A stretch of 40,342 bases of DNA from Gammaproteobacteria bacterium (GTDB lineage Bacteria > Pseudomonadota > Gammaproteobacteria > Arenicellales > Poriferihabitantaceae), in assembly GCA_011523765.1 (NCBI GenBank), contig WTGA01000070.1, positions 1 to 40,342 of the forward strand, given 5' to 3'. Position numbers and translations under genes: made by a program. Under the pieces are notes generated by a model. That model did not search any database and was not told the DNA's origin. It saw nothing but the letters and a program-made list of their open reading frames with translations. Within the stretch, counting starts at the first letter, position 1; every line of letters begins with the position of its first letter. Below are positions 1 through 40,342 of the stretch, in pieces.

Positions 1-132
1 GACATTGGGGTGTGATTCATTGATTATTGGCGTGCTGAATTTACAGGTTACTCATAAATATATCTGCCATGCTGATCACAGTCAGATGATCGGTGAACCC
101 TTTTGATCTTCACTCCGGAGGAAAACCAGACC

Positions 133-1731
133 ATGACACTAGAGACAGAAATAAAGAAACTTCAACAAAAGGTTTCCGAAAACCAAATGAGCCGGCGGCG
201 CTTCATGCAGGGTGCCATGGCACTGGGCGTGGGGGCCATGGCACCCATGCTGTACAGCCAGGCCGCCAAAGCCGCACCGAAGATGGGAGGGGTCTACCGG
301 ATGGGCCTGGGCGGCGCCAACACCGGCGACTCCCTGGACCCTGAGAACAACGGGGATGTGTTCATGATCAACATGAACCAGGGTTGCGTTCGCAACGCAC
401 TGGTGGAGGTCAATGCCAGTGGACAGGCGGTTCCCGAACTTGCGGAATCTCTCGAACCGACGGCCGATGCGTCGACCTGGCGGGTCAAGCTGAAACCCGG
501 GGTGACCTTTCACAATGGAAAAGACCTGACCCCGGACGATGTCATCGCGTCCATTGAGCACCACCGGGGGCCGGATTCTACCTCCGCAGCAAAATCCGTG
601 GCGGAATCCATGGGAGAAATCGCCAAAGACGGGGACACCGTGGTGTTTACCCTGGAAAGCGGAAATGCTGATTTTCCCTATCTGCTCAGCGACTACCATG
701 TCCTGATGGGCCCGGTTGACGATACCGGAAAGGTGGACTGGATGTCGGGCCATGGCACCGGCCCGTACAAGGTCGTGGAGTTCGAGCCGGGTGTTCGAGC
801 CACCATGGTGCGCAATGAAAACTACTTCAAGGAAGGCGAAGGCAACTTTGACGAAGTGCACATCACCGCGATCAATGATACCGCGGCGCGGATGAACGCC
901 ATGGTCACCGGCCAGGTGGATGCCATTGCCCGCTGTGACCTGAAAACGGCCGGCCTGCTGGAGAACAAACCGGATGTGGATGTGCTCCAGGTCCCCGGTA
1001 CCAAGCACTTCACCTACCCCATGGATATGCGTGCGGCACCGTTTGACAACAGCGATGTGCGGATGGCCCTGAAGTACGGGATTGACCGGCAGGGTTTCGT
1101 GAATACGGTTCTGCGTGGCTATGGTTCGGTGGGCAACGACCACCCGATCTCGGCCAGCCAGAATTACCATGCCAAGGACCTGCCGCAACGTGAATACGAT
1201 ATTGAAAAGGCGAAATGGCATTTGAAACAGGCCGGCATGGAGACGCTTGACCTTGAAATATCCGCTTCGGACGCCGCGTTCGGCGGGGCGGTCGATGCGA
1301 CCGAACTGTACGCCGAGCAACTCAAGCCCGCCGGCATCAACCTGACCGTCAAGCGCGTTTCTCCCGACGGGTACTGGGACAATGTCTGGATGCAGGTGCC
1401 GTGGAGTGCCTGTTACTGGGGTGGACGGCCCACGGCAGACTGGATGTTCACGATTGGCTACAAGGCCGGCGGGAGCTGGACGGACACCTTCTGGAACCAT
1501 GCCCGCTTCGAGGAACTGCTGGTCGCGGGACGTGCGGAGCTGGATGAAGCCAAGCGCAACGACATCTACGTCGAAATGCAGACCATTGTCAGCAATGAAG
1601 GCGGGGTGGTTGTTCCCTGCTTCGCCAACAACGTCGATGCCGCCTCCACTTCGCTGGGCAAGCCGGATAGAATCGCCGGGAACTGGGAACTCGATGGAGG
1701 ACGAAGCGCCGCCCGATGGTGGTTTGCATGA
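133..1731 (+). CDS. Tat-exported peptide-type ABC transporter substrate-binding protein
   Basis: Family 5 (DppA/OppA-type) extracytoplasmic binding protein of 532 residues that would capture the substrate in the periplasm for the permeases and ATPase that follow. The ATG at 133 is chosen because GGAGGAAAA lies about 8 bases upstream; an in-frame start at 103 adds ten residues and lacks such a site. Residues 20-26 read SRRRFMQ, a twin-arginine motif, followed by a hydrophobic stretch and an AKA-A-like cleavage site near residue 45. The unusual part is the charged 19-residue segment before the Tat motif. The mature part has the family pattern (VKLKPGVTFHNGKDLTPDDV, and a C-terminal segment with Trp-rich ligand-site residues). 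The operon continues 1843-5296 on the same strand after a hairpin. The ligand cannot be read from sequence; peptides, opines or betaines are all possible. Confidence 0.93.
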   Translation: MTLETEIKKLQQKVSENQMSRRRFMQGAMALGVGAMAPMLYSQAAKAAPKMGGVYRMGLGGANTGDSLDPENNGDVFMINMNQGCVRNALVEVNASGQAVPELAESLEPTADASTWRVKLKPGVTFHNGKDLTPDDVIASIEHHRGPDSTSAAKSVAESMGEIAKDGDTVVFTLESGNADFPYLLSDYHVLMGPVDDTGKVDWMSGHGTGPYKVVEFEPGVRATMVRNENYFKEGEGNFDEVHITAINDTAARMNAMVTGQVDAIARCDLKTAGLLENKPDVDVLQVPGTKHFTYPMDMRAAPFDNSDVRMALKYGIDRQGFVNTVLRGYGSVGNDHPISASQNYHAKDLPQREYDIEKAKWHLKQAGMETLDLEISASDAAFGGAVDATELYAEQLKPAGINLTVKRVSPDGYWDNVWMQVPWSACYWGGRPTADWMFTIGYKAGGSWTDTFWNHARFEELLVAGRAELDEAKRNDIYVEMQTIVSNEGGVVVPCFANNVDAASTSLGKPDRIAGNWELDGGRSAARWWFA

Positions 1732-1777
1732 TTGAGTGATCGCTTCACCCAGTCACGTGCATTCATGTTGCAAGGAG

Positions 1778-1811
1778 AAAAAGGCGGCCGGCCCTGTCCG
1801 GCCGCCTTTTT
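1778..1811 (+). terminator. Strong hairpin plus T-run between binding protein and permease genes
   Basis: Perfect 14-base arms (AAAAAGGCGGCCGG at 1778-1791 and its complement at 1798-1811) enclose a six-base loop, and the 3' arm ends in five T residues. This is the shape of an intrinsic terminator. It lies 46 bases after the binding-protein stop and 31 bases before the first permease. In ABC operons such elements usually let partial read-through, so the binding protein is made in excess over the membrane components. Confidence 0.85.
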
Positions 1812-1842
1812 CGCGTGAACCGCTCCGGTCCCGCCGACCCCA

Positions 1843-2802
1843 ATGAGCAATTCACTGTTTCTAATGATCGCCAAGCGCATCGGCCTTGGCTTTTTCACCT
1901 TGCTCGCCATCTCGCTGCTGATTACCGTTGGTGTTGAGGCCCTGTCCGGTGACATCTGTACCGCCATCCTTGGCCAGATGGCCTCTGAAGAGACCGTCGC
2001 CGCCTGTCATGCACGCCTCGACCTGGACCGTCCGGTCATGGTCCGCTATGTCGAGTGGCTGGTCAATTTCGTGCAGGGAGACATGGGCCGTTCCATGGCC
2101 AATGACCGGACCGTCATGGAACTGGTCAGCGCAAGGATCGGCAATACGCTGTACCTGGCTGCGTTTTCATCCATGGTGGCCATTCCACTGGGCATCGCAC
2201 TGGGGGTGGTGGCCGCCCTGTACCGGAATACCGGATTTGACCGCGGGATTTCGGTCACGACATTGAGCACGATTTCCGTTCCGGATTTCTTCGTGGCCTA
2301 TATCCTGATGGCCCTGTTTGCGGTGAAATTCAGTATTTTTCCGGCCATTTCAAATGTCGCGGGCAGCATGGGGTTCTGGGAACGGGCCTATGTATCCGCC
2401 CTGCCCGTGTTGACCCTGACCCTGATCTCCATCGCACACCTGATGCGGATGACCCGGGCCTCCATTGTCAACCTGCTGGCCAGCCCCTACATTGAAATGG
2501 CCAAACTGAAGGGCATCAAGCCCGGCCGGGTGATTGTCAAACATGCCCTGCCCAACGCCTGGGCACCGATTATCCAGGTAGTCATCCTGAACATCGCTTT
2601 CATGGTCGTCGGTGTCGTGATCATTGAAGTGGTGTTTGTCTATCCCGGTTTGGGAGCGCTCATGGTGGACTCGGTACAACTTCGCAACATGCCCGTCGTC
2701 CAGGCAACGGCCATGATTTTCGCATCCGCCTATGTGCTGCTCAACCTGTTGGCGGATGTCCTGGCCATTCTTGCCAACCCGAGACTGAGACACCGGAGGT
2801 AG
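1843..2802 (+). CDS. Peptide-type ABC transporter permease, DppB-like
   Basis: 319-residue inner-membrane permease of the binding-protein-dependent family, forming half of the substrate channel. An N-terminal membrane segment (about residues 9-31, FFTLLAISLLITVGVEAL) precedes a periplasmic region. Several further hydrophobic segments follow, then a cytoplasmic coupling loop of the EAA type (EMAKLKGIKPGRVIVKHALP, about residues 220-239) that docks onto the ATPase. Length and order match DppB/OppB proteins. No clear Shine-Dalgarno precedes the ATG at 1843, which fits dependence on read-through from the upstream gene. The next gene starts six bases after this stop. Confidence 0.93.
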   Translation: MSNSLFLMIAKRIGLGFFTLLAISLLITVGVEALSGDICTAILGQMASEETVAACHARLDLDRPVMVRYVEWLVNFVQGDMGRSMANDRTVMELVSARIGNTLYLAAFSSMVAIPLGIALGVVAALYRNTGFDRGISVTTLSTISVPDFFVAYILMALFAVKFSIFPAISNVAGSMGFWERAYVSALPVLTLTLISIAHLMRMTRASIVNLLASPYIEMAKLKGIKPGRVIVKHALPNAWAPIIQVVILNIAFMVVGVVIIEVVFVYPGLGALMVDSVQLRNMPVVQATAMIFASAYVLLNLLADVLAILANPRLRHRR

Positions 2803-2808
2803 GTCGCC

Positions 2809-3639
2809 ATGAAAGTGCTTGCATTTGTCCGGAGCCTGAACTGGAGTGCCCGGATCGGGCTCGGAATCATCGTATTCTTCGGGTTCTGCGCCGCCTTTGC
2901 TCCCTGGCTGGCCCCGTACGGGGAAAGCGAAATTGTCGGGGATGTCTGGGAGCCCATCGGTGGCGAGTTTCTGTTCGGAACGGACATCATTGGCCGGGAC
3001 CTGCTGTCCCGGCTGATTTTCGGTGCCCGCAATACCATTGTGCTGGCCCTGTTGACGACCGCGTGCTCCTTTACCCTGGGGGCATTGATGGGGTTTTTGG
3101 CAGCAACCATGGGAGGATGGGTGGACCAGGTTCTCAGCCGCATCGTGGATATCATCATTTCCGTCCCCACCCTGATTTGCGCCCTCATCGTGGTATCTGC
3201 CGTGGGCACCTCCTTTTTTGTGCTGGCGACCGTCATCGGCATAATCTACGCCATGCCCGTCTACCGGATTGCCCGGGCCGTGGCCATGGATGTGGAAGTC
3301 ATGGATTACGTGGAAGCGGCCCGGTTGCGCGGCGAAGGGCTGTGGTGGATCATGAAGCGGGAAATCCTCCCCAACACGATGACCCCCCTCGCGGCCGAGT
3401 TCGGGTTGCGGTACTGTTTCGTGTTTCTCCTGATCAGCGGATTGAGCTTCCTGGGCCTCGGCCTGCAGCCTCCCCTGGCAGACTGGGGAGCGATGGTACG
3501 GTCCAATTCGGAAGGCATCGCCTGGGGATACCTCCACCCCCTGATTCCAGCCGCCTGCATCGCCCTGCTCACGATTGGAATCAACCTGCTGGTGGATTCC
3601 CTGGTCCACAAGGCCAGCGGCCTGCGCGACGATCACTAG
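2809..3639 (+). CDS. Peptide-type ABC transporter permease, DppC-like
   Basis: 276-residue inner-membrane permease, the second half of the channel. The N-terminal membrane segment (about residues 16-36) is followed by the DppC-type sequence FGTDIIGRDLLSRLIFGAR around residues 62-80. Five more hydrophobic segments and an EAA coupling loop (YVEAARLRGEGLWWIMKREI, about residues 166-185) follow. It is shorter than typical DppC proteins (about 290-300) because the N-terminal tail is brief. An AGGTAGG sequence ahead of the ATG at 2809 serves as ribosome-binding site and overlaps the end of the upstream permease. The ATPase gene begins ten bases downstream. Confidence 0.92.
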   Translation: MKVLAFVRSLNWSARIGLGIIVFFGFCAAFAPWLAPYGESEIVGDVWEPIGGEFLFGTDIIGRDLLSRLIFGARNTIVLALLTTACSFTLGALMGFLAATMGGWVDQVLSRIVDIIISVPTLICALIVVSAVGTSFFVLATVIGIIYAMPVYRIARAVAMDVEVMDYVEAARLRGEGLWWIMKREILPNTMTPLAAEFGLRYCFVFLLISGLSFLGLGLQPPLADWGAMVRSNSEGIAWGYLHPLIPAACIALLTIGINLLVDSLVHKASGLRDDH

Positions 3640-3649
3640 GGGCCTTGCC

Positions 3650-5296
3650 ATGACCGACCAGCTGCTGGAAATGAACGATGTCCTGATTGAGGCGGACATT
3701 GACGGTCACTGGAAACCGATTGTCAACCACCTTTCCATGACACTGAAAAGAGGAGAGATTATCGGCCTGATCGGGGAATCCGGAGCGGGGAAATCCACCT
3801 TCGGCCTGTGCGCACTCGGATATACCAAGCCCGGATGCCGGATCGCCTCCGGGTCCATCAAACTGGACGGCGTTGAACTGGTGGGCCAGCCCGAATCCGC
3901 ACTGCGAAAAATCCGGGGGAACAAAGTCGCCTATGTCGCCCAGAGCGCCGCCGCTTCCTTCAATCCGGCCCACACATTGCTGGAACAGTTTTCCGAAGCA
4001 CCGGTGCAGCACGGGAAAATGAAAACGTCCGAAGCAGCCGTCCGGGGGCGTGAACTGTACCGGCAACTCGACCTGCCCGAACCGGATACCATCGGAGAGC
4101 GGTATCCCCACCAGGTGTCCGGCGGGCAGCTGCAACGGGCCATGACCGCCATGGCACTGGGCAGCAACCCGGATATCATCATCTTCGACGAACCTACCAC
4201 CGCCCTGGATGTAACCACCCAGATTGAGGTGCTTTCCGCGATCAAGGAAGCCGTCAAGGCAAGAAATGTCGCGGGAATCTATATCACCCACGACCTGGCC
4301 GTGGTGGCGCAAATGGCGGACCGGATCATGGTGCTCCGGTACGGCGACCTGATCGAGGAAGGCAATGCGCGGGAAATGCTCGCCAACCCCCGGGAGGATT
4401 ACACGCGCCGGCTGCTGGCCGTCCGCAACCTGCGGGAACACAAGATCCACGGTGATGGGATCAACGTTCTGCTCGAGGTCAAAGAGGTCACCGCCCGCTA
4501 TCCCGGGACAAAAATCGATGTGCTCCAGGACATCTCCGTCAAAGTTGAAAAGGGCAAGACCGTCGCCGTTGTGGGAGAATCCGGAAGCGGAAAAAGCACC
4601 CTGGCACGGGTCATTACCGGATTGCTTCCGCCTTCCGCCGGCCAGGTGATTTTCAAAGGGGAATCCCTGCCCGCAAGCCTGAAGGAAAAGTCCAAGGAGA
4701 ACCTGCGCTCCATCCAGATGATCTACCAGATGGCGGATGTGGCGATGAACCCCAGGCAGAGAATCCGGGAGATTATCGGCCGCCCCCTCGAATTCTACCT
4801 CGGCAAAACGGGCGATGAAAACGAAGCGAGGGTCCATGAACTGCTGAAACAGATCGAAATCCCCGATCATTATATTGACCGGTTTCCGGCCCAATTATCG
4901 GGGGGTGAAAAACAGCGGATCTGCATCGCCCGGGCACTGGCGGCGGAACCGGAACTGATCATCTGCGATGAAGTGACCTCTGCCCTGGACCAATTGGTGG
5001 CGGAAGGCATCCTGGACCTGTTGCAGAACCTGCAGAACGAACTGAATATTTCTTACCTGTTCATCACCCACGACCTGGCCACGGTCAAGGCGATCGCCGA
5101 CGACATTGTGGTCATGTACCAGGGCGGCATCGTCGAACAGGGTCCGAAACAGCAAATCCTGGATCCGCCTTACGAAGACTACACGGAACTGCTGCTGTCA
5201 TCGGTGCCGGAAATGGATCCGGACTGGATGGATGGACTGGTCGAGCGCCGGCGCCGGGGCGAAGCTCCCACCGCGGAGACCCTGCGACAACGCTGA
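3650..5296 (+). CDS. Fused two-domain ABC transporter ATPase
   Basis: 548-residue protein carrying both nucleotide-binding domains of a peptide-type importer, like the YejF/GsiA arrangement. Domain 1 has Walker A GESGAGKST (residues 42-50), signature VSGGQLQRA and Walker B IIIFDEPTTALD. Domain 2 has Walker A GESGSGKST (about 310-318), signature LSGGEKQR and Walker B LIICDEVTSALD. The ATG at 3650 is chosen because the open frame upstream (from 3575) lies inside the previous permease gene and is not conserved-looking. Neither half carries the four-cysteine tail seen in the separate ATPases at 28519-30473, so the usual oligopeptide C-terminal region is missing from both halves. It completes importer 1. 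Confidence 0.93.
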   Translation: MTDQLLEMNDVLIEADIDGHWKPIVNHLSMTLKRGEIIGLIGESGAGKSTFGLCALGYTKPGCRIASGSIKLDGVELVGQPESALRKIRGNKVAYVAQSAAASFNPAHTLLEQFSEAPVQHGKMKTSEAAVRGRELYRQLDLPEPDTIGERYPHQVSGGQLQRAMTAMALGSNPDIIIFDEPTTALDVTTQIEVLSAIKEAVKARNVAGIYITHDLAVVAQMADRIMVLRYGDLIEEGNAREMLANPREDYTRRLLAVRNLREHKIHGDGINVLLEVKEVTARYPGTKIDVLQDISVKVEKGKTVAVVGESGSGKSTLARVITGLLPPSAGQVIFKGESLPASLKEKSKENLRSIQMIYQMADVAMNPRQRIREIIGRPLEFYLGKTGDENEARVHELLKQIEIPDHYIDRFPAQLSGGEKQRICIARALAAEPELIICDEVTSALDQLVAEGILDLLQNLQNELNISYLFITHDLATVKAIADDIVVMYQGGIVEQGPKQQILDPPYEDYTELLLSSVPEMDPDWMDGLVERRRRGEAPTAETLRQR

Positions 5297-5358
5297 CCCA
5301 CCGGAGCCGGGGAAACTGCGATCCACCGGAGAGCCTCCCGCGCCCGGATGAACAACCG

Positions 5359-6297
5359 TCATTCCCAGGTGAATGACTCCGATCCCACTATCTTGACCCT
5401 TTTTGAAAACCCTTCGGCACGGATTTCTTCCCCCACTTCTTCTTCAAGCATCTTGATGACATAAGGCGTCCAGGCATCCCCTCCGAACCTTTCCCTGGAT
5501 TGCTCGAACAGGGATTTCACAAAATGAGTGAGCTTCAGGGGGACCCCGTACTGTTCCCCGAGATCGGCCACCAGACCCAGGTCCTTCAGTCCCAGGTCGG
5601 TCGTGAACCCGGTATTCATCGTTCCATTCAGGATCACCGGGGCCCAATCCTCGAACTCCCGGCTGCTCCCGGAACTGGCACAGATCGCCTGGTAGCAGGT
5701 TCCGAGATTCAGACCGCCTTTCTTGGCCAGCATCAGGGCTTCCCCGGCAGCGATCAGGTCCACCAGACACAACAGGTTGGTGATCACCTTGACCAGGGAT
5801 GCGTTGCCGACTGCCCCCATATAGATGACCTGTCCCCCCAGGGTCTCCAGCAGTTCGAAATGGGAGTCATAGAGGTCCTCGTTTCCCCCGACCAGGATGG
5901 TCATCTCCCCGGATGCCGCACGATGAATGCCGCCGGTCAGGGGGGCTTCGAGCATGTTGATTCCATGGTCTGCAGCCAGGTCATGCATTTTCCTGGCTTC
6001 CGCAACACTGGTCGTGCTCATTTCCATCCAGGTGGACCCGGCCTTCATGGCCTGCAGCACGCCGTTCTTCCCGGCCATGACATCCCGGGAAGCGGCCGGA
6101 GACGGCAGGCAGGTAATGACCATTTCGCTGATCCGTGCCAACGCCACGGTCGTATTGGCCGTTACCGCCCCCGAGGTGCGCACGGCTTCCATGCTCAAAT
6201 CATCCAGGTCATACGCAACCACCGTATGTCCGGACTGAAGCAGGTTTCGCGTCAGCCGGGACCCGAGTTGACCCAGCCCGATGAAGCCGATTACCAT
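5359..6297 (-). CDS. NAD(P)-dependent beta-hydroxyacid dehydrogenase (HIBADH family)
   Basis: 312-residue cytoplasmic oxidoreductase of the 3-hydroxyisobutyrate/6-phosphogluconate dehydrogenase-like family. Residues 4-12 (GFIGLGQLG) form the Rossmann dinucleotide-binding loop. EAPLTGG near residue 118 corresponds to the substrate-binding (D/E)AP(V/L)(S/T)GG motif. In GNASLVKVITNLL the Lys is the expected catalytic base, with an Asn four residues later. Substrates in the family are small beta-hydroxyacids such as 3-hydroxyisobutyrate, tartronate semialdehyde or D-threonine-type compounds, and which one applies here is not evident. It lies 111 bases downstream of the BKACE gene on the same strand, and the two are probably one operon. 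Its 3' end faces the importer-1 ATPase. Confidence 0.9.
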   Translation of the reverse strand: MVIGFIGLGQLGSRLTRNLLQSGHTVVAYDLDDLSMEAVRTSGAVTANTTVALARISEMVITCLPSPAASRDVMAGKNGVLQAMKAGSTWMEMSTTSVAEARKMHDLAADHGINMLEAPLTGGIHRAASGEMTILVGGNEDLYDSHFELLETLGGQVIYMGAVGNASLVKVITNLLCLVDLIAAGEALMLAKKGGLNLGTCYQAICASSGSSREFEDWAPVILNGTMNTGFTTDLGLKDLGLVADLGEQYGVPLKLTHFVKSLFEQSRERFGGDAWTPYVIKMLEEEVGEEIRAEGFSKRVKIVGSESFTWE

Positions 6298-6408
6298 CGC
6301 CTGCCGTCGGGCCGGCTGAAACCGGAGGTGGCCTCCGCTGTCCGCGACGGGCTCACCGGATGGAAGATTCGTGATCCTGGGCTGGGCATGATGTAACTGC
6401 GCCCCGTG

Positions 6409-7287
6409 CTATTTCAACCCCAGTTTTCCCCGGGCTTCGGCCGGTCCGAGTACCCTTCCCCCCAGCCGCTCAATGATTTCCACCGCTCGTTCAACCAGTT
6501 GGCCGTTGGTGGCCAGCACACCCCGGTCCAGGTAGATGTTGTCCTCGAGGCCGACCCGGACATTCCCACCGAGCACCATCGCCTGGGCCACCATGGGCAT
6601 CTGCATTCTTGAAATCCCGAATCCGGCCCACACCGCATTGTCCGGCAGGGCCTGTTTCATCGCCACCATGGTTTCTGTGTCCGCGCCGGCTCCCCACGGA
6701 ATCCCCAGACACAGCTGGAACAGGGGAGGCGCGTCAATCAGACCTTCGTCCACCAGCGAGCGGGCCAGGCGCACCTGCCCCAGGTCGAACACTTCCAGCT
6801 CCGGCTTGACTCCCAGGTCCTGGGTGATCTTTGCCATCTTGCGCAGGTAGGCGGGGGTGTTCAGGTACAGGTCATTGCCATTTCCAAAAATCATGGTGCC
6901 ACAATCCAGGCTGCAGATATCCGGCAAGCACTCGACAACATGGATCAACCGTTCTTCAGGGCCCACCATGTCCGTACCCGGTGCCGGCAGGGAAGGGTCC
7001 TCGTCGCTGGGTATCCAGTCGCCACCCATCCCGGCGGTCAGGTTGATGATGACCTCGACACCGCTGTCCCGGACCCGGTCAACGGCTTCTTTGAACAATA
7101 CCGGGTCACGGGAACCCTTGCCCGTTTCCGGGTCCCGCACATGCAGGTGTACCACGGCCGCCCCGGCATGGGCAGCTTCAATGGCCGCATTCGCCACCTG
7201 TTCAGGGGTGATCGGAACCAGATGGCTTTTCCCGGTCGTATCGCCCGCTCCGGTGACCGCACAGGTAATCACAACTTCGTTATTCAT
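6409..7287 (-). CDS. BKACE (DUF849) beta-keto acid cleavage enzyme
   Basis: 292-residue zinc-dependent TIM-barrel enzyme of the 3-keto-5-aminohexanoate cleavage family. The family condenses a beta-keto acid with acetyl-CoA, giving acetoacetate and a CoA ester. [17 protein letters not shown] (about residues 46-62) supplies the two metal-binding histidines, and GLEDN near residue 250 the metal-binding glutamate. The ATG at 7287 is preferred: GAGGAGA lies just upstream and would be coding if the GTG at 7299 were used. The N-terminus (CAVTGAGDT) and the [11 protein letters not shown] segment resemble, from memory, family members acting on dehydrocarnitine. The dehydrogenase downstream could supply the keto acid, and importer 1 the precursor (inference). 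Confidence 0.92.
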
Positions 7288-7381
7288 CGTTCTCCTCACA
7301 TTTTATTTAGGCTGAAAACTGGTTTATCCGGTCGCTGGACCGGGCCGCGAACTCCGTTCACGGGAAAACCGCACAAGACCG

Positions 7382-8188
7382 TCAGGCAACCGGATAGTCC
7401 GGCTTTCGCTTTTCCCCCTGTTCCACCAGTTTCCGCAGTGACTGCAGTTCCCGGATGATCTCTTCCTGTCTCTCCAGCAATTGTACCCGGTCTTCGTTCG
7501 CGGAATCCTCATGTTCGGCCTGCATGGCGGAAACAATTATACCGATAAACAGGTTCAAGACGGTAAACGAGGTACACAGGATAAAGACAATGAAAAATAC
7601 CCAGGCCAGTGGAAAACTTTCCATCACCGGGCGGACGATCCCCATGGACCAGCTTTCCAGGGTCATGATCTGGAACAGGGAATAGGCCGATGCCCCGAGA
7701 TTGCCAAACCAGTCCGGGAAAACACCACCGTACAGTTTCGTCGCCATCACTGAAAATACGTAGAACACGAGCAGCAGCAACATGGTGATCGAGCCCATGC
7801 CCGGGAGGGCGGCGATCAGTCCGCCGACCACCCGTCGCAACGAGGGGATGACACTGATCAAACGCAGTACCCGGAGAATTCGCAATGCCCGGATGACCGA
7901 AAGATTGCCGGAAGCCGGTATCAGGGAGACCGAGACGATGACAAAATCAAAAATCCGCCACGGGTCCCTGAAAAATTTGAAGCGGTAGACCCACAGCTTG
8001 ACCAGGACCTCCACCGTAAATATCCCCAGGAACAACCTGTCCATCACGACCAGTACCGGGCCTGCAACCTCCATCACCCGTGCATCCGTTTCCAGGCCCA
8101 GGGTGATGGCGTTCAATATGATGAGCACCATAATCGATACTTCAAATTGACGACTTTCAATGATGCGTTGGATATTCATCGGTTTCAT
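7382..8188 (-). CDS. Single-domain voltage-gated sodium channel (NaChBac/NavMs type)
   Basis: 268-residue inner-membrane ion channel expected to assemble as a tetramer. Segments S1-S3 occupy about residues 15-92. S4 (98-110) carries Arg100, 103, 106 and 109 at three-residue spacing, the voltage sensor. S5 is about 131-151. The pore loop has TLESWSM at 176-182, the selectivity filter of bacterial sodium channels, and the following GIVRPVME is as in NavMs. S6 (195-222) ends in LFIGIIVSAM. Residues 223-258 are a charged heptad-like tail fitting the C-terminal four-helix coiled coil. An alternative ATG lies at 8179. It has the same orientation as the BKACE gene, 94 bases upstream of it, but probably functions separately, for example in sodium-linked motility or pH homeostasis. 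Confidence 0.95.
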   Translation of the reverse strand: MKPMNIQRIIESRQFEVSIMVLIILNAITLGLETDARVMEVAGPVLVVMDRLFLGIFTVEVLVKLWVYRFKFFRDPWRIFDFVIVSVSLIPASGNLSVIRALRILRVLRLISVIPSLRRVVGGLIAALPGMGSITMLLLLVFYVFSVMATKLYGGVFPDWFGNLGASAYSLFQIMTLESWSMGIVRPVMESFPLAWVFFIVFILCTSFTVLNLFIGIIVSAMQAEHEDSANEDRVQLLERQEEIIRELQSLRKLVEQGEKRKPDYPVA

Positions 8189-8455
8189 CGGGGAATCGTG
8201 TTTTCCGGGTGCCGAATAGTGGAGGGTTTTTACTCTTCATTCAAGTCCTGGATTGGGTTCTTGTTACAAGCAAATAGAACTGTCCGGTTCTGGAGAGAAA
8301 TTGGATTCTCTAATTCGCAGGAACACAACCAAGTAACCCACTTAAACCATTAGATGAGTAAAACGACCACTTAAATCAACAAAACTCCATATTGAACGGA
8401 CAACGTAAGGATATTCCTCTACACCTGAAGAGCTGACGATTGTCCGCGCATGCTG

Positions 8456-8476
8456 CCCCAATTGGCGAACGCACTC
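8456..8476 (+). repeat. Left copy of imperfect direct repeat flanking the nuclease gene
   Basis: The sequence CCCCAATTGGCGAACGCACTC is matched at 11071-11091 in the same orientation with 18 of 21 identical bases. The copies are 2.6 kb apart and bracket the DUF262/DUF1524 nuclease gene. Both copies can be read on the plus strand as P-x-L-x-N-A-L-x-Y, so they could also be remnants of one protein-coding ancestor. Confidence 0.45.
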
Positions 8477-8560
8477 TTATACGGATTCAGACAGAACACG
8501 GACCCGGCCAACCTTTGGAAGAATCGTACGAAAATTTTTCCATAGCCTTGTGTTCGCTGG

Positions 8561-8905
8561 GTGTTGAGAACAACTTCAGACAGTATGCTGCTCATAATCA
8601 GCACGATCATAGGAAAACTTGCGGACCTGGACAAGTCGCAAGGGAATGGCGTGAAACTGGAGGTTCGGCACCGGGATGGAGAACCAGAGTATTACCCGAA
8701 TTCATTCAAAAGATGCGAAACTTACAGTTCCGACAAACCGGACATTCCGGTCCCATCGGGGGGAAACGAAGTGTTCGAATGGCATGCACGTTTTGATGAC
8801 AGTGGCGTATTCATATTCGTTTTAACCCAGATAATTGTGATGTCGAAACTGGATACATCGGACCACATCTACCGAATTAATGGTCCAGACTTAAGTTGCT
8901 TATAG
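8561..8905 (+). CDS. Hypothetical protein, doubtful
   Basis: A 114-codon open frame with a plausible amino-acid mix in the middle (KLEVRHRDGEPEYYPNSFKR, then FEWHARFDDSGVFIF), but no family I recognise. There is no Shine-Dalgarno sequence ahead of the ATG, and an overlapping plus-strand frame starts at 8440. It could be the tail of a gene disrupted when the neighbouring nuclease was acquired, or chance. It lies in the A+T-rich gap and converges with the nuclease gene 20 bases further on. Confidence 0.2.
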   Translation: MLRTTSDSMLLIISTIIGKLADLDKSQGNGVKLEVRHRDGEPEYYPNSFKRCETYSSDKPDIPVPSGGNEVFEWHARFDDSGVFIFVLTQIIVMSKLDTSDHIYRINGPDLSCL

Positions 8906-8924
8906 ACCGATTCTTCTCGAACAC

Positions 8925-11027
8925 CTATCCTCCATTCCCCATTTGCTTTTCGAGAGCTTGCCGCACCAAACCCATGACATAGGGCAACTCTTCTGGCTTA
9001 TTCATCTCTATCTCGATATCACCGTTACCCCAACGCCCTTTGTTGGTAACATCTTTAGCAAGGCTTTTCGGATCACGCAATTCGGCGAATTGCATGTTGA
9101 GCGTCAGTCTGAGAAGATTCTTCAGTGGCACAACATCTACAAAGTTAGTCTCAGCTTTATAGGCAACGTAAAGCTTGAGGAAGTCTTCTCTTACACATGG
9201 GTCAAGCAACAACACCTGCTTGCGAAAAGCATTAAAAAGGTCGCGCATTGATGAGCCCTTCGCAAGATTGGAATGGTCATCAATCGTGTAGCGTTCCATG
9301 TTCTCATCCGGGCGTGCTCTGTACAATTGAAGGCATGCAACTGACAATGAAGGCACTGCCCACACCCGCGTAGCCATCGAAGCAAGCCTGTCAGCGCGTG
9401 CCTTGATGGCAATCTCATCCCAAACTTCATAGTTACCAATATCTTCGTTCACCTTCAGGGGGCTTTTTCTGAACCCCTTTTCCATATCACGCTTTTCTGC
9501 AAATGGACGATCACTGTATTCAGAATTATATCCAGTGAGTGTAAGGTTTCCGAGAGTATGCAACCAGGTTTCCCGCACGCGTTCCCATTCAGGACCGAGT
9601 TCATTTTTCCATTTGGAGGACAGGTTCTCATTTTGCGGCAGTATGTGTTCAATCGTATATTCTTCGACCGGAACATATTCTTTGCGTCCGTAATTCTCAA
9701 GGCGCCGCAACCAGTAGCTCCGGAGCTTAAAATGATAGAGGTCACGTATAACGAATTCTCTTTTAAATTCTTCATCTTTGGGGAAGCGGCGGTAAGAAGG
9801 CATCGTCAGAAAATGCGCTTTAATGCTTTCCAGATACCGATCTTTTTTCAGGGACCGTCCAAATGTGGTGAAAGTCGTGTTCAATGAGTTTGTTGGGATG
9901 TTACACACCTTGCGACGAAATACGTATGCCTCGACCAACCGCACAGCAGATTCGAAATCTTCATCAGTTAACCTGTTGTTCACAAAGTCGTCGTAGAGTT
10001 CGAGCAAAAATGGATAGACGACTTTCACTTCCAGTTCCCGGAGGTCACGAAAGGCCTTTGCCAGTTGCTTGTTAGGCTCTTTATCCAGCTCCATAGCACA
10101 GTAATAACCGGAAAAAGTATGGATATCTTCAACCAGTGCTTCTATTCCTGCAACTTCTATTTCAGGCGTGCTCGCATATGACTTGAATGCCTTGTACACT
10201 GCCCTGCGATTTGGGATATCTCCTGTTTTAAGTGTCAGGTAGTCCCGCATGAAACGATCAAAATGGGAACTGTAGCCCTCTTGGCCGAAAGCGATTTCCA
10301 TTGGCCGCCAGTAGTCTGTGTACAGCCGGTTCTGCTCATCAGGCCCCAGACTCATCAGAATGAAATTACGGATCAGGTCAGCTTGGCTGAGGTCGAGACC
10401 AGTCGAATTCATGCTCTCGAAGATGAGTTGCGGGTTGTCCTGATTTCGACTGAGCGCGATGTCCACAACGACTAATTTAGCAAGACCACGACAAAGCCCG
10501 GAAAGGTCATCGGCAATCTCTTTTATCTTTTTCTGAAAAAAGGTGAAGTTCTCGGCAATTCGTAACGACGAGCGGACCGCGGACCATGGTTTTTGCTGAA
10601 TTAGTGCCAAAAGACTGTCTTTGTCAGTTTGTGTAAGCAACAGCTTGAATCTGTCTTCTCCTTCCTCCAAGTTGTTGAGCAGGTAATAGTTGCGTAACTT
10701 TTTGGCCGAAAATCCACTCAATGGTTCGCGGTCTCCCAATTGTTGCGCGAGGGCTTCGAGAATCAGGGTGATCGTAGTCAGTCTTTGCTGACCATCGATC
10801 ACGAGAAGTGATGACTGGCTGGAAACCTGATAAATGTCCTGCTCAATATAGACGATGGACCCTACAAAATGAGCGGATATCTCACTATTACTGCCGGTGC
10901 GCAGGATGTCATCCCAAAGCTGAAGGCACTGGTGCTCGGTCCAGGAATAGGTGCGCTGGTAAATCGGAATGATGAATTGCGGTGACTTTTTCAAAAAGTT
11001 GAGAAAATTGGTTTCTGTAGCTTTCAT
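8925..11027 (-). CDS. GmrSD-like DUF262/DUF1524 type IV restriction nuclease with DUF5655-like tail
   Basis: A 700-residue protein likely to act in defence against phages with modified DNA. The N-terminal DUF262 (ParB/Srx-like NTPase) domain shows IPIYQRTYSW (residues 21-29) and DGQQRLTT (78-85). The middle carries the DUF1524 His-Asn-His nuclease region, with YTIEHILPQN near 457-466 and GNLTLTGYNSEYSDRPFAEK downstream. The last ~120 residues (LLRLTLNMQFAELRDP, then GRWGNGDIEIEM) resemble DUF5655. GmrS and GmrD functions are thus in one chain, as in BrxU/SspE-type proteins. The ATG at 11027 is chosen because the protein then begins just before the family motif; an upstream ATG at 11093 falls in the repeat. 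The gene is A+T-richer than its neighbours, suggesting transfer. Confidence 0.9.
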   Translation of the reverse strand: MKATETNFLNFLKKSPQFIIPIYQRTYSWTEHQCLQLWDDILRTGSNSEISAHFVGSIVYIEQDIYQVSSQSSLLVIDGQQRLTTITLILEALAQQLGDREPLSGFSAKKLRNYYLLNNLEEGEDRFKLLLTQTDKDSLLALIQQKPWSAVRSSLRIAENFTFFQKKIKEIADDLSGLCRGLAKLVVVDIALSRNQDNPQLIFESMNSTGLDLSQADLIRNFILMSLGPDEQNRLYTDYWRPMEIAFGQEGYSSHFDRFMRDYLTLKTGDIPNRRAVYKAFKSYASTPEIEVAGIEALVEDIHTFSGYYCAMELDKEPNKQLAKAFRDLRELEVKVVYPFLLELYDDFVNNRLTDEDFESAVRLVEAYVFRRKVCNIPTNSLNTTFTTFGRSLKKDRYLESIKAHFLTMPSYRRFPKDEEFKREFVIRDLYHFKLRSYWLRRLENYGRKEYVPVEEYTIEHILPQNENLSSKWKNELGPEWERVRETWLHTLGNLTLTGYNSEYSDRPFAEKRDMEKGFRKSPLKVNEDIGNYEVWDEIAIKARADRLASMATRVWAVPSLSVACLQLYRARPDENMERYTIDDHSNLAKGSSMRDLFNAFRKQVLLLDPCVREDFLKLYVAYKAETNFVDVVPLKNLLRLTLNMQFAELRDPKSLAKDVTNKGRWGNGDIEIEMNKPEELPYVMGLVRQALEKQMGNGG

Positions 11028-11070
11028 GATTACATTTTTACGTGTGTAGTCGATAAGGACTTTCGGCATT

Positions 11071-11091
11071 CCCCATTTGGGCAACGCACTC
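11071..11091 (+). repeat. Right copy of imperfect direct repeat flanking the nuclease gene
   Basis: CCCCATTTGGGCAACGCACTC differs from the left copy (8456-8476) at three positions. Plus-strand reading through this copy gives an open stretch of about 60 codons (P-H-L-G-N-A-L-N-Y, then SELLRKVEAYFPEINQYLI) ending at a stop near 11250. This may be the end of a decayed gene. I cannot assign it to a family. Confidence 0.4.
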
Positions 11092-11286
11092 AACTACCGA
11101 CCAAATTACTTCTCTGAATTGCTCCGGAAAGTTGAAGCTTATTTCCCAGAAATCAACCAATACCTGATCACAGGAAGCTTGAGCCTCTTCGCCATGTCCT
11201 GGGTCGACAGATTGGGTTACGCCACGAACCTTTTCAGGATTTCCCCAGGATAGCGGATTGGTGACGGGTTCACGCTGGTCGCTCCA

Positions 11287-11604
11287 TCACGCTACCGCGC
11301 CCAGACCATTCTTCGAGACCAGAGTCAGGAGTTTCAACGACGCACCTCGCGGCCGCTTTTCGCCACGCTCCCACTGACTCACCAAACCCGTCGTCACATT
11401 GAGATAGCGGGCGAACACGGCCTGACTTGCATTCTCCCGAAGCCGAAGCGCCCGAATGTCTTCCGGCGATATCGCTTCCACCGGTGTCAGACACATCTCG
11501 TCAAACACCCGCATGGTCTTCTTGGGCATGATGCCAGCCTCGGCCAGACCGAGTGCTGCCTCGTGCGCGGCCGCCAGCGCTTCATTCTTGTACTGCTTGG
11601 TCAT
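11287..11604 (-). CDS. XRE-family antitoxin (HigA/NadS-like)
   Basis: 105-residue cytoplasmic DNA-binding antitoxin. The C-terminal half is a helix-turn-helix of the XRE class (RLRENASQAVFARYLNVTTG, then VSQWERGEKRPRGASLKLL). The N-terminal half (residues 1-50, with KKTMRVFDEMCLTPVEAISP) is typical of antitoxins paired with RelE-like toxins of the PF06296 family. Its start overlaps the end of the toxin gene by 23 bases, so the two are translationally coupled in toxin-first order. It should neutralise the toxin and, with it, repress the promoter at 12006-12034, where a palindrome lies between -35 and -10. Confidence 0.9.
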   Translation of the reverse strand: MTKQYKNEALAAAHEAALGLAEAGIMPKKTMRVFDEMCLTPVEAISPEDIRALRLRENASQAVFARYLNVTTGLVSQWERGEKRPRGASLKLLTLVSKNGLGAVA

Positions 11605-11971
11605 CGCATTTCACCTCGATAATCGCTCCAACTGCCTGCGCCGCCGCGACACCGGCTTGGTTCAAGGACAGATATTCATTAGCCAACAACCGGAAAACCA
11701 CCAGCTCGTCCCGCCGCACATTGTCCCGGCCGCTCTTGGCGAAGCCGTAGACGAAAAACGCCAAGTCCCCCCTGCGAAACAGCACGATCGCGCGAAAACC
11801 GCCAGACCGACCGCCACCCTTGCGGGCAATACGCTGCTTAATGACACCGCCTCCAAGGTCGGCGTCGACCAGACCCATCAAGGCACGGTCGACCGCGTCG
11901 CACAACGCAGCGTCCTCCAATCCCTCGCGATTCGCGAAACGTGCGAACGCCTTGGTCTTAAACGTCTGCAA
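11582..11971 (-). CDS. RelE-superfamily toxin (PF06296 type)
   Basis: 129-residue toxin expected to be a ribosome-associated or free mRNA interferase. The sequence FKTKAFARFANREGLEDAAL near the N-terminus, then GGGVIKQRIARKGGGRSGGF and FRRGDLAFFVYGFAKSGRDN, is characteristic of the family. There is no ATG in the right place. A TTG at 11971 follows AGGA with six bases between and gives the usual M-x-x-F-K-T-K beginning; a GTG 12 bases upstream is the alternative. The open frame extends further upstream but overruns the promoter. It is co-transcribed with, and overlaps, the antitoxin gene. Confidence 0.88.
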   Translation of the reverse strand: MQTFKTKAFARFANREGLEDAALCDAVDRALMGLVDADLGGGVIKQRIARKGGGRSGGFRAIVLFRRGDLAFFVYGFAKSGRDNVRRDELVVFRLLANEYLSLNQAGVAAAQAVGAIIEVKCDDQAVQE

Positions 11972-12005
11972 TCTGTATCCTGCGAACACCTGCCATACAA
12001 AAATT

Positions 12006-12034
12006 TTATAACACAAAGTGTGGGGTTTTCCAAT
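12006..12034 (-). promoter_or_regulatory. Toxin-antitoxin promoter with operator-like palindrome
   Basis: On the minus strand TTGGAA (12029-12034) and TATAAA (12006-12011) are separated by exactly 17 bases. ACACAAAGTGT (12012-12022), a perfect inverted repeat with three central bases, sits in the spacer next to the -10 box, where a repressor would block RNA polymerase. Transcription would begin near 12000, about 28 bases before the TTG start of the toxin gene. Confidence 0.65.
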
Positions 12035-12877
12035 CAAATGTCCCCAGATGCTGGAATTTTTTCCCGGAAAAGTCGGCACAAACAGAAACTCCCTTAATTT
12101 ATTCGCTCCAGCCCCTGTGACAGATTCTGGGCCATACCCTGAATTTCGCGCATTGTCATTTTCTTCGATTGATCGAACCGACCAATTGTCTGCCGTCCTT
12201 CCCGGTGCTGTGCCCATATTATCCCGTACACGCCTCCAGCCGAGGCCGACTTGCGCCGGTTCTCACAGGGGGAGCGCTGCCAGTGGAAATGTAGCGAGGC
12301 AGGACAGCAATGGCTCTACAGAATGCTTCCTGGTGACGGTTCTGCCTCTTTGCCGGTTTGGGTCATCTTCTCGTTGTCGCTCATAGAAACCGACTATAAA
12401 ACCGGTCTTTCGGTTTCCACGTGCAGTCTCTGTATGCTTGTTTGCCGTCTTCGTTTCGACTCTGTTCACCGATGGCCTAGATTCCACCAGGCCCGGCTTC
12501 TGTCCAGAGGATCGAGCCATCCCATTTCCTGCTTTTAAGAAGCAACCGATTTGGCTGGCGCCTCTTTCAGATCATGCCTTGGCAACCTTGGACTGTATAC
12601 TCCGGTCGGGTCGTCGGTCACCGTTTCTTTGGACACCCGTACACACTCCCATTTCTTCCCCTCCCCGGGCAAAGCTGGACTTCCACCCGCTGACTGATTA
12701 CCATGCCGGCTACACCTCATTTCCCAAAAACCTCGGGTGGCGCACTTCGGAGTGGAAGCGGGTGAACCATCCAGCGGGCTTTTTTCGGTTTCCAATGAAG
12801 CAGGGCGGGTACGACCAATGAAAAGAAAACCGGGCACAGGGAAGAAGTGGGTTGTTCCGCGTGATTCCCGGAAACCC
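12035..12877. other. Long intergenic region without recognisable gene
   Basis: About 840 bases between the toxin promoter and the exported propeller protein. Open frames exist (for example 12438-12821 on the plus strand) but their translations are Pro/Ser/Arg-rich without recognisable motifs. One inverted repeat is visible: GAAACCG near 12387 pairs with CGGTTTC near 12412, but with a long loop and no T-run. I see no tRNA, no intact insertion sequence and no clear promoter. Confidence 0.6.
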
Positions 12878-14116
12878 ATGAAAACCCGAATCCTCAGTAT
12901 CGCCCTTTTCCTTGTGTTGGTATTGACTGCCCCGCTGGCAAGCGGGGAAGACCAGCCGGAACCCTACGGCCCCCCCGAAACCACCGTTGGCTATACCCGA
13001 CAGACCATTGCGGTTGCAGGCCATGAATTTGAAGTCCAGGTTCCGCAAACCTTTCATCTGGAACTGTTGAACCCGAAACTGAATCGCCCGAGGATTATCA
13101 GCTTTCATGGAGACAGGATGTTTATCGGGTCCGGGTCGGGAAATCTTTACTGGATGGACCCTCCCTACCGGGAAACCCGTACCCTGGCCAAGATGGGAGG
13201 GTACCCCCACAGTATCGTGGTCCGTGATCAAACGATTCTGATCGCCCGAACCCATGGCATCTACCAGGCCCCGTATACCCGGGAGACCCGCTGGATAGCG
13301 GAAGAGGACTTTGAACTGCTGGTCGCACTGCCGGGCGGTTGGGGCCACAACAGCCGAACCATGAAACCGGGTCCCGATGGAAACCTGCATGTCAGCCTGG
13401 GAATCCGGGGCAACTGCAGTGATGAGTACCTGGACGCGTCCTATGAGTTCGATTCCCGGAGAGGAGGAATCCATGTCATCGATGAGTCGGGCCCCGTTGC
13501 CACCCTGGTACCCTTTGCGAGCGGATTGAGGAATCCGGTGGGATTCGACTGGCATCCGGAGTCAAAGACCATGTATGCCAGCAATAACGGCCCGGATCAC
13601 CTGGGGTTTGACCAGCCGCCGGAATACTTTTCTGAAATCAAACGGGGCTCTTTCCACGGCATGCCCTGGTTCCAGTTTGACGGGGAGAAACTCCGCCGGG
13701 ACCCCTGTGCCCAATCCGTTCCTCCAAGGCCGGTATCCGAGGTTTCCATTCCGGTCGCCACATTCGACCCGCGAAATGCGCCCATGGATCTCGCGTTTGT
13801 TCCCTCCCACGGGAAAGCCACTGAGTTTGCAGGCGATGCCATCGTTGCGCTGCGGGGATCATGGGGCACCGCGCCGGATGGCAGCGGGACGGGTGATCCA
13901 GCCACCCGCCGACACCCGAAACTGGTCCTGGTAGAGTTTGAGAATGGCCAGGCCACCTCCAATGTGCTCGACCTCACTCTCGGGTTCCAATCCGCACCCG
14001 GGGAACGCTGGATCCGGCCCGTCGGGGTCGCGGTCGGCCCCGACGGGGAAATCTACTTTACCAGTGATTCCGGAATCCAGGGACTGTACCGGTTGAAAAA
14101 AACGGAGCCGGAATAG
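12878..14116 (+). CDS. Exported PQQ sugar dehydrogenase/sorbosone dehydrogenase-like beta-propeller protein
   Basis: 412-residue protein with a signal peptide (MKTRILSIALFLVLVLTAPL, then ASGED), so periplasmic. The body is a six-bladed propeller of the soluble glucose/sorbosone dehydrogenase fold (PF07995 type). Supporting motifs are KPGPDGNLHVSLGIRGNC, GLRNPVGFDWHPESKTMY, SNNGPDHLG and, near the end, VGPDGEIYFTSDSGIQGLYR. The family uses PQQ and calcium to oxidise sugars, but many members are uncharacterised, and the PQQ-binding residues cannot be assigned by eye. The ATG at 12878 is chosen because it puts the signal peptide at the N-terminus; in-frame ATGs at 12818 and 12737 would add 20 or 47 non-conserved residues. 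No neighbouring gene makes PQQ. Confidence 0.8.
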   Translation: MKTRILSIALFLVLVLTAPLASGEDQPEPYGPPETTVGYTRQTIAVAGHEFEVQVPQTFHLELLNPKLNRPRIISFHGDRMFIGSGSGNLYWMDPPYRETRTLAKMGGYPHSIVVRDQTILIARTHGIYQAPYTRETRWIAEEDFELLVALPGGWGHNSRTMKPGPDGNLHVSLGIRGNCSDEYLDASYEFDSRRGGIHVIDESGPVATLVPFASGLRNPVGFDWHPESKTMYASNNGPDHLGFDQPPEYFSEIKRGSFHGMPWFQFDGEKLRRDPCAQSVPPRPVSEVSIPVATFDPRNAPMDLAFVPSHGKATEFAGDAIVALRGSWGTAPDGSGTGDPATRRHPKLVLVEFENGQATSNVLDLTLGFQSAPGERWIRPVGVAVGPDGEIYFTSDSGIQGLYRLKKTEPE

Positions 14117-14307
14117 GCGGTCCGGAAAAATACTCCCTGGAACCGGTTTCCGTCATCCGATGCCGGCCCGGGATGATCACGCGTCCCCGAATCGGCCCTT
14201 CCCGTACTGGGGTCCTCCTGGTACCCGCCAGACGGATTATGATGGATTTTCGCTGGGGAACCGGCCAGGTAAACCGAAAAACCGTGAATGATCGGTATTT
14301 TATGCTT

Positions 14308-14313
14308 TATAAT
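14308..14313 (+). promoter_or_regulatory. Possible -10 box upstream of hspQ
   Basis: A consensus TATAAT lies about 80 bases before the hspQ start. No good -35 is seen 16-18 bases upstream (best is TGAATG at 14285), and no sigma-32-type element was recognised. Confidence 0.3.
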
Positions 14314-14392
14314 CGGTGCTTACCCATAACTCCAGGCTTGGTGGGTGTTTACACCTGTTCGTATTGAGAACGGGCAGGTCACCCGGCTCCCC

Positions 14393-14725
14393 ATGAAAAT
14401 GATTAAAATAGCAAAATTCCAGATTGGACAGGTCGTGCAGCACCGATTGCATGCGTTTCGGGGTGTAATTTTTGATGTGGACCCCGAATTCAGTAATACC
14501 GAAGAATGGTATGAGTCGATTCCCGCAGAGGTTCGGCCAATCAAGGAGCAACCGTTCTATCATCTGCTCGCGGAAAATGAAGATGCACAATATGTGGCGT
14601 ATGTTTCGGAGCAGAATCTTCTCCTGGACGAAACCGGGCTGCCCGTCGGCCATCCCCAGGTAAACGACCTGTTTATCCGCAATGAAAGCGGAGAATACGT
14701 GATTCGCCCCGGCATGACACACTAA
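14393..14725 (+). CDS. hspQ: Heat shock protein HspQ
   Basis: 110-residue cytoplasmic protein of the HspQ/YccV family, a hemimethylated-oriC-binding protein later shown in enterobacteria to be a specificity factor for Lon. The pattern FQIGQVVQHRLHAFRGVIFD, VDPEFSNTEEW, then PFYHLLAENE and YVSEQNLLLD matches the family, as does the length (about 105). The ATG at 14393 is chosen because it places the conserved FxIGQ motif about ten residues in; an upstream GTG-initiated frame at 14345 adds 16 unlike residues. A second ATG follows at 14399. It stands alone between two longer gaps. Confidence 0.9.
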   Translation: MKMIKIAKFQIGQVVQHRLHAFRGVIFDVDPEFSNTEEWYESIPAEVRPIKEQPFYHLLAENEDAQYVAYVSEQNLLLDETGLPVGHPQVNDLFIRNESGEYVIRPGMTH

Positions 14726-15030
14726 CCGGGCGAGCGCATCCGGTCATTCCGCTGGCACTGGGGCGACAGCGAACGGTGGGTATTGAGCGTTCCCGGCACG
14801 AATTGCAGGGAGCCGCTCCGGCACCGCATATCAGCCGATTACGGGTGGAGATTCGTCACGGGTCCCCAGCCGAGGTCGAAGTCCGCCGATCGGTTAAACG
14901 GACCGAGGCAGGCATAAACCCGGACCATGGCTCAAATGGTCTCGTTGGTGCCTGCGGGTTCTCCCTGTACACCTCTTATTCCTCAACACAGCCCGTCCGC
15001 CGTGGACAGTGAATCCCGCCTTGAATCACC
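14726..15030. other. Intergenic region, nothing recognised
   Basis: About 305 bases between hspQ and the SNF2 gene. A short inverted pair (GTCCG near 14880 and CGGAC near 14900) is visible, but no terminator with a T-run, no promoter and no convincing reading frame. Confidence 0.5.
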
Positions 15031-17742
15031 ATGACCGTTGAACTGGGGATCACTCCGCTCGGACACCTGCGCTGCTACCGCCCTTCCGTGGACACCTTGA
15101 CGGACACCTCGAGGATGGCCGTCCCGGCCGTGGTCGAAAACGCTTTTGGCAAGGGGATCGGGGACGGGTTATTTGCTCTGTCCGCCTATAGAAATCCGGT
15201 TGATCTGCCTTCCGGATTCCGGTTCTGGCGCGAATTTGCCTGTGCGTACATGACCACGCGTTGCCGGCTGCCTGCATCCGCTGCCAACCCGCTGGAAGCG
15301 ATCGCCTTTTCGGCACAGGAAACATCTGTCCCGCCATTGAACAACGCTCCCCCCATGAAGGGGGCCGAGTACCTGTCACAGGCGGTGTATGAGCACACCT
15401 GGACAACGATGGACCTCTGGCTTTGCGAACAGGTGAACCATGCGGGAGTCAGCCTTGCCGAATTCCTTGCCGACCAGGCCCCATTGTGGCACCAGCTCGG
15501 CCGTGTATGCTTTCATCTTGCCGAAAACAAACAGGACAATGAGTATCCCTTCGCGTTTATGGCAACCTATATTGCGGAGATTTCCAGCCAGGGAAACGCG
15601 AAACACCAGCCGCTGCACCGGGCTCTTCAGCAATACGCGGGGGCCCGGAACAAGCAACAGTTGATCAACCTGCTTTCCCCGATCCATCACGCGAGCAAAC
15701 GCAGCGAACTGGTCCGGGAACTGCTGGAGGAGGGAGATATCTATTATCCTCTGGCCTGGCTCCCGGATGAAGCCTACCGTTTTCTCCGGGACCTGCCGAC
15801 GTTTGAGATGGCCGGCCTTTCCGTCCGGTTGCCCGACTGGTGGAAAAAACGGGTCCGCCCCCAGGTCAGCGTCAATATCGGCAATCAAAAAGGCCAGAAC
15901 CTGACGGCAAAATCGCTTCTCGACTTCACTGTCGAGCTGACACTCGGCGACCAACCCCTGACCGAGGAGGAATGGCGTCAGTTGATGGACTCCGAACAGA
16001 GCCTGGTTCTGTTTAAAGGCCAGTGGATTGAAGTCGACCGGGAAAAGCTGGCCGAAGCCCTGGAACATTGGAAAAACGTGGAAGAGGAGATCGCGGCCGA
16101 CGGAATTTCCTTTATTGAGGGAATGCGGTTGTTGGCGGGCTCTCCCATGGATTTGTCCACGGCGACTGACAGCAGCCCTGAATACCAATGGTCCTCGGTG
16201 CAGGCAGGAACCGCCCTGAGGGAACTGCTGGACAAAGTCCGCCATCCCGACATGCAGGCGTCCACCCGGGTCGGCAAAAACCTCCGGGTTTCCCTGCGAC
16301 CTTATCAACAGCACGGATTGAATTGGCTGTGGCATCTGAGCCAGTTGAAGCTGGGGGCCTGCCTTGCAGACGACATGGGACTTGGCAAAACCATTCAGGT
16401 GATCGCGCTGTTGCTGGCGATCAAGAACCAGCATCTCAACCAACCTTCGTTGTTGGTTCTGCCGGCGTCCCTGCTCGGGAACTGGCAGGATGAGCTGGAA
16501 AAATGCGCTCCCTCGATCACCAGCCTGATCATTCACCGTTCATACGGACACAAAGGCACCGGGGTGGAGGCCGAGGAGCCCGCCAGCGACCCGGTGTTGG
16601 GCAAAGACCTGGTCATCACCACGTATGGCATGTTGTCCCGCGAAACGTGGCTGCTGGAAGTGCCGTGGTATCTGGTGATCCTGGATGAAGCACAGGCCAT
16701 CAAGAACCCGGGGACCCGCCAGGCGAAAGCGGCCAAGGAACTGAAAGCCGAATCACGGATCGCCCTGACCGGCACCCCCGTGGAAAACCGGCTTGGCGAC
16801 TTGTGGTCGCTGTTTGATTTTCTTTGCCCGGGACTGCTTGGCTCTGCCGGTCGCTTCAAAGCCTTTGTCAAATCACTCGAAGGCCGCAAGCAAGACCAGT
16901 ATGCACCGCTCAGAAACCTGGTCCAGCCCTATATCCTGCGCCGCCTCAAAACCGACAAGACCATCCTGACCGACCTGCCCGAAAAAACCCAGGTCCACGC
17001 CTACTGCATTCTCAGTAAAAAACAAGCCATGCTCTATCAAAACTCGGTGGAATCCCTGGCCCGTGCTCTGGAGGAAGCCCGGGATGAATCCGGTGATATG
17101 CAAAGAAAGGGGATGGTATTGTCCTATATTTTGCGCTTCAAGCAGATCTGCAATCATCCCTCCCAGTGGTTGGGCGATGAAGAATATCGTCCGCAGGACA
17201 GTGGTAAATTTGCGCGCCTGGCGCAAATCTGCGAGGAAATCGCCCTGCGCCAGGAAAAAGCCCTGGTGTTTACCCAGTATCGGGCTATGATCGGACCCTT
17301 GGCGGATTTTTTGAACACCTGCTTTGGCCAGCCCGGCCTGACTTTGCATGGCGGTACTGCGATCGGGCAACGCAAGAAACGGGTGGATCTTTTTCAACGG
17401 GAAGAGGGACCTCCCTTTTTTGTCATCTCGCTGAAAGCCGGTGGGGTCGGTTTGAACCTGACCCAGGCCTCCCATGTGATTCATTTCGACCGCTGGTGGA
17501 ATCCGGCCGTTGAAAACCAGGCTACCGACCGGGCCTTCCGTATTGGGCAACAGCGCAATGTGCTGGTCCACAAAATGGTTTGCCAAGGTACCGTCGAGGA
17601 CAAGATTGACCGGCTGATTACCGAGAAAACCGCCCTCGCGGACAATCTTCTGGGCGGAGGGGCTGAAACGTTGTTGACTGAAATGGGCAATGAAGAGTTG
17701 ATACAACTCGTAACCCTGGACATCGATAAAATCGGATCCTGA
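15031..17742 (+). CDS. SNF2/SWI2-family ATPase (DUF3670-type) helicase-like protein
   Basis: 903-residue cytoplasmic DNA-translocating ATPase. Residues ~1-410 form the bacterial SNF2-associated region, with TAKSLLDFTVELTLGDQPLT (about 290-310) as in PF12419/DUF3670. The motor follows: ADDMGLGKTIQVIALLLAI (about 445-463, Walker A), VILDEAQAIKNP (about 549-560), ALTGTPVENRLGDLWSLFDF, and in the second RecA lobe SLKAGGVGLNLTQASHVIHF and QATDRAFRIGQ (about 829-839). No nuclease or methylase domain is fused. The partner gene with a SWIM zinc finger begins 17 bases after the stop, the well-known bacterial SNF2-SWIM pairing, which suggests a joint DNA-repair or chromatin-like role. The Shine-Dalgarno before the ATG is weak. 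Confidence 0.93.
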   Translation: MTVELGITPLGHLRCYRPSVDTLTDTSRMAVPAVVENAFGKGIGDGLFALSAYRNPVDLPSGFRFWREFACAYMTTRCRLPASAANPLEAIAFSAQETSVPPLNNAPPMKGAEYLSQAVYEHTWTTMDLWLCEQVNHAGVSLAEFLADQAPLWHQLGRVCFHLAENKQDNEYPFAFMATYIAEISSQGNAKHQPLHRALQQYAGARNKQQLINLLSPIHHASKRSELVRELLEEGDIYYPLAWLPDEAYRFLRDLPTFEMAGLSVRLPDWWKKRVRPQVSVNIGNQKGQNLTAKSLLDFTVELTLGDQPLTEEEWRQLMDSEQSLVLFKGQWIEVDREKLAEALEHWKNVEEEIAADGISFIEGMRLLAGSPMDLSTATDSSPEYQWSSVQAGTALRELLDKVRHPDMQASTRVGKNLRVSLRPYQQHGLNWLWHLSQLKLGACLADDMGLGKTIQVIALLLAIKNQHLNQPSLLVLPASLLGNWQDELEKCAPSITSLIIHRSYGHKGTGVEAEEPASDPVLGKDLVITTYGMLSRETWLLEVPWYLVILDEAQAIKNPGTRQAKAAKELKAESRIALTGTPVENRLGDLWSLFDFLCPGLLGSAGRFKAFVKSLEGRKQDQYAPLRNLVQPYILRRLKTDKTILTDLPEKTQVHAYCILSKKQAMLYQNSVESLARALEEARDESGDMQRKGMVLSYILRFKQICNHPSQWLGDEEYRPQDSGKFARLAQICEEIALRQEKALVFTQYRAMIGPLADFLNTCFGQPGLTLHGGTAIGQRKKRVDLFQREEGPPFFVISLKAGGVGLNLTQASHVIHFDRWWNPAVENQATDRAFRIGQQRNVLVHKMVCQGTVEDKIDRLITEKTALADNLLGGGAETLLTEMGNEELIQLVTLDIDKIGS

Positions 17743-17759
17743 GACCGGAAAAATATAAC

Positions 17760-18779
17760 ATGGCATATGATTACGATCCCTATGTCCCCGTCGCCAAACG
17801 GCGGGCAAACGCCCAAAAAATGATCCACAAGTTACGCAAACAGGGCGTCGAGGTTTGTCCCATTGCAGTTCAAGGCAGAAAGATTGTACACACTTTCTGG
17901 GGCGAGGCCTGGTGCAACCACCTGGAGAGATTCAGTGACTACGCGAATCGCCTGCCTCGCGGCAAGACCTATGTACGCAATGGATCAGTATGCCATCTGG
18001 AGATCAGCAAAGGCACCGTCAAGGCGCTTGTCAGCGGGTCACGTGTCTACCAGGTCAGGATCGGGATCAGTCCCCTGGAAAAACCGGTCTGGGATATGGT
18101 CCAGAAAAACTGCATGGGCCAGATAGGTTCCCTGCTGGAACTGCTTGAGGGAAAACTGTCCGATCAGGTGATGGAAGTGGTCACGCATCCCCAAACCGGA
18201 CTGTTTCCGCAGACCCGGGAGATGCGGTTGGACTGCAATTGCCCCGACTATGCAACGCTGTGCAAACACATCGCGGCCGTTTTCTACGGTATTGGTGCCC
18301 TGCTCGACAAGCAGCCCGAACTGCTTTTCAAACTGCGGGGGGTCAACCAGGACGAGTTGATCAGCCCGGACATGGAGATGCCGGCCGGAAGTGGAAAACG
18401 GCGGCGTCTCGACAGCAATGTCGGTGAAATGTTTGGGATCGAACTGGACAGGGATACGGGGCCGGATGGCAGTGCGCCTGCTCCGGCGGATCGTTCCACT
18501 CACCGGGACAAGGCAACTGAAACTCCGCCTGCAAGACGCCATACGAAACCAGCCAAACGAAAAACACCGTTTAACCCCACTCCTGAAAATATATTGCGCC
18601 TGCGTCAGCGGTTGGGCCTGAATCCGACCCAGTTTGCCAGGTTGCTGGATGTCAGTGTTTCATCGGTTTCACTGTGGGAAAGAAAAGGCGGTCGCGTGAA
18701 TTTGCAAAAGAAATCCAGACTGGCACTGATGAACGCCGCGAAAATGGACAAGCGGAGCGTCCGGAAAAAATTGGGATGA
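17760..18779 (+). CDS. SWIM zinc finger protein with C-terminal XRE-type HTH
   Basis: 339-residue protein, probable partner of the SNF2 ATPase 17 bases upstream. The N-terminal part (FWGEAWCNHLERFSDYANRL at 46-65, then TYVRNGSV) is the conserved region of SNF2-linked SWIM proteins. The SWIM finger is Cys159-x-Cys161-x6-Cys168-x-His170 (LDCNCPDYATLCKH). After a polar linker (about 210-270, Pro/Lys/Arg-rich) comes a helix-turn-helix, residues 276-335, with LRQRLGLNPTQFARLLDV, SSVSLWERKGGRVNLQKK. This HTH tail is absent from the basic SWIM partner as I know it and would give the pair a second DNA contact. No regulatory sequence separates the two genes, so they form an operon. Confidence 0.9.
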   Translation: MAYDYDPYVPVAKRRANAQKMIHKLRKQGVEVCPIAVQGRKIVHTFWGEAWCNHLERFSDYANRLPRGKTYVRNGSVCHLEISKGTVKALVSGSRVYQVRIGISPLEKPVWDMVQKNCMGQIGSLLELLEGKLSDQVMEVVTHPQTGLFPQTREMRLDCNCPDYATLCKHIAAVFYGIGALLDKQPELLFKLRGVNQDELISPDMEMPAGSGKRRRLDSNVGEMFGIELDRDTGPDGSAPAPADRSTHRDKATETPPARRHTKPAKRKTPFNPTPENILRLRQRLGLNPTQFARLLDVSVSSVSLWERKGGRVNLQKKSRLALMNAAKMDKRSVRKKLG

Positions 18780-19289
18780 AAGTCAAACCGGGGGATGGCG
18801 TGCAGAGCTGTATACGAAATATGCGCCGGACAGGCGGATTGAAGACAGCATTCACGATGTAGACAAGGCATCAGGGTTCACCACGATTGGCGACACCACT
18901 GAAATCCCATACCCAGCACAATCCGTTGGCATATTGATGGCAAAATCTCAAGAATCGGCAAATCCATCACAAATCTCAGTACAGTGGCAGTGAGTCCCAA
19001 CCTGAACTTATGAACGACTATCCTGAAACGAGTCACAGATATACCCTTCCGGGCCGGGATTGCATTGTTCTCAACGTTAAACTATTCATCTATGTCCGTA
19101 ACATCTATGTCCGTAACAGACCCAAAGTGGCACGGGGGTTCATTGTTTGGGGGTGGCAAACGGATAATCGCACTTGAACTCCGGCAGCCTTCAGTCTAAA
19201 GCCATGCGGCAGCGTATTTGCGATACGATGGGAGGTGGCAGCCAAATCTTTGAGCAACGCTACAGACGTATTCACCTGGAAAATTAACC
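18780..19289. other. Intergenic region with 15-bp tandem repeat
   Basis: About 510 bases between the SWIM gene and the AlbA_2 gene. It holds an exact two-copy tandem repeat (19087-19116) and a 35-codon open frame starting inside it (19092-19199), which reads MSVTSMSVTDPKWHGGSLFG and continues to a TAA. No ribosome-binding site precedes that frame, so I treat it as a remnant or chance. No RNA gene is seen. Confidence 0.5.
19087..19116 (+). repeat. Two exact tandem copies of a 15-bp unit
   Basis: CATCTATGTCCGTAA occurs at 19087-19101 and again at 19102-19116 without spacer. The unit length is a multiple of three, so it preserves reading frame in the 35-codon frame that runs through it. It lies about 175 bases upstream of the AlbA_2 gene. 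Confidence 0.85.
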
Positions 19290-20531
19290 ATGCTCACTGC
19301 CGCACAGATTCTGGAAAGGATTGACACGGGTGGAAATTCAGGAATTGAGTTCCAGGAAGCCCGTATAAACAATGGGAGAGTCGCAATCCCCCATCGTGAC
19401 ATCCTGTCGGATGAACTGGCAGCCTTTGCCAATCAATCCGGCGGGACCGTGATTTTCGGCGTTTCGGATAATTCGCAACAGATTGTCGGCATTGAACCAT
19501 CGAATATCAGTGCTCTGGTCAGCTACATCAGTGAAATCTGCCACGATTCAGTTGCTCCACCTATCGTGGATTTTTATGTCGATAATGTTCTGGTGAAGGA
19601 TGCATCCGGTGATGAAATACACCTGGTCTATGTGCAGATTGAACGAAGTCTTTGGCTCCACAAAAGCCGCAACGGCTATTTCTACCGACACGGGAACAGC
19701 AAAAGGGAAATGAGCACTGAACATCTGCTACGGGTGGGGCAAAGCCGTTCACAGGCATGTATTGTTCCCTTTGATGAGCAGGCTGTCCCCAATACCGGCC
19801 GGAATACCCTGCAAAAAGACTTGTACATGCGTTTCGTTTCTGTCGACAATCCGTCATCGTTGCGCCAACGCCGGTTGCTGGTGTCATACCGCGACAGCCT
19901 GCACGCAACGGTCGCCGGAGTTTTGATGTGCAATCCCAACCCTGACCAGCATCTTTACAATAGTTGCATCCAGGCGGTTTTCTACAAAGGCAAAAACAAA
20001 GATGCCAATTACCAGATTGACGCGAAAGACTATCGCGGACCCCTGGACAAGCAAATTGTCGGTGCCTATCACTTTGTCAGCCAGTACAATCGGCTTTCGG
20101 CAAGAAAAGAGATAGGCAGGGAAGAAAGGCCGCATTACAGCATGAAAGCCGTGTTCGAAGCACTGGTCAACGCCGTCGTTCACCGGGATTATTCCATACA
20201 CGGCTCTAAAATCCGCCTGTGCATGTTTGCCGACCGGCTTGAACTCCATTCTCCCGGAGCACTCGCCAACACTCTGACCGTTGAAAGCCTGATTGACAAC
20301 CAGTTTACGCGCAATGAATTGCTGTCCCGTCTGCTGTCTGAATTGTCAATAGGCGATGAAATCGGGCAGGCAGTGAATCGAAGATATTTTCTGGAACGGC
20401 GCGGTGAAGGCGTGGGTATTATCTTCAGAGAGAGTGAGAGTCTAAGCGGCCGGAAACCCGTATATAACCTGTCTGGCGGAGAACTGAATCTCACCATTCA
20501 TGCTGCAGGGTCGCTCCAGCAATCTGATTAA
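19290..20531 (+). CDS. AlbA_2 (Schlafen-like) domain protein with HATPase-like C-terminal domain
   Basis: 413-residue cytoplasmic protein. The AlbA_2 domain covers about residues 10-125 (IEFQEARINNGRVAIPHRDI, AAFANQSGGTVIFGVSD). A C-terminal GHKL-ATPase-like domain (HATPase_c_4) shows AVFEALVNAVVHRDYSIHGS and ADRLELHSPGALANTLTVES. Such proteins are usually annotated as ATP-dependent DNA-binding helicase-like or transcriptional regulators, and several are tied to defence or RNA/tRNA cleavage through their Schlafen relationship; the actual activity here is unknown. G+C is a little lower than in the SNF2 gene. The gene is monocistronic, with a hairpin at 20550 after it. Confidence 0.88.
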   Translation: MLTAAQILERIDTGGNSGIEFQEARINNGRVAIPHRDILSDELAAFANQSGGTVIFGVSDNSQQIVGIEPSNISALVSYISEICHDSVAPPIVDFYVDNVLVKDASGDEIHLVYVQIERSLWLHKSRNGYFYRHGNSKREMSTEHLLRVGQSRSQACIVPFDEQAVPNTGRNTLQKDLYMRFVSVDNPSSLRQRRLLVSYRDSLHATVAGVLMCNPNPDQHLYNSCIQAVFYKGKNKDANYQIDAKDYRGPLDKQIVGAYHFVSQYNRLSARKEIGREERPHYSMKAVFEALVNAVVHRDYSIHGSKIRLCMFADRLELHSPGALANTLTVESLIDNQFTRNELLSRLLSELSIGDEIGQAVNRRYFLERRGEGVGIIFRESESLSGRKPVYNLSGGELNLTIHAAGSLQQSD

Positions 20532-20549
20532 CCGACCAATTCATGGGTG

Positions 20550-20573
20550 CCGGATGGGTGGATCCGGAATTTT
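20550..20573 (+). terminator. Possible intrinsic terminator after the AlbA_2 gene
   Basis: CCGGAT (20550-20555) pairs with ATCCGG (20562-20567) across a six-base loop and is followed by AATTTT. The hairpin begins 19 bases after the stop codon. The stem is short, so termination may be partial. Confidence 0.5.
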
Positions 20574-20719
20574 CAGTCACGGATGGATTCCCCGCTGCCC
20601 CGCGCCATGGGTCTTTCTCACCCTGAACCAGGCTATACAAGGAGTAATCCGGTTCTTTTCCAGCGATGACCGGTATCGCTCCAACCCGCAGCCGTTGTCA
20701 ATAACCCTTATGTCCGAAT

Positions 20720-21499
20720 CTATGGTTTCGAAGCTCTCCAGTGGGTAGGCCGGAGTTCTCCCCGCTCCAGAACCACAACCAATGCTTCCCAGGTCCTGAT
20801 CTCGTGGTCGACCAGTTCCTTTCCGACCCGGGACACCAGCTGGTCGTACAACTCACCCGACAATCGCCTGGTTTCTTCCCGGGCAATGGGCCGATACCAT
20901 TCGTTCCGGTCCTTGAACCGTATCCCGTCAAATCCCGATTTTTCCATCGCCTCCGCATACTCCCGCTGATGGCCCATGCCAAATCCCAGATCCTCCAGTT
21001 CGATATAGTGCTGCATTTCCCGGGAGAGCGGCCCTTCTGTACACATCCAGTCGCTGGCAAGAAACCGTCCACCGGGTTTGAGCACCCGAAATACTTCATC
21101 GCTGATCGATTGCTTGTCCTCAATGTGAACGAATGAATCCTTGGTGAAGACAATATCGAAACTTCCACCCGGAAAAGGGAGCGGACCGGGCTGGACATGC
21201 TGATAGACCAACTCCCTGCCCAGGCCGTTTTCAGCCGCCCTGGCCCGGCATTTCTCGATCAATGATTTTTCAACGTCCACGCCGATGATCCCATGAGGCT
21301 GGTATCGTTTCATCAGAAACTGCGTGACTCCCCCTGTACCACAACCGATATCCAGGATGGACTGGTTGTACAGGTCCGCCTCCCCGATGATCTGTTCCAC
21401 CTCGTCGGCTCCACCGGGCGAAAGGTATCCTTCCCCCCAGACCGCTTCGAGCACACAGACAAAGTCATCATCGTACTCCTGCTGGGAATGCCCGGTCAT
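20720..21499 (-). CDS. SAM-dependent methyltransferase, phosphoethanolamine/sarcosine N-methyltransferase-like
   Basis: 259-residue class I methyltransferase, cytoplasmic. VWGEGYLSPGG (residues 20-30) before motif I, and motif I itself (ILDIGCGTGG, 48-57), follow the arrangement of phosphoethanolamine and glycine/sarcosine N-methyltransferases. FDIVFTKDSFVHIEDK is the post-II region and VLKPGGRFLASDWMCTEGPL motif III. Methylation of a small amine is therefore likely; the substrate is unknown. The ATG at 21499 is chosen because the 17 upstream residues in frame overlap the HDAC-like gene. It starts 28 bases after that gene on the same strand and is probably co-transcribed with it. Confidence 0.87.
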   Translation of the reverse strand: MTGHSQQEYDDDFVCVLEAVWGEGYLSPGGADEVEQIIGEADLYNQSILDIGCGTGGVTQFLMKRYQPHGIIGVDVEKSLIEKCRARAAENGLGRELVYQHVQPGPLPFPGGSFDIVFTKDSFVHIEDKQSISDEVFRVLKPGGRFLASDWMCTEGPLSREMQHYIELEDLGFGMGHQREYAEAMEKSGFDGIRFKDRNEWYRPIAREETRRLSGELYDQLVSRVGKELVDHEIRTWEALVVVLERGELRPTHWRASKP

Positions 21500-21527
21500 G
21501 GATGACGGCACTTTCTGCAAAACCGGG

Positions 21528-22613
21528 TCAGAACAGCGGGTGCCGGGCAATCAGAGCTTCGACATCCCGGTCCGCACGCACGGCATCTTCCGGATAAAAG
21601 GAGATCGGGTCGGCAATTTCCGGTTCTTCCGCCAACAGTGCGCAGACCACGGAATAGGCGCAATAGGGCGCGTAGGTGGGATTGTATCCGCCTTCCTGGG
21701 TCATCACCAGTCGGCCGCCACAATGCGCCCTCGCCAGTTCACGGACCTGAAGGGCAAGCTGGTAGTAACCCGCCATGGTGACACACTGCCGACCGTTGGG
21801 ATCAAACTGGTTCGCATCCTGACCGTTGGCCAGCACGATGAAATCCGGGTTGAATTCCGTCACCGCCGGCACCACACAGCACTCCATGATCCGGTTGTAG
21901 CAATAATCTCCTGCACCAAACGGTATCGGCAGGTTGATATTGTAGCCTTCTCCCCTGCCCTCCCCGATCTCATCCACATCTCCTGTCTGGACATGGGTCG
22001 GTCCCCAGGCGCCATGGTCCATATGCAGGGAGATGGTCAGCACATCATCACGACCATAGAACCCCACCTGGGTGCCATTTCCATGGTGAACATCCCAGTC
22101 GATCACCGCTACCCGCCGGCACCCCTCCCGGATGGCTTCCAGCGTAGCAAGGCCGACACCATTGATGAAGCAATACCCATCCGCTTCACCGGGTTGGGCG
22201 TGATGGCTGGGCGGGCGGCTGATCGCATAGGCCATGCGGGATGTCCCGGCCAGAACCTGCCTGGCGGCTCCGATTGCCGCACCAGCGGACAGTCTGACGG
22301 TGTGCAACCCTCCCTTGGGCAGGTAGGTTGACTGGCTGACGTAATCACCGGCCAAATCAAATTCTTTCAGCCGTTCAATGTACTCCCGGGTGTGGAACCT
22401 CGACAATTCTTCATCCGAAGCCGCATGCGGCACCCGCCATTCCAGCTGACCTGAAACCGCCGTTCGTTCCAGCACCCCCTTGGTATTGCGAATCCTTTCA
22501 GGACCCTCGGGCTGGTCAATCTGCAGGTCCAGATAATCCGAGGGCTCGCCATCAAACACCCCTGCCGGAATCCGGTATTGCAGGAAATCCGGGTGGTAGA
22601 ATACGGAAAGCAT
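21528..22613 (-). CDS. Class II histone-deacetylase-like / acetylpolyamine amidohydrolase
   Basis: 361-residue zinc amidohydrolase. Bacterial members deacetylate small acetylated amines such as acetylpolyamines. Visible residues: tandem His in RPPSHHAQPG; zinc ligands Asp and His in VIDWDVHHGNGTQ and Asp in LANGQDANQFDP; and the catalytic Tyr in QEGGYNPTY. All the expected catalytic groups are present, so it should be active. The ATG at 22613 is chosen because AAGGAA lies six bases before it; an upstream frame to 22685 has no such site. It is transcribed divergently from the amidase (about 100-150 bases between starts) and precedes the methyltransferase. A joint role in processing an acylated amine is inferred. 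Confidence 0.92.
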   Translation of the reverse strand: MLSVFYHPDFLQYRIPAGVFDGEPSDYLDLQIDQPEGPERIRNTKGVLERTAVSGQLEWRVPHAASDEELSRFHTREYIERLKEFDLAGDYVSQSTYLPKGGLHTVRLSAGAAIGAARQVLAGTSRMAYAISRPPSHHAQPGEADGYCFINGVGLATLEAIREGCRRVAVIDWDVHHGNGTQVGFYGRDDVLTISLHMDHGAWGPTHVQTGDVDEIGEGRGEGYNINLPIPFGAGDYCYNRIMECCVVPAVTEFNPDFIVLANGQDANQFDPNGRQCVTMAGYYQLALQVRELARAHCGGRLVMTQEGGYNPTYAPYCAYSVVCALLAEEPEIADPISFYPEDAVRADRDVEALIARHPLF

Positions 22614-22713
22614 ACTGGTTTCCTTCATCATTTTGCGTTGCTTTTTGCCAATGGGCATTGACCTTGGAGGCGGCAAGAATACCATTGATCAGGATGGATG
22701 AAAATTCATTGCT

Positions 22714-24273
22714 TTGCATTATGATAGGGACCCGTCAACTTTCACATCATTTCTGCACCCTCCCATGGCACCACAACCCTCCGACTCCGACCTGGCCTAT
22801 CTTTCCGCACAAACCGCACTGGACTGGTTCAGGACGAAAAAGCTGTCGCCGGTTGAATTGCTCTCGGCGGTGCTCCATCGCGCGGAACAGGTCAGCCATA
22901 CGGTAAATCCCTTCTCGGACCGGTATTTTGACCGGGCTGTTGCCGCCGCAAAGCAATCCGAACAGCGATACATGACAGGAAACCCACGGGTATTTGACGG
23001 CATCCCGCTGGCGGTCAAGGACAGCTCTGCGGTCAAGGGAACCCGGGCAACCGTGGGGTCATTGATCTATGCGGACAAGATAGACCAGCACACCGACCCG
23101 GCCATTGAACGGCTGATCGAGGCGGGCGGAAACTTCTTTGCCCGCACAACCTGCCCGGAGTTTTGCTGGCTGTTTGCCTGCCATTCCAGGATGTGGGGGA
23201 CCACCCGCAACCCATGGCGTCTTGATGTCACCCCCGGAGGCTCGTCGGGAGGATCGGCTGCGGCCCTTGCGGCGGGGGCCGCCACCGTCGCAACAGGAAG
23301 CGACTCGACGGGTTCCATTCGCCAGCCCGCGGCACAATGCGGAGTCGTGGGATTCAAATCACCGTATGGAAGAAATCCACTGGACCATTTCTCCTCATTT
23401 CATCCCTACGTCAGCGTCGGCCCGATGACCCGCACGGTGGCCGATGCCGCATTGATGCAGAACATCATGTCCGGGCCCCATCCCCTGGACCATTGTTCCC
23501 TGGCCACTGCGCTTGTCCTGCCTGAATTGTCAGGCGATGTGCGGGGCTACCGGGTGGCCTACTCCATGGACCTTGGACATTACCATGTCATCGATGATGT
23601 GCGCCGGGAAACCCTGGCGACTCTTGAAACCCTCCGGGATGCCGGGGCTAAACTGACCGAAGTGAACGTCGACTGGGCCAGCGAGGCTATCCGACTGGCT
23701 CACCTGAGCGAAGAATTCATTTTTGCCGGTGCCCTGCAGACTGCTGTGGAAAACCACCCCGACAAAATGAGCGATTATGTCCCCCAGCTGCTGGAAACCG
23801 CCCGGTCCGCCAGTGCAGAGGATTTCCGCAAGGCATTGGATGTTGCGGGAGAAATCTGGCACCACCACCTGGGGCCCCTGTTTGAACAATACGATGCCCT
23901 GATCACCCCGGCCGTCTCCTGCCCCGAAGTACCGGCGGAAAACTGGCAGAAAGACATCCTTGTCGTGGACGGCTATCCGGTGACGGATACCGATACTGCC
24001 ATGACCGCATTGTTCAACATGTTCAACCGGTGCGCGGTATTGAGTGTGCCGGCCGGCATGACCGACGCCGGTCTGCCGGTGGGCATACAGATTGTATCGC
24101 GCCCCTATGGGGATACGGCCGCGTTTCAGATCGGGCAGGCCATTGAACAACGCCGGCCCTGGCTGCATGACCCCGACCACCGGCCCGGCCTCAGTACCCT
24201 GCAGTCGCCCCTCCGTCCACCGGCAGGGCGACACCATGAATGTGGGAGGCCTCGTCCGACACCAGAAAGGTGA
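22714..24273 (+). CDS. Amidase-signature family hydrolase
   Basis: 519-residue serine hydrolase of the amidase signature family, which cleaves carboxamides or related bonds. The Ser-cisSer-Lys triad is visible: Lys102 (AVKDSS), Ser178 (GGSSGGS) and Ser201 (STGSIRQPAAQCGVVGFK). The spacings 76 and 23 match fatty-acid amide hydrolase and relatives. The usual GGSIR reads TGSIR. The protein has no signal peptide and is cytoplasmic. The start is uncertain: ATG 22714 is used, and ATG 22765 would remove 17 residues. The C-terminus continues about 25 residues past the family's usual end (E-x-x-RPW) and overlaps the SDR gene on the other strand by 83 bases. Confidence 0.92.
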   Translation: MHYDRDPSTFTSFLHPPMAPQPSDSDLAYLSAQTALDWFRTKKLSPVELLSAVLHRAEQVSHTVNPFSDRYFDRAVAAAKQSEQRYMTGNPRVFDGIPLAVKDSSAVKGTRATVGSLIYADKIDQHTDPAIERLIEAGGNFFARTTCPEFCWLFACHSRMWGTTRNPWRLDVTPGGSSGGSAAALAAGAATVATGSDSTGSIRQPAAQCGVVGFKSPYGRNPLDHFSSFHPYVSVGPMTRTVADAALMQNIMSGPHPLDHCSLATALVLPELSGDVRGYRVAYSMDLGHYHVIDDVRRETLATLETLRDAGAKLTEVNVDWASEAIRLAHLSEEFIFAGALQTAVENHPDKMSDYVPQLLETARSASAEDFRKALDVAGEIWHHHLGPLFEQYDALITPAVSCPEVPAENWQKDILVVDGYPVTDTDTAMTALFNMFNRCAVLSVPAGMTDAGLPVGIQIVSRPYGDTAAFQIGQAIEQRRPWLHDPDHRPGLSTLQSPLRPPAGRHHECGRPRPTPER

Positions 24274-24952
24274 TCACCTCGGCAATTTTCCGGGCCGAAG
24301 CCAGTTGCCGGTTGGGAGCATCGGCACTCCACCGGTCCCGGCCCTGTTCAACCGTCATCCCGAAGGCAACGGCTTCGGATGCCAGCATTGGGGTATCCAC
24401 CGCACCGGGGCAGACTGCATTGATGCGGACATGGTCCCTGGCATGGTCCATGGCCATGGAGCGCGTCAGCTGCACCAGGGCGCCTTTCGAAGCGCAGTAC
24501 GCGGCTGTGCGTTCGGCTCCGACCAGCCCCCAGGTGGAAGCCACATTGACAATCGCTCCGCCGCCCTGCTGGATCATATGGGGAATCAATCCGCGGCACA
24601 GGGAAAACACGGCACCGACATTGATGGCCATGGTTTCATCCCAAATCCGGTCATCCGTGCCCGGAACCGTGGCATGGTGAACCACGCCTGCACAATTGAC
24701 CAACCCGTCCACAGGACCCTTCCGGCATCGCACCTGGTCGAGAAGAACGGAAATCTGGTCCCGGTCGGCAAGGTCACACCGGATGAACTGGTGGCCCGTC
24801 CCGGCCAGGGAGCGAAGGAGCGCTTTCCCTCTTTCCGCATTCCGCCCAACCGCCAGGACAACTGCTCCCTGTCCGGCAAAGGCTTCTGCGGCAGCCGCTC
24901 CGATCCCGGACGTGGCACCGGTGACCAGAATGGTTCGGTGATTCGACATCAT
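24191..24952 (-). CDS. Short-chain dehydrogenase/reductase
   Basis: 253-residue cytoplasmic NAD(P)-dependent oxidoreductase. TGATSGIG (residues 11-18) binds the cofactor, NCAG follows at about 87-90, and NVAST with Tyr152-x3-Lys156 (YCASKGA) gives the catalytic Ser-Tyr-Lys. The ending HIHGVALPVDGGATAGY is the standard SDR C-terminus, so the gene is complete. The start at 24952 (AGGA five bases upstream) or 24949 is chosen over a long upstream frame reaching 25135. It is convergent with the amidase and divergent from the PhyH operon, whose start lies 150 bases away. It probably oxidises an alcohol made by the neighbouring dioxygenases (inference). Confidence 0.92.
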   Translation of the reverse strand: MMSNHRTILVTGATSGIGAAAAEAFAGQGAVVLAVGRNAERGKALLRSLAGTGHQFIRCDLADRDQISVLLDQVRCRKGPVDGLVNCAGVVHHATVPGTDDRIWDETMAINVGAVFSLCRGLIPHMIQQGGGAIVNVASTWGLVGAERTAAYCASKGALVQLTRSMAMDHARDHVRINAVCPGAVDTPMLASEAVAFGMTVEQGRDRWSADAPNRQLASARKIAEVITFLVSDEASHIHGVALPVDGGATAGY

Positions 24953-25100
24953 GATGTTCCTGTCTTGTGCAAGGTTGTTTTCATGTCGCGCATGAACCGA
25001 CCATGCACGGACCCGATTGTATTTTATTTTGCCATGTTCCACCGGATTCAGTACACTGTCCGGGCGATCTGAACGTATATGCCAGATACAGGCCTGTCCA

Positions 25101-26015
25101 ATGAAAGAGGAAATTTCGACCAAACCGTCCCACATTTACGACGGCCTTTACCACATTCCCCTCCCCACCCCGGATGACGGGGAAATGCCGCCTTCGTACA
25201 CCCTGAATGACTGCCATGCAGTACCCGCCGAAGCGGTTGAACAACTCGAACAGGATGGCGTAGTCTGCCTTCGGGGCGTACTCGACCGCGGCCTCACCGA
25301 AGAACTGCGGGCCGAATGCGATGAGGCCGTTGCCCAGCCCAGTCCAGAAGCCCGTTTTGTCAATCCGCCCGGTGACGGCACCCTCTTTTACTATGAGTTC
25401 AATCTCTGGCGCAGGCACCCGAAGCTCCGCTCCGTGGTCTTCGACAGCCATCTTGCGGATGTCGCGGCATCGTTGATGCGCTCCAGGAGTGTCACGCTTT
25501 ACTATACCAACACCTTTGTCAAGGATCCCGGTGCCGCGGACAAGGTGACCCCCTGGCATGAAGACGGTTCCTATTCACGTTTCGTGGGGAACAATGTCAT
25601 CAACCTGAACATCAGTTACGACTTCATGCCCGCAGAAACCACCCTCAAGTTCAAGCAGGGTTCACACCTGCGCAGCGGTCCGATTTCCATTGGTCCCACC
25701 TTTGAACCCGGAGTGGAGTATACCGAAGCCATGCCGGACCAGACCCGGATGCCGAGCCAGGAGGAGCTGGAACAGCAATACAAGACGGTTTACTGGGAAG
25801 TCCACCCCGGCGATGCGCTGGTCTTCTACCAGCGGACGTTTCATGCCGGTCCCGGCAATACCCTGCCGACCCGCCGGCATTCCACGGCCTTCAATTTTGG
25901 CGGCGACCACGTGTATTACGATGCCCGGGAAGGGTTTATCGACTCGCCGGACATTGACCCGGACCTCCGGCACGGAGACCCGCCGGCCGGAGCCGTGTTC
26001 CCCAAACTGCGGTAA
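25101..26015 (+). CDS. PhyH-family Fe(II)/2-oxoglutarate dioxygenase 1
   Basis: 304-residue cytoplasmic dioxygenase of the phytanoyl-CoA hydroxylase/EctD group, which hydroxylates a substrate using oxygen, iron and 2-oxoglutarate. The iron triad is His153-x-Asp155 (TPWHEDGSYS) and His248 (RTFHAGPGN). Arg258/259 (PTRRHST) would bind the 2-oxoglutarate carboxylate. The ATG at 25101 is chosen because the frame upstream to 25017 is not conserved-looking. It begins a tight operon with the second PhyH gene (7-base gap) and the GMC gene. Similarity to EctD is only at the family level. Confidence 0.9.
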   Translation: MKEEISTKPSHIYDGLYHIPLPTPDDGEMPPSYTLNDCHAVPAEAVEQLEQDGVVCLRGVLDRGLTEELRAECDEAVAQPSPEARFVNPPGDGTLFYYEFNLWRRHPKLRSVVFDSHLADVAASLMRSRSVTLYYTNTFVKDPGAADKVTPWHEDGSYSRFVGNNVINLNISYDFMPAETTLKFKQGSHLRSGPISIGPTFEPGVEYTEAMPDQTRMPSQEELEQQYKTVYWEVHPGDALVFYQRTFHAGPGNTLPTRRHSTAFNFGGDHVYYDAREGFIDSPDIDPDLRHGDPPAGAVFPKLR

Positions 26016-26022
26016 GGCGTTC

Positions 26023-26883
26023 ATGCGAACCGAACCCGGCAAATCACCCCGCCCGTTGCCCGCGTACCAACTGCTGGCTCCGGGCAAGCCCGGGAACGAT
26101 GCCATTGAAGCGTATGAACACGATGGGGTCGTGTGGATCAAACAGGCCTTCGGGCCCTCCTGGATCGAGATGCTTGCCCAGGGCATGGAAATTGCGATTG
26201 AGCAGGGGATTGGGCAAGACACCGCATTCAGTATTGCCGCACCCGGGGAACCCGGCTTTTTCTTCTATGACACATTCATGTGGCAACGGATCCCCCAGTT
26301 CCGTGATTTTGCCTTTGAATCCGATGCCGCGGACATCGCCCGGCATGTCATGCGCTCCCGGGGGCTGCTGTTTTATTTTGATTTCATGCTGGTCAAGGAA
26401 CCCGGCACCAGCCGGAAAACACCATGGCATTACGACGAGGCATACTGGCCGGTGCGGGGAGAGCAGATCTGCAACCTGTGGACCTCGCTGGATTCCATCC
26501 CGGCCGAGACAGCCCTGCGATTTGTCAGGGGTTCCCATCAATGGCCGGAAACCTACCGGGCCGTCCACTTCGATCCCGCACTGCGTTATGACAATCTACC
26601 GGACTGCCCGGCACCTCCCGACTGGGAAAACGAACCCGGCAACCATGAAATCGTGTATGCCCCCATGGAACCCGGAGACTGCCTGGTCTTCCACAGCAGA
26701 ACCCACCACAGTGCCCCCGGCAACCGTCTGGGAACCCCCCGGCGACGCGCCCTCGCCACCCACTGGATCGGCGACGATATCACTTACCGCGACAAGCCCC
26801 AGGAAACCGACCCTCCCTACCGGGGAGAAAACCTGAAACATGGAGGGTCCATGGAATGCAAGACCTTTCCGCGGGTCCGGTAG
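26023..26883 (+). CDS. PhyH-family Fe(II)/2-oxoglutarate dioxygenase 2
   Basis: 286-residue paralogue of the preceding protein, seven bases downstream. The iron triad is His136-x-Asp138 (TPWHYDEAYW) and His229 (RTHHSAPGN), with Arg237-239 (PRRRALATHW) as 2-oxoglutarate ligand. The paralogues share the surrounding patterns ETxLxFxxGSH and YxxMEPGDxLVFxxRTxH, but diverge enough that different positions of one molecule, or different substrates, are plausible. A longer in-frame extension to 25690 overlaps dioxygenase 1 and is rejected. Its last 44 bases overlap the start of the GMC gene, pointing to coupled translation. Confidence 0.9.
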   Translation: MRTEPGKSPRPLPAYQLLAPGKPGNDAIEAYEHDGVVWIKQAFGPSWIEMLAQGMEIAIEQGIGQDTAFSIAAPGEPGFFFYDTFMWQRIPQFRDFAFESDAADIARHVMRSRGLLFYFDFMLVKEPGTSRKTPWHYDEAYWPVRGEQICNLWTSLDSIPAETALRFVRGSHQWPETYRAVHFDPALRYDNLPDCPAPPDWENEPGNHEIVYAPMEPGDCLVFHSRTHHSAPGNRLGTPRRRALATHWIGDDITYRDKPQETDPPYRGENLKHGGSMECKTFPRVR

Positions 26884-28531
26884 GTTCCCGTCATTGAAAC
26901 CCCGGGAATCGACAGATTACATTCTCATCGGGGCGGGTGCAGCCGGTTGTGTCCTAGCGGCCCGGCTTTCCGAATCCGCCGGCATCTCCGTGCAGGTGCT
27001 GGAAGCCGGCCCGCCCCGGGCGGGTTTGATGTCGAAAATCCCTGCCGCGCTTGATTTCGCGCTGAAGGACGACCGTTTCAACTGGTACTACCATACCGAA
27101 CCCGAGCCCGGCATGGACCACCGCAGGATGTATTGCCCCCGCGGGCGCATGGTAGGCGGTTCATCCTCCATCAACGGCATGATGTTTGTCCGCGGCAATC
27201 CCGGGGATTTTGACGGCTGGTCAGGAAAGGGGTTGCCGCAGTGGTCGTATGCGCATTGCCTGCCGTACTTCAAGAAAATGGAAAATTACGGAAAGGGCGG
27301 AAACGAATACCGGGGCCACAACGGCCCTCTCCATGTCACGCCTGCCACCCTCCAGACCCCTCTGGACCAGGCATTTCTGGAGGCCGGGATCCAGGCCGGC
27401 TACGCCCACAGCGAAGACACCAACGGCTTCCGGCAGGAGGGCTTCGGCATCGCCGACCGAAACACCTACCGGGGATGCCGGTGGGGGGCGGCGGAAGCGT
27501 ATCTGCAACCCGCCCTTGGGCGCCCGAACCTGGCAGTCACGACCCATGCACGGGTCCACCGTATCCTGTTCGATGGCACCCGGGCCACGGGGGTCGAGTA
27601 CTCCCGCCATGGCGAAACCAGGCATCTGTATGCGGAAAGAGAAGTCATCCTTTGCGGCGGGTCGATCAATTCCCCCCAGCTGCTGATGCTGTCCGGACTG
27701 GGTCCGGCGGCACACCTGGCGGAACACCACATTGCCGTACACCAGGATATGCCGGGGGTCGGTGAAAATTTGCAGGACCACCTGGACCTCCGTGTACAGG
27801 TACGATGCAAACAGCCCGTCAGCCTGTACCCCTACACCCATGGATTTGGACGCATCCTGGCCGGGGCGCGCTGGCTGCTGACCCGGACCGGCGTATGCGC
27901 CAGCAACCTGTTTGAGGTGGCCGGATACGTGCGGACCCGCGAGGATGCCGGTTATCCCAACCTGCAGTCCTCCCTGGTCGCGGTGGCCGCCAGTTATGAC
28001 GGGACCGATTCGTTCAAGGGGCATGGTTACCAGGCCCATCTCGACATGATGCGGCCGGCCAGCCGGGGGCGGGTCCGGTTGAAGTCCGCCAATCCCGGCA
28101 CCTGTCCCGCCATCCGGTTCAACTACCTGCAGGAGGAACCCGACCGGACAGACCTGGTGGATGCCCTGCAGATCACCCGGAATATCCTGCGCCAGGATGC
28201 CTTGGCTCCCTATGATGGCGGCGAGATCTCACCCGGACCCGAGGTCGCCAGTGACCGGGAAATCCTGGCCTGGGCCCGGGCCAGCGGCGAGACCGAATAC
28301 CATCCCACCGGTACCTGCAGCATGGGCCAGGATGACGAATCCGTGGTGGATGGCGATCTCAAGGTTCATGGCATGGATGGCCTGCGGGTCGTCGATGCGT
28401 CGGTGATGCCCACGATCGTTACGGCGAACACCCACGCAGCCACCCTGATGATTGCGGAAAAGGCCGCGGATCGGATTCTTGGGAAAACACCCCTGCCCCC
28501 TCTCAATGTCCCGGTCTATCAACGGGGGTAG
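26840..28531 (+). CDS. GMC-family FAD-dependent alcohol oxidoreductase
   Basis: 563-residue FAD enzyme related to choline dehydrogenase, oxidising an alcohol to an aldehyde or acid. GAGAAGCVLAARL (about 32-44) is the Rossmann loop, MVGGSSSINGMMFVRGN the PS00623 region, and GGSINSPQLLMLSGLGP the second GMC signature. The catalytic pair is His488 (YHPTGTCSMG) with His532 (NTHAATLMIAE). The second position is commonly Asn in choline dehydrogenases (NTNAPT), so this enzyme is more like glucose/alcohol oxidases there. ATG 26840 overlaps dioxygenase 2 by 44 bases; an in-frame TTG at 26894 would give the standard N-terminus and may be the true start. The 3' end overlaps the convergent ABC ATPase gene by 13 bases. 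Confidence 0.91.
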   Translation: MEGPWNARPFRGSGRFPSLKPRESTDYILIGAGAAGCVLAARLSESAGISVQVLEAGPPRAGLMSKIPAALDFALKDDRFNWYYHTEPEPGMDHRRMYCPRGRMVGGSSSINGMMFVRGNPGDFDGWSGKGLPQWSYAHCLPYFKKMENYGKGGNEYRGHNGPLHVTPATLQTPLDQAFLEAGIQAGYAHSEDTNGFRQEGFGIADRNTYRGCRWGAAEAYLQPALGRPNLAVTTHARVHRILFDGTRATGVEYSRHGETRHLYAEREVILCGGSINSPQLLMLSGLGPAAHLAEHHIAVHQDMPGVGENLQDHLDLRVQVRCKQPVSLYPYTHGFGRILAGARWLLTRTGVCASNLFEVAGYVRTREDAGYPNLQSSLVAVAASYDGTDSFKGHGYQAHLDMMRPASRGRVRLKSANPGTCPAIRFNYLQEEPDRTDLVDALQITRNILRQDALAPYDGGEISPGPEVASDREILAWARASGETEYHPTGTCSMGQDDESVVDGDLKVHGMDGLRVVDASVMPTIVTANTHAATLMIAEKAADRILGKTPLPPLNVPVYQRG

Positions 28532-29493
28532 TGACAGCAAAAACTGTGGTGGTCTCCACCGGTGCGGGTGACCGGAAACTCGTCGGCACACGGTTTCCGG
28601 GCAAACGGGCACCGTGGATGGAATTCACAGCCGGACGGCCGGTTGATCAGGCTCGGAACCTCTCCGTGCAGTTCTACCCGGTTGATCCGGGCATCCGGGT
28701 CCGGTTCAGGGTTGGCGGACAGCAATGCCAGGGTATAGGGATGGCGGGGCTGTCTGAAAATTTCCCGGGTGGGGCCCTGTTCGACCAGCCTCCCCAGATA
28801 CATGATCCCCATGCGGTCCGTGATGTGCCGGACCACATTGAGGTTGTGGGTGATCACCAGGATGCTCACCCCGAGTTCCTCCTGGAGCTTGCCCAGCAGG
28901 TTCAGGATTTCACCCTGTACCGAGACATCCAGGCCGGCGGTGGGCTCATCCGCAACGATCAGCCGGGGGTTCAGTGCAATCGCCCGGGCCACCCCCACCC
29001 GCCGGGCCTGGCCCCCGCTTAACTGGTGGGGATAGCGATTTGAAAAATTCGGGTTCAGGCCGACCAGATCCAGCAGCCGCCTGACCTCATGATCCAGGTC
29101 TGCATTCCCCAGGCCGTGAATTTTGAATGGCTCTGCCAGCAGGGTTCGTATGGTCATGCGCGGGCTCAACGAGCCGACCGGGTCCTGGAACATCGTGCCG
29201 ACATGCCGGCGGAAACGGTTGGCATCCGAAGCGGACATCCCGGTCAGTTCCCGGCCCTCAAAACGGATACTGCCTTCATTCGGCCGGACCAGGCCGATCA
29301 CCGACCGGGCCAGCGTTGTCTTGCCCGACCCGCTCTCCCCGACCAGTCCGTAGGTCTGCCCTTCCGCGATTTGCAGGGAAACTCCATGGACAGCATCGAC
29401 AAACGGGTCGCGGATGCCGGCAAGCCAGGCCCGGGTGGCGGACCGGGTCCGGAACCGCACCCGGACATTTTCGAGTTCCAGCAGCGGTTTCAT
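28519..29493 (-). CDS. Peptide-type ABC transporter ATPase, DppF-like
   Basis: 324-residue cytoplasmic ATPase of importer 2. Walker A GESGSGKTT, signature LSGGQARRVG and Walker B LIVADEPTAGLD are present. The C-terminal tail carries four cysteines in the oligopeptide-type pattern (GCEFHPRCPFARKPC, then Cys near the end), which in the family can bind an iron-sulphur cluster. The ATG at 29493 is chosen because it overlaps the preceding ATPase stop (ATGA), a classic coupled start. The 28519 end overlaps the GMC gene 3' end by 13 bases on the opposite strand. It is the last gene of a four-gene minus-strand operon. Confidence 0.93.
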   Translation of the reverse strand: MKPLLELENVRVRFRTRSATRAWLAGIRDPFVDAVHGVSLQIAEGQTYGLVGESGSGKTTLARSVIGLVRPNEGSIRFEGRELTGMSASDANRFRRHVGTMFQDPVGSLSPRMTIRTLLAEPFKIHGLGNADLDHEVRRLLDLVGLNPNFSNRYPHQLSGGQARRVGVARAIALNPRLIVADEPTAGLDVSVQGEILNLLGKLQEELGVSILVITHNLNVVRHITDRMGIMYLGRLVEQGPTREIFRQPRHPYTLALLSANPEPDPDARINRVELHGEVPSLINRPSGCEFHPRCPFARKPCADEFPVTRTGGDHHSFCCHYPR

Positions 29494-30473
29494 GTCCCGG
29501 GACCGGGGTCTGTCAAATGGCACCTCGCCCGGTGTCCCCCGTCCTGCCCGGCCAATGCCGGAGGCTGATCATGGCATTTCCCGAAGGCGAGGTGGCAGCG
29601 ACCGGAAAAGATGCAACCGGCGGGCAGGCGGGCCAGATCCGGAACTTCGCCCGGAATCGTGGGCTGCACACGGGTGATTTCCACCATTCGTGCAGGATCA
29701 CATTCAATCAGTTTCTGCGTATACGGATGCATCGGACGGTGGAAGATGTCCCGCACCGTTCCGTTTTCCACCACTTCCCCGCCGTACATGACCACCACCA
29801 AATCACACAGTTCGGCAATCACCCCCAGGTGGTGTGAGATAAACAGGATCGAACATCCCATGCTTTGCTGCAATTCCTGCAGCCGGTGGATGATCTGGAC
29901 CTCCAGCGTGGCATCCAATGCCGTGGTGGGTTCGTCCGCAATCAGCAGGGAGGGTTCTGCCTGGAGAGCCATGGCGATGGCAATCCGCTGGCGCATTCCG
30001 CCGGAAAACTGGTGCGGGTAGTCGTCCAGCCGTTCCGCGGCATCGGGAATGCCGACCCGTTGCAGCATGGTCACGGCACGGGCCCGTTTCCGGCTCTTGT
30101 CCAGTTTCTCCCGGTACTGGATATCCACCATTTGCGTGCCGATGGACAGCACCGGATTCAGGCTGATCATCGGGTCCTGGGAGACCATGGAAATGCGGTC
30201 ACCGCGGATGGACCGCATTTCCGGTTCCGTCATGCCAAGCAGGTCCGAGCCTTCAAAATGGATCGAACCGGATACCACCCGGCCATTGGGCGAAAGCAAC
30301 CGGACAATGCTGTGGATCATGGTGGACTTTCCGCAGCCACTCTCGCCCACCACCCCCACGATTGCGCCCGCAGGTACGGCAAGGTCGACATTCCGCAACG
30401 CCGGCAACCTGCCGCGTTCCGTGGAAAACTCCACGCTCAATCCCTTTATTTCCAGAACATTGGAAGGGTTCAT
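29490..30473 (-). CDS. Peptide-type ABC transporter ATPase, DppD-like
   Basis: 327-residue partner ATPase of importer 2. Walker A GESGCGKST, signature FSGGMRQRIAIA and Walker B LLIADEPTTALD are seen. A four-cysteine oligopeptide-type tail (GCIFSGRCHLAFGKC with a further Cys downstream) is present. The gene starts immediately after the permease stop (TGAATG) and its own stop overlaps the next start, so the permease and ATPases are translated as a coupled unit. The substrate is set by the binding protein, not visible here. Confidence 0.94.
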   Translation of the reverse strand: MNPSNVLEIKGLSVEFSTERGRLPALRNVDLAVPAGAIVGVVGESGCGKSTMIHSIVRLLSPNGRVVSGSIHFEGSDLLGMTEPEMRSIRGDRISMVSQDPMISLNPVLSIGTQMVDIQYREKLDKSRKRARAVTMLQRVGIPDAAERLDDYPHQFSGGMRQRIAIAMALQAEPSLLIADEPTTALDATLEVQIIHRLQELQQSMGCSILFISHHLGVIAELCDLVVVMYGGEVVENGTVRDIFHRPMHPYTQKLIECDPARMVEITRVQPTIPGEVPDLARLPAGCIFSGRCHLAFGKCHDQPPALAGQDGGHRARCHLTDPGPGT

Positions 30474-31358
30474 TCACATTTCCCTGCGCAGTTTCGGGTC
30501 GAAAACATCCCGCAGGCTTTCGCCCAGGAAGGTAAACCCGAGCGTCGTGATGATGATCGGCAATCCTCCTGCAATCACCGGCCACGCGGTGTTGTAGATA
30601 TACGAGTATCCATCGTTGAGAATCGTCCCCCAGCTGGGTGTCGGCGGCCGGACCCCCATGCCCAGAAAACTGAGGCCCGCCTCGATCGTGATCACAAACG
30701 GAATATCCATGCTGGCCAGGATCAACAGCGGTCCCACCACATTGGGCAGCAGATGCATGGTGACAATGCGAATGAATCCCGCCCCGATCGCACGCTCTGC
30801 AAGGATGAACTCCGCATTGCGCAGGGCCAGGGTCTGGGACCGCACCATCCGTCCATAGATGGGAATCTGGGTCACAATGACCACAATCATGACCGTGGTC
30901 AGGCTGGGACCAAACAGGGTCACCACCGCCAGCGCAAACATGACCGTCGGGAATGACCGCACCGAATCAAAGAACAGCATGAGAAGGTTGTCCAGCCAGC
31001 GCGGCCCAAAACCGGCAACCAGGCCCAGGGACAAACCAATCAGCAAGGCAGCCCCGATCGAGACCAGCGAAACCTTGAGGGCGATCTGCCCCCCGACCAG
31101 CACCCGTGAAAAAATGTCCCGGCCCAGTTGGTCGGTCCCCAGCCAATGCGCCCCGGAAGGGGGCTGAAGCTTGGCACGGATATCAATCTTGTTGGCTTCG
31201 TAGGGTGCCAGCCAGTCCGCACCCGCCGCACTGAAGATCACGAGCACCACCAGAAAGAACCCGAATGCTCCCAGCGGTTCGCGCAGCACCCGCTTCAGCG
31301 AATTCCAGACGGCCCGCCAGGTGGCATGATGCGGGGTTGCGGGGGACGGTTCACGCAT
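30474..31358 (-). CDS. Peptide-type ABC transporter permease, DppC-like
   Basis: 294-residue inner-membrane permease. A cytoplasmic N-terminus is followed by a membrane segment (LGAFGFFLVVLVIFSAAGAD), the DppC-type LGTDQLGRDIFSRVLVG, further hydrophobic segments and an EAA loop (AEFILAERAIGAGFIRIVTM) preceding LPNVVGPLLILA. The ATG at 31358 is chosen because it follows the upstream permease stop by a single base; the open frame continuing to 31403 overlaps that gene. It pairs with the DppB-like permease. Confidence 0.92.
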   Translation of the reverse strand: MREPSPATPHHATWRAVWNSLKRVLREPLGAFGFFLVVLVIFSAAGADWLAPYEANKIDIRAKLQPPSGAHWLGTDQLGRDIFSRVLVGGQIALKVSLVSIGAALLIGLSLGLVAGFGPRWLDNLLMLFFDSVRSFPTVMFALAVVTLFGPSLTTVMIVVIVTQIPIYGRMVRSQTLALRNAEFILAERAIGAGFIRIVTMHLLPNVVGPLLILASMDIPFVITIEAGLSFLGMGVRPPTPSWGTILNDGYSYIYNTAWPVIAGGLPIIITTLGFTFLGESLRDVFDPKLRREM

Positions 31359-31359
31359 G

Positions 31360-32310
31360 CTACTCGTGTCCCCGGTGATGTATCCTGGGGTCCACCAGGC
31401 CATTCAGCAGATCGGCAGCGGTGGTACTGGCCACAAACAGGACGGTGGTCACCAGAACCGAACCCATCACGACCGGGTAATTCCGGCTGGTCACCGCGTC
31501 AAAGATCAGGCGGCCGATCCCCGGGCGCGAGAACACGATCTCGGTAAACACAGCGCTGGAAATCAGGATCCCGATCCCCATGCCGAGCAGGGTGATGGTC
31601 GGCAGAATCGCCAATCGCAGGACATACTTGAAAATGATGGTCCGTTCAGTCAGGCCGAATGCGCGCGCCGTACGCACATGGGTTTCGCCCATGACTTCCA
31701 GCATGGAGGCCCGGACCAGGCGTGCCAGATAGCCCACCCATCCCAGGCCGACGGAAAACGCCGGCAGGACCAAATGGATCAGATAACTGCGCACGGTTTC
31801 ACCATCTCCGGCCCCGATCGCGGGCAGCCACCGGAGGGTAACGGCAAACAGGAGCACGGAATAGATGGCCACCACGAAGGTCGGGATGGCAATGCAGCTG
31901 ACCGAAATCACTCCCGTGATGCGGTCGGCCAGGCTGTTGCGGTAAATTGCCGAAAAACATCCCAGGGGAATACCGAGCAGCATGGCCCAGCCAATACCCG
32001 CCAGCACCAGGAAAACGGTATGATGCAACTGTTCGAACACAATGGTGCTGACGGGCTTGTTCTTGAATACGTCCACCCCGAGATCGCCGGTGGCCGCATT
32101 CCCGAGAAAGTTCAGGACCTGTACGGGCAAGGGGTCGTTGAGCCCCATTTTTTCGTGGATCCGGGCCTGGAGTTCAGGGCTGGCTCTGGGACCCAGGACA
32201 GTTTTAACCGGGTCCCCGGGTACAAGGTGAATCATGGTGTACAGCAACGATACCGATACCACGATGATCAGAATACCCAACAGGATTCGTTTAAAGGAGT
32301 AAAGCCACAT
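31360..32310 (-). CDS. Peptide-type ABC transporter permease, DppB-like
   Basis: 316-residue inner-membrane permease, first gene of the importer-2 operon. An N-terminal membrane helix (RILLGILIIVVSVSLLYTMI) is followed by HLVPGDPVKTVLG, typical of DppB. More hydrophobic segments and the coupling loop MGETHVRTARAFGLTERTII follow, then KYVLRLAILPTITL. No strong Shine-Dalgarno precedes the ATG at 32310. No binding-protein gene is in this operon; the nearest candidate lies 2.7 kb away at 35000 on the other strand, beyond a toxin-antitoxin pair and a nuclease gene. Confidence 0.92.
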   Translation of the reverse strand: MWLYSFKRILLGILIIVVSVSLLYTMIHLVPGDPVKTVLGPRASPELQARIHEKMGLNDPLPVQVLNFLGNAATGDLGVDVFKNKPVSTIVFEQLHHTVFLVLAGIGWAMLLGIPLGCFSAIYRNSLADRITGVISVSCIAIPTFVVAIYSVLLFAVTLRWLPAIGAGDGETVRSYLIHLVLPAFSVGLGWVGYLARLVRASMLEVMGETHVRTARAFGLTERTIIFKYVLRLAILPTITLLGMGIGILISSAVFTEIVFSRPGIGRLIFDAVTSRNYPVVMGSVLVTTVLFVASTTAADLLNGLVDPRIHHRGHE

Positions 32311-32788
32311 TGGTAATAGTTGGATATTCCCCCGGTTTTTCAGTTCAAACCTGACTGTTTAAAGCTTAGGAGAAACCGGATCAATACAGGGATACATGGT
32401 ATGGGAATCAAACCGGTGAATGCTATGCTCACCACATACCATATAGCACATTTCAGCCGACTTTTAAATTGACCAGGCAAGAGGCTGGACCATCCCTGTC
32501 ATCCTGCTACAGCCCCATATAGATGGTTCCTCATACGACTGTTCAAAAGTGAACTGAAACCAGACTGCCGTTTGGCTGACTTTCATTTCGCCCGCTTTCT
32601 TGCCCGCATTCCACCGTTGATTCCAGCGCCTCAATCCCCCTCTTGCCTTTTCGAATACTGTTCGACCACTCCATACCGCACCAACCTGACCGGAGATATC
32701 AAACCATGGGCAAGACTGTGCCGATCATGATACGCAATCGACAAAGAGACCCTTTGCATAAAACGTAATACCGATTACAGTCCGAGGC
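32311..32788. other. Divergent intergenic region between importer 2 and HigB
   Basis: About 478 bases. Near the importer side it has a block of nested inverted repeats (32397-32448, listed separately). The half next to the toxin gene is A+T-richer, with TCGACA near 32738 and TAAAAC-like sequence downstream, a weak possible promoter for the toxin-antitoxin pair. There is no gene and no RNA. Confidence 0.55.
32397..32448. promoter_or_regulatory. Nested inverted repeats, possible operator upstream of importer 2
   Basis: TGGTATG (32397-32403) is mirrored by CATACCA (32435-32441), and TGCTAT (32421-32426) by ATAGCA (32443-32448). The first pair extends to about 10 of 12 matching positions. The block sits 87-138 bases before the start of the permease operon, where a regulator could act. 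No known consensus is recognised. Confidence 0.4.
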
Positions 32789-33067
32789 ATGATCCGAGAC
32801 TTCAAGAATCGGGATACGCGTCGCTTCTTCGAAGGCCATCGTGTCGCCGCTTATCACGGGTTTAGCAGCCAGGCGGTGCACCGTCTGACATTACTGGATA
32901 GTGCAGAGGCGCTCGTGGACCTTGCCGCCTTGCCGAGCAACCGGCTGGAGGCGTTGCGCGGCGATCGGATCGGGCAACACAGCATTCGGATCAACGCGCA
33001 GTGGCACCTCTGCCTCCGTTGGACGGAGGACGGACCCTGCGATGTGGAGATCGTGGACTATCACTAA
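32789..33067 (+). CDS. higB: HigB-type toxin
   Basis: 92-residue RelE-fold mRNA interferase of the HigB family (plasmid-maintenance killer). The pattern IRDFKNRDTRRFFEGHRV, LRGDRIGQHSIRINAQWHLC and the C-terminal VEIVDYH are characteristic and full length for the family. The toxin gene precedes the antitoxin gene, as usual for higBA, with an 11-base gap. It differs in family from the toxin at 11582-11971. It probably forms a stable mobile unit with the antitoxin, and maybe with the nuclease gene following. Confidence 0.93.
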   Translation: MIRDFKNRDTRRFFEGHRVAAYHGFSSQAVHRLTLLDSAEALVDLAALPSNRLEALRGDRIGQHSIRINAQWHLCLRWTEDGPCDVEIVDYH

Positions 33068-33078
33068 AGGCGGCGAAC

Positions 33079-33384
33079 ATGAACATGCGAAACGGAATGA
33101 TTCCGGTGCACCCGGGCGAGATTCTTCGCCAAGAACTCGATGTGCTCGACCTCTCGGCCAACGCATTGTCAAAGGCTCTGGGCGTGCCGGTGAATCGAGT
33201 GACATCCATCCTGAACGGTCAGCGGGGCGTGAGTGCGGATACAGCGTTGCGGCTGGCACGTTACTTTGGGACGACACCGCAACTGTGGCTGAACCTTCAG
33301 AAGACCTGGGAGCTTCGCCGTGCTGAGATCCAGACGGGCAACCAGATCACCGAACAGGTGACACCCCGACTATCAGCAACATAG
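33079..33384 (+). CDS. higA: HigA-type antitoxin
   Basis: 101-residue XRE-HTH antitoxin. HPGEILRQELDVLDLSANAL, SKALGVPVNRVTSILNGQRG and ARYFGTTPQLWLNLQ match HigA/VapI-type antitoxins throughout. The ATG at 33079 follows AAAGGCGGCG and is 11 bases after the toxin stop; longer upstream frames overlap the toxin gene. It should bind HigB and autoregulate the pair. Confidence 0.93.
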   Translation: MNMRNGMIPVHPGEILRQELDVLDLSANALSKALGVPVNRVTSILNGQRGVSADTALRLARYFGTTPQLWLNLQKTWELRRAEIQTGNQITEQVTPRLSAT

Positions 33385-33426
33385 AGTAGCCGTGGACCAC
33401 CTCTGCTTCACCATTCGAATATGCTC

Positions 33427-34479
33427 TTAACCGCTCGGTTTGAACTCGATCTTTAAATCTGGAAATGTTTTCTTCAATGACTCGGCCGCTTCCAGTGTGC
33501 CGGAACCCCACTGGTTAGTGAGCACATACGTCTTGCCCTCAATCGGAAAGAACTCGTCATCGCCGCTGAAAAATCGCCTGGCTCTGGGCACCTTACCGCC
33601 CGGATCACCCTCCATGAGGGCTTGATAAACCTGTTCCGTGCTCAACTCGCCCTCAAGAATCTGGAAGAGTCTTCTCTGGCCGGGGACTGCCTTCGTGATT
33701 TTCTCTGGTGTGTGACCATTTGCCAGTACTCCAGAGATGAGTCGAAACATCATCCAGCGTTTATTTTGTGCCGGGAATGACTCCCCGGCGATGCGGACAT
33801 CATATTTGGTTAAATCATGGGTGTATTTTCTGGACTCCCGCTCTTTTTGTTTCTTCTCGCGAATCCGGACCTGATAGTCGGCGACTTCCGGGATCGGGAT
33901 CACCGTCTGAATGTCGAGGAACATCTCTCCGTTATGCGTGTAAAGGTCCATTCGTATACAGCGAATATCCAACCCGAAATCATTCAGCCACATGACCGCG
34001 GTCGTCAGCTCTTTTGAGAAATCGGCTGAGGCGAGGGTGACCCGGACCTCTTGACCAAACTGTTCCTCGTCCGGTTCATCCCAGCCCAAGAATTCAAGAA
34101 GACTGCTTTTGGCCTCCTGCCCGATACCATTATTACTCAGATAACGTTCGTAATGTGTGACCATCTTGTCAAAGGTCAGGGACGAGATCATTGCGGCGTA
34201 TCGAATAGCCTGCAATTCCATGTGCCCACCGTCTTCCGTGCGCTTGAGTTCAATCACCACCAGGTTCGCATCCTTATCAATTCCCAGAAGATCAATTCGC
34301 CGCCGGCTGCCCTCCCATTCGCCAAACTCCTCGGCCACGATCAGCGTGTCGGGCGAGATCACATCGATCTGCGACTTGAGAAGCGCCTGGAGATCATCGC
34401 GTTCACGCATGTCCAGTTGCGCGAAGGTGGTTCTCTCAATCGGGATCACCCTTTTGTTATCGATCCGGTATATCGGCAT
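33427..34479 (-). CDS. NucS/DUF91-like PD-(D/E)xK nuclease
   Basis: 350-residue protein with an N-terminal restriction-endonuclease-like fold: RRIDLLGIDKDANLVVIELK places Asp63, Glu77 and Lys79 as the PD-(D/E)xK core, preceded by Glu50. This matches the endonuclease NucS/DUF91 group, whose members cleave branched or mismatched DNA, or act in defence. The C-terminal half (RRFFSGDDEFFPIEGKTYVL, then NQWGSGTLEAAESLKK) is a separate domain often seen with these nucleases, possibly for target binding. The ATG at 34479 is chosen over an upstream frame to 34515 because the family begins MPIY-like. It converges with higA, 42 bases between stops. Confidence 0.83.
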   Translation of the reverse strand: MPIYRIDNKRVIPIERTTFAQLDMRERDDLQALLKSQIDVISPDTLIVAEEFGEWEGSRRRIDLLGIDKDANLVVIELKRTEDGGHMELQAIRYAAMISSLTFDKMVTHYERYLSNNGIGQEAKSSLLEFLGWDEPDEEQFGQEVRVTLASADFSKELTTAVMWLNDFGLDIRCIRMDLYTHNGEMFLDIQTVIPIPEVADYQVRIREKKQKERESRKYTHDLTKYDVRIAGESFPAQNKRWMMFRLISGVLANGHTPEKITKAVPGQRRLFQILEGELSTEQVYQALMEGDPGGKVPRARRFFSGDDEFFPIEGKTYVLTNQWGSGTLEAAESLKKTFPDLKIEFKPSG

Positions 34480-34625
34480 ACGCCTGCCATGTTGTGGTGG
34501 TGTGCGCAAGCACAATCCCGCCGCTGGAAATGTACATCTACTGCCGATTGATTGCCTGTTAAATTACCCCCCTGGGAATTCTTTGGAAAGACTCCCCTGC
34601 CGGTCTCAACCGGCAGCAGAGGCGG

Positions 34626-34642
34626 CGGTGAACCGTTTTTTT
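34626..34642 (+). terminator. Weak terminator-like stem with T-run, no gene upstream on its strand
   Basis: CGG (34626-34628) pairs with CCG (34633-34635) across TGAA, followed by seven T residues. A stronger hairpin (34597-34616, seven-base arms) lies just before. No plus-strand gene ends here, so it may be the relic terminator of a lost gene, or chance. Confidence 0.25.
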
Positions 34643-34645
34643 ATT

Positions 34646-34705
34646 CGTAATATAGATGGATCAAACTTGCAGATGTCGTAACATAAATGGATCAAACTTG
34701 CAGAT
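34646..34705 (+). repeat. Two-copy direct repeat, 31-bp period
   Basis: A 29-base unit at 34646-34674 recurs at 34677-34705 with two mismatches. The 19-base core ATGGATCAAACTTGCAGAT is identical in both copies (34656-34674 and 34687-34705). The period of 31 bases is about three helical turns, so a protein could bind both copies on one DNA face. It lies about 300 bases upstream of the binding-protein gene. Confidence 0.8.
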
Positions 34706-34970
34706 TCGGAAAATATCCTTACAATCGGGTTTGAAACGATCAACAAGTTTCGTTTCCAACACCAGTGATCCACTGGTCTGGGGCCCCTGCGGAGAAGATG
34801 CATGAGCCTCTTCCAACGAAGTTGGAACCCGGACCAACCAGGTAAATGGTTCCCCCTCAAGGGCAGGAGAATACACTGGAATCTCCGGCCCTGACAGGGA
34901 GGGAGAGGAGAGCAGGAATGTTGGAGCGTATGCCGGTCAGGTCATGACAGAACATACTGGCCGCATCCCG

Positions 34971-34976
34971 TATAAT
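34971..34976 (+). promoter_or_regulatory. Possible -10 box of the binding-protein gene
   Basis: A consensus TATAAT ends 23 bases before the ATG. It is followed by GAGGAAA (34985-34991), a good Shine-Dalgarno eight bases before the start. The -35 is unclear; ATGACA at 34944 is 21 bases off. Confidence 0.4.
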
Positions 34977-34999
34977 CAATCAATGAGGAAACCAGTGCA

Positions 35000-36544
35000 A
35001 TGAATAATCCGATTTCACGTCGACAGTTTCTCGGTGCCTCCGCGGCAACCCTGGCCGCTGCCCAGTTTGGCGGCAATTTCACCTTTGCGGCCAGTGGGGA
35101 CAAACTCGTCATTCGCATGCCCGCCGACATCTCCAATGTGGATCCTGCATTCTGGCAGAATACCGCTGACCTGTGGGTCATGGATGCGGTCTTTCCACGA
35201 CTGATCAATTTCAAGCCCGGCTCGAACTGGGAATGGGAGCTGTATTCTGCAGAATCCATCAGCCAACGGGATGATGTGACCATTGACTTCAAGCTGAAAC
35301 CCGGCTCCATGTGGAACAACGGGTATGGCGAGGTCACCACGGAAGACGTCAAATTCTCTTTTGAACGCTACCTGGACCCGGATTTGCAGGCCGCTACCGG
35401 GGACAACTGGGCCTTGCTTGACCACGTCGAGGTCCATGACCCGTACAGCGGGACCCTCCACTTCAAGGAAGCCTTTGCGCCCGTCTGGTGGTTCGTATTG
35501 CCGTATGCGACCGGCAGCATCCTGTGCAAGGCGGCCGTGGAAAAAGCGGAAGGACGCACCTTCTCCCTGGAGCCCCCTGCGATGGGCGGTGCATACGTGA
35601 TCGAAGAACATGTGCCGGGACAGAAACTGGTATTAAAGGCCCACGACCACTGGGCGGGTCCGAAACCCGACTTCGGGACCGTGGAAATGCTGCCCATCAC
35701 CGATTCCAAAGCGGCCGAAAATGCGGTGCAGGCCGGTCAACTGGATTTCACCCGGATCAGTCTGAGCGTTGTCCCGGAGTTCCAGGCGAACATGCCCCAG
35801 GACCTGAACATGGAACTCAAATATGCCCCCGACAATGTCTGGATGGGCATGAACGCCGCCAGTCCGCGACTGTCGGACATCCGGGTCCGGCAGGCCATAT
35901 TGAAGGCAATTGATGTCGAGGCCATTCTGGAAGGGGCGTACTTCGGAGTGGCGGAACGCGCCCATGGCCCGGTGTCGAAGGGCTTGCTCGGTTACCGCGA
36001 AGAATCCCCTCCCCCCCGGGACGTTGCAGGCGCGATCAAGCTGATTGAGGAAGCCGGGGCTTCCGGGCTTGAAATCACCCTCGACACCCTTTCGGACACC
36101 GACTTTCTGACGGCGGCACAAATTGTCCAGGCAAACCTGGCTGAAATTGGCATCACCATGCAGATCGAATCCCATGAAGGCGGCAGTTTCTGGTCGCTGG
36201 TCGAAACCAAGGGCAAGGAAGGACTGGATATCCAGTTCCAGCGCTGGCTTGCCCCGCCGGACCTGAGCTGGACCACCCAGTGGCTGCTGTCCACCCAGGC
36301 CGGAGTCTGGAACTGGCAGTGGTTCGACAGCCAGGAGTTTGATGACCTGCATTTCGCCGCCATGGCCGAAACGGACAACACCCGGCGGGAACAAATGCTG
36401 AAGAACCTGCAGCAGATGCTGGATGACAGTGCCTGCTACCTGTGGATCACCCAGCCACCCCGGCCGATGGTGTGGCACAACAGCGTCGTCCCGGCCATGA
36501 AACCCAATGGCGACCCCCGCCTGGAGTTGTTCCGGAAAGCCTGA
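35000..36544 (+). CDS. Tat-exported peptide-type ABC transporter substrate-binding protein
   Basis: 514-residue family 5 binding protein. ISRRQFLGASAATLAAAQFG (residues 5-24) is a twin-arginine signal with the SRRQFLG motif. The mature part shows family patterns (VTIDFKLKPGSMWNNGYGEV, TTEDVKFSFERYLDP), typical length and Trp-rich loops. The ATG at 35000 has GAGGAAA upstream. It is the likely ligand-binding partner of importer 2 (28519-32310), which has no binding protein in its operon, although the genes are now divergent and separated by the HigBA/nuclease block. It resembles the first binding protein only at the family level. Confidence 0.93.
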   Translation: MNNPISRRQFLGASAATLAAAQFGGNFTFAASGDKLVIRMPADISNVDPAFWQNTADLWVMDAVFPRLINFKPGSNWEWELYSAESISQRDDVTIDFKLKPGSMWNNGYGEVTTEDVKFSFERYLDPDLQAATGDNWALLDHVEVHDPYSGTLHFKEAFAPVWWFVLPYATGSILCKAAVEKAEGRTFSLEPPAMGGAYVIEEHVPGQKLVLKAHDHWAGPKPDFGTVEMLPITDSKAAENAVQAGQLDFTRISLSVVPEFQANMPQDLNMELKYAPDNVWMGMNAASPRLSDIRVRQAILKAIDVEAILEGAYFGVAERAHGPVSKGLLGYREESPPPRDVAGAIKLIEEAGASGLEITLDTLSDTDFLTAAQIVQANLAEIGITMQIESHEGGSFWSLVETKGKEGLDIQFQRWLAPPDLSWTTQWLLSTQAGVWNWQWFDSQEFDDLHFAAMAETDNTRREQMLKNLQQMLDDSACYLWITQPPRPMVWHNSVVPAMKPNGDPRLELFRKA

Positions 36545-36769
36545 CCGGCGTCCCGGACATTTCATTGGGCCCGCCACGGACGGCACCAGCCCCGACACTG
36601 GAGCGGTTTTGGGGAGCGCGCCGGCGCGCAGGATCCTCCGCGGCAGCCCGGGGTGAGCCGTTGGCGGGAGGGAGAATGCTCCTCCTGCGAGACAGGGTCC
36701 GGCGGCGGCCAAAGCGGTGCATCCTGACCGCACGGGGCCCCGGCGTGCCACCACGTTGGCCGGTGCCGG

Positions 36770-37189
36770 TCAGTCGGCGATTGTCCTTAACAGCCGGGTG
36801 AGGTTCCTGGTCCCTCTTTTCCCCAGTCGGGTGGTCAGCGACAAGTGGTATTCCTGCATGTCCTGCTGCACCGCATTGAACGCATCGACACCAAATTGAC
36901 TGATGTGGACCAGGACCCTTCGCTGGTCCTCGATGTCCTGAATCCGGTATACCAGTGCCCGGGTCACCATCTTGTCAATATTTTTCGACAGGGCGGACAG
37001 GGTCATGAAAACCTCCTGTGCAAGATCGCCCATGGAACGGCCCTGTCCGTTGGAAAGCGATTTCAGTATTCGCCATTGCTCAATCGGAAGATTTTGATCC
37101 TTCAGAACCGTATTGAGGCCCGCATGCGACTCTTTATAGGCTTTCGCCAAAAGATCCGTTAATTCAGCATATCCGGCTTTTTCCGACAT
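36770..37189 (-). CDS. MarR-family transcriptional regulator
   Basis: 139-residue winged-helix regulator. The recognition region (LPIEQWRILKSLSNGQGRSM, GDLAQEVFMTLSALSKNIDK, then MVTRALVYRIQDIEDQRRVL) carries the MarR DxRR motif as DIEDQRRVLV. A C-terminal helix (FNAVQQDMQEYHLSLTTRL) provides the dimer interface. The ATG at 37189 gives standard length; an open frame extending to 37555 lies over the divergent gene's promoter. It is divergent from the AmiC-like sensor gene, and the 250-base intergenic region may hold its operator. Ligands are often small phenolic or metabolite compounds. Confidence 0.9.
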   Translation of the reverse strand: MSEKAGYAELTDLLAKAYKESHAGLNTVLKDQNLPIEQWRILKSLSNGQGRSMGDLAQEVFMTLSALSKNIDKMVTRALVYRIQDIEDQRRVLVHISQFGVDAFNAVQQDMQEYHLSLTTRLGKRGTRNLTRLLRTIAD

Positions 37190-37439
37190 GAAACGAGTTG
37201 ACTGATAGCAATGAAAATCAAGGTGAACGCACTGAAACCGCAACATTCCCGGAGCACACGCGGGCGGGGCGGCCGATGGCCCATATTTAGTTTCCCATTC
37301 AAGTAATGTAGCATATAATTGGCATTCGATGGCTGCTTTCAGCCTGCGACCGGAAGGTCGGCGCAATGGATGAACCAGTGAAAGCGGCCGTGCGCCCATT
37401 ATAATACAGCGAAGGCCAACCGTGTAAGACTCACGATTC
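37190..37439. promoter_or_regulatory. Divergent promoter region between MarR and sensor genes
   Basis: Two TATAAT boxes on the plus strand are visible, at 37314-37319 and 37400-37405; the second is 35 bases before the sensor gene ATG. Neither has a good -35. A CGACC-GGAA-GGTCG hairpin at about 37348 and AATG/CATT dyads near 37305-37326 are potential MarR or sensor sites. This is suggestive only. Confidence 0.35.
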
Positions 37440-38492
37440 ATGTCACGAAGTCGCCAGGAAATAGTTGTAGGCATGTTCATCCCCGTGAGCGGTGCAGCGG
37501 GAATATGGGGACCCTCCTGCCGTGCCTGTGCAGAACTTGCCGCCTCTGAAATCAACCGGAAAAGCGGGGTTCAGGGCAAGGAACTGGTCCTGTCATTCCA
37601 GGATTCCGGCGGAACACCGGATACCGTGGCGGCCGTGGCAGACCGTCTGGTGGGCATCGGTTCGGTGGATGCCCTGGTCGGCATGCATACCAGCGACGTC
37701 AGGCAGGCATTGAGCAAAATCGTCAGCGGACGGATTCCATTCGTCTATACCCCGCTGTATGAGGGGGGCAACCAGTCACCTGGTGTTTATTGCATTGGAG
37801 AAACCCCCGCGCAACAGCTGCTTCCGGCACTGGACTGGATGCATGACCGGTACCGGGTCCGGAAGTGGTACCTGCTTGGACATGATTATATCTGGCCCAA
37901 AATGATTCATGAATGCGCCTATCGCCACCTGAAAGGGTCCAGCCAGGAAATCGTGGGGACCAGGCTGATTCCATTTGCACAACATGACTACCGGCAGGAA
38001 CTCGAGGAGATCAGGCAATCGAAATGTGATGCCGTGCTGGTTTCCCTTGTCGGACAGGGAAGCGTCCTGTTCAACCGGGCATTCGGCCAGGCCGGGCTGT
38101 CCGACCACGTTCTGCGCCTTTCCTGCGCCGTGGAAGAAAACATGCTGCTTGGAATCGGCCAGGAAAATACCGATGGGCTGTTCGCGACAGGGGGCTATTT
38201 TTCTTCTGTGGACAGCCATCGGAACCAGTCATTTCGTGAACGGTACCACCAGTATTTTGACGGGGAATCACCGCCTCTGAACACGATGGGCCAATCCGTG
38301 TATGAAGGTGTCCATTTCCTCACGACCCTGCTTTCCCCGTCATTCAGTCGTCACCGTACCCCGCCCAATCCCGTTCCGCTCAAAGGTGGCCGGCAGGCGG
38401 TCTACCAGGGTTCCGCAGTCCGGCTGCCTTCCATGTATATCGCCGAAGCGCAGGGATTCAACTTCCAGATCCGCCAGCGCTGCACGCTGTAA
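37440..38492 (+). CDS. AmiC/UrtA-like periplasmic-binding-fold sensor without signal peptide
   Basis: 350-residue type I periplasmic-binding-fold protein (PF13433 group) resembling AmiC and urea/short-chain amide binding proteins. The VGMFIPVSGAAGIWGPSCRA start, LLGHDYIWPK, CDAVLVSLVGQGSVLFNRAF and NTDGLFATGGYFSS match the family. The protein begins directly with MSRSRQEIVVGMFIPVSG, without a signal peptide, so it is probably a cytoplasmic sensor like AmiC, which in Pseudomonas controls the antiterminator AmiR; no AmiR is seen here. It is divergent from the MarR gene. An amidase lies 14 kb away, which makes an amide-type ligand plausible. Confidence 0.85.
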   Translation: MSRSRQEIVVGMFIPVSGAAGIWGPSCRACAELAASEINRKSGVQGKELVLSFQDSGGTPDTVAAVADRLVGIGSVDALVGMHTSDVRQALSKIVSGRIPFVYTPLYEGGNQSPGVYCIGETPAQQLLPALDWMHDRYRVRKWYLLGHDYIWPKMIHECAYRHLKGSSQEIVGTRLIPFAQHDYRQELEEIRQSKCDAVLVSLVGQGSVLFNRAFGQAGLSDHVLRLSCAVEENMLLGIGQENTDGLFATGGYFSSVDSHRNQSFRERYHQYFDGESPPLNTMGQSVYEGVHFLTTLLSPSFSRHRTPPNPVPLKGGRQAVYQGSAVRLPSMYIAEAQGFNFQIRQRCTL

Positions 38493-38718
38493 GGCCCGGC
38501 GATCCAGCCGTTCCGGGTTTTCCATTTCACCCGCTGTGTTTCCCGGTGGCGGGACCGGGTTTAATATTTTCCAAAGAAAATAAAATGCTTGACTGGGAAA
38601 GTATTTCACACTACCGATTCCTCATATCAAAAAAACAGAAGTTAGAATGTTGATAAATAGTGATTTATTTTGATTTTTTCCTGTTTGGCACCCGACCAAT
38701 TAAAACCCGGATATCCAA

Positions 38719-40311
38719 ATGAATGAACTTGCCATCCTGATTATTGTCCTAGTTTTCTCCCTGTTGCTGGTACTGTTTCTGCAGCGGTTTTTCAAAAAAT
38801 CGACCCGCGAGACGGTACTGATCCGGACGGGAGCGGGCGGACAGAAAGTGGTCATGGATGGTGGTCTGCTGGTCATTCCCGTGCTTCACCGCGTGGAGGC
38901 CATCAACATGCTGACCATGCGGCTCCATGTCAGTCGAACCGGAGAACAGTCGCTGATGACCGAAGACCGGCTCAGGGTAGATATTGACATGGCGTTCTAT
39001 GTCCGGGTCCTGCCAACCGAACAGGGGGTCCTGACCGCCGGACAGGCGATTGGGAGAAACGCGCTGAATGCGGTTGACCTGCACGACCTGCTGGAGGGCC
39101 GGCTGGTGGATGCCATTCAAGCCATTGTCGCCCAGCGGACCATGGACGAACTGCACGAAAAACGGGGCGCATTCGTCCAGGCGATTCGAGCGGAACTCAC
39201 CGCAGACCTTGAATCCAATGGACTCTTGCTGGAATCCGCCTCACTCACCCAGCTTGACCAGACACCATTTTCCGCATTGAAGGAAGACAATGCCTTCAAC
39301 GCGGTCGGCATGCGGAGACTGGCGGAGGTGATCGCTGCGAACAAGAAGAAACGGGCAGAAATCGAAGCGGATGCGGACATCAGTGTCCGCAAAACCGAAT
39401 TGGCCCGGCTGAAACAGTCGCTGTCCATTGAAGGAGAGCAGAAGGAATCCGAAATCGCGTTGAAACATTCCGTTGAATTATTGCAGACGCAGAAGAATGC
39501 CGAGTCTGAACAGGCCCGGCATCAAGCCAGGATGCTGGCGGAAAATGCCCGGGTGGAGCAGGAAAAAGCACTGAAATTATCCGAAATCAACAAGGAACTG
39601 GCCCTGCGAAAGCAGGAAGTGGATGCCCTGGAAGCCGCCGAACTGTCCAAGATCGAAAGCCAGATCACGATCTCCCGGAAACGGGCGCAGGAAAACCTGG
39701 CCCAGTCCGAAACCGAAATGTCCCGGGGGGAAATCGTGAAGGCGCAGGAAACCGTGCAGTCACTCAAGGAGCGGCTGGTCTCACAGAGAAATCATGAGAT
39801 GGCGGTCCTGGACTCCAGAAAGGAAAGCGAAGCCGCCGCGATCCGGGCCAAGGGAGAAAGGGAGGTCCTGCTCGAGCGCTCGTCCGCAACGGCACAGGCC
39901 AGGGAACGGGAAGCGAAGTCCATGGCGATACAAATGAAGGCAAAGGCCGAAGGCAGGGCGGCGCTGATCTCGGCAGAAAATGAAATGGATGAACGCATCC
40001 TGCGCGCCAAGACCGATCACAAGAGAATTGCCGCCCTGCCCAGGATTGCCGGAAAAATGGCGAAGCCGCTGGAAAAGATTGACAGCATCCGGATCAACCA
40101 CATCTCCGGAATCGGGTCCGGTGCCGGCCCGGGCAATGAAAACGGGAACCACCCCGGCAATCCGATGGCCCAGGCGGTGGACGGCGTCCTGAATATGGCC
40201 TTTCAGTTGCCTGCCATCCAGAAACTGGGGCAATCGATCGGTGTCAATCTTGACCTGGATGAGCCCGAAAGGACCGAATCCCAAATCAAAACCGAATCCA
40301 ACGAAAAGTAG
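38719..40311 (+). CDS. SPFH/flotillin-like membrane protein (YqiK-like)
   Basis: 530-residue membrane-anchored SPFH protein. Residues 4-23 (LAILIIVLVFSLLLVLFLQR) are the membrane helix. The SPFH domain spans about 30-200 (RETVLIRTGAGGQKVVMDGG, LHVSRTGEQSLMTEDRL). A long Ala/Glu/Lys-rich coiled coil follows from about 210 to 440, ending with a Gly/Asn linker and a C-terminal segment. The order matches flotillin/YqiK proteins that organise membrane microdomains. The 226 bases upstream contain an A+T-rich patch (38570-38700) likely to hold the promoter. YqiK usually has an NfeD/YqiJ-type partner; none is seen within the window. Confidence 0.9.
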   Translation: MNELAILIIVLVFSLLLVLFLQRFFKKSTRETVLIRTGAGGQKVVMDGGLLVIPVLHRVEAINMLTMRLHVSRTGEQSLMTEDRLRVDIDMAFYVRVLPTEQGVLTAGQAIGRNALNAVDLHDLLEGRLVDAIQAIVAQRTMDELHEKRGAFVQAIRAELTADLESNGLLLESASLTQLDQTPFSALKEDNAFNAVGMRRLAEVIAANKKKRAEIEADADISVRKTELARLKQSLSIEGEQKESEIALKHSVELLQTQKNAESEQARHQARMLAENARVEQEKALKLSEINKELALRKQEVDALEAAELSKIESQITISRKRAQENLAQSETEMSRGEIVKAQETVQSLKERLVSQRNHEMAVLDSRKESEAAAIRAKGEREVLLERSSATAQAREREAKSMAIQMKAKAEGRAALISAENEMDERILRAKTDHKRIAALPRIAGKMAKPLEKIDSIRINHISGIGSGAGPGNENGNHPGNPMAQAVDGVLNMAFQLPAIQKLGQSIGVNLDLDEPERTESQIKTESNEK

Positions 40312-40334
40312 TTCGCATTCTTTTACACACCACT

Positions 40335-40342
40335 GGAGGAAA
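40335..40342 (+). promoter_or_regulatory. Ribosome-binding-site-like GGAGGAAA at window edge
   Basis: GGAGGAAA ends exactly at the last base, 31 bases after the flotillin-like gene stop on the same strand. This suggests that a further plus-strand gene begins a few bases beyond the window. Confidence 0.35.

Follow-up and report, generated by a model that had tools for sequence, protein, structure and literature searches.

The window, the whole 40,342-nucleotide stretch of gammaproteobacterial contig WTGA01000070.1 that we analyzed, carries on its forward strand a gene for an SNF2/Rad54-type ATPase with a DUF3670 N-terminal region (15031..17742, 903 aa), a gene for a SWIM protein that starts 17 bp after it (17760-18779, 339 aa) and, outside this pair, a trlF remnant (19138..19284) followed by a gene for an AlbA_2 protein (19290..20531). 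The SNF2 protein was recognized by Pfam (SNF2-rel_dom, 219 bits; DUF3670, 119; Helicase_C, 69), its ATPase core motifs DDMGLGKT, LDEAQ, LTGTP and QATDRAFRIGQ are intact, and among solved structures it is closest to the SNF2/Rad54 ATPase of Sulfolobus (1z63/1z6a, E 1e-117). The top NCBIfam match, the SCO1167/SCO6262 family helicase NF058637, covers residues 257-896 at 555 bits, far below its equivalog cut-off of 1200. By homology we infer that this subunit is a Rad54-type ATPase translocating on double-stranded DNA.

The SWIM protein can be divided into three parts. Its core, delimited by Pfam and by alignment at residues 1-227 (17760..18440, forward strand), reaches the Pfam SWIM model (24.5 bits against a cut-off of 19.6) and contains the zinc motif C159-x-C161-x6-C168-x-H170 (18234-18269, same strand), all four residues of which are invariant in the alignment of relatives; mean identity of the core to 18 other XRE-bearing relatives is 60%. 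A search for a sequence relative of the SWIM protein with a solved structure found none, and Foldseek returned no match to the core fold at E <= 0.001, while a further structural comparison placed ZSWIM8 first at a modest Z of 6.3, followed by the next match at Z 2.5. Downstream of the core on the same strand lies a basic, disordered linker (residues 228-269, 18441..18566), basic by charge count, with AlphaFold pLDDT values of 40-59, and of 40-53 over approximately residues 205-264; in the 19 XRE-bearing proteins it ranges from 13 to 65 residues at a mean pairwise identity of 31%. The C-terminal head (residues 270-339, 18567..18776, forward strand) is predicted by AlphaFold to form five helices over residues 275-338 with pLDDT of 92-98. 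The HTH domains of HigA2 (Z 9.9) and MqsA (Z 8.4) are its top structural matches, and restriction controller proteins are among its Foldseek matches. As the Pfam HTH_3 model scores 21.9 bits in the window protein, just below the cut-off of 23, we name the head XRE-type by its fold and its relatives, one of which (L062) scores 34.4 bits, and not by its own score. With the tail kept in 18 relatives, the C-terminal XRE-type HTH after a basic linker that an earlier note had read from the sequence is borne out.

Selection acts differently along this architecture. Across 28 pairs of 8 genes, dN/dS was 0.09-0.30 for the HTH and 0.05-0.17 for the core, compared with 0.13-1.57 for the linker, values which indicate that the HTH is under purifying selection and that the linker drifts. 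Five members of the XRE-bearing clade (L027-L030 and L071) have no HTH, and thus the domain is dispensable within that clade.

The pairing of the two genes, coordinates for which the earlier note had given exactly, recurs well beyond the window. An SNF2 gene lies immediately 5' of the SWIM gene in 28 of 31 loci, where it is the sole neighbor common to the loci, and upstream of it in all 12 plasmid loci (one with the SNF2 gene split over two reading frames), in all eight viral contigs and in all eight loci of the phylum draw (L088-L095). Plasmid pHG1 of Cupriavidus necator H16 also has a copy of the pair. In L076, no SNF2 gene was found within 2.1 kb upstream of the SWIM gene. Judged from gene order, the pairing is real. 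Distances between SNF2 proteins and between SWIM proteins correlate at r 0.92 over 34 loci, a value reached in none of 2000 permutations, although this lends weak support to binding because adjacent, co-inherited genes co-diverge regardless.

The XRE-type HTH turns out to be one of several caps that, on profile matches, occupy the same place in SWIM partners, the others being an H-NS DNA-binding domain, a possible winged HTH and a bare basic tail. Pfam Histone_HNS (PF00816) was found at the C-terminus of all five SWIM proteins of one clade (L089, L090, L092, L093 and L094; 45-48 bits, cut-off 25.6), for which Microvirga, Azospirillum and Rhodovastum are the nearest named plasmid records and Azospirillum, Rhodovastum and Acidiphilium the nearest named rows in the core tree. 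The possible winged HTH concerns two loci, with AbiEi_4 at E 0.0019 in L107, below the cut-off, and at E 0.08 in L076. In the tree of 63 cores, from which the fused long proteins L096 and L097 were left out and the broken copy represented by L101 and L102 had been dropped earlier, the XRE rows all fall inside one starred 24-row clade and the H-NS rows in one clade; L075 and L088 were scored there as having no cap, but their sequences are cut by the contig or locus end. The sequences thus show that heads are replaced between clades. Net tail charge per residue is +0.19 to +0.23 in bare-tail and XRE members versus 0.01 in 12 distant SWIM proteins, and the H-NS-bearing linker is weakly basic at +0.08. 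A six-frame scan of 26 loci with the clade's HTH profile for a hidden, frameshifted HTH 3' of the bare tails gave one weak match, on the opposite strand in L108 (E 0.003). The SWIM-HTH fusion, which the earlier note did not recognize as standard, is indeed not a universal feature of SWIM proteins, and a single clade conserves it.

We favor, at roughly even confidence, a mechanism in which SNF2-SWIM is a Rad54-type double-stranded DNA motor that an exchangeable reader tail keeps attached to DNA. The SNF2 and SWIM proteins would form a two-subunit motor, in which the SWIM subunit would hold the ATPase through its conserved zinc core, as their constant adjacency and co-divergence suggest, while the long basic linker and the C-terminal head would keep the motor on DNA. 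Depending on the clade, the head would be an XRE helix-turn-helix, as in the window, an H-NS domain, possibly a winged HTH, or the basic tail alone, and it would pick or stabilize the loading site. Once loaded, the motor may strip proteins off the DNA or shift them, stalled RNA polymerase and nucleoid proteins being examples. The sequences themselves show the pairing, the layout of the tail, the constraint on the head and its exchange between clades; that the proteins form a complex, that the head binds DNA and that other proteins are displaced is inferred. A more specific and rather doubtful version describes a modular remodeler kit, in which a Rad54-type motor and SWIM adaptor, several times given a different chromatin-reading head (H-NS, a lysine-rich histone-H1-like tail, XRE), would act on DNA coated with nucleoid proteins. 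Such a kit would be carried by chromosomes as well as by plasmids and serine-recombinase elements, and as cargo of the latter two it may relieve H-NS-type silencing.

Two other readings of the head are unlikely. The first takes the HTH for an autoregulator, such that the SWIM subunit would use the XRE domain to repress the operon that encodes it, like many XRE antitoxins and controller proteins, with no role of the head in motor loading. Structurally, the head is most similar to the HTHs of just such autoregulators (the HigA2 and MqsA antitoxins and the restriction controller proteins); however, the corresponding position in other clades is taken by an H-NS domain or by a basic tail without a cap, for which binding to a specific operator is a less natural reading, and the single promoter-like site found in 14000-20800 does not lie upstream of the SNF2 gene, a weak test in itself. 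The second, improbable in our estimate, takes SNF2-SWIM for anti-phage, anti-plasmid or counter-defense cargo of mobile elements, with a head that recognizes foreign or xenogeneic DNA. H-NS is a xenogeneic silencer, the SWIM core occurs in 119 plasmid records at E 1e-3, and the window has a GmrSD-type gene 4 kb upstream of the pair. Seven of the eight viral-contig loci have a large serine recombinase downstream, and the eighth, L147, is truncated at the SWIM gene. SWIM-associated SWI2/SNF2 ATPases of the SsoRad54 type are also widespread in mobile systems, according to PMC5512222. Against this reading, the XRE head is present in none of the 12 plasmid copies, and the surroundings of the pair in 31 loci contain no conserved effector such as a nuclease or methylase. 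Membership in a known defense system was rejected, as the SNF2 protein reached none of the equivalog models in NCBIfam, with scores for Zorya ZorD of 282 bits (cut-off 1500), for DISARM DrmD of 101 (950) and for DpdE of 40 (500); the many PADLOC matches of the SNF2 protein arise because its motor is shared with known systems, and those listed were all to SNF2- or helicase-type motor models. No full SWIM protein was found in phage records, where the best match, in Wolbachia phage WO, covered 46%. A role in repair, in the nucleoid or in transcription would fit SNF2-SWIM equally as well as defense.

A reading of the tail as a by-product, in which a low-complexity extension drifts and picks up chance domains that have no function, is very unlikely: the linker does vary freely in length and sequence and some clade members are without heads, but the constraint on the HTH and the finding that the recognized caps are all of DNA-binding kinds oppose it.

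The third gene has a separate origin. It encodes a 413-residue protein with AlbA_2 followed by HATPase_c_4 (Pfam), the same domain order as in TrlG of the Photorhabdus temperature restriction (TRL) locus TrlR-TrlF-TrlG, as described in PMC7554251. Orthologues occur at 69-77% identity in five genomes of the same family, and intact trlF lies upstream of four of the five, as in the TRL locus; two scanned sister-genome proteins reach the TrlF model (566-574 bits against 350). Unlike that locus, the window has just the end of trlF, its last 49 codons with one in-frame stop and no intact trlF adjoining, a remnant detected by tblastn on the forward strand at 63-76% identity to the TrlF C-terminus in four sister genomes, where the best match has an E of 5e-18. 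The window gene is, by synteny, best described as an orphan trlG of a TrlF-TrlG operon, unrelated to SNF2-SWIM. A joint role of the SNF2, SWIM-HTH and AlbA_2 proteins in defense or repair, as the earlier note had proposed for three genes that do share a strand with 510 bp (18780-19289) between the last two, is already contradicted and close to negligible in probability, since no AlbA_2 homologue was found near the pair in 30 relatives (21 with at least 2.5 kb downstream), 12 plasmid loci or eight viral-contig loci, no SNF2 or SWIM match was found beside trlF-trlG in the stretches examined of the four sister genomes, and the trlF remnant lies exactly between the SWIM and AlbA_2 genes. What stands of the note's overall interpretation is therefore the SWIM-HTH fusion, real and clade-conserved, and not the link to AlbA_2. 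The locus illustrates how unrelated genes, here the SWIM and AlbA_2 genes, can come to resemble a module through a deletion scar.

Returning to the tethered-motor mechanism, the pair resembles the prokaryotic SWIM-associated SNF2 ATPases in its SNF2 core with DUF3670, its adjoining SWIM gene and a nearest structure of the SsoRad54 kind, and differs from them in SWIM partners with XRE-HTH, H-NS or possible winged-HTH heads, descriptions of which were not found in a search of open-licence papers. It also shares an SNF2 motor with the RNA-polymerase-linked proteins YwqA of Bacillus subtilis, with YwqB as its putative SWIM partner, and RapA/HepA of Escherichia coli, although the window SNF2 protein scores 44.5 bits against a RapA equivalog cut-off of 576. 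Reports place YwqA with RNA polymerase and in a PcrA pull-down, and describe PcrA depletion as roughly eightfold worse when YwqA is lost (PMC10804225, PMC3797733, PMC7385302). Eukaryotic chromatin remodelers are SNF2 motors with reader domains, and a bacterial SNF2-SWIM pair whose partner has acquired XRE, H-NS and perhaps winged-HTH heads, always in the same position, would offer a prokaryotic counterpart to them.

The SNF2 ATPase gene of the window (15031-17742, + strand; 903 aa; Pfam SNF2-rel_dom, DUF3670 and Helicase_C) is followed after 17 bp by the SWIM zinc-finger gene (17760-18779, + strand; 339 aa; Pfam SWIM and a borderline HTH_3). The motor motifs of the SNF2 protein are intact, and its closest solved structure is the SNF2/Rad54-family ATPase 1z63 (E 1e-117). 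The AlphaFold model of the SWIM protein displays a folded core, then a linker of ~60 residues (pLDDT 40-53) and a five-helix head (residues 275-338, pLDDT 92-98), which in structural comparison resembles the helix-turn-helix (HTH) domains of HigA2 (Z 9.9) and MqsA (Z 8.4). Pfam HTH_3 scored 21.9 bits in this protein, slightly below the cut-off of 23, compared with 34.4 bits, above the cut-off, in the relative at L062 (L numbers denote loci around relatives of the pair) and only 14.6 bits at L066; the L066 head scored 97 bits with the clade's own HTH profile, L066 being among the sequences that built that profile.

The SWIM-HTH fusion described in the earlier note is real, as the same XRE-type head was found in 18 further SWIM proteins through a search for relatives, a one-genome-per-species search and a class-wide draw. 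With the window, this XRE-bearing set of 19 comprises gammaproteobacterial records (L018-L026, among them two Candidatus Thiodiazotropha and one Chromatiales) and genomes of the window's class or order (L062-L070). Mean identity among the 19 was 71% for the core, 56% for the head and 31% for the linker, which varied from 13 to 65 residues in length. Across 28 pairs from 8 closer genes, dN/dS spanned 0.05-0.17 in the core and 0.09-0.30 in the head, against 0.13-1.57 in the linker, the low values of the head relative to the linker implying that selection keeps the head while the linker drifts. The fusion is not general, however. Close SWIM-family members (E 5e-101 or better) occurred in 15 of 369 genomes in the class draw, where 8 carried the XRE head, 5 no recognized cap and 1 a possible winged HTH, and a fifteenth was cut by a contig end; in the phylum draw they occurred in 9 of 398, namely the window itself as the single XRE case, 5 with an H-NS domain, 2 without a cap and 1 cut. 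The HTH profile found no match in the tails of 12 distant SWIM proteins (L008-L016, L098-L100), and these tails have zero net charge. We conclude that the XRE head is a clade-specific, selected feature, not one shared by SWIM proteins in general.

The pair had also been proposed to form a possible defence or repair module with the adjoining AlbA_2 + HATPase_c_4 gene (19290-20531, + strand), a link that the orthologues of this gene contradict. Five same-family genomes encode orthologues at 69-77% identity, and the 5-20 kb stretches around them contain no SNF2 or SWIM match. In four of the five, a PHP-domain ATPase gene ends directly before the orthologue, and both ATPases scanned (2 of the 4) reached the TrlF family, NCBIfam NF045780, at 566-574 bits against a threshold of 350; in the fifth (genome G018), the upstream gene is eroded, as in the window, when read by eye. 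The window gene resembles TrlG of the Photorhabdus TRL locus, where AlbA_2 + HATPase_c_4 lies beside TrlF (PMC7554251). Unlike that locus, the window retains only the TrlF end, a stretch (19138-19284) that codes for the 49 C-terminal residues at 63-76% identity and contains an in-frame stop. Given this remnant, and orthologues that sit beside trlF and away from SNF2-SWIM, the two neighbors probably meet at a deletion scar, which is the most likely reading of the junction; the AlbA_2 gene is a bystander to SNF2-SWIM. A perfect 15-bp tandem duplication at 19087-19116, just before the remnant, is perhaps a trace of the deletion. Elsewhere in the window, a GmrSD-type protein (DUF262 + DUF1524, C-terminal DUF5655) is encoded at 8925-11093 on the - strand in a stretch of 46-48% GC versus ~58% around it, and is likely a horizontally acquired type IV restriction gene.

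The unit is instead the SNF2-SWIM pair. Among 31 loci, counting that of the window, SNF2 lies immediately 5' of SWIM in 28. The exceptions are L024, which starts within the SNF2 end, L068, which starts at the edge of a contig, and L076, where the 2.1 kb upstream contain no SNF2. Across 34 loci, the distances between SNF2 proteins correlate with those between their SWIM partners (r 0.92). No further neighbor family recurred outside close relatives in the 31 loci, the reverse-strand and out-of-frame families being read as shadow frames of the SNF2 and SWIM genes. The SWIM core is present in 119 plasmid records, and SNF2 was upstream in all 12 plasmid loci examined (split in two frames in one), as well as present in all 8 loci found in IMG/VR. 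A large serine recombinase (Resolvase + Recombinase; two checked against Pfam) is convergent with the pair in 7 of these 8 (L141-L146, L148). That SWIM-associated SNF2 ATPases are widespread in mobile systems is already stated in PMC5512222. YecA/UPF0149 or SEC-C genes lie close to the pair in 4 of the 12 plasmid loci (L104, L107, L111, L114). At L101/L102 (G606:C333) a second SWIM copy is broken into two frames, with an intact copy in the same genome, and L078 encodes a 384-aa protein of five tandem XRE/HTH_3 domains (836-1990, + strand; 135 bits over 5 stretches).

Other heads occupy the same position on the SWIM partner. In one order, five SWIM proteins (L089, L090, L092, L093, L094) end in the H-NS C-terminal DNA-binding domain (45-48 bits, cut-off 25.6). 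The Variovorax plasmid protein L107 and L076 share another, AbiEi_4-like ending (E 0.0019 and 0.08, respectively), which by sequence may be a winged HTH. Planctomycete, neisserial, rhizobial and Burkholderiales members carry lysine-/arginine-rich tails with no recognized domain, and L072 an additional stretch with no Pfam name. In a tree of 63 cores, all XRE rows fall inside one starred clade of 24 rows, five of which have no head (L027-L030, L071), a pattern compatible with either gain or loss inside that clade; the H-NS rows form one clade (support 98/72), and at least seven changes of tail type are required. Different folds at one place imply separate gains. DNA-binding heads, H-NS included, are thus exchanged on the SWIM partner, an exchange for which we found no description in the open-licence papers searched.

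By homology, the SNF2 motor would be expected to translocate on double-stranded DNA like Rad54-type enzymes. The SWIM core would be expected to bind the motor, and the basic linker and head would serve as a leash for selecting or holding DNA. RNA polymerase is one candidate for the target that would be displaced, by analogy with the B. subtilis SNF2 protein YwqA, for which association with both RNA polymerase and PcrA is reported (PMC10804225, PMC3797733, PMC7385302); YwqA is compared here as an SNF2 protein, not as an established member of the SWIM-paired family. A gene for a UvrD-like SF1 helicase with ankyrin repeats (945-946 aa; 434-3274 in L018; one locus checked against Pfam) overlaps the SNF2 frame at its 5' end in five loci (L018, L019, L020, L022, L025) and points the same way, although it is limited to close relatives. 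The H-NS and H1-like tails make nucleoid proteins a candidate too, though a bolder one. Of these findings, the swapping of SWIM-partner heads, with H-NS among them, is the more interesting.
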